Source: Paenibacillus durus ATCC 35681 (GTDB lineage Bacteria; Bacillota; Bacilli; Paenibacillales; Paenibacillaceae). Taken from it: a DNA stretch of 64,000 bases. The stretch spans positions 930,001-994,000 of the forward strand of contig NZ_CP011114.1 of NCBI RefSeq assembly GCF_000993825.1, given 5' to 3'. Shown here piece after piece: positions 1 through 64,000 of the stretch. The position numbers were made by a program, and so were the translations under genes. Below the pieces are notes generated by a model. That model was not told where the DNA came from. It ran no database searches and saw only the letters and a list, made by a program, of their open reading frames with translations. How positions within the stretch are numbered: the first letter of the stretch is position 1; every line of letters starts with the position of its first letter.

Positions 1-1
1 T

Positions 2-457
2 TGCTATAACCATAACATTCCCTACACGTGGTGCACTTTCCCTGGTGTATATGGGATTGGGGATCGAACCTCAAATATTATTAATTATACAATCAAGAAA
101 TTATTACTTAAAGAATTGCCCGAATATACTAAAGCGGAGCAATTATTTGATTTCATTTATATTGATGACTGTATCAAGTGTTTGTATGAAATTGGATTAA
201 AAAATGATTTAAAAAAATACTATTTTGTTGGAGGCCCTTCTCCGCAACCTTTGTATAAATTTATTGAAGCAGCTAAAAATGTAGTTTCTCCTGACTCACA
301 ATTAGGGTTAGGACTAAGAAATGAAGATGGAATTGTGTACAAGAAAGAGTGGTTTACAATGGATGAAACTATAAAACATTTGGGTTTTAAACATGAATAC
401 TCTTTTGAAGAAGGTATAAAATTAACTGCTGAATGGATCAAATCAACGGGCATCTAG
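2..457 (+). CDS. NAD-dependent epimerase/dehydratase, C-terminal part (5' end outside window)
   Basis: The frame is open from the first bases of the window to a TAG at 455-457, so this is the last ~151 residues of a gene that begins upstream. It has features of the extended short-chain dehydrogenase (nucleotide-sugar epimerase) C-terminal half: a TFPGVYGIGDR stretch after the catalytic region, then FDFIYIDDCIKCL, which resembles the 'V/I-DD-x-a' motif in which such enzymes position the sugar nucleotide. The catalytic YxxxK and the Rossmann glycine motif would lie upstream and cannot be checked. It is AT-rich compared with the genes that follow. Placed just before two glycosyltransferases, it probably supplies a nucleotide sugar for a surface polysaccharide; that role is inference. 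Confidence 0.75.
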   Translation, partial: CYNHNIPYTWCTFPGVYGIGDRTSNIINYTIKKLLLKELPEYTKAEQLFDFIYIDDCIKCLYEIGLKNDLKKYYFVGGPSPQPLYKFIEAAKNVVSPDSQLGLGLRNEDGIVYKKEWFTMDETIKHLGFKHEYSFEEGIKLTAEWIKSTGI

Positions 458-573
458 GTATATAAATATCAGCGGATGAATTTGTTCATCTGCACAAGCC
501 ATTGGCTCACTTGTTCATAGAATACAGTATCTCACAATGAAGGAGTATTCCAGAACAAGGAGGCTCGTCTAAT

Positions 574-1563
574 ATGATTATCGGAACAGCAGTGGGCGCT
601 TCGGGATTGCCACAAGCCAGGCTGATGGCGGCTTCGGTCAAGCGGGTAATGCCTCTAACAACGGTGGTCGTCTGCCTGGTGGAGCAATTTCCGATAGAAC
701 CGCAGCCGGATATCGACTGGATTTTTACGGCCAGAGATATCTCGGCTTATATAGGATTCCACGATTTTGACGGTTATATATTCAAGTTTGGCTCCCTCCA
801 ATGCGCCACGGCGATGAAGGCTCAGCTGACCGCTTACCTGCTCAAAGCCTTCCCGGAGGAGGAGCAGATTGTTTATCTCGATCCGGAGATGTACGTAATG
901 AGGCCGTTCGATGAAATATGGGGAATGCTTACCTATTATGATGTGGTGCTGACTCCCCACCATCTTGAGCCCTCGCCCCCCTGGGATTGTTTCCGCGAAA
1001 TCGGGACGCTGCAGGACGGGACCTATAACAGCGCACTGGTAGGCGTTAGAAACAGCGACGGGGGACGTCATTTTGCGGACTGGTGGGTGAAGATGACTTC
1101 AGGTGATTTTTACGGACAGCCGAAAGGACTGTATAGCGAACAGCCTTATCTGAACTTCGTTCCCACTTTTTATCACACAGGCATTCTTCGTCATCCCGGC
1201 TACAACCTGGCATTCTGGAACCTGCATGAACGCTGCAGAGAACTCTACTGGGTAGAAGATCAGTATGTTTTGACCGACTGGACTCCGCTTCGCTGCGTGA
1301 ACTTCAACAATACGGCCGGGCTGCTAGACAGCTGCATGAACGCCTTCATTCCGGACAACTGGGTATATGCACAAATGTGGCAGAACTACAAGCAGGAACT
1401 GGAACCATTGCTTCCCTGGCATTCACCTTCCTCCTGGAGTTATGACTTCTTCTACAGCGGAGAGAAAATATCGGATGAGACCCGATTACGCTACCGAGAG
1501 GCCAAAATATACCGTTCAATAGAAATTAATCCCTTCACACTTTCTAATGAAAGTAAATTCTGA
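574..1563 (+). CDS. GT-A-like glycosyltransferase, first of two tandem paralogues
   Basis: 329 residues with a strong AAGGAGG site 9 bases before the ATG. The N-terminus (TAVGASGLPQARLMAASVKR) and the central IVYLDPEMYVMRPFDEIW resemble GT8-like nucleotide-sugar transferases, in which an acidic motif after a hydrophobic strand binds the metal and sugar nucleotide. Here that motif is D-P-E rather than D-x-D. A conserved second half (HPGYNLAFWNLHER, then WSYDFF near the end) is shared with the next gene, so the two are duplicates that have diverged. No signal peptide or membrane segment is seen, so it is probably cytoplasmic. Donor and acceptor cannot be deduced. The next gene follows after 26 bases, consistent with one transcript. 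Confidence 0.75.
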   Translation: MIIGTAVGASGLPQARLMAASVKRVMPLTTVVVCLVEQFPIEPQPDIDWIFTARDISAYIGFHDFDGYIFKFGSLQCATAMKAQLTAYLLKAFPEEEQIVYLDPEMYVMRPFDEIWGMLTYYDVVLTPHHLEPSPPWDCFREIGTLQDGTYNSALVGVRNSDGGRHFADWWVKMTSGDFYGQPKGLYSEQPYLNFVPTFYHTGILRHPGYNLAFWNLHERCRELYWVEDQYVLTDWTPLRCVNFNNTAGLLDSCMNAFIPDNWVYAQMWQNYKQELEPLLPWHSPSSWSYDFFYSGEKISDETRLRYREAKIYRSIEINPFTLSNESKF

Positions 1564-1589
1564 TTACCGAATGAAGAGGAGGACCCGCC

Positions 1590-2507
1590 ATGATCATCTG
1601 CTCGGTGACCTGTGCAGACAATCTGCATGAGGCTAAAGTGATGGCCAGAAGGGCAAAAGTTCAAATGCCATATGCCCGGGTTGTCATATGTCTATTGGAG
1701 AGGTCGATGCATCCGGCAGCGCTTAACGTTCCGTGGTTTGACGAAGTTATTTTGGCCAAGGATTTGGGAATCCCCGAATTTGAAACCAATCTTCTAAAAT
1801 ACCGACTTTATGAGGCGGTAACCTCCATTAAGCCGGCTTTTCTCCATTTTCTGTTTGACCGGTATCCGGATGAGCTCAACATCGTATTCATGGATACGGA
1901 CGTCATCCCTTACGCTCCATTCGACGATCTGCTGTTTGCCCTGGAATATCATAACATCCTGTTGTTGCCTCACCTGCTGGAGCCGTGCGAAGATCCGTGG
2001 AGTTATTTATGGGTGGGCGCCTTTAACACCGGCTTCGTGGCGCTTCGGCGGTCGGAGGAAACTATGCGTTTTCTGGAATGGTGGAAAGAGCGGCTGTACA
2101 GCTACGGGTATTACCAAGCACCCTATTATTGTGATCAGAAATGGATCGATCTCGCGCCAGCTTACTTTAACGTTACAGTATGGGATCACCCGGGATACAA
2201 TGTCGCCTACTGGAATCTGCACGAGTCTAGCCGGAAGATCATTTCGGCCGGGGAAGGGCGGTATTGGCTTGAAGGCGGCCTTCCATTCGTCTGCTTTCAC
2301 TATTCCGGATTAAACAGGGCTCTGCAGTACCATTTGGGGATATGCATTCCCGATCATACGAATCCGCTGTATGAGCTGATCGGGCTCTTTCAGGAAGAAC
2401 TGGAGGTTATGGGAAAAGAGGAGTTTTCCCAGATCCCCTGGAGCTATGACTATCACCTAGATGGCACTCCTATCACAGCGGAAGAGAGAAATAGCTATCG
2501 CTGCTGA
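1590..2507 (+). CDS. GT-A-like glycosyltransferase, second tandem paralogue
   Basis: 305 residues; GAGGAGG precedes the ATG. It shares its plan with the gene upstream: an N-terminal CADNLHEAKVMARRAKVQMP segment, a hydrophobic strand ending in an acidic motif (IVFMDTDVIPYAPFDDL), HPGYNVAYWNLHE, and a final WSYDYH. Unlike its neighbour it keeps a classical D-T-D motif, expected to bind Mn2+ and the sugar nucleotide. It ends about 120 bases before the sigma-factor remnant, with no clear terminator. Substrate unknown; both probably act on the same polysaccharide or protein acceptor. Confidence 0.75.
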   Translation: MIICSVTCADNLHEAKVMARRAKVQMPYARVVICLLERSMHPAALNVPWFDEVILAKDLGIPEFETNLLKYRLYEAVTSIKPAFLHFLFDRYPDELNIVFMDTDVIPYAPFDDLLFALEYHNILLLPHLLEPCEDPWSYLWVGAFNTGFVALRRSEETMRFLEWWKERLYSYGYYQAPYYCDQKWIDLAPAYFNVTVWDHPGYNVAYWNLHESSRKIISAGEGRYWLEGGLPFVCFHYSGLNRALQYHLGICIPDHTNPLYELIGLFQEELEVMGKEEFSQIPWSYDYHLDGTPITAEERNSYRC

Positions 2508-2625
2508 CGGATTGTCAAGCTAAGTGCGACTATTGTGGAGGATGCCGCCTCAGCTCTTTGGCAATAGCTCGGCTGGACCATCCTAGCCGGACTGGGCTGG
2601 GAGTTCTAGTTGACTGCGTTCGGTT

Positions 2626-3138
2626 ATGAACCTCAAAAAATTCGACAATACCGGGGAAGACATGGAGGATTTAATCTCCATCGGGACAATCGGGCTCATC
2701 AAGGCCATTGAAAGCTACCGCCCCAATTAAGGAACCCAATTGGCTACGTTTGCAGCCCGCTGAATCGAGAACGAGATTCTGATGCACCTGCGCTTACTCG
2801 AAAAAACGCGTAAGGACGTGTCGCTACACGACCCGATCGGAACGGATAAAGAAGGAAATGAGATCACGTTGATAGATATCCTTGGCTCCGAGACAGACGA
2901 TTTCCTTAAAGAGGTGGATCTCAAGATTGAGAAGAGCAAGATCTACCGCAACCTGGATATTTTGGATGACCGGGAAAAAGAAGTTGTCGTTGGCCGCTTC
3001 GGCCTTGACACGGGCGGTGAGGAGTGGACGCAGCGAGAGATCGCGAAAGAGCTGGGCATCTCGCGCAGCTACGTGTCACGGATCGAGAAGCGGGAGCTGG
3101 TGAAGCTGTATCATGAGTTTTATAAGCAGAAGAAGTGA
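2626..3138 (+). pseudogene. sigK-like: sigma-K-like sporulation sigma factor fragment with two in-frame stops
   Basis: Reading through TAA (2728-2730) and TGA (2761-2763), one frame matches sigma-K/sigma-E family proteins from conserved region 2 to the C-terminus: [20 protein letters not shown], then [43 protein letters not shown] and the region 4 helix-turn-helix [15 protein letters not shown]. Both stops look like single-base changes; the TGA sits where the second copy and the family have Cys (TGT/TGC). The N-terminal ~65 residues are missing. The part from the ATG at 2782 (118 residues) is still open but would lack region 2, so a functional sigma factor is unlikely. A related, also broken copy lies at 5162-5573. 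Confidence 0.85.
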
Positions 3139-3147
3139 AGAGATGAA

Positions 3148-3175
3148 AAAGACCTGCCTTCCGGCAGGTCTTTAT
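3148..3175 (+). terminator. Rho-independent terminator after the sigma-K-like remnant
   Basis: Perfect stem AAAGACCTGCC / GGCAGGTCTTT around a TTCC loop, starting 10 bases after the stop of the sigma remnant. The survival of a strong terminator indicates that a real gene once ended here. Confidence 0.85.
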
Positions 3176-3253
3176 TTGAACGATAAAGCGAAGACAAAAT
3201 AGATAACCAAGCAGGGTCCGCTTGTTCTTGAGCATTAAGAGCAGTTAATAAGA

Positions 3254-4936
3254 TTATGGCGTTGTCTCTAAAAATGAAGTGGTGAGACGAGGTGTGTTAT
3301 CAGGTATGGTTCTTGCCTTAGTCGCTTGCTCAAAGGAATAGGCAAGATTTATTAAAGACTGTTCGCTGTAAGCCGTTCCCAAGAAGGAAATGCCTACAGG
3401 CACCTTAGCCTTCGTTACGCCAGCTGGAACCGTAATCTCAGGATAGCCTGTCGCAGAAGCAACATACCCTGCGGCGTAAGTATCAGATGCGTCGCATGCG
3501 TAGGTCGGATCCTGGATATCGAAACGAGGAGAGGCAGGGCAGGACATCGTAGGAAATACAATCGCATCCAGATTGTTAACCTTCATCAGCTTTTGTACCT
3601 CTGCTCTTGCAGCCGGAATATCTTTGCTTATGATCGATTTATAGCTTGCCGATCCTTTCTGGCTTGCCGCCTTGATTGCGTCTTTCATTCCTTCAAGGCG
3701 CGCAGGATTGACAGGTGTAGCCGAGCCCAGGACCTCCGGTGATTCACTGATCTGAATAATCTCCTCTAAAGTTTTTGGTTGATCTTTTGGGAGGAGGGAG
3801 AGATATTTCTCTAACTGAACCTTGAAGTCAGCATCGCCGATTGGTCCAAGAATTGGCGTCCACAAATACTGCGTCTTGTCAGTGAACGATACCGATACGA
3901 ATTGAGCACCTTGTTTTTTCATAGCAGCTATAGCCCGTTTGGTTATCGCGTCAACCTCACGGTTGTCGCCAAAGAAGTCACCCGCAATACCGATACGAGC
4001 GGTTTTAAGTGCATCGGTACTGAGTGCTTTACTATAATCCGGCACAGCGAGTTTATCCGACATTCTTGTTGAATAATCATTCTTGTCCGTACCGGCCATA
4101 TAGCTGAGCGCGATAGCTGCATCCTTGACACTCCGTGCCATTGGTCCGGTTGTGTCAAACGCCAGAGAAGAAGGGATGACGCCGCTGCGGCTGGTTAGAC
4201 CAAGCGTAGGTCGAATTCCGACGAGGCCGGTGACGTTCGCCGGTCCGCGAACTGAACCTGAAGTATCCGTGCCGAGCCCGAAAACAGCAAAGTTGGAAGC
4301 GACAGCGGCGGCGGAACCGCTGCTGGAGCCCGATGCGTCGCGATTAAGATTGTACGGGTTCAACGTCAGCCCCCCGAGGGAACTATAGCCAAGTCTGCCG
4401 TAGGAAGCAGCAAATTCGGACATATTCGTCTTGGCAATCACGATAGCTCCGGCATCAATCAATTTCTGGACCACAAAAGAATTTTTAGAAGGATATGCGT
4501 TTTTCAGAGCAACAGAGCCGGCCGTAGTCGGCATGCCCACCACATCATAATTATCCTTAACGACGATTGGGATTCCGTGAAGCTCGCTTCTGGGGCCTTT
4601 CAACTTCCGTTCCTCATCCAGCTCCTTGGCCAATTCAATGGCTTTAGCGTTTATTGTAATGACCGCATTTATTTTTGGCCCCGCTTTGTCATAAGCTTCA
4701 ATTCGATTCAGATAATATTGAACTAATTGTTCGGATGTGGTTTGACCACTATTCAGTGCATCCTGAATTTCCTCAATACTTTTCTCAAACGGGTCGAACG
4801 TATGTACCTCCGTCTCTTGCGCAACTGGTGTCGCTGTTTCCGCAAGAGCGGAATCGGTTGCACTTAAGCTGACCACGATCATCGAACCTACCATTATTGA
4901 GATCGATAGTACTAGCCTTGTCCATGTTTTCCTCAT
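3254..4936 (-). CDS. exported amidase-signature hydrolase
   Basis: 560 residues. Residues 1-32 form a signal peptide (basic start, hydrophobic core, ALA before ETAT), so the enzyme is probably exported. The amidase-signature catalytic set is visible: Lys127 in IPIVVKDN, cis-Ser204 in the Ser/Gly-rich loop ASGSSSGSAAA, and nucleophile Ser228 in GTDTSGSVRGPA. Family members hydrolyse C-N bonds of amides; secreted versions in bacilli are often annotated only as 'amidase', and the substrate cannot be read from sequence. Length is normal for the family with a signal peptide. It stands alone on the minus strand between two decayed sigma-K-like fragments, so it may have arrived with, or split, that duplicated segment. 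No clear terminator lies downstream on its strand apart from the hairpin at 3148-3175. Confidence 0.9.
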   Translation of the reverse strand: MRKTWTRLVLSISIMVGSMIVVSLSATDSALAETATPVAQETEVHTFDPFEKSIEEIQDALNSGQTTSEQLVQYYLNRIEAYDKAGPKINAVITINAKAIELAKELDEERKLKGPRSELHGIPIVVKDNYDVVGMPTTAGSVALKNAYPSKNSFVVQKLIDAGAIVIAKTNMSEFAASYGRLGYSSLGGLTLNPYNLNRDASGSSSGSAAAVASNFAVFGLGTDTSGSVRGPANVTGLVGIRPTLGLTSRSGVIPSSLAFDTTGPMARSVKDAAIALSYMAGTDKNDYSTRMSDKLAVPDYSKALSTDALKTARIGIAGDFFGDNREVDAITKRAIAAMKKQGAQFVSVSFTDKTQYLWTPILGPIGDADFKVQLEKYLSLLPKDQPKTLEEIIQISESPEVLGSATPVNPARLEGMKDAIKAASQKGSASYKSIISKDIPAARAEVQKLMKVNNLDAIVFPTMSCPASPRFDIQDPTYACDASDTYAAGYVASATGYPEITVPAGVTKAKVPVGISFLGTAYSEQSLINLAYSFEQATKARTIPDNTPRLTTSFLETTP

Positions 4937-5161
4937 GCTAAGACCTCCTTGATGATGTTAATGTCATAATATCTATCATAGATTAAATCAATCACTCAAA
5001 ATAATCAATGTTAAAAATTTATATATCAGGATAATGGGATTTAGCCTGAAGATAAGATCTATAATCATACTCTTTTATGCATCAATGTGATTTTATACTA
5101 TGTATTATGATATGAAATATGACATGCTCAAATGCGCCTATAACCGGTCAAGAATTCATTA

Positions 5162-5573
5162 TTGATGACGGCAAACATGTGTTACTTTGCGGCACGCTGT
5201 ATCGAGAACGAGATTCTCATGCATCTTCGCTCACTTAAGAAAACCAAAAAGGACGTCTCACTGCACGATTCGATTGGGACGGACAAGGAGGGCAATGAGA
5301 TTACCTTAATTGATATCCTCGGCTCCGAAACGGACGATGTGATCAAGGAAGTCGATCTGAAAATTAGAAGAGCAAGATCTACCGCAATCTCGATATCCTG
5401 GATGACCGGGAAAAGGAAGTCGTCGTCGGCCGCTTCGGCATTGACACGGCGGGGAGGAGCGAACGCAGCGAGAGATCGCTAAAGAGCTGGGCATCTCGCG
5501 CAGCTACGTGTCGCGGATCGAGAAGCGGGTGCTCATGAAGCTGTATCATGAGTTTTATAAGGCGAAGCGGTGA
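5162..5573 (+). pseudogene. sigK-like: second sigma-K-like fragment, 5'-truncated and frameshifted
   Basis: Similarity starts abruptly at about 5184 ([15 protein letters not shown]) after AT-rich DNA and continues through [19 protein letters not shown]. One base is missing near 5366 (AAAATTAGAAGAGC against AAGATTGAGAAGAGC in the first copy) and another near 5448 in the GGCGGGGAGG run. After both corrections the frame again reads region 4 ([26 protein letters not shown]) to the TGA at 5571-5573. All of region 2 upstream of this point is missing. It retains the Cys that is a TGA stop in the first copy, so the two fragments decayed independently. Confidence 0.85.
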
Positions 5574-5636
5574 AATTGAAGAGAGGAAATATGACCAGAT
5601 ATTAATGGATATATGATAAACCCGCCTCAATGCGCA

Positions 5637-5682
5637 AGCGGCTGTATTCCCTCTTGAAGGGAAACAGCCGCTCGCTTTTTAC
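5637..5682 (+). terminator. Rho-independent terminator after second sigma-K-like fragment
   Basis: Stem AGCGGCTGT..TTCCCT with its complement (AGGGAA..ACAGCCGCT), followed by CGCTTTTT. It sits between the sigma remnant and the convergent His/Gly-rich gene, and may serve both. Confidence 0.7.
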
Positions 5683-5702
5683 TCGTCCGGGCGCTCGTCT
5701 AT

Positions 5703-6122
5703 TCAGTCTCCGCCGCCTCCGCCGCAATCACCGCCGCCTCCGGCATCGCCGCCGAAGCTGTCTCCGCCGCCGTGGGAATGGCCTCCAACGTCGCCGAATC
5801 CGCCGGAATGATGCGTTCCCCCGCTATGCCCGCTGCCGCCATGTCCATGATTGTGAAATCCGTTATGATTACGGCCATCGTCGAAATTAGAGCCTCCATG
5901 ATGATGCTGATGATTCCGCCCATGGGAGTCGCTAGGGGAAGAATGCCGGTTTTCGTCCTGCGAATTGTTGATCAGATCCGGGTTGGATAGCGCAAACAGG
6001 GAGGGGTCGTAGCCGTCGCTTCTGCCGGGGGGATTTCTGTGTTTTTCTTTACGGAATATATTGCCGACAAGAATAAAAGCTAATACAACAATAAATATAA
6101 GGCCAATGCTCATAAAAGGCAT
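5703..6122 (-). CDS. small membrane-anchored protein with His/Asp/Gly-rich tail
   Basis: 139 residues. Residues 4-22 form one hydrophobic helix (IGLIFIVVLAFILVGNIF), then a short basic stretch. The whole C-terminal half is low complexity: a His/Asn/Gly section (GRNHQHHHGG, GFHNHGHGG) followed by a Gly/Asp run ending in DCGGGGGD. I recognise no family. The density of histidines suggests binding of divalent metal at the cell surface, and Gly-rich ends are common in TPM-type and spore or cell-surface proteins of bacilli, but both ideas are inference. The ATG is preceded by AAGGAGAG. The opposite strand is also open because of the repetitive codons; that frame is a shadow. Confidence 0.6.
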   Translation of the reverse strand: MPFMSIGLIFIVVLAFILVGNIFRKEKHRNPPGRSDGYDPSLFALSNPDLINNSQDENRHSSPSDSHGRNHQHHHGGSNFDDGRNHNGFHNHGHGGSGHSGGTHHSGGFGDVGGHSHGGGDSFGGDAGGGGDCGGGGGD

Positions 6123-6313
6123 TCTCTCCTTACGATTGAAATATCTAAATTATACCAGCAGTGAAGGAAGATAGGAAGCCTGAATGAAGCACAGCTTAAA
6201 GCGCTGATAAGAATTACTGAAGGCAATGACTCTAATCCGGTGCGGCGGTTTGGCGGTTCTTCGGGAAAATATGGTATGCTTGCCGTAGTCCATACGAATC
6301 TGGAGGGATGATA

Positions 6314-6847
6314 ATGATTGAACTGGCCAAAGACGCACTGGATTACATGAACAGTCAGCTAAATAGCATCGAAACAAGCCTGCTGCTTGTGTCGGATGAG
6401 CAAGTTTGGACAAAAATAAATCCTGGCATGAGCAGCATCGGTAATTACTGCCTGCACCTTGCGGGCAACGAATATCAGTATTTCGTAACGGCTGTTGGCG
6501 GCAGGCCGCTTATTCGGGAGCGCTCCAAGGAATTTACCACAGAGGGCGGCTTATCCGGGGACGAGCTCATAGCCAAGCTTAAAGAAGTGAGAAGTCAATC
6601 GGAAGCGGTTCTCTCTACCTTAACGGAGCAGGATTTGAACCGTGAGGTTACCGTTCCTTATGATCTTGGGGACTGGAACCGGATGAAGGGCGGTCAGGCT
6701 TCCGAAGGAGACGCCAAGGACGTCAACATCATTCGTACTCTTTTATTGAGGATATCGGCGCATTACGGCTATCATACCGGACAGATCGTTCTGTTGGCCA
6801 AAATTTTGTCCCGGACGGAGAAGCATATATCGGGAAAGTATCATTAA
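6314..6847 (+). CDS. DinB-like four-helix protein (DUF1572 type)
   Basis: About 177 residues. The ATG at 6314 is chosen over the one at 6308 because GGAGGG (6302-6307) is 6 bases from it, whereas 6308 directly abuts the site. The pattern matches DinB/YfiT-like metal-binding helical bundles: an early helix (ALDYMNSQLNSIE), a His in YCLHLAGNEYQY, and HYGYHTGQIVLL near the end, giving the three His that bind metal in this superfamily. Such proteins are often thiol or bacillithiol S-transferases, but this cannot be decided here. It begins a close run with the next two oxidoreductases (gaps of 18 and 21 bases), so a shared detoxification role is plausible. Confidence 0.75.
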   Translation: MIELAKDALDYMNSQLNSIETSLLLVSDEQVWTKINPGMSSIGNYCLHLAGNEYQYFVTAVGGRPLIRERSKEFTTEGGLSGDELIAKLKEVRSQSEAVLSTLTEQDLNREVTVPYDLGDWNRMKGGQASEGDAKDVNIIRTLLLRISAHYGYHTGQIVLLAKILSRTEKHISGKYH

Positions 6848-6865
6848 GAAAAGAGGCGCATACCG

Positions 6866-7768
6866 GTGAACAACTCCGTTAATGATGCGGGCAGAGCCGA
6901 AATCGAAGAGGCCAATTCCCGCAGCCGGATATCGCTACCGGATGGAGCCACTGTACCCCGAATCGGTCAGGGAACCTGGAATATCGGGGACAATGCTTCC
7001 CGCCGGAAAGAAGAGGTGGAGGCGCTCAGGCTGGGTATCGAGCTCGGGATGACTCTGATCGACACCGCTGAGATGTATGGGGAAGGACGCTCCGAGACGG
7101 TGGTGGGAGAAGCGGTGCAAGGCATCCGGGACAAGGTTTTTCTTGTATCCAAGGTATACCCGCATAACGCTGGCCTAAAGCGGATCGCCAAAAGCTGCGA
7201 GGATAGCCTAAAGCGACTGCGGACCGACCGCCTGGACTTGTACCTGCTGCACTGGAGAGGCCGCGTTCCGCTGGAAGAAACGGTGGAGGGCATGGAGCGG
7301 CTGGTGCAGCAGGGGAAAATTGCAAGATGGGGCGTATCCAATTTCGATACGGACGATATGGAAGAGCTGTTCCGGCTTGCCCGGGGAACACATTGTGCAA
7401 CGAACCAGATCCTGTATCATTTGGGATCGCGCGGGATTGAGTTCGATCTGCTCCCCTGGCAGCGTAAGCGGCAAATGCCGATTATGGCGTATTCGCCGCT
7501 TGCCCAGGCAGGGGCGCTGCGGAAGGGTCTTATTCAGAATGAAGCAGTAAAGGAAATTGCTGCTGCACACGGCGCCACTCCTCTGCAGATTCTCCTTGCC
7601 TGGTGCATACGGGCAGGGGATGCCATTGCGATTCCCAAAGCTTCATCCCGGGAACATGTGCTGCAGAATGCAGCTGCGGGATTAATCACTCTGAGCGGGA
7701 AGGAGTTGCGGCTGCTCGATGAGGCGTTCCCCGAACCGGCCCGGAAAATGCCGCTCGACATCATTTAA
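6866..7768 (+). CDS. aldo/keto reductase
   Basis: 300 residues beginning at GTG. All four AKR catalytic residues are in place: Asp66 (LIDTAEMYGEG), Tyr71, Lys96 (FLVSKVYPHN) and His129 (LYLLHWRG). The NADPH-binding end (AIPKASSREHVLQNAAA) is also present. The opening GQGTWNIGDN resembles the YeaE-type subgroup that reduces small aldehydes such as methylglyoxal; the exact substrate is inference. Length is typical. Second gene of a three-gene run. Confidence 0.9.
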   Translation: MNNSVNDAGRAEIEEANSRSRISLPDGATVPRIGQGTWNIGDNASRRKEEVEALRLGIELGMTLIDTAEMYGEGRSETVVGEAVQGIRDKVFLVSKVYPHNAGLKRIAKSCEDSLKRLRTDRLDLYLLHWRGRVPLEETVEGMERLVQQGKIARWGVSNFDTDDMEELFRLARGTHCATNQILYHLGSRGIEFDLLPWQRKRQMPIMAYSPLAQAGALRKGLIQNEAVKEIAAAHGATPLQILLAWCIRAGDAIAIPKASSREHVLQNAAAGLITLSGKELRLLDEAFPEPARKMPLDII

Positions 7769-7789
7769 ACTCCATGGAGGAATGGATCG

Positions 7790-8752
7790 ATGAAACCTAC
7801 AGCGATTATATACAGCAAACTGCCCGAAGAAGTATTGGAATACGTTAAGGAGCACTGTGACGTGTCATATTTCGATGCTCCTGACAACTCTCCCGGCTCT
7901 CCATTCGCGGAGGCGCTTAAAGAAGCGGAGGGGCTGCTTGGATCCGGACTTAAGGTGGATGCGGCATTGTTGGACCGCGCCCCTCGGTTGAAAGTAGTGA
8001 GCAATATTTCCGTCGGTTACGATAATTTGAATATTCCTGAAATCAGCCGACGCGGCATAATGGCGACCAACACACCGGGAGTACTAAACGATACGGTAGC
8101 CGATACCATCTTCGGCCTGCTGGTGGCAACGGCGCGCCGGATGCCGAAGCTGGACCGGTATGTCCGAAATGGACAGTGGAAGGATTCAAGAGATGATGTC
8201 CAGTTTGGCCTTGATGTGCATCATAAGACGCTCGGCATTATCGGACTTGGCGGTATCGGAGAGAAGATCGTTCAGCGCGCCCGGTTCGGCTTCGATATGG
8301 ATATTATTTATCACAATCGTTCGCGTAATCCGAAGCTGGAGGAACAATACGGTGCGGTCTACCGCACACTCGACGAGCTGCTGGCGGAGGCGGATTTTGT
8401 GTGCCTCATGACGCCGCTGACGCCGGCGACCCGGGGGATGATCGGTGAACGTGAGTTTAAGCTGATGAAGAAGAGCGCTATTTTTATAAACGGATCAAGA
8501 GGAGCCACAGTCGATGAAGAAGCGTTGATCGAAGCGCTGCGCAGCGGAACCATCTGGGCGGCTGGCCTCGATGTGTATGTGCAGGAGCCTCTTCCGGATA
8601 ATCATCCGCTTCTTTCGCTGGATAATGCCGTTCTGCTGCCGCACATCGGTTCGGCTACACGGGAGACTAGGCTGAAGATGGCCTGGATGGCGGCGAGAAA
8701 TCTGGTAGCCGGGCTTGAAGGCAAGACGCCTCCGAATCTGATTCAGGCATAG
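7790..8752 (+). CDS. D-2-hydroxyacid dehydrogenase (glyoxylate/2-ketogluconate reductase type)
   Basis: 320 residues, with GGAGG before the ATG. The NAD(P)-binding motif GLGGIG is at residues 152-157, followed by HNRS, whose Arg/Ser suggest NADPH preference. The catalytic Arg237 (INGSRGATV), Glu266 (VQEPLPDNHP) and His285 (LLPHIGSAT) of the family are all present. It reduces 2-keto acids such as glyoxylate, hydroxypyruvate or 2-ketogluconate; the GhrB-like order of motifs is visible but substrate is not. Last gene before the terminator at 8789. Confidence 0.9.
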   Translation: MKPTAIIYSKLPEEVLEYVKEHCDVSYFDAPDNSPGSPFAEALKEAEGLLGSGLKVDAALLDRAPRLKVVSNISVGYDNLNIPEISRRGIMATNTPGVLNDTVADTIFGLLVATARRMPKLDRYVRNGQWKDSRDDVQFGLDVHHKTLGIIGLGGIGEKIVQRARFGFDMDIIYHNRSRNPKLEEQYGAVYRTLDELLAEADFVCLMTPLTPATRGMIGEREFKLMKKSAIFINGSRGATVDEEALIEALRSGTIWAAGLDVYVQEPLPDNHPLLSLDNAVLLPHIGSATRETRLKMAWMAARNLVAGLEGKTPPNLIQA

Positions 8753-8788
8753 CAAGTACGAAGCAGACGTAATAACGAAGCAGACGCG

Positions 8789-8836
8789 AAAAATGCCCCA
8801 AAAGCCATTCGACGATGGCTTTCGGGGCGTTTTTGT
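8789..8836. terminator. bidirectional Rho-independent terminator
   Basis: Long stem with A-run and T-run on opposite ends: AAAATGCCCC-AAAGCCAT and ATGGCTTTC-GGGGCGTTTTT. It separates the convergent dehydrogenase and deaminase genes and can serve both. Confidence 0.85.
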
Positions 8837-8849
8837 TCATTGGCGCATC

Positions 8850-10262
8850 TTACACGCGCCCGCGATGCTTAAGATAATTGACGCCGGTTCGTCTCGATGC
8901 CGCCTGAACCATCCGGAGAGCCGCAACCCCTGCGGCCTCGGCAATCCGTTCTTCCTCGATATTAGCGAGCCGTCCGTCCTTTACGACAATCCGTCCGCCG
9001 ACGACCGTCATATCCACGTTCTGGCTAATTCCGGTCACGACCGGCAGGGCCGTGTCGTTAAACAAAGCACCGGCATACTCCAGCCTGCGAGAGTCGATCA
9101 TGAACAGGTCGCCCGCTTTGCCGACCTCTAGAGAACCGATCGCATCCTCCCAGCCGAGTACTCTCGACGATCCGACCGAACCGAGCCATAAGCTTTCTTC
9201 AGCCGTAGGGCCTGCACTTCCGGCGGTCAGCTTATGCAGCAGGTAGGCTTGACGCGCTTCTCCAAGCAGATTGGACGCGTCGTTGGACGCCGAACCGTCT
9301 ACGCCAAGTCCGACGTGAACGCCCGCCTGCAGCATGCTCCGCACGGGGAATACCCCTGACGACAGCTTCATGTTGCTGCTCGGACAGTGGGCAACCCCGC
9401 AGCCGCAGGCGCCCATTCTGTGAATTTCATCGCCGCTGAAATGGATGCCGTGCGCATACCATACATCGCGTCCGACCCACCCCGTCTTTTCCATGTATTC
9501 GAGCGGACGCAGCCCGAGCTTCGCCAGACAGAAGTCTTCCTCATCCTTCGTCTCGGCCAAGTGGGTATGCATCCGAACGCCGTAGCTGCGCGCCAGGCGG
9601 GCGGATTCCCGCAGAAGATCCTCGGACACCGAAAAAGGCGAGCAAGGCGCGACGCCGACGCGAACCATGGCAAACTTCGAGGCGTCATGATAGGTTTCTA
9701 TAACCCGGCGGGTGTCCCTCAGAATGACCTCGGCCGACTGCGTTACCTCATCCGGCGGAAGCCCTCCTTGCGACCTGCCGAGATTCATGGAGCCACGCGT
9801 CGGGTAAAATCGGATGCCGAGCTCTCCGGCCGCGCGGATTTCTTCATCGATCAGCTCGCCGCTGACACCTTCCGGAAAACAGTAAAAGTGATCGGAAGCG
9901 GTCGTGCAGCCGGTCTTGAGCAGTTCGCTGAGTCCTACCATAGCGCTTAAGTATACATCCTCCGGCCGCATATGGCGCCAAATCTCGTACAGCGTCAGCA
10001 GCCAGTCGAACAGCTCGCAGTCCTGAGCCCAAGGGATGTTCCGGGTGAAGGTCTGATATAAATGATGGTGAGTATTGATCAGCCCGGGATAGACGATCTT
10101 TCCAGCCGCATCTATGACGGTGTCAGCTTCTTCATAGGGGATGTCCGTCCCAATAGCTTTAATTTCCTGATCTTCGATGAACAGGCTTCCTCCCGGGTAA
10201 CAGCGGCGCTCCGCGTCCATGGTGATAATATTGCGGGCATTCTTGATCAGCATTGTGCTCAT
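8850..10262 (-). CDS. amidohydrolase, guanine/8-oxoguanine deaminase type
   Basis: 470 residues of the ATZ/TRZ and nucleobase-deaminase branch of amidohydrolases. Metal ligands are visible: the HxH-like NTHHHLYQTFTR, His in RMHTHLAET, His in AHGIHFSGDE and Asp in GLGVDGSASNDASNL. That last motif and the HLYQT stretch resemble characterised 8-oxoguanine deaminases, which hydrolyse 8-oxoguanine to uric acid; guanine or s-triazine substrates cannot be excluded. GGGAGG precedes the ATG. The 5' leader carries a purine riboswitch overlapping a terminator, which independently supports a purine substrate and suggests expression only when a purine ligand is present. Confidence 0.85.
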   Translation of the reverse strand: MSTMLIKNARNIITMDAERRCYPGGSLFIEDQEIKAIGTDIPYEEADTVIDAAGKIVYPGLINTHHHLYQTFTRNIPWAQDCELFDWLLTLYEIWRHMRPEDVYLSAMVGLSELLKTGCTTASDHFYCFPEGVSGELIDEEIRAAGELGIRFYPTRGSMNLGRSQGGLPPDEVTQSAEVILRDTRRVIETYHDASKFAMVRVGVAPCSPFSVSEDLLRESARLARSYGVRMHTHLAETKDEEDFCLAKLGLRPLEYMEKTGWVGRDVWYAHGIHFSGDEIHRMGACGCGVAHCPSSNMKLSSGVFPVRSMLQAGVHVGLGVDGSASNDASNLLGEARQAYLLHKLTAGSAGPTAEESLWLGSVGSSRVLGWEDAIGSLEVGKAGDLFMIDSRRLEYAGALFNDTALPVVTGISQNVDMTVVGGRIVVKDGRLANIEEERIAEAAGVAALRMVQAASRRTGVNYLKHRGRV

Positions 10263-10291
10263 GATGTACCTCCCTTGTTGATATGAAATGC

Positions 10292-10348
10292 AAAAAATCC
10301 CAACCGCGAGCGCAATATAGTTACATATTGCGTTCGTAGTTAGGATTT
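10292..10348 (-). terminator. riboswitch expression platform (intrinsic terminator)
   Basis: On the minus strand, AATCCTAACTACGAACGCAA can pair with TTGCGCTCGCGGTTGGGATT, followed by TTTTTT. Its 5' arm is made of the riboswitch P3 and P1 3' strands. Terminator and ligand-bound aptamer therefore exclude each other, predicting that ligand turns the deaminase gene on. Confidence 0.75.
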
Positions 10349-10395
10349 TACGGACCCCAGTAGAGCCCCCGAACCGATTATCGGGGTTATACGAA
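10333..10395 (-). ncRNA. purine riboswitch aptamer, guanine class with atypical J2/3
   Basis: The minus-strand RNA folds as the purine aptamer: P1 UUCGUA with UACGAA, J1/2 UAA, P2 CCCCGA with UCGGGG, a loop containing CGG, P3 UGGGGU with AUCCUA, and loop L3 CCGUAAA, which is the family consensus. L2 GG and L3 CC can form the usual kissing pairs. J3/1 is A-C-U, so the specificity base (position 74, here 10339) is C, as in guanine-type switches. J2/3 reads (G)GCUCUAC where the family has GUUUCUAC, so position 47/48, a ligand contact, is changed or missing. Regulates the deaminase gene. Confidence 0.85.
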
Positions 10396-10501
10396 CAATC
10401 TATGAAGTTGCTATAAGTATAAGTAGAACCTCAAAGAGATGTCAATCACTGCTCTTAAATCTTGTCAACAACATTCATGACGAAACCGTGTTTACAATTT
10501 G

Positions 10502-10530
10502 GTGACAAAGAAAGCGCTTCGATTTATGAT
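10502..10530 (+). promoter_or_regulatory. mtl operon promoter with overlapping cre-like site
   Basis: GTGACA at 10502-10507, a 17-base spacer and TATGAT at 10525-10530 form a plausible sigma-A promoter. AGAAAGCGCTTCGA (about 10509-10522) inside the spacer resembles the CcpA-binding cre consensus, so glucose repression by blocking RNA polymerase is predicted. MtlR activation sites could lie upstream (TTGTCA near 10462), but I cannot define them. Confidence 0.55.
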
Positions 10531-10605
10531 GTGTTCATAGGAAATAACTTTCCTTCAAGCCTATTGAAAGGCTTTACATTCTATTGATTTAGGGAGGAAA
10601 AATAC

Positions 10606-12072
10606 ATGGCTACACTGGCAACGAAGCAATCTGCATCCGGCGGTGCCCGGGTAAAGGTACAGCAGCTCGGCCGTCTGTTAAGCGGTATGGTCATGCCGAA
10701 TATCGGCGCATTTATCGCTTGGGGATTGATTACCGCTCTATTCATTCCGACAGGATGGGCGCCTAACGAGCAATTGGCCAAACTGGTAGGGCCGATCATC
10801 ACTTATCTGCTGCCGCTGCTGATCGGTTACACAGGCGGAACGATGGTTCACGGTAAGCGCGGCGGGGTGATCGGCGCCTTGGTCACAATGGGCGTAATCA
10901 TCGGCTCGGATATCCCGATGTTCCTTGGCGCGATGCTTGTCGGCCCCTTGGCCGGCTGGGTGCTGAAATGGTTTGACCGTATGGTGGACGGCAAGATTAA
11001 AGCGGGCTTTGAAATGCTCGTCAACAACTTCTCACTCGGTATCATCGGCGGGGCTTTGGCTCTGGGAGCTTACACAGGCGTTGGGCCCTTTATTCAAGGA
11101 CTGACGAATATCCTGTCCAGCGGGGTGGAATTTCTGGTCAACAATCACCTGCTGCCGCTTGTCAACATTATCATTGAGCCGGCCAAGGTGCTGTTCCTGA
11201 ACAATGCGATCAACCACGGAATCTTAAGCCCGATCGCCGTTCAGCAGGCGGCCAGCACAGGCAAGTCGATTCTGTTCATGCTTGAGTCGAATCCAGGTCC
11301 CGGTCTTGGCATTCTGCTGGCTTACTGGCTCGCAGGCAAGGGTTCGGCCAAGACATCCGCTCCCGGCGCTATCATCATTCATTTTCTGGGCGGTATTCAC
11401 GAAATTTATTTTCCGTACATTCTGATGAATCCGCGTCTGATCCTGGCGGTTATCGGCGGCGGTGTGACAGGAACCTTCACCTTCCAGCTTCTTGGAGCAG
11501 GCTTGTCTGCTTCCCCTTCCCCGGGCAGTATTTTCGCCTATATCGCCATGACGCCTAAAGGTGGATATCTTCCGATGATTGCCGGTGTTATCGCAGCGAC
11601 GGCCGTCTCCTTCTTTATTGCCTCGGTGCTGCTGAAGACCGTTAAGGAGAGCAAAGAGGAAATGGATCTGGAAGAAGCATCGGCCAAATTAAAAGGAATG
11701 AAAACGGCAGGCGCAGCGCCTCAAATCGCAACCGCTCAATCCGTTACAGCTCAAAATGCAATCGTTTCCAATACATCCGGGGCCATCCGCAGTAAAGGTG
11801 AAGTGCGAAAAATCGTGTTCGCTTGCGACGCGGGCATGGGTTCCAGCGCCATGGGCGCCTCCGTTCTAAGAAAAAAATTGCAAAATGCCGGTGTTCAGGT
11901 GACGGTCGTCAATTCTCCGGTCAGTGAAATTCCGGCCGATGCCGACATCGTGGTTACGCAGAAGACATTGACAGACCGGGCAATCGCGAATAATCCGAAG
12001 GCCGAGCATGTTTCAATTGATAATTTCCTGAAGAGTCCGAAATATGACGAACTGGTTGAACGCTTGAGTTAA
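10606..12072 (+). CDS. mtlA: mannitol-specific PTS transporter EIICB
   Basis: 488 residues with GGGAGG before the ATG. Residues ~1-345 are the membrane EIIC domain: GRLLSGMVMPNIGAFIAWGLITALF at the start, then several hydrophobic segments and the conserved GGIHEIYFPYILMNPRL substrate loop. A linker rich in Ala, Gln and Thr leads to the EIIB domain, with phospho-accepting Cys407 in VFACDAGMGSSAMGASVL. It imports mannitol and releases mannitol-1-phosphate. EIIA is encoded separately as mtlF three genes on. First gene of the mannitol operon. Confidence 0.97.
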   Translation: MATLATKQSASGGARVKVQQLGRLLSGMVMPNIGAFIAWGLITALFIPTGWAPNEQLAKLVGPIITYLLPLLIGYTGGTMVHGKRGGVIGALVTMGVIIGSDIPMFLGAMLVGPLAGWVLKWFDRMVDGKIKAGFEMLVNNFSLGIIGGALALGAYTGVGPFIQGLTNILSSGVEFLVNNHLLPLVNIIIEPAKVLFLNNAINHGILSPIAVQQAASTGKSILFMLESNPGPGLGILLAYWLAGKGSAKTSAPGAIIIHFLGGIHEIYFPYILMNPRLILAVIGGGVTGTFTFQLLGAGLSASPSPGSIFAYIAMTPKGGYLPMIAGVIAATAVSFFIASVLLKTVKESKEEMDLEEASAKLKGMKTAGAAPQIATAQSVTAQNAIVSNTSGAIRSKGEVRKIVFACDAGMGSSAMGASVLRKKLQNAGVQVTVVNSPVSEIPADADIVVTQKTLTDRAIANNPKAEHVSIDNFLKSPKYDELVERLS

Positions 12073-12094
12073 GGCCTATGCAGGAGGGTTCGCA

Positions 12095-14170
12095 ATGATA
12101 AGGAAGATTACCGCCAGACAGCGGCAGATGATTCAGCTGCTTCTCGACAATCGCGAGGAAATAACCGCTGCAGAAATCGCCGGGAACATCGGCGTCAGCG
12201 TGCGAACCGTCCACCGGGAGATGGAGGATACCGAACACATCCTTCAGGATTTCGGGCTGACATTAAGCCGCAAATCCGGCAAGGGTATCCAAATGAACGG
12301 CCCGGAAACCGGACTTGGGCAGCTTAGGCACTTTTTGCGGGCGGAAAAACCTGCGGAATATTCCGGAGAGGAACGAAAAATATTCGAGCTGTGCTCGCTG
12401 ATTGAGACGGAAGAGCCGCTAAAGCTGTTCGCCTTGGCGCACACCTTGAAAGTAACGGTAGCTACCGTCAGCAACGATCTGGATGAACTGGAGCCGTGGG
12501 TGCGCAAATTTGGACTTCAGCTCGTTCGCAGAAGGGGATATGGCGTCGAAATCACCGGCGCCGAAGCCGACAAGCGGCGCGCACTGTGCAGGCTGGCAGC
12601 CGAGCATCTGGATCAGTCGGACCTGGTCGGCCGGGGGCCTCAACCTGAAGGGGAGGGAAGTCCGGTCTTCCGGAAGCTGCTCGCCGCTGTCGGACAGAGC
12701 AGACTGCTGAACGTGGAAAATCTCCTGTGGGATATGGAGTGGAACTGGACGGCTGAACTGCCTGAGAGTGTCTACATGGAGCTGCTGCTCGGCCTGTCCG
12801 TCGCCGTAAGGCGCTGGGAAATCGGAATGGTTATCCATGGCTCCGAGGATGCGGCCTATCCGCGAATATCCGATCACCGGAATATTTCCGGCGCGGAACA
12901 GTTCGTCAAGCGGCTGGAGAACGAGATGAACCTTGCGCTTCCGACAGCGGAGCACTTATACATCGCTGAATGGTTTGACAGGGCGCAGGAGTCTGGCGCG
13001 TCGGATGATTTTGTGCATGGGGACATCGGACTGATGGGGCTGGTATACCGTCTGACAGAGCAGGTCGTCAAGCGAACCGGGTTTCCGTTCCACAGCGACC
13101 GTATTTTGAGGGAGGGTCTTCTTGAGCATGTCGAGCAGGCGCTCAGACGAATCCACGAGGGCACCCGCATCCGTAACCCGCTGCTCGGACCGATCCGCAA
13201 GGATTACCAGTATCTGTTCCGCATGATCCGGGATGCGGTGGAGGAATTGAAGCTCGATCTGACCGTACCTGACGAGGAGATTGCTTTTCTGGTCATGCAT
13301 TTTGGAGCGTCTACGGAGCGGCTGAGTCAGCTAAAGCGTAATGTGCGGGCAATTCTGGTCTGCGCGAGCGGTCTAAGTTCCTCCCGGCTGCTCGGGGAGC
13401 GGCTTAGAAAGGAAATGCCCCAGCTTGAGATATTGGGCAATGTCTCCTGGTACGAGGCGGCCCGGATGCCGAAAGAGGATTACGACCTAATCATATCGAC
13501 AATCGATCTGCCAATGGAACAAGACAAATATATCCGAATTAGCCCGCTGCTGACGGCGGAAGAGACCGACAAGCTTCTGCACTTCATCCAGGACAAGGCT
13601 CTGGCGGAAGATGGAAGCGTTTCTGCCGGCGAAGAAGGCGAGCCGGTGACAGGGGAATCCGTTATAGGCAGATTAAGGAGCTATAAGGGACTGCTCGATG
13701 AAATTGATGGGCTGGTCGAACGCTTCCGGTACTATTTACTGAGCAATGAAGGGATGAATCTGGAGGATACCATCGGCGCGATGTTGGATAAGCTGCAAGG
13801 CAGCGGCGTAACCGATGATCCCAAGACGCTGCGGAATCGACTGCTGGAACGGGAAAAAATGGCCAGCCAGGTTATACCGGATACCCGTCTTGCGCTGTTT
13901 CATACCCGCAGCAGCCATGTGCTTATGTCCTCGCTGACGCTCTACCGGCTCCAGTCGCCGCTTATTCTGGACGGAAATACCGAGGTTAGCACGATTCTGC
14001 TGATGCTTGCCCCGAAGGTGCTGCCTAAGGAAAGCTTAGAGGTGCTTAGCGAGATCAGCGCGATGCTGTTGAATACGGAGCTTATGCGTCTGCTGGAAGA
14101 GAGGCCGGAACAGGAAATCCGAACCTATTTGTCCGCCGAGCTTCTCCGTTTTTTCGAAAATAAAAGATAA
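12095..14170 (+). CDS. mtlR: PRD-containing transcriptional activator of the mannitol operon
   Basis: 691 residues with the full MtlR architecture: N-terminal helix-turn-helix (EITAAEIAGNIGVSVRTVHRE), a second HTH-like region near 100-160, two PTS regulation domains (about 190-410), an EIIB-like domain with Cys423 (AILVCASGLSSSRLLGE), and an EIIA-like domain with His603 (LALFHTRSSHVLMSS). In Bacillus, phosphorylation of the PRDs by HPr and dephosphorylation of the EIIB-like Cys activate the protein; conservation of both residues implies the same logic here. It lies inside the operon it is expected to control, between mtlA and mtlF. Confidence 0.95.
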   Translation: MIRKITARQRQMIQLLLDNREEITAAEIAGNIGVSVRTVHREMEDTEHILQDFGLTLSRKSGKGIQMNGPETGLGQLRHFLRAEKPAEYSGEERKIFELCSLIETEEPLKLFALAHTLKVTVATVSNDLDELEPWVRKFGLQLVRRRGYGVEITGAEADKRRALCRLAAEHLDQSDLVGRGPQPEGEGSPVFRKLLAAVGQSRLLNVENLLWDMEWNWTAELPESVYMELLLGLSVAVRRWEIGMVIHGSEDAAYPRISDHRNISGAEQFVKRLENEMNLALPTAEHLYIAEWFDRAQESGASDDFVHGDIGLMGLVYRLTEQVVKRTGFPFHSDRILREGLLEHVEQALRRIHEGTRIRNPLLGPIRKDYQYLFRMIRDAVEELKLDLTVPDEEIAFLVMHFGASTERLSQLKRNVRAILVCASGLSSSRLLGERLRKEMPQLEILGNVSWYEAARMPKEDYDLIISTIDLPMEQDKYIRISPLLTAEETDKLLHFIQDKALAEDGSVSAGEEGEPVTGESVIGRLRSYKGLLDEIDGLVERFRYYLLSNEGMNLEDTIGAMLDKLQGSGVTDDPKTLRNRLLEREKMASQVIPDTRLALFHTRSSHVLMSSLTLYRLQSPLILDGNTEVSTILLMLAPKVLPKESLEVLSEISAMLLNTELMRLLEERPEQEIRTYLSAELLRFFENKR

Positions 14171-14186
14171 AAGAGGGAGAGACCCA

Positions 14187-14624
14187 ATGAGCATACTGTC
14201 AGAAAATAAAATTATGATGAACGCCGCCGCCAAGGACAAGTACGAGGCCATTGCAATCGCCGGACAACTGCTGGTGGAGGGGGGGCATGTCACGAAGGAT
14301 TATATTCCGAAGATGCTGGAGCGGGAAGAGGTCGTATCCACATACATGGGAGGCGGACTCGCCATTCCCCACGGAACAAAGGATGCGAAGCCATATATCA
14401 AATCCACGGGGCTGTCCATCGCCCGGTTTCCGGAAGGCGTCGACTTCGGAGGCGACGAGCCGGCGTTTGTGGTAATCGGCATAGCGGCCGCAGGAGAAGA
14501 GCATATGGAAGTCCTCACCAATGTGGCTATGATCTTCACTGAGGACGATGCGATCGAACGGATTATGAACGCCGCAAGCCCCTTGGATATTATCGGGATT
14601 TTTGAGGGAGGTGTGCAGGTATGA
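14187..14624 (+). CDS. mtlF: mannitol-specific PTS EIIA component
   Basis: 145 residues, preceded by AGAGGGAGAG. Phosphorylated His62 lies in GGGLAIPHGTKDAKPYI, the EIIA-Mtl signature. It carries phosphate from HPr to Cys407 of MtlA. The stop overlaps the mtlD start by 4 bases (ATGA), indicating translational coupling. Confidence 0.95.
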   Translation: MSILSENKIMMNAAAKDKYEAIAIAGQLLVEGGHVTKDYIPKMLEREEVVSTYMGGGLAIPHGTKDAKPYIKSTGLSIARFPEGVDFGGDEPAFVVIGIAAAGEEHMEVLTNVAMIFTEDDAIERIMNAASPLDIIGIFEGGVQV

Positions 14625-15808
14625 AGGCTGTTCATTTTGGAGCCGGCAATATCGGAAGAGGGTTCATCGGTCTGCTGTTGTCGCAATCGGACTATGAAGT
14701 GACCTTTGTGGATGTGAACGAAGCGATGGTTCGTGAGCTGCGGGAACGCGGCGAATATACCGTTACCCTGGCCAGCGAAGGACGGGAAACGGTGACGGTG
14801 AACCATGTAACAGCGCTCAGCAGCGCCTCCCAGGAAGAGGAGGTGATGCTGGCTATCGCCAATGCACATCTTATAACAACGGCAGTAGGTGTTTCTGTTC
14901 TGAAGCATATCGCGGGTGTTATCGCCCGGGGTGTGGCTCTTCGGGTGGCGGAGTCATCCGAACCGCTGCATATCATCGCCTGCGAGAATGCAATAGGCGG
15001 CAGCGAGCAGCTTAAAGAGCTTGTCTACGCGAGGCTTGACGAGGAAACGCGAAGCAAGGCTGATAAAATGGTCGCTTTTCCGAACGCCGCAGTGGACCGG
15101 ATCGTACCGATACAGCAGCATAGGGATATTTTAAAAGTAGTTGTAGAGCCGTTTCATGAATGGGTCGTGGATTCCTCACAAATGATTCCGGGCTATAAGC
15201 AGATTAAGGGAGTCCATTACGTTGATAATCTGGAGCCATACATCGAGCGCAAGCTGTTCACGGTGAATACCGGACATTGCTCGGCGGCTTATCTCGGCTA
15301 TCTTCGCGGTTGGGAAACGATCCAGCAGGCGATGGAGGATGAAGAGCTTACCGCCTCTGTGCGGGAAGTGCTCGAAGAGACCGGGGAATTATTGGTGCAA
15401 AAGCACGGCTTCGACCGAAAAGAGCATGGCCAATATATCGATAAAATTCTGGAACGCTTCCGAAATCCGGCGCTGACGGATGAAGTGGCCAGGGTCGGGC
15501 GTTCCCCGATCCGCAAGCTTTCACCGGGCGACCGTCTCGTCTCGCCTGCGATGCAGGCTTATGAGAGGGGCCTCAGCTTCTCGGCGCTGGCAAGGTCAAT
15601 GGCGGGGGCCCTGCTGTTCGATGTGATGGAAGATCCCGAAGCTGCGGAGCTTCAGGCTTTCGTGGACAAAGCCGGAGCCCGCGCGGCAGTGGCAAAGTAT
15701 ACGAACATTCCGCCGGGACATAAGATTCATGAAGCGGTCTTGAAGCATTACGATGAATTGAACCGGGTTAACGAATTGAAGCTGCTAAATGTATTGAAGC
15801 AAGCTTAA
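14621..15808 (+). CDS. mtlD: mannitol-1-phosphate 5-dehydrogenase
   Basis: 395 residues. The N-terminus KAVHFGAGNIGRGFIGLLL is the NAD-binding motif of polyol-specific long-chain dehydrogenases. The active-site region KLFTVNTGHCSAAYLGYL with downstream conserved Lys/Asn/His and the C-terminal helical domain are complete. It oxidises mannitol-1-phosphate to fructose-6-phosphate, feeding glycolysis. Last gene of the operon. Confidence 0.96.
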   Translation: MKAVHFGAGNIGRGFIGLLLSQSDYEVTFVDVNEAMVRELRERGEYTVTLASEGRETVTVNHVTALSSASQEEEVMLAIANAHLITTAVGVSVLKHIAGVIARGVALRVAESSEPLHIIACENAIGGSEQLKELVYARLDEETRSKADKMVAFPNAAVDRIVPIQQHRDILKVVVEPFHEWVVDSSQMIPGYKQIKGVHYVDNLEPYIERKLFTVNTGHCSAAYLGYLRGWETIQQAMEDEELTASVREVLEETGELLVQKHGFDRKEHGQYIDKILERFRNPALTDEVARVGRSPIRKLSPGDRLVSPAMQAYERGLSFSALARSMAGALLFDVMEDPEAAELQAFVDKAGARAAVAKYTNIPPGHKIHEAVLKHYDELNRVNELKLLNVLKQA

Positions 15809-15954
15809 GCTCCGCAAGCGGCTGCCAGGGAACTGAATAGGGTGCAGATAGGTAACTTCCTGGCATAATATATGATAAAATCATTATATGAAAAATTCAT
15901 AATAATTGAATTGTATTAAAATTTCTGCCTTAATTGTGCGCTATGCAAGTCGAC

Positions 15955-16010
15955 AAAAAAGGGGGTGTCCCATAAGCCATAGAAGGGCTAATGGGATACC
16001 CTCTTTTTTT
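15955..16010 (+). terminator. Rho-independent terminator downstream of the mtl operon
   Basis: Stem GGGTGTCCCAT with ATGGGATACCC around an AAGCCATAGAAGGGCT loop, flanked by an A-run and followed by CTCTTTTTTT. About 150 bases after mtlD. The stem overlaps the possible insertion-element end, so it may have arrived with that element. Confidence 0.75.
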
Positions 16011-16324
16011 AGGTGAGATTTAGGTAGGTGGAAGGTGGACGGGGCCACCCGAATGGAAGCGGGGGATTCTTCTTCAGTTTAGAGGTGTGAAGTAAATAAT
16101 GCAGAAAACCTGAAATTGTGCATCTTTTGGTCGACTGAGAAAACCTATGTATAACACGCCTGCAAAAATGCAGGTTTGTTCCCATTCATCCTCAAATTCA
16201 GTCAGAACAGCCTAAAATCCCTGCATAAAAAAATCATAACAACCTGACCTGTCCTTTGATGTTAGAGCGATTGCCCTAAATCCTAACTTGGTTTGATGGA
16301 GGAATTGCCCAATAGAAAAGCAAA

Positions 16325-16375
16325 AGCCAGCAAGTCTCCAATAACCGAAAGACTTGCTGGCTTCTTAACTTTTTT
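16325..16375. terminator. terminator hairpin between mtl region and M42 peptidase
   Basis: Stem AGCCAGCAAGTCT with AGACTTGCTGGCT (13 bp). The plus side is followed by TCTTAACTTTTTT; the minus side by TTTGCTTTT. It probably ends the minus-strand peptidase transcript. Confidence 0.7.
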
Positions 16376-16467
16376 AGGAAGGCGGCCGTAACGCCAGGTA
16401 TATTAACTTATGGGACAGCTCCAACTGTTAGATCGGCATGTGTTCCAGTGCCGCCGACCCTATGACC

Positions 16468-17541
16468 TTAGCTGCGCTCAATAATGGTCTGCAGCGTCGT
16501 ATGGTCAAGTCCTTCCACCAGCTTGATCAGCAGTTCTCTGGCCGCGTCGATATCGTCGGTATGGATCATGGATGTGGAAGTATGAATGTACCGCGAGCAG
16601 ATGCCGATTACGGTGGAAGGTACGCCGATTCCGCTTACGTGAACCTGGCCTGCATCCGTACCCCCCTGGGAGACAAAATACTGATATTTGATCCGGTGCG
16701 TATCCGCCGTATCCTGCACATATTCCAGCAGTCCGCGATGGGTAATCATCGTCGGGTCTAAGATGCGGAGCAGCGCGCCATCGCCAAGCCGCCCGAACGC
16801 CTGCTTGTCCCCGGTCGTATCCGAGGCGGCGCTTGCGTCAAGTCCGAAGAAAATATCCGGCTGAAGAAGGTTGGCTGCCGTCTGCGCCCCCCGAAGCCCC
16901 ACTTCTTCCTGCACGGTAGCGCCGGCAAAGACGGTGTTCGGCAGCTTTTTGCCGCTGAGCGCCTTGACCAGCTCAATGGCAAGCCCTACGCCGTAACGGT
17001 TGTCCCATGCTTTGGCCAATATTTTTTTCGGATTCGCCAGCGGGGTGAAGGGACAGACGGGAACGATTTGCTGGCCGAGAGCTGCGCCGAACTCCATCGC
17101 TTCCTTCCGGCTTTCCGCGCCGATATCGATGAACATCGCTTTGATGTCCCCGCCTTTTGCTCGCTCTTCCTGGCTGACCAGATGGATCGGCGTACTGCCG
17201 ACGACGCCCGTAATCGCTCCTTTTGGCGTAATAATTTGCAGCCTCTGGGAGCTGACCGCCGAAGCGAGCCAGCCGCCAAGCGGCTGAAAACGGATCATTC
17301 CGTTATCGGTTATTCCGGTAACCATAAAGCCGACTTCGTCAAAATGACCGGCTACCATAATTTTCGGCCCGTTTACATCGCCGCGAAGCACACCGAACAG
17401 GCTGCCGAGACGGTCATGGACAAATTCATCGGTATACGGAGCCATGGCTTCTTTTACAAACTTGCGCAGTTCACGTTCGAAACCAGGGGCGGAAGGGAAT
17501 TCGGTAAGGGTTTTGAACATATCAAGTGTTTCTTGGTTCAT
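16468..17541 (-). CDS. M42 family metallo-aminopeptidase
   Basis: 357 residues. M42 dinuclear-metal ligands are visible: His66 and the paired Asp68 ([12 protein letters not shown]), the bridging Asp in KAWDNRYG, the catalytic Glu pair in [12 protein letters not shown], the Asp in [11 protein letters not shown], and the final His in [11 protein letters not shown]. The family comprises cytoplasmic tetrahedral aminopeptidases, several formerly misnamed endoglucanases; the closest Bacillus type is YsdC/FrvX-like. It degrades small peptides. Monocistronic by appearance, with a terminator at 16325-16375. Confidence 0.92.
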
Positions 17542-17765
17542 CTTGCCATCTCTCCTTTACTACCGTATAGTATGAACTTTCGCTAACGGGTTGTCCATTG
17601 GACCGGGGTCATAAAGTACCCTGGAACGCTCCGCACATAGGCATCCGATCTTTGAATATGCGTTTAGCATAGTTCATAAGTGCACACCCAGCGGGGAGGC
17701 GGGGAATATAATGCTGCCAGAGGCGTTAAAATGGCGGGATAGCCCTGAAAAGGAGCGGGAGAAGG

Positions 17766-17852
17766 ATGAATAAATCTGAAGCGGAGCGGGAAGTTATTCT
17801 TATTTTGGCGCTGTTTTTGCTGCTTGTCATAGTGCTGCTGTATTTTTCCTGA
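17766..17852 (+). CDS. 28-residue single-pass membrane microprotein (candidate)
   Basis: An ATG preceded by GGAGCGGGAGAAGG starts MNKSEAEREV, followed by about 17 strongly hydrophobic residues (ILILALFLLLVIVLLYFS) and TGA. The charged start plus one helix is the plan of YjcZ/SscA-type sporulation peptides, and it lies 136 bases upstream of the spoVA genes. It is not clearly a member of a named family, so its status as a gene rests on composition, the binding site and location. Confidence 0.5.
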   Translation: MNKSEAEREVILILALFLLLVIVLLYFS

Positions 17853-17988
17853 ATCTTAAATGTCATAAGGAAAAGCCGGACGGCGAACAATAAAGGAAAA
17901 TCTTCTATGCGAAGCCGGTTGATCGTCCTGACTGCGTATTTGCGCAAAGGGACTTAAGTCTTCGCCAAACCTTTAGGAGGTGCCTTCA

Positions 17989-18489
17989 TTGCCGGCAAAG
18001 ACCAAACGTTCGGGGGTCAAGCTGCAGCTTGATTCCCTGAATAACCAAGTTTACAAGCAGATTGCCAAAAAACACGAACCTTCCAGGCCCGTACTTAAAA
18101 ACTGCTTTCGCGCTTTCTTATCGGGCGGCCTGATTTGCGTGATTGGACAGGCTATTCAGGAAATGTTCATGGCTTACTTTCACATGAATGCAAAAGAGGC
18201 GGCCAGCCCGACCGTCGCGGTGATGATCCTGCTATCCGTCATTCTCACCTGCTTCGGCGTATATGACAAGCTGGCGCAGTGGTGCGGTGCCGGGACGGCA
18301 GTTCCCGTAACCGGCTTTGCCAACAGTATGTGCTCGGCTGCGATTGAACATCGTGCCGAAGGGATTGTGCTGGGCGTTGGAGCTAATATGTTCAAGCTGG
18401 CGGGCTCGGTCATTGTTTTCGGTGTCGTGGCCGCCTTTATTATCGGCATCGTCTACATCTTCCTTGGCCATGGGGGAGGACATTTATGA
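17989..18489 (+). CDS. spoVAC: stage V sporulation protein AC
   Basis: 166 residues from a TTG start. TTG at 17989 is 8 bases after AGGAGG (17975-17980); a GTG at 17980 overlaps that site and is unlikely. Several hydrophobic segments follow a basic N-terminus, with the SpoVAC features PVLKNCFRAFLSGGLICVIGQ and CGAGTAVPVTGFANSM. SpoVAC is a mechanosensitive membrane channel component for dipicolinic acid movement in spores. Its stop overlaps spoVAD by 4 bases. Confidence 0.95.
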   Translation: MPAKTKRSGVKLQLDSLNNQVYKQIAKKHEPSRPVLKNCFRAFLSGGLICVIGQAIQEMFMAYFHMNAKEAASPTVAVMILLSVILTCFGVYDKLAQWCGAGTAVPVTGFANSMCSAAIEHRAEGIVLGVGANMFKLAGSVIVFGVVAAFIIGIVYIFLGHGGGHL

Positions 18490-19520
18490 AGCAGCTGGGC
18501 AAGCAGACGTGGCAGTTCACCTCCCGGCCCGCCATCCTTGGCGCTTCGGCGGTAGTCGGACCGGAAGAAGGCGAGGGGCCGCTCGCTTCGGATTTCGACT
18601 TCGTGTACGATAATCTGAAGATGGACGAGAAGACCTGGGAGAAAGCGGAGCGGCGGCTGTTTGAAAAGGCGATCCGTCTCGCCTTGATCAATGCGGGAAT
18701 TAAGCAGGAGGACTTGGAGTTCTTCGTAGGCGGCGACCTGATGAACCAGATTATCAGCGCTTCTTTCGCGGCCAAAAAGCTCGGCACTCCGTATCTCGGC
18801 GTATTCGGCGCCTGCTCCACCTCCATGGAAAGCCTGGCGGTCGCATCCATGATCGTGGATTCCGGAGGAGCGAAATATGCGCTGGCCGGAACCGCGAGCC
18901 ATAACTGTACGGTAGAGAAGCAATTCCGCTATCCCACCGAATACGGCTCGCAAAAGCCGCCAACGGCGCAGTATACCGTTACGGGCTCCGGCTGCGCGGT
19001 GATTACCCGGAACGACGGAACTCAGAGCGGTCCGTTTGTTACTGCCGCAACCATTGGCAAAGTTATGGATTTTGATATCAAAGATCCTTTTAACATGGGC
19101 TCTGCCATGGCTCCCGCTGCGGCGGATACGATCACGGCGCATTTTCGCGATACGGGGTTGTCTCCGGGTTATTACGATTTGATCGTAACCGGCGATCTTG
19201 CCTCAGTCGGATTGCCCATAACAAAGGAACTGCTTGCTAAAGAAGGCATTCCGATGGAACAGACCGAATTCACCGACTGCGGCCTGCTGATCTACGACCG
19301 GGAAAGCCAGAAATATGTCATCGCGGGAGGCAGCGGGTCCGGCTGTTCGGCGGCCGTCACCTATGGGCATATCTTGAAACGGATGAAAAAAGGACAGCTG
19401 AAGCGCGTTCTCGTCGTTGCCACAGGAGCGCTGCTCTCGCCGCTGACGTATCAGCAGAGTGAGAGCATTCCCTGTATTGCGCATGCGGTTGCGCTGGAGA
19501 GCGGAGGTGAGCAAGCATGA
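18486..19520 (+). CDS. spoVAD: stage V sporulation protein AD
   Basis: 344 residues with a thiolase-like fold: GQTWQF-type opening (KQTWQFTSRPAILGASAVVGP), FGACSTSMESLAVASM around the nucleophile-like Cys, and GSGSGCSAAVTYGH toward the end. SpoVAD binds Ca-dipicolinate and acts with SpoVAC and SpoVAE(b) in loading it into the forespore and releasing it in germination. Overlaps both neighbours by 4 bases, so the three are translated together. Confidence 0.96.
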   Translation: MKQLGKQTWQFTSRPAILGASAVVGPEEGEGPLASDFDFVYDNLKMDEKTWEKAERRLFEKAIRLALINAGIKQEDLEFFVGGDLMNQIISASFAAKKLGTPYLGVFGACSTSMESLAVASMIVDSGGAKYALAGTASHNCTVEKQFRYPTEYGSQKPPTAQYTVTGSGCAVITRNDGTQSGPFVTAATIGKVMDFDIKDPFNMGSAMAPAAADTITAHFRDTGLSPGYYDLIVTGDLASVGLPITKELLAKEGIPMEQTEFTDCGLLIYDRESQKYVIAGGSGSGCSAAVTYGHILKRMKKGQLKRVLVVATGALLSPLTYQQSESIPCIAHAVALESGGEQA

Positions 19521-19867
19521 TTTATGTGTGGGCGTTTCTGGTTGGCGGCCTGATCTGTGTAATCGGCCAGCTGATGTTGGATGTAGTCAAGCTGACTCCG
19601 GCGCATACGATGAGCACGCTCGTGGTCGCCGGGGCGATCGCGGATGCGGTCGGAATATACGATCCGCTCGTCAAGTTCGCCGGCGCGGGCGCATCCATAC
19701 CGATTACCAGCTTCGGCAACTCGCTGGTGCATGGCGCGCTTATCGAGCTGGAGCAGGTTGGCTGGATCGGTGTAGTCACAGGCATCTTCAACATTACGAG
19801 CGCCGGGATATCAGCGGCGATTGTGTTTTCTTTTCTGGCTGCGCTCGTTGTGCGGCCAAAGGGCTGA
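19517..19867 (+). CDS. spoVAE: stage V sporulation protein AE (AEb type)
   Basis: 116 residues, four hydrophobic segments. VWAFLVGGLICVIGQLMLD and GAGASIPITSFGNSLVHGA match SpoVAE(b) and mirror SpoVAC, to which it is related. It completes the C-D-E core of the dipicolinic acid channel. No spoVAA, AB, AEa or AF is found next to it. A terminator follows at 19877. Confidence 0.95.
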   Translation: MIYVWAFLVGGLICVIGQLMLDVVKLTPAHTMSTLVVAGAIADAVGIYDPLVKFAGAGASIPITSFGNSLVHGALIELEQVGWIGVVTGIFNITSAGISAAIVFSFLAALVVRPKG

Positions 19868-19876
19868 CTGTTTGCG

Positions 19877-19913
19877 AAGAACCCGCCGGATGGTTTCGGC
19901 GGGTTCTTTTTAC
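19877..19913 (+). terminator. Rho-independent terminator of the spoVA genes
   Basis: Stem AGAACCCGCCG with CGGCGGGTTCT, loop GATGGTTT, followed by TTTT. Ten bases after the spoVAE stop. Confidence 0.9.
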
Positions 19914-19941
19914 CAAAAAAGCTTTATCCTAATCTGCCTCG

Positions 19942-20457
19942 TTAACGCCGCCGCTTTAGCTTGCTTTTGATCCGCACCGCTTTGTTCAGGTGGACGAAGT
20001 TATGCCGCGATGCGGGCATCAGCATCAAACCGCCTATCGTTTTTCCGCTCCAGTAGTCGGTCAACCAGCCAGCTTTTTCCGTAACCGCCCCTTGATCCCG
20101 GACAGCCTTGATCCGGCCCGCATCCACTTTCTGTCTGAATTGTCCCGGCTCCATAGAAGCTATAATTTCATTTGTCCTCCGCCCGACCGCCCGCCGATAA
20201 GCAAGTAGACCCTCAATCGCGATTCCCGCGCTCAGCTCCGTCATTTCCTCCTCGGTCATCTCGTTGCCGGAATGGAGGAACCGGATATTCAGTCCCTGAG
20301 GCATTCCGTCTGTATCCAGAACCTGCCCCGTCTCGGCGACCAGCATGTTCATGGTGATATCTTCGATCCTGGCGCTGTGCCACAGATGCCAAACGATGGA
20401 ATTCCGCGTATCGGGAGAATGGACTGGATAGCATCGCAGCGTCTCCTCCCGCTCGTT
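19942..20457 (-). pseudogene. DinB-like protein, 5'-truncated by the tnpB junction
   Basis: The frame carries a DinB-superfamily protein from within its first helix ([11 protein letters not shown]) through [22 protein letters not shown] and HNFVHLNKAVRIK to the stop at 19942. The three His expected to bind metal are present ([11 protein letters not shown], and RHNFVHLNK). There is no start codon or ribosome binding site before 20457: immediately upstream, the sequence becomes the tnpB reading frame. An internal ATG gives 136 residues that lack the first metal-binding helix. The first part of the gene was not found on the other side of tnpB. Confidence 0.7.
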
Positions 20458-21401
20458 GGGGCGAACGTGTCAGCCACCTTCACCGAGCGTCCATACCATT
20501 CCGCTTTATACAAAATCTGACGGGCAAATTCACCCCAGGACGCATCGGCGATGGATTTGGCCAGCCGGTGATTTTTGAGCATGTTCGCCACGCTCAGATT
20601 TTCGATGCTGATCGTTTGGTTTTCACGAATCAGCTTCGTGGTGAGTTGATGCAAAACATCATGGCGGCTGCCCACGATCTTCTCATGGATTTGGGCAACC
20701 TTCTGTTTGGCTTTCTGCCAATTGGAGCCCCCTTGGTTACGGCGAGCCATGCGGCGTTGCCAAAATGCAAGTTTTTGTTCATATTTGCGAAACACTTTGG
20801 GATTGGCAACCCGCAACCCATCAGAGCAGACCGCTAATTCCTTGAGTCCAAGGTCAATGCCGATCTCCTTATCGGTCTGCGGCAGAGGATTCATTTCCAC
20901 TTCGCAGAGGATGGATACAAAATATTTGCCTGCCGCATTTCGCCGCAGGGTAGCCGAAAGAATGCGGCCTTCACACGCTCTGGAGTTGGCAAAGCGAAGC
21001 CAGCCAAGCTTCGGAAGTTTAAGTCGGTTTCCGTCAATGGCAATATTGTCATTAGTGTATTTGGTGGTGTAGCTTTGCAGAGGATGCTTGCGGCTTTTGA
21101 AACGTGGAGCCTGATTTTGTTTCTTGAAGAAACGTTCAAAGCTGTCTGCCACGTTTCGCACCGCCGATTGCAAAGCAATGCTATCTACCGATTTCAACCA
21201 TTCAAATTGCTGTTTGAGTGCAGGAAGCTGTGTGGCACAGGTGTTATAGGATAACCCTTTGCCGGTTGCCGCATAGGTTTCGTTCCATTTGACCAAGAAA
21301 TGATTGAAGACAAAACGGCAACAGCCAAACATTTGATGGATGAGTTGTCGTTGTTCCGGGTTGGGATAGATGCGATATTTGTAAGCTTTATGCACCATCA
21401 T
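20349..21401 (-). pseudogene. tnpB: IS200/IS605-family TnpB, 3'-truncated, lacking zinc finger and RuvC-III
   Basis: The ATG at 21401 has AAAGGAGG upstream; longer frames to 21446 lack one. Residues 1-~45 are the N-terminal OrfB helix-turn-helix ([22 protein letters not shown]), then Ruv[18 protein letters not shown] with its catalytic Asp, and Ruv[16 protein letters not shown] with its Glu. TnpB normally continues ADTFAPTS with a CxxC..CxxC zinc finger and the RuvC-III DRDxNAA. Here it stops matching after FAPTS at about 20452, and the last ~33 residues are read from the DinB-like gene in another frame. The nuclease therefore cannot be active. No right end or guide RNA region is left. Confidence 0.88.
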
Positions 21402-21439
21402 GCCACAAAGCCTCCTTTCGTACAGGATAGTTTCATAAT

Positions 21440-21530
21440 AGCACATATGTTCGCTTTAAGGCAAAAAAAACCGCCGATTCATCTCCTCCCTATAGAGGAA
21501 GGAGTCTTCTCGGCTTTTTAGATAAAACGG
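21440..21530 (-). mobile_element. left-end remnant of the IS605-type element
   Basis: Between the tnpB start and the MoxR promoter region is a hairpin (CTCCTTCCTCTATAGGGAGGAG on the minus strand, near 21485-21508) followed by a poly-T stretch. Subterminal hairpins instead of inverted repeats are typical of IS200/IS605 ends. The exact element boundary cannot be set, and the other end is missing. Confidence 0.45.
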
Positions 21531-21653
21531 ACAATCCGTATCTATGTACTCATCTTAACCGTTTTCATAACCGCACCGAATGTACTTTGTCCCTCTTAAT
21601 CATGTAAAATAGTAAGTATACTGTTTATTTTGACTTAGGAGGTTTTACTCTAT

Positions 21654-22610
21654 ATGCCCGCAAGCCACGAATCGATGCAAATCGTAAATGCTGTCCGCGC
21701 CAATCTGGAATCCTGTATTCTAGGAAAAACATTTGAAATAGAGCTGCTGCTGACTGCATTGCTTGCAGGCGGCCATGTCCTGATTGAAGATGTCCCGGGA
21801 ACGGGTAAAACCCAGCTGATCCGCGCGCTGGCTAAATCCATCTCCGGAGACTACCGCCGGATTCAGTGCAATCCGGACATTCTCCCAAGCGATATTACCG
21901 GCGTATCGGTGTATCATCCCCGGGATGAGATGTTCCACTTCCGTCCGGGACCTGTGATGACGAATATCCTGCTTGCCGACGAAATCAACAGAGCTACGAC
22001 CAAGACGCAGTCCGCGCTGCTGGAGGTCATGGAGGAGCGCAACGTAACGGTGGACGGGGAGACCTATGAGCTTCCGCATCCGTTCATGCTGTGCGCTACA
22101 CAGAACCCGATCGACTTTGAAGGCACGTACACGCTGCCCGAAGCACAGCTCGACCGCTTCATGCTGCGAATCAGCCTTGGCTATCCCGATGCGGCCACGG
22201 AAAAAAATCTGCTCCTGACCCATCAGGAAGGCCAGCCGGTGAATAAGCTTCAGCCGGTAGCGGGGATGGAAAGAATAGCGTCCATTCAAGAGGAAATCCG
22301 CGAGGTGTATATCAGCGAGCCGGTTCTAAGCTACCTGCTCGATATTGTCCGCGGCACCAGAGAGCACCCGCTGGTCCTGCTTGGCGCCAGCCCCCGTGCG
22401 GCGCTGTCTTATATGATGGCATGCAAGGCCTTCGCCTTCATGCGGGAGCGTGATTATGTGCTGCCGGATGATGTGAAGTCGCTGGCGCCATACACGCTCG
22501 GCCACCGAATTCTGCTGCGTCCCGAGTCCCGTCTGGACAACGTCAGCGCGGATACACTGCTGAACAATCTTCTGCAAAGTATCCAGGTGCCCGTGACCAT
22601 GAGGCAATAA
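21654..22610 (+). CDS. MoxR-type AAA+ ATPase
   Basis: 318 residues; TAGGAGG lies upstream of the ATG. Walker A is EDVPGTGKTQL, Walker B LLADEINRA followed by the sensor region (LCATQNPIDFEGTYTLPEAQLDRF), which is the MoxR signature. C-terminal lid helices are present. MoxR ATPases act as chaperones or activators and are regularly encoded with DUF58 and transglutaminase-domain proteins, as here. One base separates it from the next gene. Confidence 0.95.
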   Translation: MPASHESMQIVNAVRANLESCILGKTFEIELLLTALLAGGHVLIEDVPGTGKTQLIRALAKSISGDYRRIQCNPDILPSDITGVSVYHPRDEMFHFRPGPVMTNILLADEINRATTKTQSALLEVMEERNVTVDGETYELPHPFMLCATQNPIDFEGTYTLPEAQLDRFMLRISLGYPDAATEKNLLLTHQEGQPVNKLQPVAGMERIASIQEEIREVYISEPVLSYLLDIVRGTREHPLVLLGASPRAALSYMMACKAFAFMRERDYVLPDDVKSLAPYTLGHRILLRPESRLDNVSADTLLNNLLQSIQVPVTMRQ

Positions 22611-22611
22611 G

Positions 22612-23856
22612 ATGAGACGGTATTTATCCGCAGCCGCCGTGAGGCTGCCGGCCAAGCTGGCCGGTATTGCCGCAGTTTGGTGTGTTACCCTGCTGTATGT
22701 GCTGTTTCAAGGCGGCAAAACGTCGTTCATGCTGTTCATTATGGTGTCGGTCCTGATGGTATATCTGCTCGCCGGCGGATTTACCGGAGTGCGTAAAGCC
22801 CGGGGCACCCGCACCCTTTTAACCGAAGGAGAGAAATCCGATTTGCTGTATGCCGGAGGCCACCTGCGTGTCAAGCTCGAAATAGCGCTCCCCGGCCTTC
22901 TGCCGATTCCTTTTGTTGTTGTTCGTGAAATGCTTAAAAGGCATAATGGAGAGTCCTGGATTTTTGAGGAAAGCCTGGTTCCGAACTTTAAAGGCCAGGG
23001 GGAACTCAGATTCCAGACGCCGCCGCTGGAACGGGGCCGCTATTCTTTTTCCGAGACGGGAATTTCCAGCGAAGATATTTTCGGACTGGTGGAGCATAAA
23101 GGAAGCTTTCTCGCGCAGGGACAGTTCCGGGTGCTGCCGCGTGTCGTCCACATCCCCAGATGGGTGCTGTACGAACGGAATTCGCGGCTTTCCGGGCCCC
23201 AGGTTTCGCTGGCTCAATCCCGGCGGGAGACGACGCAGATCAACGGCGTCCGCGATTACGTGTACGGCGACCGCTTAAGCCGCATTCACTGGAATGCGAC
23301 GGCCAAGACCGGGGCATGGAAATCCAAGGAATTCGAGCATGAATCGCTGCCCAAAACGATGCTTGTACTCGACGGAACCGCCTCGGCTTACGCCTCTTCC
23401 GCGCAGTTCGAGCTTGCTGTCTCGGCAGCGGCCTCCCTGCTTGGGTTCGGGGTGCGGGAACGGATAGGTATCGGACTGTGCTGCCTCGACAAAAATACCA
23501 AAGTATTCGCCCCTGCGGAGAGCGCTGCGGAGCGGCAGAAGATGGTTCAATATCTGATCGACATCAACGGGGAGGGCAGAGGACCGCTTGTTCCCCGGCT
23601 GGAAAAAGGATTCCGCATGTTTCCAAAAGGAGTCTACTTCGTGCTGATCAGCCCGCAGACGGGCGGAAATGTGCTGCAGACACTGCAGTGGGCCGAGAGC
23701 AGAGGGATGACCCCCTGTCATATCCATATATTGAACCCTGCGGGTCCGCGGCGCGGCGATGAATGGTCCAGCGAGCTAAAATCCCGCGGTATCATGGGGC
23801 ACAGGGTAAGCTTGCTTGGCGAGCTGCCTGCAGCGATTGGGGGGGATGGACGATGA
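22612..23856 (+). CDS. DUF58 membrane protein
   Basis: 414 residues. Two hydrophobic helices near the N-terminus (AVWCVTLLYVLFQGG; FMLFIMVSVLMVYLLAGG), then a beta-rich part and the DUF58 signature RDYVYGDRLSRIHWNATAKTG followed by MLVLDGTA, the start of a VWA-like fold lacking a clear MIDAS. Middle gene of the MoxR-DUF58-transglutaminase set, whose cellular role is unproven but usually linked to cell-envelope processes. The stop overlaps the next start (ATGA). Confidence 0.92.
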   Translation: MRRYLSAAAVRLPAKLAGIAAVWCVTLLYVLFQGGKTSFMLFIMVSVLMVYLLAGGFTGVRKARGTRTLLTEGEKSDLLYAGGHLRVKLEIALPGLLPIPFVVVREMLKRHNGESWIFEESLVPNFKGQGELRFQTPPLERGRYSFSETGISSEDIFGLVEHKGSFLAQGQFRVLPRVVHIPRWVLYERNSRLSGPQVSLAQSRRETTQINGVRDYVYGDRLSRIHWNATAKTGAWKSKEFEHESLPKTMLVLDGTASAYASSAQFELAVSAAASLLGFGVRERIGIGLCCLDKNTKVFAPAESAAERQKMVQYLIDINGEGRGPLVPRLEKGFRMFPKGVYFVLISPQTGGNVLQTLQWAESRGMTPCHIHILNPAGPRRGDEWSSELKSRGIMGHRVSLLGELPAAIGGDGR

Positions 23857-26084
23857 AGAACTGGTGGAACCTAATGAAATCGTCCTGGCACCGGTCTTTT
23901 AGTCTGCTGTGGCTGATTATCATAGCTTTGCAGTGGCTTTCTTTCACCGAGCCGATCTGGCTGCAGCAGACGAGCGCTGCGGTATTGATCACGCTTGCTG
24001 CCGCAGCAGTGATTGAAATTTTGCTGCCGATTTCGATCCTGTACCGCATCGTAATTGAAGCGGCAGCGGTTCTGTACATCGTATACCGGACCATTCAATA
24101 TTACGGACTTTATATCCCATATCCTTCGGCGCCGCTGGCCGAACGGCTGGCCGATACTTTTTCACAGATGACGCCGTATCTCTGGTTCGCTCTCGGTGGT
24201 TGGGCGATTATGCTGTCGGCCTCCTTGCTGGTGACGACCAAGAGCCGTATTTTACTGTTTCTCGGCATGAATATCGCGGCATTCGCGGCACTGGACTCTT
24301 TCACGCACTCGGTGCTCTGGCAGGAAGTCGCCTGGACGGTGTTCGCCGGGCTGGGTTGGCTGGTGAGCAATCATTTAAAGAGCTTTCAGCTGCGTTATCC
24401 CCGGGGTTGGAAATATCTAATTGATTATCCGCTAAAAATATCAGTGAATATCGCCGTTATTTTTGCGCTGGTCATTCTTACCGGCGTGAATGCGCCATCG
24501 GTCAAACCTACGCTTACCGATCCGTATACGGCCTGGAGGGAATGGAACGGCGGCAGTGCGCCGCAAATTAATAACACGGACGATACCGGAACCGAAACAA
24601 GCGGCACAGGCTCGTCCGGGACGGCTTCCGGATACAGCCTCAATGATAATAATCTCGGAGGAGGCTTCGCTTTTGACTACTCTCCGGTGATGTCGGTCAC
24701 CTCGAATTCGCGCATTTATATGCGCGGGGAGACAAGAAGCGTATATTCCGGCACGGGATGGAGCGACAGCCTCCGCCGCAAACAAGGCAGCCTGGAGCCG
24801 GCGGAGGCGGGGGAGACGCTGGAGAACGACTATGCGTCGTCTACTCCCACTCAAGAGCTGCAGTATACCGTCCGCATGCTCAGCAATAACCGGTACCCGG
24901 TGCTGTTCGGCGCCTATTCCATTTCCAGAATCGATTCTATTAATGGTGAAAAAGAAGCCGGCGGGTTGTCGTGGCGCAGCCGGGACGGCGAGTTGTTGAT
25001 TGATGGAGCCGAGTCCGCCCCATACCCGAAGTCGTATGTGCTGACTTCCGAGCTGCCCGTCGTTCCGGTTCAGGAGCTGAGCGCAAAGACCTTTTCCGAC
25101 CTGTATGGCGGAAAGGATATCCCGAATCAGTTCCTTCAGCTTCCGGATAATTTTCCTGTAAGAGTGCGGAATCTGGCCCGTGAAATTACGTCTCAGGCGC
25201 AGACGCCGTATGAAAAGACGATGCTTCTGCAACAATATTTACAAGAAACGTTTCCGTACACCAATGAACCCGACCTGTCCCGCAAAAATAGCAAGGATTT
25301 TGTGGAAGGCTTTCTGTTTGAGATTAAGGAAGGCTACTGTGACTATTATTCCACGGCTCTTGTGACCATGGCCCGTTCGCTGAATATTCCGGCCCGTTGG
25401 GTTAAGGGCTATGCTCCGGGAGAACAGTCCCAGCTTCCCGACAGCCTTGCCATGCGGCAGGGAGAGGCCGTGAACAACAACTATACAATTACCAATGCCG
25501 ACGCCCATTCCTGGGCGGAGGTATACTTCGGAGACTACGGCTGGATTCCGGTAGAGGCGACGCCCGGCTTCAATGCCTCGCTGCTGACGCAAAGCGAGTC
25601 CGATCCCCAGCCTGAAGCATCCGAAGCTCCGGACGTGAATACGCAGGACGAACAACAAGCTGCAGGTACGGGTTCCGAAGAAAGCAGCTTGTCCGTGGGA
25701 ACATGGGTCGTTGCCGCTGCCGCAGTTATTGTGGCCGGCTGGGCGGCGTTCCTGCTGTGGCAGCACCGGTCCGACCTGCGCTTTCTGCTGCAGAGAATCC
25801 GCAGCGGACGGCCGCTGTCTTCCGCCGAGAAGATTGTGGCTGAGACAGAGCGCTGGATAGCGTTCATGCGCCGGAAAGGCTTCTCAAGAGACAAGCATGA
25901 GACGCTTAGAGAATCGGTTTCCCGGTGGAGAGGCGAGCGTCCGGGCGCGTCGGACAGTCTATCGGCGCTGCTCGGCTGGTTCGAGAAGGCAAAATACAGT
26001 CCCGAAGTAATTGAAGACAAAGACTGGCAAGCCGTGTATACTGAAGCTTTGCGGCTGCGCAAGAGTCTGAAGCTGACGAAATGA
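23853..26084 (+). CDS. transglutaminase-like membrane protein
   Basis: 743 residues. ATG at 23853 is used because it overlaps the DUF58 stop; earlier in-frame ATGs are inside DUF58. Residues ~1-210 contain several membrane helices (DUF3488-like), followed by a Ser/Thr/Gly-rich linker (~240-280). The transglutaminase core has Cys in EGYCDYYSTALVTMARSLNIPARWVKGY, His in ADAHSWAEVYF and Asp/Glu-like follow-up in GWIPVEATP. A further helix (VGTWVVAAAAVIVAGWAAFLL) precedes a cytoplasmic DUF4129-like tail. The catalytic domain faces outside and probably acts as a peptidase or crosslinker on envelope protein. Confidence 0.92.
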   Translation: MKNWWNLMKSSWHRSFSLLWLIIIALQWLSFTEPIWLQQTSAAVLITLAAAAVIEILLPISILYRIVIEAAAVLYIVYRTIQYYGLYIPYPSAPLAERLADTFSQMTPYLWFALGGWAIMLSASLLVTTKSRILLFLGMNIAAFAALDSFTHSVLWQEVAWTVFAGLGWLVSNHLKSFQLRYPRGWKYLIDYPLKISVNIAVIFALVILTGVNAPSVKPTLTDPYTAWREWNGGSAPQINNTDDTGTETSGTGSSGTASGYSLNDNNLGGGFAFDYSPVMSVTSNSRIYMRGETRSVYSGTGWSDSLRRKQGSLEPAEAGETLENDYASSTPTQELQYTVRMLSNNRYPVLFGAYSISRIDSINGEKEAGGLSWRSRDGELLIDGAESAPYPKSYVLTSELPVVPVQELSAKTFSDLYGGKDIPNQFLQLPDNFPVRVRNLAREITSQAQTPYEKTMLLQQYLQETFPYTNEPDLSRKNSKDFVEGFLFEIKEGYCDYYSTALVTMARSLNIPARWVKGYAPGEQSQLPDSLAMRQGEAVNNNYTITNADAHSWAEVYFGDYGWIPVEATPGFNASLLTQSESDPQPEASEAPDVNTQDEQQAAGTGSEESSLSVGTWVVAAAAVIVAGWAAFLLWQHRSDLRFLLQRIRSGRPLSSAEKIVAETERWIAFMRRKGFSRDKHETLRESVSRWRGERPGASDSLSALLGWFEKAKYSPEVIEDKDWQAVYTEALRLRKSLKLTK

Positions 26085-26176
26085 ACGGCGGATAACCGAC
26101 GATTTCTCTATCTAACAATCATTTCCGAAGAGTTAAGATTATGATATAGTTTGTCGTATGAAATCGAGGTGAACGT

Positions 26177-26704
26177 ATGTTTGAAAGGCTTGTCCCCAAG
26201 CTGCGGGTAAATACGGTATTCGATATTAATCTCGAAGGTCTGTATTTGCAGGGTTACAGGGGGATCATTACCGATCTGGACAACACGCTGGTCGGCGCCA
26301 AGGCGCCGCTGGCTACGCCGGAGCTGGTGCTGTGGTTCGACAAAGTGAAGCAGCTCGGCTTTAAGCTGGTGATCGTGTCCAATAATAATATGAACCGGGT
26401 ATCGCGATTTGCGGCGCCGCTGAATATCGAATTTGTCCATAGGGCGCGTAAACCGAGCAATGCTCCTTTTCACAAGGCGATGAAGCTGATGAATCTGGAA
26501 CCGGAGAAGACGATCGTGGTCGGTGACCAGATGCTTACCGACGTATACGGAGGCAACCGGCTGGGTCTGTTTACCGTGCTGGTGCTGCCGATCTCCCTAG
26601 AGGATGAAGGACTTGGCACCCGCATCAACCGCCGGATCGAGCAGATTGCGCTGACCAGATTACGCAAACGAGGATTGTGGCATGAGGAGGAACAACAGGA
26701 ATGA
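26177..26704 (+). CDS. yqeG: YqeG family HAD phosphatase
   Basis: 175 residues with GAGGTGAACGT before ATG. HAD motif I is TDLDNTLV, motif II VIVSNNN, and motif III the Lys in ARKPSNAPF followed by VVGDQMLTDVYGGNRLG. YqeG is a small HAD phosphatase almost always next to yqeH. Substrate is unsettled. It opens the housekeeping cluster and overlaps yqeH by 4 bases. Confidence 0.95.
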   Translation: MFERLVPKLRVNTVFDINLEGLYLQGYRGIITDLDNTLVGAKAPLATPELVLWFDKVKQLGFKLVIVSNNNMNRVSRFAAPLNIEFVHRARKPSNAPFHKAMKLMNLEPEKTIVVGDQMLTDVYGGNRLGLFTVLVLPISLEDEGLGTRINRRIEQIALTRLRKRGLWHEEEQQE

Positions 26705-27828
26705 ACGAACAGACTGAACGGCAGCGGCCCATAAGCTGCAGCGGCTGCGGCGTTAAGCTGCAGACCGTGCACCGGGACCAGCCGGGATATATGCCGGAGG
26801 CGGCTTATGACCGTGACCCTGTCATCTGCCAGCGGTGCTTCCGCATTAAGAATTATAACGAGGTCTCCTCGGTCTCCGTGGACCAGGACGAATTTCTGCG
26901 TCTGCTCTCCGGAATCGGGGAAAAGAACGCGCTTGTCGTCCATATTGTCGATCTTTTTGACTTCGAAGGCAGCCTTATCTCCGGACTCCAGCGGTTTGTC
27001 GGCAGCAATCCTGTCATTCTGGCCGTGAACAAATGCGATCTGCTGCCCAAGGTGACCAACTGGAACAAGCTGCGTAATTGGGTTCAGCAGCGCAGCAAAG
27101 AGCTTGGACTGAGAACTGCGGAAATCGTGCTTTGCAGCGCTAAGCGGGGACAGGGCTTCGACCGGCTGCTCGATTCGGTGTCCTCGCTTCGCGGCCAGCG
27201 CGATGTGTATGTTGTAGGCGCAACCAATGTCGGCAAGTCGACGCTGATCAACCGGCTCATTTCGGATTATAGCGATCTGGAGCAGGAGCTGACGACGTCC
27301 CGGTATCCCGGCACGACGCTGGATAGCGTCAAGATTCCGCTCGACGACGGCCATTTCATCATTGACACACCGGGGATCGTCTATCCTTGGCGGTACAGCG
27401 AATTGGTTGAGCGTCAGGACCTGGACGCGGTCATGCCCGCGAAGCCGCTCAAGCCTGCGGTGTACCAGCTCAATGCGGGACAGACCCTCTTTTTCGGCGG
27501 CTTGGGCCGGTTCGATTTCGTGCAGGGCGAACATCAGTCGTTCACCTGCTTCATCAGCGGCAGCCTCAAGATTCACCGCACCAAGCTGGAGCGGGCGGAC
27601 GATTTGTACCGCGATCATCGCGGTGAAATGCTGTCCCCGCCTGCATCTGGCGACGTGGATAAGCTTCCGGCCTGGCAGCGGCACGAATTCAGAATAGCCA
27701 GAGGAAGCCGCAGCGATGTATTCATCTCCGGCCTGGGCTGGGTCAAAATGAACGGAACGGAAGGCGCGGTTGTGGCTGTCCATGTCCCTCGCGGCGTGAA
27801 GGTGCTGGTTCGCCCTTCGCTGATCTAG
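26701..27828 (+). CDS. yqeH: ribosome biogenesis GTPase YqeH
   Basis: 375 residues. An N-terminal zinc finger (Cys13, Cys16, Cys43, Cys46) precedes a circularly permuted GTPase: G4 NKCD at 110-113, G5 SAK at 146-148, then G1 GATNVGKST at 173-181 and G3 DTPG at 221-224. This order, G4-G5-G1-G2-G3, defines the YlqF/YqeH group. YqeH assists assembly of the 30S subunit. A C-terminal RNA-binding part follows. In operon with aroE. Confidence 0.96.
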   Translation: MNEQTERQRPISCSGCGVKLQTVHRDQPGYMPEAAYDRDPVICQRCFRIKNYNEVSSVSVDQDEFLRLLSGIGEKNALVVHIVDLFDFEGSLISGLQRFVGSNPVILAVNKCDLLPKVTNWNKLRNWVQQRSKELGLRTAEIVLCSAKRGQGFDRLLDSVSSLRGQRDVYVVGATNVGKSTLINRLISDYSDLEQELTTSRYPGTTLDSVKIPLDDGHFIIDTPGIVYPWRYSELVERQDLDAVMPAKPLKPAVYQLNAGQTLFFGGLGRFDFVQGEHQSFTCFISGSLKIHRTKLERADDLYRDHRGEMLSPPASGDVDKLPAWQRHEFRIARGSRSDVFISGLGWVKMNGTEGAVVAVHVPRGVKVLVRPSLI

Positions 27829-27842
27829 ATAGAAGGAGGACA

Positions 27843-28739
27843 ATGATGACGGCTTCAACGGAAACCTGGTCTTCGGCGAGCGGAAGTATTCTTTTAGGGG
27901 TAATAGGCTGCCCCATTTCACATTCCAAATCGCCCGTCATGCATAACGCGGGCCTGCAGGCGCTTGGAATCCCGGGAGCTTATGTTCCCTTGCACGTCAA
28001 CCCCGATAAAGTTGGAGAGACGATCCGAGCCATACGGACACTGAATTTTCGGGGCATCAACGTGACCATTCCGCATAAATTGGCAGTAATTGAGCATCTG
28101 GACAGAGTAGACCCGGCAGCGGAGGCCATTGGGGCGGTCAATACGATTGTTAACGACAACGGGATTTTGACCGGCTACAATACCGACGGAATCGGATATG
28201 TGCGTTCTCTGAAATCGGAAGCGATCTCCGATCTCTCCGGACACAGGATTACGGTTATCGGTGCAGGCGGCGCGGCAAGGGGCATCATCGACGCGCTGCT
28301 TCAGGAGAATCCGGCCTCGATTCTTATTGTTAACCGCGATGAGGAGAAGGCGAAACAGCTTGCAGGAAGCTGGAGCAGCCGGGGCGATATCAAGGGTATT
28401 GGATTTGATCAGATTCGGAGTTACATCGGCGGTACGGATATTCTGATCAATACAACCTCGGTAGGAATGCATCCGAGTGTAGATGAAATGCCCGTAGACC
28501 CGGATATCATTCCGGAAGGGATCGTGGTCAGCGATCTGATCTACAACCCGCTGCATACCCGTCTGCTGCTGGAAAGCCGCAAACGCCGGGGCTGCATTAT
28601 TCACGGCGGCGTGGGAATGTTCCTGTACCAAGGGGCTTACGCTCTCGAATACTGGACGGGAATGCCCGCTCCGATCGATGTGATGCGTGCGGCTCTGCTG
28701 AGCAGTCTAGGCGCCGATGAATCATCAGGAAGCAAGTAG
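27843..28739 (+). CDS. aroE: shikimate dehydrogenase
   Basis: 298 residues; AAGGAGGA precedes ATGATG, so 27843 or 27846 may start. N-terminal GVIGCPISHSKSPVMHNAG binds shikimate; the catalytic Lys is in NVTIPHKLAVIEHL and Asp in YNTDGIGYV. NADP-binding GAGGAARGI follows. It reduces 3-dehydroshikimate to shikimate in aromatic amino acid synthesis. Its place among ribosome and NAD genes is conserved in Bacillus relatives. Confidence 0.96.
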   Translation: MMTASTETWSSASGSILLGVIGCPISHSKSPVMHNAGLQALGIPGAYVPLHVNPDKVGETIRAIRTLNFRGINVTIPHKLAVIEHLDRVDPAAEAIGAVNTIVNDNGILTGYNTDGIGYVRSLKSEAISDLSGHRITVIGAGGAARGIIDALLQENPASILIVNRDEEKAKQLAGSWSSRGDIKGIGFDQIRSYIGGTDILINTTSVGMHPSVDEMPVDPDIIPEGIVVSDLIYNPLHTRLLLESRKRRGCIIHGGVGMFLYQGAYALEYWTGMPAPIDVMRAALLSSLGADESSGSK

Positions 28740-28789
28740 ATTTTAGGATAATCGGGTAATAATAGTTCATAAATAAGGAGTATGCATAC

Positions 28790-29086
28790 ATGACGTTAAC
28801 CGGCAAACAAAAGCGCTATCTTCGCTCGCTTGCCCATCACCTTGATCCAGTGTTTCAGGTCGGGAAGGGCGGCGTTAACGAGCATCTGATCCGTCATATC
28901 GAGGAGGCGATTGAAAAGCGCGAGCTGATGAAGGTCAGCGTGCTGAATAACTGCGCCGAAGATCCGAAGGAGATAGGCAGCGAGCTTGCGGAGCAGTCCG
29001 GCTCCGAGCTTGTACAGGTCATAGGCAAGACGATTATCCTGTACAAGGAATCACGCGACAACAAGACGATCGAGCTGCCCAGATAA
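28790..29086 (+). CDS. yhbY: CRM-domain RNA-binding protein YhbY/YqeI
   Basis: 98 residues with AAGGAG 12 bases before ATG. LTGKQKRYLRSLAHHLDPVFQVGKGGVNE and the GNNC-like LNNCAEDP are the CRM/YhbY signature. Such proteins bind pre-50S particles. A stem without T-run (GGAAGCGG/CCGCTTCC, 29099-29125) follows, perhaps affecting transcript stability. Confidence 0.95.
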   Translation: MTLTGKQKRYLRSLAHHLDPVFQVGKGGVNEHLIRHIEEAIEKRELMKVSVLNNCAEDPKEIGSELAEQSGSELVQVIGKTIILYKESRDNKTIELPR

Positions 29087-29189
29087 GATCAATATCCCGG
29101 AAGCGGATTAGGCGAAGCCGCTTCCATAAGTAAACAGTACGTAGTCAAGGCCTCAGGCGAGAGAGGCAAATTTGCAAGGAGGTGGGAGT

Positions 29190-29792
29190 GTGAAGGTCGG
29201 CATTATGGGCGGAACCTTCGATCCCATTCATATCGGCCATATGCTGGTGGCGGAGACGGCCAGGGATGCCTTCGGGCTGGAACAGGTATGGTTCATGCCT
29301 TCGCATATCCCGCCGCATAAGCATGCGGCAGGAGCCTCCGGTGAGGCGAGGCTGGCTCTGGTGAGCGAGGCGATCAAGAACGATGGATCTTTCCGCATTC
29401 TCGATTGGGAGATTGTGCGCGGAGGAGTATCCTATACGATTGAAACGGTGCGGCAGCTGCAGGAGCGTTATCCGTCCGAAGATTTTTATTTTATTATCGG
29501 AGCGGATATGGTGCAGTATTTGCCGAAATGGAAGGATATCGACGAACTGGTGCGGCGGCTTACCTTTATCGGTGTGGGACGTCCGGGCAATTCTCTTAAT
29601 CTTGCGACGCTTCCGGTCAATATCGCCGAGAAGGTACTGTTGGCGGACATGCCGATGGTCGATATATCGTCTACTATGATCCGGGAGCGGGCTGCATCCG
29701 GGAAGTCGATCCGGTATATGGTGCCTGAAGCGGTATACGACTACGTGCAAAGGAGTGAGTTGTATGGGGTTCAGCCGCGAAGCGCTAATTGA
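29190..29792 (+). CDS. nadD: nicotinate-nucleotide adenylyltransferase
   Basis: 200 residues from GTG at 29190, which is 7 bases after AAGGAGG; the upstream in-frame start at 29172 precedes that site. GGTFDPIHIGH (residues 7-17) holds the HxGH nucleotidyltransferase motif, and SSTMIRERAASGKSI is the ISSTxxR motif. It adenylates nicotinate mononucleotide in NAD synthesis. Its 3' end overlaps yqeK by 29 bases. Confidence 0.96.
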   Translation: MKVGIMGGTFDPIHIGHMLVAETARDAFGLEQVWFMPSHIPPHKHAAGASGEARLALVSEAIKNDGSFRILDWEIVRGGVSYTIETVRQLQERYPSEDFYFIIGADMVQYLPKWKDIDELVRRLTFIGVGRPGNSLNLATLPVNIAEKVLLADMPMVDISSTMIRERAASGKSIRYMVPEAVYDYVQRSELYGVQPRSAN

Positions 29793-30342
29793 GTCGGTAT
29801 CCTCGCAGATGCCGAAGAAGCGCTGGAAGCACACGCTGGGCGTGGTGGAATCGGCGGGAGCGCTTGCTAGGAAGTATGGCGGCGACCCGGAGCGCGCCGA
29901 GCTGGCGGCGCTACTACATGATGTGGCCAAATATTGGCCGGTCGAACGCCAGCGCGAAATTATTGAACAGAATCACCTCTCGCCTGAACTGCTGTTCTAT
30001 GACAAGCAGCTGTGGCACGCGGAGGTGGGGGCCTATGTGGCGGAAAAAGAGTACGGCATCACAGATACGGATGTGCTTGATGCCATCCGCTACCATACTT
30101 CAGGCCGGGTGGGCATGACCCTGCTGGACAAAATCGTCTGTCTGGCTGATTATATTGAGCCAGGTCGGGATTTTCCAGGTGTCGACCGTATACGCAAACT
30201 TGCCGCTTCCAATCTGGAAGAAGGACTTATCGCCGGATTCGATTCTACGATCAGCCTGCTGCTGGAGAAGCGGCGGATTGTATTCCCGCTGACGGTAATG
30301 GCCAGAAACGATCTAGTAAAAATATTGGAGGAAAATGAATGA
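29764..30342 (+). CDS. yqeK: HD-domain hydrolase YqeK (Ap4A hydrolase type)
   Basis: 192 residues from ATG at 29764 (8 bases after AGGAG at 29751), inside the end of nadD. HD-domain ligands: His in KHTLGVVESA, the HD pair in ALLHDVAKYW, His in LLFYDKQLWHAEVGA, and Asp in LADYIEPGRDF. YqeK proteins symmetrically hydrolyse diadenosine tetraphosphate. It overlaps rsfS by 4 bases. Confidence 0.94.
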   Translation: MGFSREALIESVSSQMPKKRWKHTLGVVESAGALARKYGGDPERAELAALLHDVAKYWPVERQREIIEQNHLSPELLFYDKQLWHAEVGAYVAEKEYGITDTDVLDAIRYHTSGRVGMTLLDKIVCLADYIEPGRDFPGVDRIRKLAASNLEEGLIAGFDSTISLLLEKRRIVFPLTVMARNDLVKILEENE

Positions 30343-30686
30343 CCATACAATCCGAAGAGCTGCTTCGACTGACGCTTGAAGCAGTTGAAGATAAAAAAGC
30401 GATGAACGTCGTAGCCCTTGATTTGCGCGGCATTTCGCTGATCAGTGATTATTTCATTATCTGTCACGGCAACTCTGATACCCAGGTGCAGGCAATCGCT
30501 ACCGAGGTTCGCAAGGTTGCGCAGGGAGCGGGGGCGGTTATCCGTGGCATAGAAGGAATGGACGCAGCGCGCTGGGTGCTGATGGATTTGGGCGATGTGG
30601 TCGTCCACATCTTCCACCGGGATGAGCGCGAATACTACAATATCGAGCGGCTGTGGTCCGACGCGAAGGTTGTGGAACCCGTATGA
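30339..30686 (+). CDS. rsfS: ribosomal silencing factor RsfS
   Basis: 115 residues. AVEDKKAMNVVALDLRGISLISDYFIICHGNSDTQVQAIA and VIRGIEGMDAARWVLMDLGDVVVHIFHRDEREYYNIERLW are the RsfS (DUF143) pattern. It binds ribosomal protein L14 and keeps subunits apart during nutrient limitation. Overlaps the next gene by 4 bases. Confidence 0.96.
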   Translation: MTIQSEELLRLTLEAVEDKKAMNVVALDLRGISLISDYFIICHGNSDTQVQAIATEVRKVAQGAGAVIRGIEGMDAARWVLMDLGDVVVHIFHRDEREYYNIERLWSDAKVVEPV

Positions 30687-31621
30687 GCCTAATAGCCGGA
30701 AGCGTAGTAACGCTCGAAGTGGCGAGAGAGGTTTCACCCTACGGTTATTTCTTGAGCGCGGGCGATCAGGACGTACTGCTGCATTATACGGAGCTTACGG
30801 ATAAGGTCAAGCCGGGAGACAAGGTCGAAGTGTTCCTGTTCTACGATACGGAGGACCGCCTTGCGGCAACGATGAAGAAGCCGTATCTCACGCTTGGCGA
30901 ACTGGCCTTGCTGGAAGTGGCGGACGTTCATCCGCGGCTGGGCTGTTTTCTTGAAATGGGACTTGGGCGCCAACTGCTTCTGCCCATCCGCGAACTGCCT
31001 GAACTGAAGGAACTGCATCCGCAGGTGGGTGACCGTGTATTTGTCATTATGGAACATGACAAGCAAGGACGGCTGCGGGCCAAGCTGGCGGGCGAACAGG
31101 AGCTTGCCCCGCTGACGTTCCCTGCCCCTTCCAGCTGGAAGGGGCAGTGGTTGAAGGCCCGGGTGTACAAGCCTCTTCAAATGGGTACTTTTGTCATTGT
31201 GGATGGAGGCGTGCTCGGCTTCGGGGCAATCGGCATGATCCATTCCTCCGAACGGCCGAGGCTGCTTCGTTTGGGCGAGGAGTTCGAAGCCCGTGTAGCG
31301 TTCATTCGGGAGGACGGACGCGTCAACTTGTCCATGGCCCAGCGCAAGGAAGTGGGACGGGATATGGATTCCGCCAAGATTCTGGAATTTCTACAGAATC
31401 GTCCGGGCGGCGGAATGCCTTATTCGGATGCGACGCCGCCGGATATTATCAAGCAGCGGTTCGGAATCAGCAAGGCGGCGTTCAAGCGTGCGCTCGGCAA
31501 GCTGATGAAGGAAGGTCTCATCACCCAGAAGGAGAGCTGGACGTATCTGGCTCAGGGAGATAAGCCCGGTCAAGCTTCCGGCGAACAGAGCGGCGGCAGC
31601 CGCGGAAACTCTGCCGATTAG
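30683..31621 (+). CDS. cvfB: CvfB/YitL S1-type RNA-binding protein
   Basis: 312 residues from ATG at 30683, overlapping the rsfS stop; a longer frame to 30653 has no site. Three S1-like repeats (GSVVTLEVAREVSPYGYFL; VADVHPRLGCFLEMGLGR; ARVYKPLQMGTFVIVD) and a C-terminal winged helix (RFGISKAAFKRALGKLMKEGLI) match CvfB, which in Staphylococcus affects virulence-factor expression. Here it is embedded in a growth-related operon. Confidence 0.9.
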   Translation: MSLIAGSVVTLEVAREVSPYGYFLSAGDQDVLLHYTELTDKVKPGDKVEVFLFYDTEDRLAATMKKPYLTLGELALLEVADVHPRLGCFLEMGLGRQLLLPIRELPELKELHPQVGDRVFVIMEHDKQGRLRAKLAGEQELAPLTFPAPSSWKGQWLKARVYKPLQMGTFVIVDGGVLGFGAIGMIHSSERPRLLRLGEEFEARVAFIREDGRVNLSMAQRKEVGRDMDSAKILEFLQNRPGGGMPYSDATPPDIIKQRFGISKAAFKRALGKLMKEGLITQKESWTYLAQGDKPGQASGEQSGGSRGNSAD

Positions 31622-31628
31622 GACGGCT

Positions 31629-32420
31629 ATGGAAAGTGCGGTGTTGTCAGTGTCCTCCTATGGGAAATTTGCATATGTCTACGACGAGCTAATGGCGGAT
31701 ATGCCGTATCCGCAGTGGCTCGCCTTCGCCGAAGCCGCGTGGGAGCGGGTGGGGAAGCCGAAGACCGTAGCCGAGCTTGGCTGCGGCACCGGCAGCCTTA
31801 CCATTCCGCTGGCTGAGGCGGGATATCATATGACGGGAATTGACCTGTCTTCGGATATGCTTGCCGTGGCGCGCCAGAAGATGGAGGATCGTCCCCGGGG
31901 ACGGCGGTTTATGCGGGAAGGCAGCGTCCATTGGATCAGGCAGGATATGAGGGAATGGGAGCTACCGGAGCCGGTGGACTCCGTGATTTCATTTTGCGAT
32001 AGTCTGAATTATATCCTCGAAGAGAGCGATATTTCGGCCGTGTTCGAGCGTACCTTCAAGGGACTGAAGCCCGGGGGCAGCTTTCTCTTTGACGTTCATC
32101 ATCCCCGCACGCTGATTCGTTATGAGGAGGAGCAGCCCTTCATCATGGATGATCTCTCGGTGTCTTACATTTGGACCTGTGAAATGGATAGGCCAAGAAC
32201 CGAGATTGAGCATCATCTCTCCATCTTCGTCCGCGAAGAACCAGGCAGCGACCGGTATCGCCGGTTCGAGGAGACCCATGTGCAGCGCGCTTACGATCCG
32301 CAGTGGATGGAGGAAGCGCTCCGGAGAGCCGGATTCAGCGAGGTAAAGGTGTATGCCGATTTTGAATGGAGACCGGCCGGAGATGAGACGCAGCGGCTGT
32401 TCTATGTGGCTGTAAAGTAA
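31629..32420 (+). CDS. yqeM: class I SAM-dependent methyltransferase (YqeM type)
   Basis: 263 residues; the site before ATG is weak and the start is uncertain by a few codons. SAM motif I is VAELGCGTGSLTIPLAEAGY, followed by acidic GIDLSSDML and the motif with SFCDSLNYI. Methyl acceptor unknown. It closes the cluster as yqeM does in Bacillus; a terminator follows. Confidence 0.92.
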   Translation: MESAVLSVSSYGKFAYVYDELMADMPYPQWLAFAEAAWERVGKPKTVAELGCGTGSLTIPLAEAGYHMTGIDLSSDMLAVARQKMEDRPRGRRFMREGSVHWIRQDMREWELPEPVDSVISFCDSLNYILEESDISAVFERTFKGLKPGGSFLFDVHHPRTLIRYEEEQPFIMDDLSVSYIWTCEMDRPRTEIEHHLSIFVREEPGSDRYRRFEETHVQRAYDPQWMEEALRRAGFSEVKVYADFEWRPAGDETQRLFYVAVK

Positions 32421-32429
32421 TTGGATGCA

Positions 32430-32480
32430 AAAAGGATATTCCTAGGGCCGCGATTGCAGCCTTCGGAATATCCTCTGTTC
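32430..32480 (+). terminator. terminator of the yqeG-yqeM cluster
   Basis: Stem AAGGATATTCC with GGAATATCCT around a GC-rich inner loop, preceded by an A-run. T-run after the stem is weak (CTGTTCT). Confidence 0.6.
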
Positions 32481-32489
32481 TCCTGCCCC

Positions 32490-32648
32490 TTAACGGTGCT
32501 CAATCAGGTCGATGGCGCCAAGCACAATATGGGCCAGACCGAAGCCGAGTACTCCTGACGCAACCAGCTTATATCTGCTGCCAAGCAAGGCGGCTCCTGA
32601 AGCGGATACGACGGTACCAAGAATGGTAGGAATCAAACCTTCGCGCAT
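32490..32648 (-). CDS. 52-residue membrane protein, unknown function
   Basis: ATG at 32648 lies after AAGGAGTG; earlier in-frame codons are upstream of this site. The protein is one Gly/Ala-rich hydrophobic hairpin (LIPTILGTVVSASGAALLGS, then VASGVLGFGLAHIVLGAIDL) ending in EHR. Two short helices are likely. I do not recognise it; such proteins occur beside yqeM in Paenibacillus-like genomes, but I cannot verify that here. Confidence 0.65.
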   Translation of the reverse strand: MREGLIPTILGTVVSASGAALLGSRYKLVASGVLGFGLAHIVLGAIDLIEHR

Positions 32649-32756
32649 TTGAAACACTCCTTCTCGTTGGTTTGGGAGACGAGGATTAGTGTGTGTTCGC
32701 ATTAGGGGAATTATGCGATAGCGGTAGCCTTCGGCAAATAACGGTTATAAGCAAAC

Positions 32757-32802
32757 AAACGCTCCAGAAGGACGGATATTCCGTCTTTCTGGAGCGTTTT
32801 GG
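32757..32802. terminator. bidirectional terminator hairpin
   Basis: AAACGCTCCAGAA and TTCTGGAGCGTTT pair around an inner GACGGATATTCCGTC stem. It lies downstream of the minus-strand ArsR-type regulator. Confidence 0.8.
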
Positions 32803-32847
32803 CATAAAGCTGTCGTCTTGTTTAGTCACCGCCTGGTCTAGCCTGGC

Positions 32848-33783
32848 TTAAACCGTATGAACCTCTTTGGCCTCGCGGACATCGTACAGCACGCGGGCCA
32901 GAAGATCCTGGCTGTAATTGCCGAAATGCTTGCCGTATATCGTCAATCCGCGCTTGTTGGCCGGCTTGTCGGTAACAGCGATGCGGAAGGCCAGCTCGCT
33001 TTTGTAATTCAGCTTCATATCATTTAGAGTAACATCCGAAATGCGCGAGCCGTCGATAAAGCTTCCTTCATCATTAATCCGGATCAGCTTCAGCATTCCG
33101 TACTGATTCAAATGGGGAGGCCACCAATCCGGGCTGAATGTACCGCGTGTATCGCCGAAATCACCGGGGCTTGTCCAGAAGCCGAGCTCCACGCCGTTAA
33201 GGTAAAAGTAAATATCCGAAGGATAATGATCAGCGCAGCCAGGCGCTTCCGACCCAAGCTCCAAGGAGAGTTGGATTTCACGGAAGCTCTGATTTGGCTT
33301 TAAATAATTCGGAATCCTGTATTCGAGAAACCCATCGGCTATCCAGATTATCTCCGACTTAATCCGCTGCGGATCGGCAAAATAGCGCGGTTCGTCGAAC
33401 TCCCCGATAATGCTGTCCTTCGTCGCAAGACCGCACGTTGGAACAGCCGCATAGTTACTGTAATGTCCGACCGGAATCTCCACCTCATACAGATTACCGA
33501 TATCCTTGCTGCGGAGTTCGACCATCAGCCGGTCTTTGTTCAAGTAACATACCTTCTGAATGCCATGCTTCCCGACGGAAGTATAAATTTCAATAAGACC
33601 GCTTTCTTCAAGCTTTTTAATATGCATTGTGATCGCGCCATTGCTCAGCTTCAGCCGTTTGGCGATTTCATTCAGGTTTAGCTGCGGGTTGGAGGCTAAC
33701 ATTTCCAGAATTTGTATTCTTATTTCGGAACTGAGCGCTTTGAAAATATCAATTCCGCTCTTCAAATCTTTAATATAGATCAT
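32848..33783 (-). CDS. ArsR-type winged-helix regulator with large C-terminal domain
   Basis: 311 residues. Residues ~10-80 are a winged helix-turn-helix (IFKALSSEIRIQILEMLAS, LNEIAKRLKLSNGAITMHIKKLEESGLI). The rest (~90-300) is a beta-rich module with WIADGFLEYRIPNYL, DIYFYLNGVELGFWTSPGDFGD and YGKHFGNYSQDL, resembling a jelly-roll or carbohydrate-binding fold; I cannot name the ligand. Regulators of this form are known in Paenibacillus relatives. It stands alone, ended by the hairpin at 32757. Confidence 0.8.
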   Translation of the reverse strand: MIYIKDLKSGIDIFKALSSEIRIQILEMLASNPQLNLNEIAKRLKLSNGAITMHIKKLEESGLIEIYTSVGKHGIQKVCYLNKDRLMVELRSKDIGNLYEVEIPVGHYSNYAAVPTCGLATKDSIIGEFDEPRYFADPQRIKSEIIWIADGFLEYRIPNYLKPNQSFREIQLSLELGSEAPGCADHYPSDIYFYLNGVELGFWTSPGDFGDTRGTFSPDWWPPHLNQYGMLKLIRINDEGSFIDGSRISDVTLNDMKLNYKSELAFRIAVTDKPANKRGLTIYGKHFGNYSQDLLARVLYDVREAKEVHTV

Positions 33784-33908
33784 GTTCAGCTATCTTCTCC
33801 CAGTGGCTTTGTGGAAACAATATTTTAGATCATCATAAACTTATTTGGGTAAAAAAGAAAGCTGCGATCATCGGTAGTGATATCTGGCTGCAAGCAGACG
33901 GACAGACG

Positions 33909-33952
33909 AAAAACGGGCCGAAGAGGGATGCCCCCTGTTCGGCCCGTTGTGT
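33909..33952 (-). terminator. terminator of the sugar transporter gene
   Basis: Stem ACGGGCCGAA / TTCGGCCCGT followed on the minus strand by TTTTTCGTC. Just downstream of the MFS transporter stop. Confidence 0.85.
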
Positions 33953-33959
33953 ATATTGA

Positions 33960-35393
33960 TTAATCCTGAAGAGAGGGCTTAAAACTCTCCTGTTTGTCAC
34001 CGTGTTTTTTTTCCCACATCGCTTCAATTTCTTCAAGGGATTTGCCTTTGGTCTCCGGAATGACTCTCCAAGTAAAGAGGAGTGTAAACAGGGAGGTTGC
34101 GGCAAAAATCCAGAACGTTATAGCAGGTCCTGCGGAAGAAAGCAGCGGCGGGAAGGATTGGGAAACCGCGAAGTCGGCCCCCCAGAGAGCCATTGTGGCG
34201 ACCGCCGTAGCAAGGCCGCGAATCCGGCTCGGGAAGATCTCGGACAGGATTACCCAAACGACGGCCCCGAGTGAAATAGCGAAGGCCGCAACATAGACCA
34301 GAATGCAGATCAGGACAATCGGGCCGTCCGTACGCCCGGTATGAAAAGCAAAGCCGATGATCGCCAGGCTGACGGTCATGAAGAACGAACCGGCCAGCAG
34401 CAGCACCTTGCGGCCCAGCTTATCGACAAGCCAGAGGGACAGCGCGGTGAAGATTAAATTAACAAGTCCGACCATAATGGTCTGAGTAAGAGAACCGCTG
34501 GCTCCCGCACCGGTCTGGCGGAAGATTTCCGGCGCATAGTACATTACGGCGTTGATACCCGTGATTTGCTGAAGCATGGCGACGATAATGCCTACGATCA
34601 GCACGGTGCGCAGGACCGGCGTCAACCTCCGACCGGAGGCAGCCTTGGCTTCCTCGTCCTGAGCAAAGCTCTGCTTGATATCAAGCACTTCTTTCTTGGC
34701 CAGTTCTTCTCCGTGAATCTTCAGCAGAATAGGCAGCGCCTCTGCGGCTCTTCCTTTCTTGATCAGCCATCTCGGGCTTTCCGGAACCAGGAACAGCAGA
34801 GTCAGGAACAGAAGTCCCGGCACGATACCGGTTCCAAACATGATGCGCCAGCCTGTGGAAACGTCCCATGCGTCATTGCCCATACTGGAAACGCCCAAGG
34901 CCAGAAAGGAGCCGAGAAAAATACCGCTAACCGTCGCCATCTGGTTCATGGCGACCAGCCGACCGCGAAATCTGGCGGGGGCGATCTCCGCATTATAGAG
35001 CGGGCAGAGCGTCGAGGTGATACCGATGGCGAGACCCTCGATCATGCGGGCTGTGATGAACATTCCCAGCGTTGGCGAGACAGCGGAACCGAAAATTCCG
35101 GCGGTGTACAGAACCGCAGCCGCAATCAGCACTTTTTTTCGGCCAAAACGTTCACCTATCGAACCGGATATCGCCGCGCCGGCCATACAGCCGATGATCA
35201 GGCAGGATACCGTCCAGCCAAGCATAAAGTTGCCGAGTGCGAACCGGGCACGCAATAATCCGTTAGCCCCCGACATTACCGCCGTATCGAATCCGAATAA
35301 GAAACCGCCCAGGGCCGCGACCATGGATACAAGCAGAACAAATTTTATACTGGTCTCCGACTCTTTGGCCGGATGTTGCAATAAATCACTCAT
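33960..35393 (-). CDS. sugar:proton symporter (MFS sugar porter family)
   Basis: 477 residues, about 12 membrane helices. Signatures: GGFLFGFDTAVMSGA in helix 1, GERFGRKKVL between helices 2 and 3, RMIEGLAIGITSTLCPLYNAEIAPARFRG, PESPRWLIKKGR before the central loop, QQITGINAVMYYAPEIF in helix 7, and VILSEIFPSRIRG plus PETKGKSLEEIE at the end. These match xylose/galactose/arabinose symporters (XylE/AraE-like). It lies downstream of and in the same orientation as a sugar-sensing three-gene set, so it is probably its target. Confidence 0.94.
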   Translation of the reverse strand: MSDLLQHPAKESETSIKFVLLVSMVAALGGFLFGFDTAVMSGANGLLRARFALGNFMLGWTVSCLIIGCMAGAAISGSIGERFGRKKVLIAAAVLYTAGIFGSAVSPTLGMFITARMIEGLAIGITSTLCPLYNAEIAPARFRGRLVAMNQMATVSGIFLGSFLALGVSSMGNDAWDVSTGWRIMFGTGIVPGLLFLTLLFLVPESPRWLIKKGRAAEALPILLKIHGEELAKKEVLDIKQSFAQDEEAKAASGRRLTPVLRTVLIVGIIVAMLQQITGINAVMYYAPEIFRQTGAGASGSLTQTIMVGLVNLIFTALSLWLVDKLGRKVLLLAGSFFMTVSLAIIGFAFHTGRTDGPIVLICILVYVAAFAISLGAVVWVILSEIFPSRIRGLATAVATMALWGADFAVSQSFPPLLSSAGPAITFWIFAATSLFTLLFTWRVIPETKGKSLEEIEAMWEKKHGDKQESFKPSLQD

Positions 35394-35470
35394 ATCATTT
35401 TCCCCTTTCCATCTGTACGCTAACAGCGGATACCGCCATCAAATCAGCGCAGCAGGTGTTTCTACTTAAA

Positions 35471-35500
35471 ATTATAACATCACCTCTCTGTTCACAGAGG
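35471..35500 (-). promoter_or_regulatory. promoter -10 and palindromic operator of the sugar transporter
   Basis: Minus-strand TATAAT (35471-35476) has no good -35. About 7-24 bases upstream lies the palindrome CCTCTGTGAACAGAGAGG (35483-35500), CTCTGT and ACAGAG around GA. The position over the -35 fits an activator or repressor site. Which protein binds is unknown. Confidence 0.5.
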
Positions 35501-35603
35501 AGCTATCCCCTGCACGATTTTGTCCTCTTTTGCGCATTTCTTTAAGATGGGGAGGGAATGGCGGTGGGGAATGCCGATACTAGTACTATCTTGTCCTCGA
35601 GGC

Positions 35604-35634
35604 ACAAAAAAATCCACGCCTGACGGCATGGACT
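35604..35634 (-). terminator. terminator of the sensor operon
   Basis: Minus strand TCCATGCC-GTCA-GGCGTGGA followed by seven T. Placed directly after the response regulator stop. Confidence 0.88.
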
Positions 35635-35637
35635 GTA

Positions 35638-36969
35638 TTAATGAATCTGTTCGCGATATTCGCTTGGAGTAACTCCGGTCACCTTCTTGAACACCCGGCT
35701 GAAGTAATTCGGGTCCTTGTATCCTGCGAGATAGGAGACTTCCTTAAGACTGAGATCTCCCTCTGCAATCAGTTCCTTGGCTTTGCCGATCCTTAGGCCG
35801 GTGAGATAGTCGATAAAGGTTGCCCCTGTTAACTGCTTAAAGATTTTGCTGAAGTAAAAAGGATTCAGATGCACATGATCAGCAACTTCTTCCAGCGAGA
35901 GCTCCTCCGTAAACTTTAAACCGATATATCGTTTCGCTTTATCCAGCACGCTCATCGTCTGCTGTTCCCGTTCTTCTCGTATACGCTCAAGCGCTGCGAC
36001 GACATAGGAACGCTGGCCCGCCTGGCTGACCGCCGCAGGATTCCTGTCGGTAAATGCGAAGTCCTCCTTCTTCAAATCGCCAAAGTGGCAGATTTCTCCG
36101 TTTCGCGCGCCGAGAGTGGAGGCGAACACGGCTTCAAAGTAGGATTCATGAAGGCCTTCCGCGCCATCGCGAATCGTACCGATCCCAATTGCCGCAGAAA
36201 GGCCGAAGTGCTGCTCCACATGGGAGCGCAGCTTCTCTCCGTACTGATGCACTTCATCGTTGAACTCCGTTTCGGGCATACCCGGCGGCATACGCAGGAA
36301 TACGGCGACATGGCGGTCGATGATCGAGCTGGAAATCGAGCTGCCGAAGGTTCTAAGCAGGCTGTGAATGACATTGTACACTTTCTGTCTTCCGATGTTC
36401 ATTTCGTCATGGAAAGCCACGACGAGTCCGAGTCCCCGATCAAGCGGAAAATCAAGCCATTCCGAAAGCTTCTGGCTTTCTTCATCCGCGGCTTTGTTCA
36501 TCATCAGCAGCAGAGCAAGCTCGTTCTCGGCGAGCGGCATCAGTTGGGACATCCGGTCGCGTATTTCCAGCTCTTCCTCGCGTCTCGCTTTTTCCTGATC
36601 CAACTCGTCCACCAGTCTATGCAGCAGGGACACCAATTCCTCCCGCTTGGCGGGCTTTACGATATATTCCTCTACTCCGAGCGAGATGGCCTCCTTGGCA
36701 TAGGCGAAATAATCATAGGCGGTCACCAGCACCAGCTTGGCGTCCGGCATCCGCGCTTTGATCTCCTTGAGGGCCTCCAGTCCCTGAATGCCTGGCATAT
36801 TGACATCCATGAAAATAATATGGGGCCGGTGCTCCTCGGCAAGTCCGATCGCCGTTCTTCCGTTCTCGGCGTGAATAATCAGGAAGGTATCCGGCATCGC
36901 CCGGCGGATAATCCACTCCAATCCCTCGCGCTCAAGCGCCTCGTCATCTGCTATCATCAGCCGATACAC
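35638..36969 (-). CDS. response regulator, YesN type (receiver plus AraC helix-turn-helix)
   Basis: 443 residues. Receiver domain: acidic pair Asp8-Asp9, phospho-acceptor Asp55 in IIFMDVNMPG, and the conserved Thr/Lys further on (VTAYDY; EEYIVKPAKR). A middle segment (~140-340) links to the C-terminal AraC-type double helix-turn-helix (EELSLEEVADHVHLNPFYFSKIFKQLTG; SLKEVSYLAGYKDPNYFSRVFKKVTG). It overlaps the kinase gene by 26 bases and is its likely partner, activating the neighbouring sugar transporter. Confidence 0.94.
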   Translation of the reverse strand: MYRLMIADDEALEREGLEWIIRRAMPDTFLIIHAENGRTAIGLAEEHRPHIIFMDVNMPGIQGLEALKEIKARMPDAKLVLVTAYDYFAYAKEAISLGVEEYIVKPAKREELVSLLHRLVDELDQEKARREEELEIRDRMSQLMPLAENELALLLMMNKAADEESQKLSEWLDFPLDRGLGLVVAFHDEMNIGRQKVYNVIHSLLRTFGSSISSSIIDRHVAVFLRMPPGMPETEFNDEVHQYGEKLRSHVEQHFGLSAAIGIGTIRDGAEGLHESYFEAVFASTLGARNGEICHFGDLKKEDFAFTDRNPAAVSQAGQRSYVVAALERIREEREQQTMSVLDKAKRYIGLKFTEELSLEEVADHVHLNPFYFSKIFKQLTGATFIDYLTGLRIGKAKELIAEGDLSLKEVSYLAGYKDPNYFSRVFKKVTGVTPSEYREQIH

Positions 36970-38404
36970 TGCTCATCCCGCTCCTTCCCGCCGGAATATT
37001 TAGCACTACGGTCGTTCCTTTTCCCGGTTCGCTCGTAATTTGAACCAAATCCTTCCGCCCGTAGACCAGTTCCAGTCTCCTGAACACATTACGGGTGCCA
37101 AGGCCGGTGGAGCGCGTCTGAATCGGCGTCTCTGCCGGCGGCACTTGCGTGTGGTTCAGCAAGGACGCACGTATATTCTCAGTCATCCCCATGCCGTTAT
37201 CTTGTATAACAATCTTCGTAACCGAGGGCCCGCCGTGAATGGAAAGAGAGATGACAGCTCCGCTCTCCATATGACCGATGCCATGGATAAAGGCATTCTC
37301 GATTATAGGCTGTATGGTCAGGGAGGGAACCCTTACATCGAGCGCTTTTTCGTCGATATCGAGCTGGAACGACACCCGGTCACGGAACCGGGTCTGCTGC
37401 AGTCTGATGTATTCCTTTACATGCTCCAGTTCATTGCGTAAAGGCACCTGCCGATCCAGGTTCTGCAGGTTGTATCGCATAAAGTTTGACATCGAGACAA
37501 TCAGATCGCTGGTTCGTTCCGCTTCTTCCAGCAGAGCAAGCTTCGATAAAGCATTAAGCGTATTGTACAAAAAATGAGGATTGATCTGGCTCTGCAGCGC
37601 CTGCAGCTCCAGAGTCTTGACCAGCCGTTCCTTCTCGGCGATATCCCTGTCTTTTTCAATAGATTCTTTCAGACCGGCCAGCATCCCGGTAAAGGCGGCG
37701 GACAGGGCGGCGAGCTCGTCCTTGCCCCCAGCGGGAAGGGGAGGGTCCAGATTTCCCCTGGATACGGATTTCGCCGAGCGGACGAGCGCGCTGACCGGAA
37801 CCGTAATGCTGCGGGAAATCCAGACCGCAACCACGAGGCTGAGCGTCGTGCCCAAAGCGAATACGGCGACCCCCAGCTTGTAAAGCCGCGCATTTTCCGC
37901 CTGAATATTCCGGAATACCGGACGGTAATGATCCAATTCGCCTTCAACCAGCCGCTGTCCCTCGCTCCGGATAAAGGAGACGGTCTTTTCGGCTTCGAGA
38001 TAATGCCCGAACGCATCCGAAGATCTGCCGTTCTCCGCGGCGGCGAGCGTCTGCTGCTCAAGCGACAGCAAAGTTCGAATCATATTCCCATACCCGGTTA
38101 AAGAGGAGGTCAGGGGCGGCGCGGAGCCCGTATCCATCAGGGTTGAATGAAGCCCCGACAGGTAAGTGATTGTCTCTGCCGCCTGCGTCTTTGAGTCTTC
38201 CGCCGGGTGAAGCAGATATGCGTACACTGCCTTGAGGCTGTCCTCGGAGGCTCCGGTGGTCTCTTTGTATTTGAGAATCCGGCCCATAATCAGGTCATAG
38301 CTATCCCGAACAATGGTCCCGCTTTGAAATAAAAAGTAAGTTACCAGATTCATCAGCAGAACGAGCAGGGGGATGAAGATCAGCAGTTTGCTTCGAATAC
38401 TCAT
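36944..38404 (-). CDS. sensor histidine kinase, LytS/YesM type
   Basis: 486 residues. Two membrane helices (about 7-27 and 177-197) enclose an extracellular domain. HAMP follows (SALVRSAKSVSRGNLD to ~255), then the His_kinase domain with His277 in QSQINPHFLYNTLNAL and the ATPase domain with IIENAFIHGI and DNGMGM. Phosphorylates the response regulator encoded next. The start overlaps the stop of the sugar-binding gene by 4 bases. The modest external domain suggests it reads the bound state of the anchored sugar-binding protein. Confidence 0.94.
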   Translation of the reverse strand: MSIRSKLLIFIPLLVLLMNLVTYFLFQSGTIVRDSYDLIMGRILKYKETTGASEDSLKAVYAYLLHPAEDSKTQAAETITYLSGLHSTLMDTGSAPPLTSSLTGYGNMIRTLLSLEQQTLAAAENGRSSDAFGHYLEAEKTVSFIRSEGQRLVEGELDHYRPVFRNIQAENARLYKLGVAVFALGTTLSLVVAVWISRSITVPVSALVRSAKSVSRGNLDPPLPAGGKDELAALSAAFTGMLAGLKESIEKDRDIAEKERLVKTLELQALQSQINPHFLYNTLNALSKLALLEEAERTSDLIVSMSNFMRYNLQNLDRQVPLRNELEHVKEYIRLQQTRFRDRVSFQLDIDEKALDVRVPSLTIQPIIENAFIHGIGHMESGAVISLSIHGGPSVTKIVIQDNGMGMTENIRASLLNHTQVPPAETPIQTRSTGLGTRNVFRRLELVYGRKDLVQITSEPGKGTTVVLNIPAGRSGMSSVSADDSR

Positions 38405-39393
38405 GGCGCACCCTCCCCGTCAGGCTTTGCAATGCCGCTGTCTCCAATCAAGCGGATAGATGTATAGCTGACATTCGGCACGGTTTTCCCCTGAAAATAA
38501 TCATGGAGAAGTGTTATGGCTGTGCTGCCCATTTCCAGCGGCTGCTGGACAAGGGTTAGCTTAATTAGCCCTTTTTGCACGGCTTCCTTTGTCTCGTCCA
38601 AATCATCGAAAGCGAATAACAGCCGGTTTGTCCTCAGTTGACGCACCGCGTCCAGCGCTCCAAGGCCGTCCAGGGAGCTGAATCCGACGACCGCTTTCAG
38701 GTCCGGATGAGCGGCAAGCAGGCTTCGGGTCTGCTCGGAGGCCTGAAGCCGAGATATATCGGATGTCCGAACATCGGCAATGTTCATATCCGGGTATTTT
38801 GCGATAATGCTGCGCAGGCCCTCCAGACGGAGACGCTGGCTGTCGGCTCGGGCCGTGCCCAGCAGTACGCCGACTGTTCCTTTGCCGTTCGCGGCTTCCG
38901 CCACCAGCCGGCCCATCTCCTCGCCTGCCGCAAGATTGTCGGACCCGACGTAGAACAGCCTGCGGCTTCCGGGCTCATCGGCATCGACGGTCACGACGGG
39001 AATGCCCAGCGCCATCGCCCGGTCTATCAGCCCCTTGGAGTCGGCTCCGCCGGTGCCCTGCACAATGATGGCGCTGGGCCGTGAAGCGATTGCCTGCTCC
39101 AGCAGGGAGAGCTGTTCTTCCGGATTAATCCGCAAGGGCCCGGTATATTCGAGATCCATACCGTACTTGCCGGCCGCTTTACGGGCTCCTTGCTCAATGG
39201 ACTGCCAGTAAGGGTTGTCGAGTTCCTGGGATATAAGCAGGATCCGGCGGGAAGGGACCGCTTGAGCCTGTCCGGGGAGCAAGTTATCCACCTGATGCTG
39301 CAATCGGTTCGTAGAGAGAATAAACTGGACCAGGGTATAAAGAAATCCGCCTAATAATATCAGTAGGGCAATGCTCCATTTCCGGTTAAACAT
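38401..39393 (-). CDS. membrane-anchored sugar-binding protein (periplasmic-binding fold), sensor component
   Basis: 330 residues from ATG at 39393, 7 bases after GGAG. Residues ~7-27 are an uncleaved membrane anchor. The rest is a LacI/RbsB-type two-lobe fold: RILLISQELDNPYWQSIEQGARKAA, IIVQGTGGADSKGLIDRAMALGIPVVTVDAD, FYVGSDNLAAGEEMGRLV, VVGFSSLDGLGALDAV and DDLDETKEAVQKGLI. No transporter subunits follow. Instead it overlaps a kinase gene, so it probably presents sugar to the kinase, like XylFII with LytS in Clostridium. Sugar unknown. Confidence 0.88.
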   Translation of the reverse strand: MFNRKWSIALLILLGGFLYTLVQFILSTNRLQHQVDNLLPGQAQAVPSRRILLISQELDNPYWQSIEQGARKAAGKYGMDLEYTGPLRINPEEQLSLLEQAIASRPSAIIVQGTGGADSKGLIDRAMALGIPVVTVDADEPGSRRLFYVGSDNLAAGEEMGRLVAEAANGKGTVGVLLGTARADSQRLRLEGLRSIIAKYPDMNIADVRTSDISRLQASEQTRSLLAAHPDLKAVVGFSSLDGLGALDAVRQLRTNRLLFAFDDLDETKEAVQKGLIKLTLVQQPLEMGSTAITLLHDYFQGKTVPNVSYTSIRLIGDSGIAKPDGEGAP

Positions 39394-39502
39394 CCAAGTC
39401 TCCTTCAATTAAGTTATCATCCATTTGCCTGACCCTTATTATACCGGAGAACGTGCTGACTCCCAAATGATAAATTATTGATCATTGGGGGGCGTAAACG
39501 CA

Positions 39503-39552
39503 AAACGGCCTGCAGGGAGAGCTCGTGTAACAGAGAGCTCTTCTGCGGGCCG
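39503..39552 (-). terminator. terminator of the small exported protein gene
   Basis: Long stem GGCCCGCAGAAGAGCTC with GAGCTCTCCCTGCAGGCC around TCTGTTACAC, followed on the minus strand by GTTTTGCGTTT. Confidence 0.7.
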
Positions 39553-39579
39553 ATGTTAGACTTGAGATTTTCACTTAAG

Positions 39580-40104
39580 TTAAGGAATATACTGCTGAAC
39601 GATAGCGGTCACTTTGCCGTCCTGAACCGTAATGTGATAAGGGAATTGGCTTAGATCCACCACATCCGTATCGCCGAACTTGTTCAGGAACGTATTCAAA
39701 TCGACTGCTTCGTTCCAAATAATATCCAAATCGCCGGGGATTCCGGTATGGTCAAATATTTGCGTCTTGATGTCCACATGCTCAGCCAGCGGATACTCGG
39801 TAAGCGTATCGCTGTCGTTCACGATATAATAGCCGTCCGGCACGCCGTCAATCTCTTGCGCGGCTTCCGGTTCCCGCTGCGCAAAGACGCGGTCGGCTTC
39901 GGCTCCTTCATACCAATTAATCTCATCCGCCGTCAGAATCACTTTGTTGCCGTCAGGCTGCAATGAATGAATATATACGGTCAATTGCTGCGCCGGCCCG
40001 ATGCTCTGGGCAACCGCCCGGGTTAAGGTTGTGCTTGCCGTACTGATGAGGGAAAGGAGCAGCAGCACAAGGACAGGCATTACAAAAGTCTTTTTCAACA
40101 ACAT
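39580..40104 (-). CDS. small exported protein, unknown function
   Basis: 174 residues from ATG at 40104 after GGGGGAGATTGATC. Residues 1-~33 are a signal peptide (KK, then VMPVLVLLLLSLISTAS, ending near AVAQS). The mature part is acidic and has the pattern LTVYIHSLQPDG, KVILTADEINWYEG, DGVPDGYYIVND, and a final HITVQDGKVTAIVQQYIP. No catalytic motif is recognised. No obvious functional link to neighbours. Confidence 0.75.
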   Translation of the reverse strand: MLLKKTFVMPVLVLLLLSLISTASTTLTRAVAQSIGPAQQLTVYIHSLQPDGNKVILTADEINWYEGAEADRVFAQREPEAAQEIDGVPDGYYIVNDSDTLTEYPLAEHVDIKTQIFDHTGIPGDLDIIWNEAVDLNTFLNKFGDTDVVDLSQFPYHITVQDGKVTAIVQQYIP

Positions 40105-40396
40105 GATCAATCTCCCCCTTGACTCTATAAAGCACAGTATAAGGCTATTTACCCTCTGGGTTATTTCTCAAACGATGCTTTTACTACAATTAACGGATTA
40201 GACGAAAAAAGGTTGCAAGGACCCTGCGGATCTTGTTCAGGCGGCCCTGGAAACCGAGAATATTTTTCCTTGGTTGAAGCATATTAAGCTTTTCTGCTGC
40301 TTCCCGCAGTTATCTGAAAAAATCTTTGCCCTTTGCCGCCGCGCTGAATTATTATCAATACAGATTAGATTAAAACGTAAAGGTACGGGAGACGTC

Positions 40397-41287
40397 ATGA
40401 AACTTTATCTGGAGATTCCGGAGCTTGACAAGCATTTTCCGTTTCGCAGCTTTGTAAATAAGGGGAACCGGCTGTGCTACCCGCATTGGCATAAAGAAAT
40501 CGAGATCATCTATATGGTTAAAGGAAGCGTGGACCTTGGGATCAACGATGTGCCCATCCATATGCGGCAGGGGGAAATCCAGTTTGTGGGTGGCGGGGAC
40601 GTACATTATTTTCTGGCTTCGCCCGATAGTGAGCGGCTGGTCATTCAGTTCGATTTGAGCTTTTTTCAGGAAGTTTCGGTTCTGGACGCCAAGGAGCATT
40701 CGCTCCGCGACGCCTTTGCTTCGATGGAGCAGTCCGGGTGGAAATGGCCCGAAGTGCTGGCGGATAAAATGCGGGGGCTGATCGAGAGCATCCACGAGGA
40801 AAATGTCCGACAGGCGGAAGGGTACGCGTATCTGATCAAAGCCCGGCTCTTTGAAATGCTGACCTTGATTCTTCGCGAGGTACCGAGAAGCGGCGTGCAT
40901 CGGCAGCCCAAAATTTCGGAGGAGTCGGCCACCAAATCCAAGGAAACGCTGGAGAAGCTGGAGCGGATTTTCACCTATGTCGAGGAGCACTACCGTGAGG
41001 CCATAACGCTGAAGGAAGTCGCGAAATATATGGGCTTCAGCCCGTACTATTTTACCAAGCTGTTCAAACGCAACACGGGCATGACTTTTGTGTCCTTCCT
41101 GAATGAATACCGGCTCAACAAGGCCAAATGGCTGCTGCTTAACGAGGACGCGCCGATTACGGCGGTTGCCGAAGCTTCGGGCTTTGGAAGCGTGAAGACA
41201 TTTCATCATTTTTTCAAGGAAGCGACCGGCGTCTCGCCGATGAAATACCGGAGGACAATATACGGGAATAATTCAGCTAGAATGTAG
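40397..41287 (+). CDS. AraC-family transcriptional regulator with cupin sensor
   Basis: 296 residues from ATG at 40397 (after GGGAGACGTC). The N-terminal half is a cupin-like sensor (HWHKEIEIIYMVKGSVDLGI, GGGDVHYFLASPDSERLVIQF); the C-terminal ~100 residues are the double helix-turn-helix (ITLKEVAKYMGFSPYYFTKLFKRNTGMTF; PITAVAEASGFGSVKTFHHFFKEATGVSP). Such regulators control sugar use in Paenibacillus. ThuA follows 73 bases later in the same direction, making it a likely target. Confidence 0.92.
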   Translation: MKLYLEIPELDKHFPFRSFVNKGNRLCYPHWHKEIEIIYMVKGSVDLGINDVPIHMRQGEIQFVGGGDVHYFLASPDSERLVIQFDLSFFQEVSVLDAKEHSLRDAFASMEQSGWKWPEVLADKMRGLIESIHEENVRQAEGYAYLIKARLFEMLTLILREVPRSGVHRQPKISEESATKSKETLEKLERIFTYVEEHYREAITLKEVAKYMGFSPYYFTKLFKRNTGMTFVSFLNEYRLNKAKWLLLNEDAPITAVAEASGFGSVKTFHHFFKEATGVSPMKYRRTIYGNNSARM

Positions 41288-41360
41288 GAAGAAAGCGCCT
41301 TCCCTGAATTGTATGATAAGGATGGTAAACGATTAACTTGGGGACAGGAGAGAGAGCAGT

Positions 41361-42092
41361 ATGGTTAAAGTAACCGTATGGAATGAATACCGCCATGAGC
41401 GGAACGACGACAAAATCGCTGCTGTATATCCGGAAGGCATTCACGGTCAAATCGCCAGCTTTTTGAAAGACGCGGGCTTGGATGTCCGCACGGCGACCCT
41501 GGATGAGCCGGAGCACGGGCTGACAGAGGAAGTGCTGAACAATACGGATGTCCTCGTCTGGTGGGGCCATGTTGCCCATAAGGAGGTACGCGACGAGATC
41601 GTGGACCGCGTCCATCAGCGCGTTCTTCAGGGTATGGGGCTTGTGGTGCTTCATTCCGGGCATATGTCGAAGATCTTCATGAAACTGATGGGTACGAGCT
41701 GCGATCTGAAATGGCGTGAAGCCGGTGAGAAGGAACGTCTATGGGTCATGAATCCGAGCCATCCGATCGCGGAAGGCATCGGCGAATATATAGAGCTTGA
41801 GCATGAGGAAATGTACGGTACGCACTTTGATGTGCCTGCGCCGGACGAACTGATCTTTGTCGGCTGGTTCGAAGGCGGGAACGTCTTTCCGAGCGGCTCC
41901 ACCTACCGGCGGGGAAACGGCAAAATCTTCTACTTCCAGCCGGGGCATGAGTCTTATCCGACTTATTATCATCCGGAGATCCAGAAGGTTATCGTCAATG
42001 GCGTAAATTGGTGCGAGCCGACAAAGCGCGCTTATCCGGTTTACGGCAGATCGCAGGAACTGGAGACGATTAAAAGGGAAGTGCTGCTGTAA
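41361..42092 (+). CDS. thuA: ThuA-like trehalose-utilisation protein
   Basis: 243 residues with GGAGAGAGAGCAGT before ATG. The opening [26 protein letters not shown] and [28 protein letters not shown] and [20 protein letters not shown] are typical of ThuA, a class I glutamine-amidotransferase-like fold. ThuA in rhizobia takes part in 3-keto-trehalose breakdown; the exact sugar here is inference. Ends in a terminator. Confidence 0.9.
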
Positions 42093-42114
42093 GGAAAGCC
42101 GATTTGGAGAACAA

Positions 42115-42155
42115 AGGAGCCGGCCGGGGAAACTCCCTGGTGCGGCTCCTTTTTG
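42115..42155 (+). terminator. terminator after thuA
   Basis: Stem GGAGCCGGCCGGGGA with TCCCTGGTGCGGCTCC around AAC, then TTTTT. Confidence 0.88.
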
Positions 42156-42277
42156 CTGTTCATATCCGTGTGAAGCTTCATTTAATCTCTCCAAGGCGGT
42201 GCCGTAAGCGGGCGGACGGTGTTATACTTAGTTGAATCTAACATATATTTTGAAAAAAAACAGGCAGGTGTGTATCA

Positions 42278-43501
42278 TTGACTCTTAAAGCTTCTAAAAA
42301 TAGATGGCGCGCTGACAAACTGTCGAGTCTTGGCTCCTCCATCTTTCAGGAGGTTGCAGGCTGGAAAGCCGAAGCGGCAGCGGGCGGCCTTGAGCTTATC
42401 GACCTTGGCATCGGCAGTCCGGATCGCGGACCGTCTTCTGAAATTCGGCGCGTACTCAGCGAGGCCGTATTAAAGGAAGACAGCTATTCGTATCCGTCCT
42501 CCGAAGGCGGACTGGCGTTCCGCAGCAAAGCGGCAGCCTGGATGAAGTACCGGTTCGGAGTAGAGGTCGATCCCGAGACAGAGATGCTGACGCTGATGGG
42601 CTCCCAGGACGGACTGGCGCATCTGGCGCTGGCGGTCTGCAATCCCGGCGATGTGGCGATCGTACCCGATCCCGGTTACCCGATTTATTCCGGTGCTCTG
42701 GCCATTGCCGGCGTTACGCCTTGGCCGCTGCCGCTGAAGGCGGAGAATGGCTTCCTGCCGGATCTTAGCTCTATCCCCGAAGAAGTGCTGGAGCGCGCCG
42801 CATTTATTCTGCTGAATTTTCCCGGCAATCCGGTCTCCGTAAGAGCAGACTATGCGTTCTTTGAGCAGCTGATCGGCTTCGCCCGGCGGTGGAACCTGCT
42901 TGTCGTGCATGATCTCGCTTACTCCGAGATGGGCTTTGACGGATACCGGCCGATCAGCATCCTGCAAGTACCGGGCGCGCGTGAGGCGGCGGTCGAATTT
43001 CATTCCTTCTCCAAGAGCTTCAACATGGCCGGCTGCCGCATCGGCTTCCTGGCCGGGAACGCTGATGCTATAGGCGCCCTGCGAAGCCTCAAGGGCAACA
43101 TCGACTACGGCGTCTTCGAGCCTGTGCAGGAGGCGGCGATTGCCGCGCTGGAGCAGGCGATGGGCGCGGACGCAGGCGAAGGCGTCGGCCCGCTGTACGA
43201 GCGGCGGCGCGATGCCTTCATCGGCGCGCTGCGCGGGGAAGGCTGGGATGTGCCGAAGCCAGCAGCGACAATGTTTGTGTGGGCGCCGCTGCCCGCTGCG
43301 GCGGCTGCGGGAGGCCTTGACTCGCGCCGCTTCGCCCGCGAGCTGCTGCTGGAGACGGGCGTCGCCGTCATCCCGGGCGACGCCTTCGGCGCGGAGGGGC
43401 GGGGCTTCGTCCGCATCGCGCTCGTCGAGGAGGAAGAGCGGCTCGCCGAAGCGGCCCGGCGGATCGGGCGGTTTCTCCGCGCCAAAGGATTGGCGGAGTA
43501 G
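42278..43501 (+). CDS. class I/II PLP-dependent aminotransferase
   Basis: 407 residues from a TTG start after GGCAGGTG. Fold type I features: IDLGIGSPDRGP, YPSSEGGLAFR, NFPGNPVSV, VVHDLAYSEMGFDG, and Schiff-base Lys246 in FHSFSKSFNMAGCRIGF; the C-terminal Arg is in RGFVRIAL. It is close in plan to LL-diaminopimelate and alanine or aspartate aminotransferases, but a substrate cannot be assigned. The last third is notably Ala/Gly- and GC-rich compared with the rest. Confidence 0.92.
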   Translation: MTLKASKNRWRADKLSSLGSSIFQEVAGWKAEAAAGGLELIDLGIGSPDRGPSSEIRRVLSEAVLKEDSYSYPSSEGGLAFRSKAAAWMKYRFGVEVDPETEMLTLMGSQDGLAHLALAVCNPGDVAIVPDPGYPIYSGALAIAGVTPWPLPLKAENGFLPDLSSIPEEVLERAAFILLNFPGNPVSVRADYAFFEQLIGFARRWNLLVVHDLAYSEMGFDGYRPISILQVPGAREAAVEFHSFSKSFNMAGCRIGFLAGNADAIGALRSLKGNIDYGVFEPVQEAAIAALEQAMGADAGEGVGPLYERRRDAFIGALRGEGWDVPKPAATMFVWAPLPAAAAAGGLDSRRFARELLLETGVAVIPGDAFGAEGRGFVRIALVEEEERLAEAARRIGRFLRAKGLAE

Positions 43502-44019
43502 AGGCTTTGCAAGTGCGGTCGGTGCTGAGCGGGAGCGGATTGGGTGGAGGCAGGCGCTGGTCAATCCGGCAGAGTGCCCCGGATGGCGTCCCGGCGAGTG
43601 GCAGGGGCGATAACGCCGATTCATCCGGCTGCCAAAATGATCAGGTGGAATCTCTATAGAAACTATGAACGGGAATTTCTCCCTCATATTTTCCCTTTAA
43701 GGCTTGAATTAGCTGGATGAATAGGAAAATCTCCATCTTATTCGGCCTGTTCCCGGGAAAATGATCTTAATAGATCTAATGTGAGGGAGAAATTCCCGCT
43801 TAATTATGATGTGGGCCCTTATTAGTAAAATAAGGGGGAGAAATTCCGTTTTAGCGGAACGAGCGTAGTCCCAGGGCTTGGGTGAGGGCGCGGGCCGCCT
43901 TGACAGCACGAGCCGCTGGGCTTGCAGGCGTCCCGTTTGCCGCACCGTCCCGCTTGCCGCACCGTCCCGCCTTGCCTCCGCTCGCGCCCACGCTCTCCCG
44001 CCCCTCTGCGGACCTGCTC
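43502..44019. other. non-coding spacer with inverted repeats
   Basis: No gene seen. Contains the 17-base inverted repeat listed separately and, at 43816-43836, the small hairpin CCCTTATT..AATAAGGG. The part beyond 43860 is GC-rich and precedes the ABC permease stop on the minus strand; open frames there are shadows of composition. Confidence 0.5.
43670..43848. repeat. inverted repeat CGGGAATTTCTCCCTCA with a third partial copy
   Basis: CGGGAATTTCTCCCTCA at 43670-43686 is exactly inverted at 43782-43798. A diverged third unit (AGGGGGAGAAATTCCG) is at 43833-43848. The spacing of about 95 bases between arms is too long for a terminator. It may be an interspersed repeat element of the genome. 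Confidence 0.75.
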
Positions 44020-44832
44020 TTACAGTGGCAGATCGCGCCGCTTGAACAGAACAATGCCGAGGGCGAAAGCGAGCAGGCCGACGGCCAGCAGCACAAGGGA
44101 GATTTGGCCCCATTTCGCTTGCCCGGTGACAATTTCGCTGGGCCGGTACAGCGTGAAGAGCGTCAGAGCCTTCATCCAGCTCAGCTTGTCGCTGATTTTG
44201 GCGACCAGATCAATGGTGAAGAAGCCGAAGGCGATGGCGCCGGAGATGCCGAGCGCTCTCTTCTCGTCGTTGGACAGGCAGGACACCAGAAAGGTCAGAC
44301 CGCCGATCGCGAAGAACAGCATGAAGGCGACAATGTTTAGATGCAGAAACCGTCCGCTGTTGAAAGGGAAGGAGGCGTCAAGAAACCAGGCGTCTCCCAA
44401 AAATCCCGCCAAGGTCGTAACCCCCACGATTACGATCAGGGCCGTTACCAGCACAAGGGCTTGCGTCGCTGACACTTTGGCGCGGGTGGTCGGCGTGGAC
44501 AGCAGATAGGCCATCGAGCCTTGGTCCACCATACCGGCCATCAGCCGGGTCGACATCTGGACACAGACAATAGCCAGAATCAGCACCAGAATGAGGCCGT
44601 AGTATTCGCCCGAGACGAACGCTTCCGCGCTGGCGAATCCGCTGTTCAGGCCGAAAGCGTTGTTCACGCCCTCCGGCATGGCTTTTACAATATCGTTCAG
44701 CGCCTGCGTGTTCTTCGCAATGCCCGGGTACAGCCAGAAGATCAGGAGAATATAGAAGGCAGAGCCGAAGGCGTAGTTCATGATGCCTTTGGCATTTACT
44801 TTAATCATTTGTTTATATAATGGGAAATTCAT
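44020..44832 (-). CDS. ABC-2 type permease
   Basis: 270 residues, about six membrane helices (FGSAFYILLIFWL; YGLILVLILAIVCVQMS; ALVLVTALIVIVGVTTLAG; NIVAFMLFFAIGGLTFLVS; SGAIAFGFFTIDL; ISLVLLAVGLLAFALGIVLF). The pattern STRLMAGMVDQGSMAYLLSTPTTRAK is typical of ABC-2 permeases that export drugs or lipids. It overlaps the ATPase gene by 4 bases. Substrate unknown. Confidence 0.88.
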   Translation of the reverse strand: MNFPLYKQMIKVNAKGIMNYAFGSAFYILLIFWLYPGIAKNTQALNDIVKAMPEGVNNAFGLNSGFASAEAFVSGEYYGLILVLILAIVCVQMSTRLMAGMVDQGSMAYLLSTPTTRAKVSATQALVLVTALIVIVGVTTLAGFLGDAWFLDASFPFNSGRFLHLNIVAFMLFFAIGGLTFLVSCLSNDEKRALGISGAIAFGFFTIDLVAKISDKLSWMKALTLFTLYRPSEIVTGQAKWGQISLVLLAVGLLAFALGIVLFKRRDLPL

Positions 44833-45716
44833 GGCTGGCTCCCCTCCCGGTCGTAATAATCCATAAAAATATCCTCCAGGTTCTGGGTAAATACATCCAT
44901 ACTGCGGATACGGTATTTCGCCGCCTCTTCGATGAATGTATTATAGTTGCCTTGTATGGCGACCCGGACGCGGAAATCATCGTAATTCTCGATGGACAGA
45001 CCGGAGGTGCGGAACCGGAGCGCGTCCTCCTTGTTCTCGAAGACGACGTCGAACAGCTTCCGCTGCATCGATTGCAGCTCATGAATGTTCTTGACGGCGA
45101 TGAGGCTGCCGTCCTTGATAATAGCAGCCCGGTCGCAGGTGCGCTCGATTTCGGAGAAGCTGTGCGACGACATTAAGAAGGTCGTACCCTGCGCTTTTTC
45201 TTCCAGCACCAATTCAATGAACACCTTTTGCATCAGCGGGTCCAGGCCGGAAGTGGGCTCATCGAGAATAATCACCTCCGGGCTGTGCATGAACGCGGCG
45301 ACCAGGCCGACCTTCTGCTTCATGCCTTTGGACATCTTGCGGATTGGGGTATTCGCGTCAAACTGAAGGCGCCGGATCAGTTCGCTGCGCTTGCTTTTAT
45401 CCTTCAAGCCCTGCATGTCTGCCATAAAATCGAGAAAGGCAATTCCCGTCATCCCGTCGACGAAGGCGATTTCTCCCGGCAGGTAGCCTACATGCTTCTG
45501 CACCGTGCCCTGCGCATTCCATACATCGAGTCCGCATATGGCCGCATGTCCCCGGTCGGGCTTCATAAAGCCCATAAGATGCCGGATGGTCGTCGACTTG
45601 CCGGCTCCGTTCGGTCCGAGAAAGCCGAATACCTCGCCCTTGTTTACCGAAAAGGTAATATCCCGAATTCCCTTCCCGTTTGAAAATGTCTTGGTCAATC
45701 CTTGGACAGTAAGCAT
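44829..45716 (-). CDS. ABC transporter ATP-binding protein
   Basis: 295 residues from ATG at 45716, 5 bases after GGAGGTGG; a longer frame to 45767 has no site. Walker A GPNGAGKST, the Q-loop (GFMKPDRGH then GYLPGEIAF), signature KMSKGMKQKVGLVAAF, Walker B VIILDEPTSGLD and H-loop MSSHSFSE are complete. A C-terminal ~80-residue regulatory part follows. Works with the next gene as an exporter. Confidence 0.95.
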   Translation of the reverse strand: MLTVQGLTKTFSNGKGIRDITFSVNKGEVFGFLGPNGAGKSTTIRHLMGFMKPDRGHAAICGLDVWNAQGTVQKHVGYLPGEIAFVDGMTGIAFLDFMADMQGLKDKSKRSELIRRLQFDANTPIRKMSKGMKQKVGLVAAFMHSPEVIILDEPTSGLDPLMQKVFIELVLEEKAQGTTFLMSSHSFSEIERTCDRAAIIKDGSLIAVKNIHELQSMQRKLFDVVFENKEDALRFRTSGLSIENYDDFRVRVAIQGNYNTFIEEAAKYRIRSMDVFTQNLEDIFMDYYDREGSQP

Positions 45717-45739
45717 ACTGCCACCTCCGGTGTAAAATA

Positions 45740-45767
45740 ATGAAATATTTTTGGTCAAATATTTCAT
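45740..45767. promoter_or_regulatory. palindromic operator 1 for the divergent TetR/ABC promoters
   Basis: 28-base imperfect palindrome with outer arms ATGAAAT and ATTTCAT. It lies just upstream of the ABC ATPase start. A second site with the same arms and same length is at 45809-45836. Confidence 0.65.
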
Positions 45768-45808
45768 GTGTTATAATAATCCCGATCAGGCTCAGCGTCA
45801 ATATAATT

Positions 45809-45836
45809 ATGAAATTATTTTAGTTGTATATTTCAT
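45809..45836. promoter_or_regulatory. palindromic operator 2
   Basis: Also 28 bases, ATGAAAT to ATTTCAT, 69 bases from the first site. It is near the start of the TetR gene and suggests autoregulation. Confidence 0.6.
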
Positions 45837-45872
45837 GAATTACACTTTAATGCTAGATAGGATGAGTTTCAG

Positions 45873-46478
45873 ATGAAAAAAATGAACGGTTTTGAGAAGA
45901 GAGCAGCGAAAATCAGGCAAAAAATTATGAGGGTGACTCTAGAATTGCTGAAGACATGGGAGCCCAAGCGGATACGGATTGCCGATATCGCCAAGGCGGC
46001 GGGCGTCTCGCAGGTAACGATCTATAACTATTTTGGCAGCAAAGAAGCGCTCATTGAAGCATCCTTAAAGGACTTTATAGACCGGGCGATTGAGGACTTT
46101 GAAGCTGTTCTGAACGGAAAGCCTTCGATCAAAGAAATTGTGGAGTATACCATTATTCAGGAAAAAGAAACGTATGCCGCCATCCCCCCTTCTCTGATGA
46201 AGCAGATGATGTTTGAGGATCAGGAGATGTTCCGCTATATTCAGGAACGGTACGAGCAGGCGATCCTGCCACTGATGATCCGGATGCTGGAGGAGGGGAA
46301 GGCGAGGAATGAAATCTCATCCAAGGTTTCTGTAAACTCCGTGCTAATATTTATGAATTTTTATATGCGGAATGCCGGAGAGATGCTGGAAATCGCCCAG
46401 AAACAGGAGAATAGGGACGCTTTTTTGGAGGAAATGGTGCATATTTTCTTTTACGGCATCTGCGGGCGGGAGGAGTGA
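45873..46478 (+). CDS. TetR-family transcriptional repressor
   Basis: 201 residues. Residues ~12-60 are the TetR helix-turn-helix (KIMRVTLELLKTWEPKRIRIADIAKAAGVSQVTIYNYFGSKEALI). The rest is a helical ligand domain of normal length. It is divergent from the ABC exporter genes and separated from them by a spacer carrying two matching palindromes, so it very likely represses them and itself until an exported compound is bound. Confidence 0.93.
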   Translation: MKKMNGFEKRAAKIRQKIMRVTLELLKTWEPKRIRIADIAKAAGVSQVTIYNYFGSKEALIEASLKDFIDRAIEDFEAVLNGKPSIKEIVEYTIIQEKETYAAIPPSLMKQMMFEDQEMFRYIQERYEQAILPLMIRMLEEGKARNEISSKVSVNSVLIFMNFYMRNAGEMLEIAQKQENRDAFLEEMVHIFFYGICGREE

Positions 46479-46588
46479 AGCCGAAGACTGGGCCAATGTT
46501 TGTCCCGCTGCCGTGTCCCATTGTAAAATAAGAATAGGCTTTCACAAGCGGCTTCAGGCTAAATTCGGCAAAAAGGACGGGATGAAGG

Positions 46589-47965
46589 ATGGAATTTCGC
46601 GTAGAAAAAGATACATTTGGCGAGCTGCAGGTCCCCGCGGACAAATATTGGGGCGCACAGACCCAGCGCAGCCTGCAGAACTTCAAGATCGGCGGTGAGA
46701 AAATGCCGCTTGAGGTTATTTATGCCTTGGCGCTGATTAAGAAAGCGGCTGCAAAGGTGAATGCCAGGCTGGGCCTGCTGTCAGGCGATAAGGCGGAGGC
46801 TATTATCCGGGCGGCCGATGAAATTATGCAGGGCAGGCATGATGAGCATTTTCCGCTTGTTGTCTGGCAGACCGGGAGCGGAACGCAGACCAATATGAAC
46901 GTGAATGAAGTGATATCCCGCAGAGCGGGGGAACTGCTTCGGCTTTCGGGATCGGAAGAAGCCGTCCATCCGAATGACGATGTGAATAAAGGCCAGAGCT
47001 CCAATGATACCTTTCCTTCAGCAATGCATATCGCGGCATATCTGGCGGTTCGGCGGCAGGTGCTTCCAGCGCTGGAGCGGCTTAAGACCACACTGGAACA
47101 GAAAGCGGATCAGTACCGGTCCCTGATAAAAATCGGCCGCACGCATCTGCAGGACGCGACGCCGCTGACGCTTGGGCAGGAAATAAGCGCATGGGCCGCT
47201 ATGCTGGAAAAAGGAAAGCGCTTTATCGAAAACAGCGCCCAGTCTCTGCTGGAACTGGCTATCGGAGGGACGGCTGTCGGCACCGGCCTTAACGCCCACC
47301 CGGAATTTGGGGCCGGGGTCGCCCGGGAAATTGGCGCTGAGCTATCTTTCCCGTTTGTCTCGGCCGATAATAAATTCCACGCTCTGACGAGCCATGACCA
47401 GATTGTTCATGTGCATGGAGCGCTGAAGGCGCTGGCCGCCGATCTCATGAAGATCGCGAATGATGTCCGCCTCCTCGCCAGCGGCCCCCGCAGCGGCATC
47501 GGCGAGTTGCTCATCCCGGAGAACGAGCCGGGCAGCTCAGTCATGCCGGGCAAAGTGAATCCGACGCAGAGCGAGGCGATGACGATGGTCGTCTGCCAGG
47601 TGATGGGCAACGACGTGACGATTGGTGTTGCGGCCAGCCAGGGCCATTTTCAGCTTAATGTATTCAAGCCGGTCATCATCCACAGCTTCCTGCAGTCCTG
47701 CCGCCTGCTGGCGGACGCCATGTCGTCTTTTGAGGAGCATTGCGCCAGAGGCATCGTTGCCAACGAGCCGGCCATTCACCGCAATCTGCATAACTCTCTA
47801 ATGCTGGTGACCGCCCTGAATCCTCATATCGGCTATGAAAAGGCGGCTGAAATCGCCAAGCTGGCGCATAAGGAAGGCCTTACGCTGAAGGAAGCCGCGC
47901 TGAAGCTGAAGCTGCTGACGGAAGAGGAATTTGACCGGCTGGTTAGGCCGGAGAACATGGTATAA
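46589..47965 (+). CDS. fumC: class II fumarate hydratase
   Basis: 458 residues. The family signature [17 protein letters not shown] is intact and includes the catalytic Ser. [38 protein letters not shown] and [18 protein letters not shown] are the other conserved blocks, with the active-site His in the last. It interconverts fumarate and malate in the TCA cycle. GGGATGAAGG precedes the ATG. Confidence 0.97.
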
Positions 47966-48007
47966 CAACTTTTAAAATTTTCCTTACCGGGAACCGTGGA
48001 AAAATTG

Positions 48008-48045
48008 AAAAAACCGAGGAACTTAGTTGTTTCTCGGTTTTTTAT
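48008..48045. terminator. bidirectional terminator after fumC
   Basis: AAAAAACCGAG and CTCGGTTTTTT pair around GAACTTAGTTGTTT. A-run and T-run both present, serving fumC and the convergent small gene. Confidence 0.88.
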
Positions 48046-48047
48046 AT

Positions 48048-48311
48048 TCAATATGGAGACTCAGTTTTTATTATTCTAAATATTTCATTTAGATCAGACT
48101 CCTTGAAGAAATACCCACCGGTTTCAGGCGCATTTTTATAGTCGAAGGATTCAAAACCGATACCTTCAGGTAAAAAATGAAGCGATGAATAATCCCAAAC
48201 ATTGTCAATGGAATATTGAATTTTTTTTGAGGCGTCAAGAACTATAACAAATTTTGAATCAATAAGAACATACAACTTACCGTTGCTGAATCTAGTTTTA
48301 TGGTTTTCCAT
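48048..48311 (-). CDS. 87-residue protein, unknown function
   Basis: Small and AT-rich compared with neighbours, with TATGGGAGATAG before ATG. The sequence alternates short strands: NGKLYVLIDSKFVIVLDASKK, SSLHFLPEGIGFES and GGYFFKESDLNEIFRII. The composition and size resemble small immunity-type or phage-moron proteins, but no family is recognised and no toxin gene is adjacent. Confidence 0.55.
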   Translation of the reverse strand: MENHKTRFSNGKLYVLIDSKFVIVLDASKKIQYSIDNVWDYSSLHFLPEGIGFESFDYKNAPETGGYFFKESDLNEIFRIIKTESPY

Positions 48312-48514
48312 AATCTATCTCCCATCATGGGGATTTAAATATTACTTATGGTATCATAAAAATTCTACACTTTATTTATATGACCATGGAGTCGCTGAAA
48401 AGCGGCTCTTTTTGTGCAGGGCTGAACTTCGATCTTAGACGATTCAAATGGCAGGCAGGGAAGTGATAATCTTACTGGATTTGGGCCGGTATTTACCGAA
48501 AAAAACTGGCTTCA

Positions 48515-48655
48515 GCGGCATTGGAGCCCCAGCAGGCCAAAACCGGGCTTCTCGTCTGGTATCCGCCGGAAATCGAGAATGAAGACCCCTATTTCCTGTA
48601 TATCCGGCAAGGAGCGGAAAAGCAGCTGACGCAGCTCGGGGTTAAAGCTTCATGA
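48515..48655 (+). pseudogene. LacI-type regulator fragment
   Basis: An open stretch with no start reads LEPQQAKTGLLVWYPPEIE and DPYFLYIRQGAEKQLTQLG before TGA. This matches the beginning of the ligand domain of GalR/LacI-family (MsmR/EbgR-like) repressors, right after the DNA-binding part. Both ends are lost. A second unrelated open stretch (48675-48833, NEFGGWKEWSRRLTDETG) follows and is not recognised. The rest of 48312-48844 holds nothing I can name. Confidence 0.5.
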
Positions 48656-48844
48656 CCTAAAGGCTCAGCACCTGTTGCACCCAAATGAGTTTGGCGGCTG
48701 GAAAGAGTGGAGTAGGCGCTTAACCGACGAAACCGGAAACAACATTCATCCTGTCATCCGGGTCTTAACCTTGCGGCGCGGAGCCGGGAAGCGGCTTGCC
48801 GCCGCGTTTCAGGGAAGTGGTAGATCTAACTGAATGGTTTAAAT

Positions 48845-48892
48845 AGGGCGGTTTTTCGGTTGTGTTGTTTCCGAAAAACCGCCCTTTTTTAA
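48845..48892. terminator. terminator before manganese catalase 3' end
   Basis: AGGGCGGTTTTTCGG and CCGAAAAACCGCCCT pair around TTGTGTTGTTT; plus side followed by TTTTT. It lies against the catalase stop, so probably ends that gene's transcript on the minus strand as well. Confidence 0.8.
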
Positions 48893-49816
48893 TTAACTCC
48901 GTGCCGTTACCTTGGCTTCGCTGATGTTGCCGGCCATCTTCAGGCGGTTCGCAATCGACGTGAATTCCTCGGAAGAAATCCCCGGTGCGAACTCTTCCTC
49001 CACCGCCGGCGCTTCCGGAATCGGGAAGCCTTGAGGCGCTCCCGTAACTACCTCAAGCGGAGAATTATCCTCGGGATGGGTGCCTTTCCAAATTTGATTA
49101 ATTGTCCCGAAATCCTTCTCACTCCACGTATACAACTTCGTATGCGCTCCCCTGGCCTCGTACTTGGCCGCTTCTTTGAAATGTTTGTTATTCAGCGATG
49201 GAATCGGTATCAGTCTCGTGACGTCGACGCCGGTCGCAACCTCCAGCGCTTTGGCGTAAGCCACAACGTGAACGCCACCGCGTACGAGCAGAAACCCGAC
49301 CACCTCACGGGCGGATGGATGATCCGTCATTTCATATACCTTCATTTTATGTGTTCTGGCCCCGCACTCCAGGAAAAAGTTATGCAGCAGATCTTCCACC
49401 AGATTGCCGCTGTTAAATACATTTGCACCGGTCCATGGATTACCCATGGAATCGAAAGGCATCGCTCCCTGCGCTCCCGCGAGAAAGTGATAGGAAATAC
49501 GCGCATCCTTGGCTGCTCCTAGTGGAGTGGCATCAGGCTCTAGGGTGGAAGTGGTGCCGCGCAGGCAGCAGTTGATTGCGTGGGATACCAGCTCCACATG
49601 GCCGATCTCTTCGGCCGTAATGCTCATAATCAGGTCGTAGAAAGGCTTCAGCTTTGTTTTGCTGCGGAAATTAAAGGATTGGAACAGATAGTTGTTAAGC
49701 GTAGACATCTCGCCGAACTTTCCGCCCAGCAGCTCCTGTACAGCGGCCGCCGCATTGGCGTCGGGCTGATTGACTTGAGGAATTTCAATCATGATTTCAT
49801 CCATGCGTTTAAACAA
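48893..49816 (-). CDS. manganese catalase
   Basis: 307 residues of the non-haem di-manganese catalase family. Metal ligands are in a four-helix ferritin-like core: Glu in GGKFGEMSTLNNYLFQSFNFR, EEIGHVE in MSITAEEIGHVELVSHAI, and Glu plus His in FLECGARTHKM and LLVRGGVHVVAYAKAL. It breaks down hydrogen peroxide. Similar proteins are found in spore coats of bacilli (CotJC/YdbD). Alone on the minus strand. Confidence 0.92.
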   Translation of the reverse strand: MFKRMDEIMIEIPQVNQPDANAAAAVQELLGGKFGEMSTLNNYLFQSFNFRSKTKLKPFYDLIMSITAEEIGHVELVSHAINCCLRGTTSTLEPDATPLGAAKDARISYHFLAGAQGAMPFDSMGNPWTGANVFNSGNLVEDLLHNFFLECGARTHKMKVYEMTDHPSAREVVGFLLVRGGVHVVAYAKALEVATGVDVTRLIPIPSLNNKHFKEAAKYEARGAHTKLYTWSEKDFGTINQIWKGTHPEDNSPLEVVTGAPQGFPIPEAPAVEEEFAPGISSEEFTSIANRLKMAGNISEAKVTARS

Positions 49817-50042
49817 TGTGGATTTCCTCCTTAAGTGAAAAATGGAACATCGCCGTTATCATTTCCCAAAGCGGAAAGTTTCAACCGAATCCCAATGACC
49901 AATTTCCTATAAATTCCTTAAATGAAAATGGGCAACTGCGCCAAATGGATCATTTTTTTAGTAGATTTTCAAAAAAATATAATTTTATTTCGGCATTGGA
50001 CGATAAAATATAAAATTTTGGAATTAAAGGGAGTTTGATGAG

Positions 50043-50810
50043 ATGAAACCAAGGTCTTCGCGAGTCATGGGTGTTGTCATTGCCGTACTTGTTTTATCCG
50101 GTTTGACCTCGATATCCGCATCGGCTGTTCAATACGGCTATGACGGTCTTGACCGGCTGACTACGGCGGAGGACGACAGCGGACAAATGACGCAATATCA
50201 GTACGATGCGGCCGGAAATTTACTTAGCGTGTTGACAACGGCAAACCTTGCACAGATGAAATCGGCGAATTTATCCGGGGCCGCTTCTGAAGTATGGGAG
50301 GGGTGGACGCCTTATAGTACCGCGGATGTTAACGCCCAATATCATTTGATAGAAAATATGTCGATAACGGATGCCGTCTATGGAAGTGTCCCTGAACCAA
50401 CGGTAACCGCCGATGTGTATATAGAGACAGGTCAATCGGACTCTTACCTCGTTCAGCAAATTTCGGCAGATACGAGTAGAGCTGGGGGCGCAAATGTATA
50501 TAAGGATATAAGGATAACCGGCTCTCAGTCGTACTCCATCGCGGGCTGGATTGAAGGAGAACAGCTGCAGCATGCTGCCGCACAGGCAATCGTTAATTAC
50601 TATGACGCAAGCGGCCGATTGATTGGTCACGAGAATGCCGCAAATGTGCTCGAATCCTCAAATTGGTCTCATTTTGACAAAATATTGTCACCGCCAGGCA
50701 ATGCGGTAAAGGCGCGCGTACACCTGCAGCTGCTGCTGCTTGAAGCGGACGGCTCCGGGACGGCACGTTTTGCGGAAATCACATTTGAGCCTTACAAGGC
50801 CGCGGAATGA
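50043..50810 (+). CDS. small secreted YD-repeat protein preceding the RHS gene
   Basis: 255 residues with GGGAG upstream. Residues 1-~28 are a signal peptide (SSRVMGVVIAVLVLSGLTSISASA). Two YD repeats follow at once (VQYGYDGLDRLTTAEDDSG; QYQYDAAGNLLSVLT). Residues ~65-255 form a single beta-sandwich-like region (WEGWTPYSTADV, QSYSIAGWIEGEQL, AKARVHLQLLLLEADGSGTARF) resembling carbohydrate-binding modules of the CBM4/9 type. Only 14 bases separate it from the giant RHS gene, so they are co-transcribed. It may anchor or escort the large protein; that is inference. Confidence 0.75.
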   Translation: MKPRSSRVMGVVIAVLVLSGLTSISASAVQYGYDGLDRLTTAEDDSGQMTQYQYDAAGNLLSVLTTANLAQMKSANLSGAASEVWEGWTPYSTADVNAQYHLIENMSITDAVYGSVPEPTVTADVYIETGQSDSYLVQQISADTSRAGGANVYKDIRITGSQSYSIAGWIEGEQLQHAAAQAIVNYYDASGRLIGHENAANVLESSNWSHFDKILSPPGNAVKARVHLQLLLLEADGSGTARFAEITFEPYKAAE

Positions 50811-50824
50811 GGCGGAGATAAGAT

Positions 50825-53800
50825 ATGAATCGAAAAATTGCGCTGAGGTACGTTGTTGCGAGTCTGTTCCTGTTTTCATTTTTTTATATCATTAAGCTCC
50901 CGTTCGCCCATGCGGCAACCATGAGTTCCTACAGTCTGTCGCCGGGCGAATCGGCGCTGGTCACTTCATCTTATACAACAACGACCAACATTTATGTCAA
51001 AGGCCCGTCATTTGATTATGTAAAGTATTACGCTGATGGCGGCGTTGCCTATTATGGCCAAAGTACAACTTCAAATACATTCTCAATCATATCCGGACAA
51101 CAGGTGATCGTCACGAATACCTCTTCGGGCACTGTCACGCTGGAGTCCACGACCCGAGTCCTAAACATGAGCTGGAGCTCAACGCCCGCGCTGCTGAAAA
51201 AGTGGCTTGCTCCCGGCCAGAGCATGACGGCGGTTAATGTAAGCGAAGATGCCGAGAGCATTAAGGTCGGCGGAAAAAACGATTATGCGGATTACGATGA
51301 ATTCGGCTCGCTGCTGTCGTATGACACGGACGATATCGGCGGAAGCATGTTGATTTCCGCCGGAGAGCGGTCCGCAATCACGAATCGGAATACAGCCGGT
51401 TACGAAGTCATCGGCCCGTATGAGAGCTTTTCTTTTGCCGATCGCGAGACGCCTGCGGCTTTTCACTGGATACTCCAGCCGGGTGAAACGATGCAGGCCG
51501 TCAGCCATGCGACAAAAAGCTTTTATATCTCCTTCTATCCATATTTTTACGAATTTGCTCTCTACACTGCTGAGGGAGAGCTTGACTCTTACGGCAGTTC
51601 CAGCTATTCTTTACGGACGATTTCACCGTTGGAGCGAATAGTGGTCACCAATCCTGGGAATGAAAATCTGGAAATAACGGGGCCCTATGACGGCTTCACC
51701 GTTACGTCAAGATCGCTTCCGGCCATGTACTCCCGCACACTCCAAAACGGAGAGAGTCTACGTATCCAAAATACGAGCGATAAGGCGTATACCCTCGATT
51801 TCGATGGAACCTATGATTTTGCCGAATACTATGCATCCGGTCAAGTAGCCGGCTTCGGCAGAGCGGCCTTCACATCGACGAACTCCATCGCCGCAGGGGG
51901 ATCGATTACTGTAACCCCATCCGGTTCGGGAACGGTTCAGGTCGTCGGTCCTTACGATGTTTTACAGTTTACCGGCAGCTTCTATCCGGCACTGTACACC
52001 CGGACGGTCAGCCCGGGCGAAAGCCTGGAAGCCGACAATCTGACTTCGGGCACCGCCGGCATTGTGTTGGGCGGCACTTTCGACTATGCCTTGTACAATA
52101 ATCCGGGCGGCATCAAGAGCTACTATGCCAACCGTATCGTTAGTGAATCGTATATTCCCGCGGCGCAGGGGATCGCTTTTACGAATACGGGCTCTTCACC
52201 GGAAGAGATTTATGCTCCTTATGCCGCATTTTCCATCTCCACCCGATCGAATCCCGTTACTTTCAAGAAAACGCTCGCGCCGGGAGAAACGATAAAAGCG
52301 GACAATACGACGCTTTACAGCTTCACGATGACTGTAAGCGGCCAGCACCATTATGTCGTTTACGACAATGGCAGCGAAGTAAGTGAATACGGCCGTCCCG
52401 TGGAGGGAGACAGCTATACAATCGGAGATACGGAGGCGCTGGTTGTTACAAACAGCGGGCTTGTCAATTTGACCGTATCGGGGCCTTATGACGCTTTTCT
52501 GGTCAGCGGCCGCGCTAATCCCGCGCTAAGTAAGACGTATCTTCCTGACGGCGGCAGTTTGAAGGTAAGCAACCTTAGTCCCGGGGCATTCAGCCTTGAT
52601 CTTGAAGGGACTTATGATCAGGCGAGCTATATGGAAGACGGATATCCGCGCTCTTTTGATCGCAAAAGAGCGATTGGCAGCTTGATACTATACAACGGCG
52701 AACGGGTGACATTGACCGGAGCGGGCGGCACGGTACAGGTGATCGCTCCGTATGACGTAACGCAGGTGCAAGCAAGCCCGACACCCGCCCTTGCATTAAG
52801 GACACTGGCGCCGGGGCAAAGCGCCCGGTTCGTTAATATTTCATCAGCAGCGCGAAATATTGAAATGACCGGAACGCATGACATGATGGAATACAGCGCC
52901 GAAGGCACTCCGGGCGATTATTCGAAAGACCGTACGCTGTCTTACGCAAGCCTAAGCGCTGGAACGGCAGCGGCCGTCGAGAACAGCGATGCCCAAGTGA
53001 TCGACGTCTACGGAGCGTATGAGTGTGTTTCCGCAGCGGACCGAAGCGACCCGGTAACCTTTAAGCGGACGCTGTCAACCGGCCAAAGTCTGGATTTAAG
53101 CAATTCGTCGGCCAAGACGTATTATATATACAGCGACGGCCTCTACGATTTTGCGCAGTATGACGGCAATGGAGATGAGACGGATGCGGAACGCGAGTAT
53201 GCGATCCAATCCAAAAGCGTATCCGGCGGGAACCGGCTGGCGCTGACAGCCGCAGCCTCCATTAAGGTTGAAGGACCGTTCGATGTCTTTGCGGTAACCA
53301 CCCGGTCGAATCCGGCTTTATTCGAGTATGATCTCTCGCCGCGGCAAAGTATGGAAGCCGTATATACGGGCCCGGTTAAGGGCGATATTCATATGACGGG
53401 AGAGTATGATTACTCTCTCCGCACAGGAGAAGGACCTGTTGATACGTATGCGCGCAATCTGAGTGTAACGAGCATGGAGACGGTCGTAAACGGGCAGAGA
53501 ATCGCAGTCGAGAACAGTGATGAGACAAGTATTACGGTTTATGGCGCCTATGACGTGTTTCAGGCGTCCTCCCGGATCAATCCGGTGACTTTTCATCGCA
53601 CACTGGCGCCGGGAGAGAGTATCGAGGCCGTTAACAACGCGTCAAAGCTGTTCTATCTGTACACGAACGGCCTTCACGACTATGTTCAGTACGGCAGCGC
53701 CGGAGATGTGGAAGAGATGGACCGGGCGAATATCTACGGCACGAAATCGGCGGCGGCCGGAACGCGCACCCTGATTACTAATGCGGATGCTGTTCCGATA

Positions 53801-56800
53801 TTAGTTGAAGGAGCGTTCGAGGTCTATACGCTGAAGGACCGTACCACTCCGGCGTTATTCGTTTCCGCCCTGCAGCCGGGAACATGGATGGAAACAAAAT
53901 ATACCGGCGATGGAGACGCGGATGTAAAGATAACGGGCACCTACGATTTTGCTTCATATGACAGCACCGGAACGCTCACACAATACGGGCATCATTATTC
54001 ATCCGTGCCTACTCAAAATGTGGCGGCGGGGGAACACATCGCTATTCAGAACAGCGATGAAGCGGGTATCGAAGTGTATGGACCCTACGATTTGTTCCAG
54101 ACGCAGACCCGGGACCATCCGGTTACTTTTGTAAAAACCCTCGGGGCGGACAAGAATGTAGAGATTCATGCCGTCACGGCCAAGCTGCTGTATCTTTATT
54201 TTGACGGGCCCTTTGATTATGCAAGGTATGACGGTGACGGGGGAGTGGCTTCCTTCAACACTTGGTACACGGCGACGGCCCAGCTTCTTCAAGGCGACGA
54301 TAAGCTTGTCGTTTCTCCTTCCGAAGCACAGACGCTCACTCTTTCCGGCGCCTATGACGGTTTTTCCCTGACGGACCGGAATGAAAGGGCGGTTACAGTT
54401 AAAACGCTGCAGAACGGCGAGAGCTACTCGGTTCGCAATATTTCCCCGGATTCTTTCAGCGTTCACATTGACGGCCTTTACGATTATCAAATCTACGACC
54501 TGGCCGGGAATATGGAAAGCTTCGGAAATGACAGCTCGTTGTCGCTCCGGCCGCTGAGTCCGACCAAACGTATCGTTTTAACAACTGCTGACGTCAATCC
54601 GGTAACCGTGGCGGTGCCGACTGATGCCGTGCGGATAACGGACGGAAGCAATCCGGACGAATTTGTAAAAGGACTTGAATCCGGCGAGAGTCTGGAGGCG
54701 GTGAACCAATCCGGCCAAGCAGCTGCGCTTGCTGTAAGCGGCAAGTATGATTTGGCGATTTATACCCCCGGGGGAAATCCGTACAGTTTCGCCAGAGAGA
54801 CGGCGAACGCCGCTATTTCGGTTCCGGCCGGTTATCGGGCCGTACTAACCAACGCGCAGACAGCCGGTACGGTGGTAAGCGGCAGTCAGACGGCTTTCAG
54901 CGTAGCCGACGTGGCCGACCCGGCCTTGAATATTGTGAAGCCGGGTCAGAGCAATACCGTGGAGATCCGGAATATCAGCGCTGCTTCATGGAGTCTTTCG
55001 GCTAACGGCAGTATGAACCGCGTAACGTATAGCGCAAGCGGAACAGTGCTGGATTACGCTTTGAAGGACAGTTCGAGTGCTCTTCCGATCCAGCCATCCG
55101 GCAAGATCGTTGTAACACAGCCGCTTCTTGACGGTCTGGCGCTATGGGGTCCTTACGATGCTATCTCGGTACAAAGTGCTGAACACCCCGCTCTGGACCA
55201 AAGAGAACTGAAAGAAAACGGGGCGCTGACGGCACATAATCTGACCAATCAGGACCAAACCGTGAAAATGGAAGGATCTTTTACGTATTCCATTGACCAG
55301 GGAACAGAGCAGCCCGGACAAAGCCCGCTCACTGTTCCGGCCGGAGCGGTCGTATTGATCCGTAATACTGAGCCTGCCGGTTACCAGGTTTACGCTCCGT
55401 ACGGTATCTTCGAATGGAAGGAAGCCGGGGATGGAACGGGACCGATCTCCGGCAGCGGGGCAGCCGGGGAGATTGCCAAGCTGGACCCGGCGGATTATGA
55501 TCCGCAAACGTTCTATTCCGATCCGGTCGATACGGCCACCGGCGCGCAGGTGATTAACCGGACCCTCTTAACCGCGCACGGAGCTGTACCGATTCCGTTC
55601 CAGGTACAATATCATTCCCTGTTGACCGGAGAGGGAGCGCTCGGCAGCGGATGGAGTCATAATTTTGCCATTCGCTTGAATGCGGATGCTAGCGGCGACA
55701 CTGTAAAAGTAAACTGGAACGATTTCCGCGGCAATACGTTTATTCGGAATTCAAACGGTGTATTCTCTTCTTCGGATGAGGCCGCAAGACAGGATAGCCT
55801 GACGAAAAATCCGGATGGCACATATGTGCTTAACCGGGGTGACGGCACCGTGTATCGGTTTAATGCGTCGGGACGCCTCGCCTCTATGAACGAGAAAACC
55901 GGATTGCAGGTTGTATTCTCCTATTCTTCGGACGGCCGGCTTGCAGCGGTGACAGAGCCGCTTACCGGTGCAAAGGTCACTCTCGCCTACAATGCCGAAG
56001 GCCGCGTTTCCACCGTATCGGACCAGGCGGGCAGACAGGTTTCCTTTGCCTATGATACGGGCGGAAGACTGAATGAAATAACCGACGCCGCAGGCAGGAC
56101 AACCCATTATAGCTATGACAGTAATAATAGGATTGTTTCAGCGGCAAGCGGCGACGTCCAATTATTTGGGAATGTGTTCGACAGCGAAGGAAGAGTTGTA
56201 CAGCAGCAGGATGCGGTGGCCGGAGGCAATCCAACTAAATTTGCCTATGCGGAAACATCCGGTCAGCTTGTGACCACCATCACCGACCGTAACGGACATA
56301 TCCAGAAACGGACGCATGATGCGAAATACCGTCTTTTAAGCGTAGAAGACGAATTAGGACGCACGACGGCATATGAGTACGATAATGACGGCAACCGGAC
56401 CGGCGTAACGAATGCGCTGAATCAGACGGCGACCTATACCTATGATGCGCGGGGAAACCTGACCGGGGCAACCGATTATACCGGAAATACCATTCAAATG
56501 ACTTACGATTCGGCGAATAAATTGTTGACGGCAACAGGTCCAGATGGGAACACGGTAGTGAACACCTATGACAATAGCAATCGGCTCTTGACGGTGACCG
56601 ATCCTGCGAGCGGGACAACGACCTATAAGTATGACGATAACGGGCTGCTTCTGTCCGCAGCTGATCCGCTTAACGGTATCACGAGCTACACCTATACCGG
56701 AAACCGGTTGACGGGCGTGCAAAACGCAGAAGGTGAAACGGCGGTATTCGGTTATGATAGCGCCGGCCGGTTGGTAAGCCAAAAGGATGCGGAAGGCCAT

Positions 56801-59452
56801 GAGACGGTGCTGGCCTATAATGCCGACGATCAGCTCGTGACGGAGACCGACCCGCTCGGGAATACTTCCTCTTACACGTATAACGATCAAGGGTTCCTGA
56901 CCACCGAAACGGATGCGCTCGGCAACACGACAAGCTACGTCTATGACGGCAACGGCAACGTAACCGAAGTTTCCAATGCGCTGAATGAAACGATTGCCTT
57001 TCAATATGACGGTGAAGGCCGGCTTAGCAGTCTGAGCGATCCCCTTGGACACAGCATGACGTACACCTATGATGATGCTGGCAATTTACTCACGGAGACC
57101 AATGCGGCAGGCGAAACGGTGCGGTACGTCTATGACGCGCTGAATCGGGTGACGGAGGCGTACGACGCGGCTAACGTCAGGATTTATGCGGCTGCGTATG
57201 ATGCAGCTGGCAATCTTAAGACGCTGACGGATGCATTGGATCACACGCGGACGAATGTGTACGATGGTTTGAACCGGCTGACACAGACAATCGATCCGCT
57301 TCAGCGGACAACAAGCTACGCCTACAATAATCTGAACCGGCTGATCTCGGTGACGGACCCGCTTCAAGGACAGGCTGGCCGCAGTTTCGATGCGCTGAGC
57401 CGGATCACGGCTGTTACCGATCCAAATGCGAATACGACCGGCTACACCTATGATCTGGTCGGCCGCCTAACCGGAGAAACGGATGCGTCCGGCGGCAGCC
57501 GGGCCTATCAATACAACGCGCTTGGTCTGCTTGCAGGGGAGACGAACGGACGCGGTCAGGCAACGGCCTACACTTATGATGCCGCTGGACGTCTTGCAGC
57601 ATTTACGGACCCGGTTGGCAGCGTAACGTATACTTATGACGCCAACGGAAACGTGAAGGCTGTTACCGATGGAAGCGGCAAGACACTAACCCGTACGTTT
57701 GACAAGCTGGACCGGGTGGAGCAGTACACCGACGAGGACGGCAATGCGATTCGCTACACCTATGATGCGGCAGGCAGCTTGACTGCGATAACTTATCCCG
57801 ACGGCAAAACGGTTACGTATACGTATGATGCCGCCGGAAGGATGAAGACCGTCACGGATTGGAATAACCGGGTAACAACCTACGGGTACGATGTAAACGG
57901 CCGGCTCGTGTCTACGGAGAGACCGGACGGGACCGTGGAGACCCGCACATATGATGCGAATGGTCAGCTGGCAAGCCTGTCCGATAAGAGAGCGGATGGC
58001 AGCGTCATTTACGGAGCCGGGTATCTGTACGATGCCGCCGGCAATGTGGTAACGGAAACGGTGGATGGGGCACCGACCGTAATCTCTAGTGTATATGGTT
58101 CCGAATATACGGTTGACATCAACGGTCCGGGCTTGTCGCCGAGCGCGGAGCCGCTCACCCCGGGCAATGCGGAAATGACCTACACGGCCGACAACCGGCT
58201 TGCGACTTATAACGGCAGCCCCGTTACCTATGATGCGGACGGCAATATGACGTATGGTCCTCTTCAGGGCATTCCGCAAGCTTACGAGTACGACGCGCGC
58301 AACCGTCTGACGGAAGCGGGCGGCGTGAGCTATGGATACAACAGCGAGAACAACAGAACATCGGTAACGGCAAACGGCGTGACCACCAAGTATGTCATTG
58401 ATCCGAACGCGATGCTGCCGCGGGTGCTGATGGAGACGGACGGACAAGGACAGGCGAAAGCCCGGTACGTGTACGGTCTTGGCTTGATCGGCCGCGAGGA
58501 TGCTTCGGGCGACTACCAGACCTATCATTACGACCGCCGTGGCAGCACAGTGGCGCTGACCGATGAAACCGGACAGACGACCGACACCTACACCTACGGC
58601 AATTACGGCGAACGGCTGGATCATCAAGGAACGCTGGAGCAGCCGTTCCAATACAACGGACGCGACGGCGTAATGACGGATGCGAACGGACTGTACTATA
58701 TGCGGGCGCGGTATTATAATCCGGATATCAAGCGGTTTGTGAACCGGGATGTGGTGACGGGAACGATCTCCGGCGCGCAAACGCTGAACCGATACGCCTA
58801 CGTGAATGGCAACCCCATCTCCTATGTCGATCCGTTCGGCCTCAGCCGGGACGGAGACTCGATCTGGCTGAAGGGCGCCAGCTTCCTGGCGGACCTGACG
58901 CCCGGACTGGGCACAGTGAAGGGATTCCAGCAGGCTTTCACGGGAAGGAACTACGTCACCGGAGAGCGGCTGTCCGTAGCGGACCGCTGGTCGGAAGGCA
59001 TCGGCTCGACGCTGAGCCTGATCCCGATTCCCGGGCTGAAGTATGTCGGGAAGTACGGAACCGAGGAAGCGGTACTGGCGGGTAAAGGTATTCGGAAGTG
59101 GTTGGGGCTCGGGGGTAAGGGTGCGGGTAAATATCAAGTTGGAGCATATAAAGATATTAAAGGAGTAGAAGGACTAGATGCCCATCATGCAGGGCAGAAG
59201 GCAGTAATGAAGAAATTAGTGGATAATTATGATCCAAATACTGCTCCGGCAATAAATGTTCCAAAGGTAGGTCATACAATAAAAGGCCCTAATGGTATAG
59301 TTTCGAGAAGTACCAAAGGAATAGAAAATGCTAGACAGCTATTGGCAAGGGATATTATGGAACTAAGAAGAGTCTATGATGACATACCAAATTCTGCATT
59401 AAAAGAACTTATTGAACTAAACAAAAAAATGTATCCAGAAATGAGGAAATAA
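50825..59452 (+). CDS. giant secreted RHS/YD-repeat polymorphic toxin
   Basis: 2875 residues. A signal peptide (1-30, ending AHA) is followed by about 17 tandem ~88-residue repeats (38-~1540), each opening L-x-P-G-E-S and containing G-x-Y-D-x-x-x-Y and a G-P-Y-D near its end. From ~1553 the RHS part starts with SDPVDTATGAQVINRTLL, then dozens of YD repeats (Y-x-Y-D-x-x-G-N/R-L) and the RHS core ending at DPFGLS near residue 2669. A pretoxin segment (ADLTPGLGTVKGFQQAFTG) leads to a variable tip from ~2768, with DAHHAGQKAVM and VPKVGHT, tentatively an HNH/EndoVII-like nuclease. GC content falls sharply in the tip. The immunity candidate begins one base after the stop. Confidence 0.92.
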   Translation: MNRKIALRYVVASLFLFSFFYIIKLPFAHAATMSSYSLSPGESALVTSSYTTTTNIYVKGPSFDYVKYYADGGVAYYGQSTTSNTFSIISGQQVIVTNTSSGTVTLESTTRVLNMSWSSTPALLKKWLAPGQSMTAVNVSEDAESIKVGGKNDYADYDEFGSLLSYDTDDIGGSMLISAGERSAITNRNTAGYEVIGPYESFSFADRETPAAFHWILQPGETMQAVSHATKSFYISFYPYFYEFALYTAEGELDSYGSSSYSLRTISPLERIVVTNPGNENLEITGPYDGFTVTSRSLPAMYSRTLQNGESLRIQNTSDKAYTLDFDGTYDFAEYYASGQVAGFGRAAFTSTNSIAAGGSITVTPSGSGTVQVVGPYDVLQFTGSFYPALYTRTVSPGESLEADNLTSGTAGIVLGGTFDYALYNNPGGIKSYYANRIVSESYIPAAQGIAFTNTGSSPEEIYAPYAAFSISTRSNPVTFKKTLAPGETIKADNTTLYSFTMTVSGQHHYVVYDNGSEVSEYGRPVEGDSYTIGDTEALVVTNSGLVNLTVSGPYDAFLVSGRANPALSKTYLPDGGSLKVSNLSPGAFSLDLEGTYDQASYMEDGYPRSFDRKRAIGSLILYNGERVTLTGAGGTVQVIAPYDVTQVQASPTPALALRTLAPGQSARFVNISSAARNIEMTGTHDMMEYSAEGTPGDYSKDRTLSYASLSAGTAAAVENSDAQVIDVYGAYECVSAADRSDPVTFKRTLSTGQSLDLSNSSAKTYYIYSDGLYDFAQYDGNGDETDAEREYAIQSKSVSGGNRLALTAAASIKVEGPFDVFAVTTRSNPALFEYDLSPRQSMEAVYTGPVKGDIHMTGEYDYSLRTGEGPVDTYARNLSVTSMETVVNGQRIAVENSDETSITVYGAYDVFQASSRINPVTFHRTLAPGESIEAVNNASKLFYLYTNGLHDYVQYGSAGDVEEMDRANIYGTKSAAAGTRTLITNADAVPILVEGAFEVYTLKDRTTPALFVSALQPGTWMETKYTGDGDADVKITGTYDFASYDSTGTLTQYGHHYSSVPTQNVAAGEHIAIQNSDEAGIEVYGPYDLFQTQTRDHPVTFVKTLGADKNVEIHAVTAKLLYLYFDGPFDYARYDGDGGVASFNTWYTATAQLLQGDDKLVVSPSEAQTLTLSGAYDGFSLTDRNERAVTVKTLQNGESYSVRNISPDSFSVHIDGLYDYQIYDLAGNMESFGNDSSLSLRPLSPTKRIVLTTADVNPVTVAVPTDAVRITDGSNPDEFVKGLESGESLEAVNQSGQAAALAVSGKYDLAIYTPGGNPYSFARETANAAISVPAGYRAVLTNAQTAGTVVSGSQTAFSVADVADPALNIVKPGQSNTVEIRNISAASWSLSANGSMNRVTYSASGTVLDYALKDSSSALPIQPSGKIVVTQPLLDGLALWGPYDAISVQSAEHPALDQRELKENGALTAHNLTNQDQTVKMEGSFTYSIDQGTEQPGQSPLTVPAGAVVLIRNTEPAGYQVYAPYGIFEWKEAGDGTGPISGSGAAGEIAKLDPADYDPQTFYSDPVDTATGAQVINRTLLTAHGAVPIPFQVQYHSLLTGEGALGSGWSHNFAIRLNADASGDTVKVNWNDFRGNTFIRNSNGVFSSSDEAARQDSLTKNPDGTYVLNRGDGTVYRFNASGRLASMNEKTGLQVVFSYSSDGRLAAVTEPLTGAKVTLAYNAEGRVSTVSDQAGRQVSFAYDTGGRLNEITDAAGRTTHYSYDSNNRIVSAASGDVQLFGNVFDSEGRVVQQQDAVAGGNPTKFAYAETSGQLVTTITDRNGHIQKRTHDAKYRLLSVEDELGRTTAYEYDNDGNRTGVTNALNQTATYTYDARGNLTGATDYTGNTIQMTYDSANKLLTATGPDGNTVVNTYDNSNRLLTVTDPASGTTTYKYDDNGLLLSAADPLNGITSYTYTGNRLTGVQNAEGETAVFGYDSAGRLVSQKDAEGHETVLAYNADDQLVTETDPLGNTSSYTYNDQGFLTTETDALGNTTSYVYDGNGNVTEVSNALNETIAFQYDGEGRLSSLSDPLGHSMTYTYDDAGNLLTETNAAGETVRYVYDALNRVTEAYDAANVRIYAAAYDAAGNLKTLTDALDHTRTNVYDGLNRLTQTIDPLQRTTSYAYNNLNRLISVTDPLQGQAGRSFDALSRITAVTDPNANTTGYTYDLVGRLTGETDASGGSRAYQYNALGLLAGETNGRGQATAYTYDAAGRLAAFTDPVGSVTYTYDANGNVKAVTDGSGKTLTRTFDKLDRVEQYTDEDGNAIRYTYDAAGSLTAITYPDGKTVTYTYDAAGRMKTVTDWNNRVTTYGYDVNGRLVSTERPDGTVETRTYDANGQLASLSDKRADGSVIYGAGYLYDAAGNVVTETVDGAPTVISSVYGSEYTVDINGPGLSPSAEPLTPGNAEMTYTADNRLATYNGSPVTYDADGNMTYGPLQGIPQAYEYDARNRLTEAGGVSYGYNSENNRTSVTANGVTTKYVIDPNAMLPRVLMETDGQGQAKARYVYGLGLIGREDASGDYQTYHYDRRGSTVALTDETGQTTDTYTYGNYGERLDHQGTLEQPFQYNGRDGVMTDANGLYYMRARYYNPDIKRFVNRDVVTGTISGAQTLNRYAYVNGNPISYVDPFGLSRDGDSIWLKGASFLADLTPGLGTVKGFQQAFTGRNYVTGERLSVADRWSEGIGSTLSLIPIPGLKYVGKYGTEEAVLAGKGIRKWLGLGGKGAGKYQVGAYKDIKGVEGLDAHHAGQKAVMKKLVDNYDPNTAPAINVPKVGHTIKGPNGIVSRSTKGIENARQLLARDIMELRRVYDDIPNSALKELIELNKKMYPEMRK
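50936..55440 (+). repeat. about 17 tandem copies of an ~88-residue protein repeat
   Basis: The repeats were counted by their opening motif (LSPGES, LAPGQS, LQPGET, LQNGES, VSPGES, LAPGET, LPDGGS, LAPGQS, LSTGQS, LSPRQS, LAPGES, LQPGTW, LGADKN, LQNGES, LESGES, KPGQSN, LKENGA). Most units carry G-x-Y-D-F/Y-A-x-Y after ~25 residues and a closing GPYD-x-F then R-x-x-P-A/V. They are diverged at DNA level, so they are old. Beta-rich; no known repeat family is recognised. Confidence 0.8.
57527..59126. repeat. 1.6-kb direct repeat, copy A (3' end of the RHS gene)
   Basis: Nearly identical to 59842-61442, covering the last YD repeats, the RHS core and the pretoxin segment. Identity ends exactly where the toxin tip begins. 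The inner 505 bases (58616-59120) are repeated a third time at 62938-63443. Confidence 0.92.
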
Positions 59453-59453
59453 A

Positions 59454-59804
59454 ATGAACGAGATTTTTGTTAAATCACTTTATGAGTCTATAGTTAGAGA
59501 GAACCTTCGACTATACAAAAACTTGTATGAAACAACGAATGTTACTCCTAAAACAGATGATTATTGGAAAAAAGCTATTGGTTTTTACGATAGTTTAACA
59601 GACGAAAATAAAGATACATTATTGAGGATAATTGAACAAACCATGATTGATACTATTTCAAACATGCTAGGAGTAATTGATGGAAGTTCAACTTTAAAAG
59701 ATTGTTCGTTCGAACCTAAATTACTGCTTGATTCTATTGACACAGAAGGAGAACTGCAAGATTCGTTTTTAGAATTCATAGAAGAAAGAGATAGCAACAG
59801 CTAA
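59454..59804 (+). CDS. candidate immunity protein for the first RHS tip
   Basis: 116 residues, AT-rich, starting one base after the RHS stop; GAGGAAATAAA is the binding site within the RHS end. Acidic and helix-rich (YESIVRENLRLYKNLYE, LLRIIEQTMIDTISNMLGVI, FLEFIEERDSNS), no signal peptide or membrane segment. Placement directly behind a polymorphic toxin tip is how its immunity protein is normally encoded. I do not recognise the family. Confidence 0.75.
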   Translation: MNEIFVKSLYESIVRENLRLYKNLYETTNVTPKTDDYWKKAIGFYDSLTDENKDTLLRIIEQTMIDTISNMLGVIDGSSTLKDCSFEPKLLLDSIDTEGELQDSFLEFIEERDSNS

Positions 59805-59841
59805 TTGAAATTTGCTTCCTCGGTGTTACTAATTAAAACGC

Positions 59842-61442
59842 CTGCTTGCAGGGGAGACGAACGGACGCGGTCAGGCAACGGGCTACATTTATGATGCCGC
59901 TGGACGTCTTGCAGCATTTACGGACCTGGTTGGCAGCGTAACGTATACTTATGACGCCAACGGAAACGTGAAGGTTGTTACCGATGGAAGCGGCAAGACA
60001 CTGACCCGTACGTTTGACAAGCTGGACCGGGTGGAGCAGTACACCGACGAGGACGGCAATGCGATTTGCTACACCTATGATGCGGCAGGCAGCTTGACTG
60101 CGATCAATTATCCCGACGGCAAAACGGTTACGTATACGTATGATACCGCCGGAAGGATGAAGACCGTCACGGATTGGAATAACCGGGTAACAACCTATGG
60201 GTACGATGTAAACGGCCGGCTCGTGTTTACGGAGAGACCGGACGGGACCGTGGAGACCCGCACATATGATGCGAATGGTCAGTTGGCAGGCCTTGTCCGA
60301 CAAGAGAGCGGATGGCAGCGTCATTTACGGAGCCGGGTATCTGTACGATGCCGCCGGCAATGTGGTAACGGAAACAGTGGACGGGGCACCGACCGTAATC
60401 TCTAGTGTATATGGTTCCGAATATACGGTTGACATCAACGGTCCGGGCTTGTCGCCGAGCGCGGAGCCGCTCACCCCGGGCAATGCGGAAATGACCTACA
60501 CGGCCGACAACCGGCTTGCGACTTATAACGGCAGCCCCGTTACCTATGATGCGGACGGCAATATGACGTATGGTCCTCTTCAGGGCATTCCGCAAGCTTA
60601 CGAGTACGACGCGCGCAACCGTCTGACGGAAGCGGGCGGCGTGAGCTATGGATACAACAGCGAGAACAACAGAACATCGGTAACGGCAAACGGCGTGACC
60701 ACCAAGTATGTCATTGATCCGAACGCGATGCTGCCGCGGGTGCTGATGGAGACGGACGGACAAGGACAGGCGAAAGCCCGGTACGTGTACGGTCTTGGCT
60801 TGATCGGCCGCGAGGATGCTTCGGGCGACTACCAGACCTATCATTACGACCGCCGTGGCAGCACAGTGGCGCTGACCGATGAAACCGGACAGACGACGGA
60901 CACTTACACCTACGGCAATTACGGCGAACGGCTGGATCATCAAGGGACGATAGAGCAGCCGTTCCAATACAACGGACGCGACGGCGTAATGACGGATGCG
61001 AACGGACTGTACTACATGCGTGCGCGGTATTATAATCCGGATATCAAGCGGTTTGTGAACCGGGATGTGGTGACGGGAACGATCTCCGGCGCGCAAACGC
61101 TGAACCGATACGCCTACGTGAATGGCAACCCCATCTCCTATGTCGATCCGTTCGGCCTCAGCCGGGACGGAGACTCGATCTGGCTGAAGGGCGCCAGCTT
61201 CCTGGCGGACCTGACGCCCGGACTGGGCACGGTGAAGGGATTCCAGCAAGCTTTCACGGGAAGGAACTATGTAACCGGAGAGCGGCTGTCCGTAGCGGAC
61301 CGCTGGTCGGAAGGCATCGGCTCTACGCTGAGCCTAATCCCGATTCCCGGGCTGAAGTACGTCGGGAAGTACGGAACCGAGGAAGCAGTACTGGCGGGTA
61401 AAGGTATTCGGAAGTGGCTGGGGCTCGGGGGTAAGGGTGCGG
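59842..61442. repeat. 1.6-kb direct repeat, copy B
   Basis: Matches 57527-59126 with a handful of substitutions and one inserted base near 60291. It starts in the middle of a YD repeat with no start signal, as expected of a recombination-derived or donor cassette. Confidence 0.92.
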
Positions 61443-61644
61443 ATAAACTTGATTTTGTCGAAGAGACAGGTCGTCTTGGTGGTAAAATGTATAGTGAGAG
61501 AGATTTACAATTATTAGGTAAATATCTCAAAAAAGAGGAGTTAGATTAAATGTTGGAGATGAGTTTCTTGGGGTAGGAAAAGGTGGGGCTTTTGATGCTA
61601 CAAATGGAGCGTTATATTTAAGAAGTAATCCTACACAATATGAA

Positions 61645-61875
61645 GTGTGGCATGAGCTATCTCACTACATTCAATATAAAAATCTAGGCAAGGAAGAATA
61701 CCTGAAGCTACCTCGTACTCAGGGACAAATACCTATGGACGACTTAACAAGATTTAATGCACCTGAACAATTTGTATTCGACATGCTTTCCAATTCAAAG
61801 CGGTGGAATAAGTTAAATGAAGCCGAACAAAGGCATGCGAATTGGTATATCGATAATTTTGGAGGTATTCGATAA
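61645..61875 (+). other. zinc-metallopeptidase toxin domain of cassette 2
   Basis: This is the catalytic end of the cassette 2 tip, in the frame reached after the A6 shift. WHELSHYIQYK holds the HExxH zinc motif and catalytic Glu; RFNAPEQFVFDML and EQRHANWYIDNFGG would contribute further ligands. It resembles the MPTase toxin domains at the tips of polymorphic toxins. If translated alone from GTG 61645 it would lack the upstream part of the domain. Confidence 0.75.
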
Positions 61876-62112
61876 ATGAGTGAATTAAGAAAAGAAGTTA
61901 CAGAAGAAGAGGTTAAACAAATAGCACTTCAACATATCGCTCAAAATCCTTCCAATACTTTCAATTATCATTTTATGAGTATTAATAAAAGCATAAACCG
62001 ATATCCTTGCTGGTCAGTAATTTTTGAGACACGGACCTTCAATGGAGATTTAGTAGATGGTCCCTTAGTATTAGGTATTGATGAATATGGGGAAATTATT
62101 TTTATCGGCTAA
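61876..62112 (+). CDS. candidate immunity protein for the metallopeptidase tip
   Basis: 78 residues. The ATG follows directly after the toxin stop (TAAATG), and GGAGG lies inside the toxin end at 61861-61865. The pattern EEEVKQIALQHIAQNP then WSVIFETRTF, DGPLVLGIDEYGEIIFIG is a helix followed by beta strands like small PepSY/YrhA-like domains found among immunity proteins. It remains intact although the toxin is frameshifted. Ended by the hairpin at 62122. Confidence 0.75.
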   Translation: MSELRKEVTEEEVKQIALQHIAQNPSNTFNYHFMSINKSINRYPCWSVIFETRTFNGDLVDGPLVLGIDEYGEIIFIG

Positions 62113-62422
62113 AGGTTTCATGAACCTCGATTGGCTTCAAGCCTATTCGGGGTTCTTTTTTGTGGGGCCACCCGTGTGACCCATGTATTACCCGTATAAA
62201 GATTTCGCCATTTCGTTTATGCGTACATCAACGCTTGAGTTTTATACCCTAAATAACGCCGTTTTCTCACAGTTTTTTCAATTAATACGCAACTTTTGAA
62301 ACAGAAAGTGTTATGGATATAGTGTTAGGAAGCTTACCTGTTAAGCTTTCTTTTAGCGCAGAACTTATAGACACATGGTTGCTGGATCACTAAGGGACGA
62401 GGGGAAAAGGGGGGAAACCTAG
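62113..62422. other. spacer between cassettes with a short RHS scar
   Basis: Contains the terminator at 62122-62163 and, at 62381-62400, GCTGGATCACTAAGGGACGA, which is like the RHS core sequence GCTGGATCATCAAGGAACG at 58616. No gene seen. The short match looks like a leftover recombination junction. Confidence 0.5.
62122..62163 (+). terminator. terminator after cassette 2 immunity gene
   Basis: GAACCTCGA pairs with TTCGGGGTTC around TTGGCTTCAAGCCTA, followed by TTTTTT. Its loop sequence is similar to that of the hairpin at 62878. Confidence 0.8.
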
Positions 62423-62863
62423 ATGACTTTGGAGGATAAATTAAAAATAGTCATAGATGGACAAACAGTTTATTTATTAGACCCAGTTTTATTTAAGAGT
62501 ATAAAAGCAGACAAGGAAATAAATGCAATTAAAGTTAACAGTATGGATTTAGTAAGTGAAATTATACCGTTTATTGAAGATAATGCAGAATCTTCCTTGA
62601 TTTGTTATCTGTTAGGCCGTAATTGGATGTTTTGTATTGTTTATCGTGTAGACAACACATGGAAAAGGGTTCAAATTGAGAACTTAACTTGTAATGAATG
62701 TGGATGGCAAGGGATATCGGCGAACCCTACAATTCCAGAATTGTATTTAGGGACACCAAATCGCTGGGAAACCTTAGAAGAAACCGATTTTATTTATTCT
62801 GTAAAATGCCCACAATGCAAACAAGAATTACCTAGAGTTTCTTTATGGACAAAAACTTTATAG
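62423..62863 (+). CDS. zinc-ribbon-like small protein between cassettes, possible orphan immunity gene
   Basis: 146 residues, strong GGGGGG site 7 bases upstream, AT-rich. The first ~80 residues are mixed (LKIVIDGQTVYLLDPVLFKS; WMFCIVYRV). Two CxxC pairs (LTCNECGWQG; VKCPQCKQEL) suggest a zinc ribbon. Lying right after an RHS scar and before another RHS cassette, it is probably the immunity gene of a tip that has been lost. I do not recognise the family. Confidence 0.65.
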   Translation: MTLEDKLKIVIDGQTVYLLDPVLFKSIKADKEINAIKVNSMDLVSEIIPFIEDNAESSLICYLLGRNWMFCIVYRVDNTWKRVQIENLTCNECGWQGISANPTIPELYLGTPNRWETLEETDFIYSVKCPQCKQELPRVSLWTKTL

Positions 62864-62877
62864 TGAAATTTTCTTTA

Positions 62878-62916
62878 ACCTTGATTGGCTTTATGCCTTT
62901 CAAGGTTATCTTTTTA
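62878..62916 (+). terminator. terminator after the zinc-ribbon gene
   Basis: AACCTTGA pairs with TCAAGGTT around TTGGCTTTATGCCTT, followed by ATCTTTTT. Confidence 0.8.
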
Positions 62917-62937
62917 ACTCGAACTGATCGACATGAT

Positions 62938-63443
62938 TGCTGATCACCAAGGAACGATGGAGCAGCCGTTCCAGTATAACGGACGCGACGGCGTAATGAC
63001 GGATGCGAACGGACTGTACTACATGCGTGCGCGGTATTATAATCCGGATATCAAGCGGTTCGTGAACCGGGATGTGGTGACGGGAACGATCTCCAGCGCG
63101 CAAACGCTGAACCGATACGCCTACGTGAATGGCAACCCCATCTCCTATGTCGATCCGTTCGGCCTCAGCCGGGACGGAGACTCGATCTGGCTGCAGGGCG
63201 CCAGCTTCCTGGCGGACCTGACGCCCGGACTGGGCATGGTGAAGGGATTCCAGCAAGCTTTCACGGGAAGGAACTACGTAACTGGAGAGCGGCTGTCCGT
63301 AGCGGACCGCTGGTCGGAAGGCGTCGGCTCGACGCTGAGCCTGATCCCGATTCCCGGGCTGAAGTACGTCGGGAAGTACGGGACCGAGGAAGCGGTACTG
63401 GCGGGCAAAGGTATTCGGAAGTGGTTGGGGCTCGGGGGTAAGG
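62938..63443. repeat. 0.5-kb direct repeat, copy C (RHS core plus pretoxin)
   Basis: Matches 58616-59120 almost exactly, from GATCACCAAGGAACG through DPFGLS to the pretoxin end. Third and shortest copy of the RHS 3' region. Confidence 0.92.
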
Positions 63444-63798
63444 GGACGGGAGAACTTAAATATTGGAACAAAGCAACAGAATTTAATGGGACAAAGGTTT
63501 ACCAAAGGAATGACATAATCGACCCTAACTTGACAGATAAATTAGGAAAAACTAATCTGGAAAGGATGAAGCAGGGGCTTGCACCTATAGGGCCAGATGG
63601 TAAATCTATAAATCTACATCACACAATTCAGACTAATGATAGCCGATAGCAGAAGTCACCCAAACATTCCATAAGGACAACCATTCTATTATTCATATTA
63701 ACCCGAACACCATTCCATCAGGGATAAATCGAGCGGAGTTTGACAAGTTTAGAAAGGCATACTGGAAGAACAGAGCTAACGATTTTATTGACGAATAG
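62938..63798 (+). pseudogene. silent RHS cassette 3 with LHH-type nuclease tip, frameshifted
   Basis: No start codon or ribosome site precedes it. After the RHS core and pretoxin the tip starts at ~63444 (GELKYWNKATEFNGTKVYQ). It reads KQGLAPIGPDGKSINLHHTIQTND, the Tox-LHH nuclease signature, then stops at TAG 63647-63649 in AGCCGATAG. Restoring one missing C (AGCCCGATA) continues PIAEVTQTFHKDNHSIIHINPN and FDKFRKAYWKNRANDFIDE to the stop at 63798, which includes further His residues expected in LHH nucleases. The toxin is therefore split by a single-base loss. Confidence 0.85.
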
Positions 63799-63811
63799 GA
63801 GGGACTTTTCG

Positions 63812-64000
63812 ATGAGTTTGGATAGTTATAATAAGGCTCTGGAGCTATTTAACAAAAACAAAGATATGTGTCATTTTGCTGGGGGGCGAACCGAAGAATT
63901 GATTTGTCTTTCAGAGGAAGCAATAGGCTATAAGTTTTCTCCCATCTACCGTGATTTTATAAAAAAATTTGGGGCAGGGAATTTCGGCAGTCAGGAAGTT
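63812..64000 (+). CDS. SMI1/KNR4 (SUKH) family immunity protein, truncated by window end
   Basis: ATG at 63812 follows AGGAGGGA, which overlaps the stop of cassette 3. The first 63 residues include AGGRTEELICLSEEAIGYKFSPIYRDFIKKFGAGNFGSQEV, the SUKH opening (helix, then L-G-x-K-F/L-P-x-x-Y-R-D-F). SUKH proteins commonly neutralise nuclease toxins such as LHH. The gene runs past the window end. Confidence 0.9.
   Translation, partial: MSLDSYNKALELFNKNKDMCHFAGGRTEELICLSEEAIGYKFSPIYRDFIKKFGAGNFGSQEV

Follow-up and report, generated by a model that had tools for sequence, protein, structure and literature searches.

A repeated jelly-roll-like unit fused to, or encoded next to, RHS toxin-like proteins in Paenibacillus durus and its family

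In Paenibacillus durus ATCC 35681, the N-terminal half of an RHS polymorphic toxin-like protein is made up of 17 divergent units of a jelly-roll-like domain. In most of the loci collected from other genomes of the family, the same unit lies instead on a separate protein encoded just ahead of the RHS gene, and such proteins usually end in one conserved pair of YD motifs. That the array is a presentation fibre, joined to the RHS shell in cis or, through a YD docking tag, in trans, may be regarded as an even call; the export, fibre shape, docking, anchoring and toxicity which this reading implies are predicted properties. The analysed stretch of DNA (hereafter, the window) has 64,000 nucleotides, and its features are collected in Table 1.

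Table 1. Features of the window; positions are those of the window, and residues those of the ORF concerned.
Feature	Position	Strand	Details
Companion ORF	50043..50810	+	255 aa; signal-peptide-like start (by eye), one YD pair and a C-terminal part
YD pair ('tag') of companion	50127..50240	+	residues ~29-66; from alignments and tag list
RHS toxin-like ORF	50825-59452	+	single open frame, 2875 aa
Signal-peptide-like start of toxin-like ORF	50825..50917	+	residues 1-31; by eye from translation
Array of 17 jelly-roll-like units	50921..55420	+	residues 33-1532; period 89 aa
Units 9-11 (input for structure prediction)	53048..53842	+	residues 742-1006
DUF6531	55520..55741	+	residues 1566-1639; PF20148, E 1.1e-13
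RHS/YD shell	55742..58594	+	residues ~1640-2590; PF05593, E 9.9e-123, 21 stretches; TIGR01643
RHS-associated core	58595..58843	+	residues 2591-2673; TIGR03696, E 6.4e-19; DPFGL at 2669
PT-TG pre-toxin domain	58871..59089	+	residues 2683-2755; PF14449, E 2.2e-12
C-terminal end of toxin-like ORF	59090..59449	+	residues 2756-2875
Candidate immunity gene	59454..59804	+	116 aa; from position only

Judging from its sequence, the large ORF is an RHS polymorphic toxin-like protein: a YD/RHS array, a core with the DPFGL shell end, a pre-toxin domain and a variable C-terminus were all found, while its toxicity and its neutralisation by the neighbouring gene are putative. Identity to the P. albidus protein is 77% in the shell versus 49% over residues 2681-2875 behind it. 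Neither the C-terminal end (residues 2756-2875) nor the candidate immunity gene matched any family in Pfam or NCBIfam; an LDAHH motif, noticed by eye, hints at a His-Me nuclease in the former. Orphan tips were observed at 59968-63649. A Pfam scan of the toxin-like protein itself returned no SLH or CBM domain. With the RHS/YD-repeat polymorphic toxins of Gram-positive bacteria (WapA kind), it shares the signal-like start, DUF6531, the YD shell, the core ending in DPFGL, the pre-toxin domain and the variable end, as well as a neighbouring immunity candidate and orphan cassettes. What sets it apart is its N-terminal half, in which a jelly-roll-like domain without a family name is repeated 17 times.

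The periodicity of this half is evident from BLOSUM62 autocorrelation of residues 1-1560 (lags 20-399), which peaks at lag 89 (z 8.1), followed by 178 (5.6) and 267 (5.1). An iterative HMM recovered 17 units of 63-103 bits apiece over residues 33-1532, with E-values which are not independent because the model was built from the same 17 units. On the autocorrelation and the HMM units, a chance or low-complexity repeat was rejected. The first HMM also gave seven weaker matches in the YD region (residues 1691-2395, up to 27.7 bits), and the last seed had taken in one stretch of that region; these matches, which score below zero with a broader model, were not counted as further units. A preliminary description had already placed about 17 N-terminal repeats in this 2875-residue protein, and its count holds, as do the motifs it listed: opening L-x-P-G-E-S, internal G-x-Y-D and terminal G-P-Y-D, then R-x-x-P. 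Its location of the array (50936-55440) was right except for the exact ends, which are now those in Table 1, and the repetition it saw has a period of 89 residues by autocorrelation rather than its ~88.

Identity between units of the array averages 27% and reaches 42% at most. Moreover, repeat n of the window finds its best match in repeat n of the arrays at L028, L135 and L136 (17 of 17 in each). A recent tandem duplication was rejected, given the low identity between units and the positional orthology. In the stalk, dN is 0.21 versus a dS of 2.73, the latter being near saturation.

In the predicted structure of units 9-11 (pLDDT 93.7, pTM 0.86), each unit forms one compact beta domain whose fold class is probably the cupin-like jelly roll. 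The best structural matches span single units (91-179 and 181-265 of the three-unit model); the whole model was unmatched by Foldseek in PDB and BFVD (TMq of 0.27 or less among the best 50 of each). At the sequence level, Pfam gave nothing over the array at E 0.01 when searched with the whole protein; with 37 units, it returned 17 families, all at E 0.0097 or weaker and each from one unit, and no curated model of the named stalk or adhesin repeat families matched. PHROGs and NCBIfam contained no usable match to the unit. Nor did a PDB sequence search (best 3jx8, E 0.1), and the best hit of a PDB profile search was 6e5c_A, a de novo beta protein, at E 0.00097 across 24 residues. One stray match, to NF052427 (NCBIfam), was seen on residues 277-354 of L030, with 21.4 bits versus a cut-off of 900, and one weak match, to Enas (endospore appendage), in L031, below cut-off at E 0.01. 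Enzymatic cupins carry a conserved metal-binding His motif; unlike metal cupins, the array units (16 units) have no conserved His column, and the unit matches no sequence family of cupin or DSBH jelly rolls. Since the cupin-like jelly roll class is common, the unit is novel as a sequence family, not as a fold. The compact repeated beta fold outside any named family, which the preliminary description had named as support for its view, is what three adjacent units are predicted with high confidence to form. The cell-wall-spanning or adhesive fibre that it had suggested is a putative role.

The unit was found in 68 of the 394 genomes of the family. A second family has six positive genomes, which lie outside the locus set. 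The surveys scored up to 13 candidates per genome in the first family and 26 in the second, and their unit counts are to be read as 'at least'. Loci were drawn from 61 of the 68 genomes (G154, G219, G260, G379, G383, G384 and G390 were left out, the last entering later as L171), and units of 12 bits or less were dropped from the locus counts. Among the 64 loci, the following arrangements can be differentiated: (i) the array is fused to RHS in one ORF (12 loci); (ii) the array is on a separate protein and RHS is the next same-strand ORF (41 loci); and (iii) a repeat ORF lacks RHS as the next ORF (9 loci). L035 and L036 were left out of the analysis, L028 being the same gene. Hence, in 53 of the 64 loci the unit co-occurs with RHS as had been anticipated, either fused to it or with the RHS gene directly next. 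The predominance of the separate protein over the fusion had been missed. In the third group, the frames of L100, L110 and L117 are broken and RHS lies further along. The others have no RHS neighbour and so show the unit in the absence of a shell: L105 (seven units, then an HNH-like-looking C-terminal end), L131 (four units and a YD pair at the end), L143 (four units) and L144, L145 and L146 (one unit each).

Separate stalks share a particular ending: 42 of the 46 such ORFs with at least six units carry a single YD motif pair at the C-terminus. The tail is missing from L029 (degenerate end), L110 (broken frame), L147 (cut by the contig end) and L105 (other C-terminus). Among 11 stalk representatives (below 70% identity, out of 41), mean pairwise identity is highest in the tail behind the tag (62%), followed by the tag (48%), the repeats (46%), the preceding domain (39%) and the linker (24%).

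Fused loci have a tagged companion of another kind. An ORF with two YD motifs lies upstream in all 12, a single-pair pattern which is partly a product of selection, as companions were chosen for exactly two motif matches; it lies directly upstream in 10, and a broken stalk piece intervenes in L139 and L142. Ten of these ORFs were aligned. In the window, PF05593 matches residues 33-67 of the companion (E 3.1e-10); this isolated pair on the upstream gene had previously been overlooked. A CBM_4_9-like C-terminal part is present in four of the five scanned companions, clearly in that of L136 (249.5 bits, three stretches) and below cut-off in those of L133, L137 and L138. A Pfam scan gave no CBM_4_9 match in the window companion, whose predicted structure is poor (pLDDT 44.7) and too low for a fold search. 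Lectin, PA14 and GBS_Bsp-like proteins adjoining some other RHS genes also bear the pair. It thus accompanies modules that are unrelated to one another, follows signal-like starts, and may be N-terminal or C-terminal in its protein.

The distribution of YD motifs counts in favour of the fibre-and-docking reading: with 150 of 201 candidates scored, the genome of the window has at least 113 RHS_repeat matches, which lie in five RHS loci, and two of these have isolated-YD frames upstream of the RHS gene; genome G256 has at least 96 (150 of 204 candidates scored), which lie in four RHS regions. Counting against it, YD-tagged neighbours of RHS genes are not general. Among 14 control stretches, 5 of the 11 stalkless RHS ORFs lack a YD-tagged neighbour (L151, L152, L157, L159, L160). 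L150, L158, L161 and L162 had no RHS ORF above thresholds; a tagged ORF lies upstream in L158, and none in L150. Finally, 16 of the 20 places drawn by DUF6531 were covered, the other four being in the genome of the window; among these 16 stretches a tagged neighbour appears only in L171, itself a stalk locus, and in L175, where the ORF has DUF6531 and several YD repeats rather than a plain pair.

These observations can be assembled into a possible mechanism. The ORF would be a Sec-secreted polymorphic RHS toxin in which DUF6531, the YD repeats and the core form a shell around the C-terminal toxin, and the N-terminal fibre of 17 differing jelly-roll domains would keep this shell off the producer's surface; the varied domain faces may also form contacts. 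In related loci, the gene directly upstream would yield the fibre as a protein of its own, which would attach to the shell in trans by extending the cocoon's YD sheet with the strands of its C-terminal YD pair. The 255-aa companion might dock likewise and bring a carbohydrate-binding module, thereby anchoring the assembly to glycans of the wall or matrix. A precedent for YD strands given in trans is found in Tc toxins, whose TcB-TcC RHS cocoon is built from two polypeptides; each of these gives many YD strands, whereas the partner proposed here would give one pair. Only tentatively can the idea be extended to Paenibacillales at large, where the isolated YD pair might be a docking tag by which secreted adhesive or anchoring proteins plug into the RHS cocoon encoded next door. 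One toxin shell might thereby be targeted through interchangeable parts, as many as five of them at a single locus; the candidates are jelly-roll stalk, lectin, PA14, CBM, GBS_Bsp-like and perhaps F5/8C proteins.

No description of the stalk or of YD-tagged accessory proteins was found among the titles and abstract openings listed from the open-access literature. Zhang et al. 2012 (PMC3482391) speak of lectin domains within the toxin chain itself, whereas here YD-tagged proteins encoded apart from the toxin can carry adhesive modules as well. Bacterial teneurin-like proteins, as presented in PMC13018210, share the shell toxin, the varied N-terminal adhesion modules and an occurrence in Paenibacillaceae, and have by definition an FN-plug, NHL and a YD shell. 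The window protein was rejected as a member, as PF25023 scored 24.5 bits versus a cut-off of 50 and no NHL was found at E 0.01 with Pfam models, which are not the HMMs of PMC13018210.

The array could also be mainly an adhesin, its 17 domains binding glycans or surface proteins of the target cell, with distance-keeping incidental and the YD pairs of the neighbours serving as short adhesive modules rather than for docking. The strong divergence of units that nonetheless keep their position across genera argues for position-specific surfaces instead of a plain spacer, and several tagged neighbours bear lectin, PA14 or CBM domains; no ligand-binding family, however, matches the unit at its curated cut-off, and this explanation is considered rather unlikely. 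Quite improbable is a chaperone-like or passive spacer which is removed by cleavage at the cell surface, as happens to N-terminal parts of certain RHS proteins. PMC13018210 and PMC7170923 report that RHS shells can cleave themselves on their N-terminal side, but such a spacer leaves unexplained why stalks encoded as separate proteins have a YD pair of their own.

The isolated pairs, in turn, might be left over from the shuffling of rhs cassettes, or be handles for recombination in it, with no role in assembly, so that their association with RHS would reflect origin. Displaced cassettes are a known trait of RHS loci, the window has its own orphan tips, and some tagged genes are broken (pieces of 102 and 294 aa in L149/L179). 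Nevertheless, pair and tail are the best-conserved part of the stalk C-terminus, and the pair occurs on unrelated modules behind signal-like starts and at either protein end; such an origin is considered unlikely.

To our knowledge, little is known about the surface retention and aiming of Gram-positive RHS toxins. The occurrence of one unit both in a toxin chain and on a separate protein with a YD pair provides a testable model of modular assembly, in which the shell and the targeting parts would be produced separately and come together via the repeat that builds the shell. Docking of the pair, if it occurs, would also make it possible to identify, from sequence alone and by way of YD-tagged neighbours, the anchors and adhesins that serve a group of RHS toxins.

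The RHS toxin of the window opens with a signal-peptide-like stretch (here, as in the companions, signal peptides were assigned by eye), followed from residue 33 by the first unit of the stalk, i.e., a row of jelly-roll-like beta domains. Autocorrelation of the toxin gave a period of 89 residues with harmonics at 178, 267 and 356, and the fold of the units was predicted from a shallow alignment. After DUF6531 come 21 RHS_repeat stretches of the shell. The C-terminal 120 residues matched no family, and the LDAHH motif seen in them by eye is a mere hint of a nuclease. The orphan rhs tips at 59968-63649, downstream of the toxin, are displaced cassettes of the usual kind. Gene boundaries throughout are those of mechanical ORFs.

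Coordinates of the features discussed (window positions unless a locus, genome or protein is named)
Feature	Location	Strand	Remark
Companion ORF	50043-50810	+	255 aa
RHS toxin ORF	50825-59452	+	2875 residues
17-unit array	toxin residues 33-1532		iterative HMM
DUF6531	toxin residues 1566-1639		C-terminal to array
Rhs-associated core	toxin residues 2591-2673		
PT-TG	toxin residues 2683-2755		
Orphan rhs tip	59968-60405		YD repeats
Orphan rhs tip	60266-61549		core + PT-TG
Orphan rhs tip	62933-63649		core + PT-TG + first part of LHH nuclease domain
Tagged gene run	L179:9635-17281 (G000:C1 1615.6-1623.3 kb)		window's own genome
RHS island	G256:C1 785-843 kb (L153-L155)		
SLH-domain protein	L151:9034-11028		window's own genome
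Seven-unit protein	L105:10067-13231		
Single-unit protein	L144:5436-7520		

At E 1e-5, and with the window's own genome included in all counts, the units of the window found matches within the genus in 8 genomes out of 100. A broader profile was positive in 68 of 394 genomes of the family (7 of 19 genera) and in 24 of 198 genomes of the order, six of them from a second family; in an even draw of 398 genomes across the phylum, only the window's genome and one family member were positive. A pattern-based scan of named genomes yielded Paenibacillus albidus as the sole relative.

The stalk occurs in two main arrangements among 64 stretches, the window included, drawn from 61 of the 68 positive genomes: (i) array and RHS in a single ORF (12 stretches); and (ii) the array as a separate protein with an RHS ORF of at least 10 YD motifs next on the same strand (41 stretches), at a spacing from a 4-base overlap up to 89 bases. 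Separate stalk proteins have 1055-1295 aa (654 aa in L148, which is cut by a contig end). Another ORF comes next in nine stretches: the frames are broken, with RHS further downstream, in L100, L110 and L117, and no RHS neighbour was present at L105, L131, L143, L144, L145 and L146. L034 is a fragment with no called repeat ORF, and L147 is truncated by a contig end. The converse does not hold: RHS genes need not have a stalk, and only one of the five large RHS frames of the window's genome is stalked. As a separate observation, the L105 protein joins seven units to a C-terminal end of HNH-like look, with no RHS shell, and the L144 protein has a single unit, then other domains and an EndoU-like end; both ends were judged by eye and neither matched Pfam.

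Units within the window array share a mean identity of 27% (maximum 42%). Nevertheless, in P. albidus (L028), L135 and L136 all 17 window units find their best match in the unit of the same position, as do 15 of the 17 in L137; L135, L136 and L137 are from other genera of the same family. Against 14-unit arrays the order is partly kept (same index for 10 of 17 units in L133 and 7 of 17 in L140). Fused arrays have 17 units in six loci, 14 in five (two of which, L139 and L142, carry further units on a broken piece), and 16 in L141, which a contig end truncates; separate arrays mostly have 9 or 11. Array length and order are thus largely fixed and old. Between the window and P. albidus, the stalk is 68% identical (dN 0.21, dS 2.73), the shell 77% (dN 0.15, dS 1.74) and the residues C-terminal to the shell 49%; the dS values of stalk and shell are near saturation and may be read as a sign of purifying selection only.

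An isolated pair of YD motifs, hereafter the tag, lies at the C-terminus of 42 of 46 separate stalks and leads into a K-rich tail containing F-P-F or a similar motif. Across 11 stalk representatives (<70% identity), the tag (48%) and the tail (62%) have a higher mean identity than the repeats (46%), the domain N-terminal to the tag (39%) and the linker (24%). Upstream of every one of the 12 fused loci is an ORF of 238-593 aa with two YD motifs, placed after a signal-like start; it adjoins the fused gene in ten, whereas in L139 and L142 a broken piece of stalk lies in between. The second part of these companions is CBM_4_9-like in four of five scanned (clear in L136; below the cut-off in L133, L137 and L138). 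The window's companion gave no CBM_4_9 match, and structure prediction returned no usable fold for it.

Tags also accompany RHS genes that have no stalk. In 14 control stretches, a tagged ORF lies upstream of 6 of the 11 RHS ORFs over thresholds (L149, L153, L154, L155 twice, L156) and none was found upstream of the other five (L151, L152, L157, L159, L160). Genome G256 has a tagged ORF immediately upstream of five of six stalk-less RHS genes, the modules being four PA14 domains, three CBM_4_9 domains, one galactose-binding-like, one Ig-like and one without assignment; at least 96 RHS_repeat matches fall in four RHS regions there (150 of slightly over 200 candidates scored). Ten isolated-YD frames share the G256 island with four RHS genes, and some of them lie downstream of its last RHS gene. 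An 1841-aa RHS gene of the window's own genome directly follows a run of five tagged genes, whose tags score 15.5-36.6 bits: two are GBS_Bsp-like, one has unassigned repeats, one is a ricin-B lectin, and the fifth is a broken tagged piece with an F5/8C piece behind it. At least 113 RHS_repeat matches (again 150 of slightly over 200 candidates scored) fall in five RHS loci of this genome, two of which have isolated-YD frames upstream among the matches listed. An SLH-domain protein in L151, which overlaps the start of another RHS gene by 4 bases, shows no clear YD pair and is a possible separate anchor. Among 16 stretches drawn by DUF6531, an upstream tagged ORF appears only at L171, itself a stalk locus, and L175, where it has DUF6531 and several YD repeats rather than a plain pair. 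Therefore, the tag is a property of some RHS groups, not of all.

Lectin domains are described within the toxin chain (Zhang et al., 2012; PMC3482391) and teneurin-like proteins carry adhesion modules (PMC13018210). No mention of YD-tagged separate proteins was found among the open-access literature matches listed. Judging from anatomy and association, the array would fit a fibre that carries the shell, either in cis or in trans. A two-chain RHS cocoon, that of TcB with TcC, provides a precedent. On the same grounds, the YD pair would fit a clip joining an outside module to the shell.
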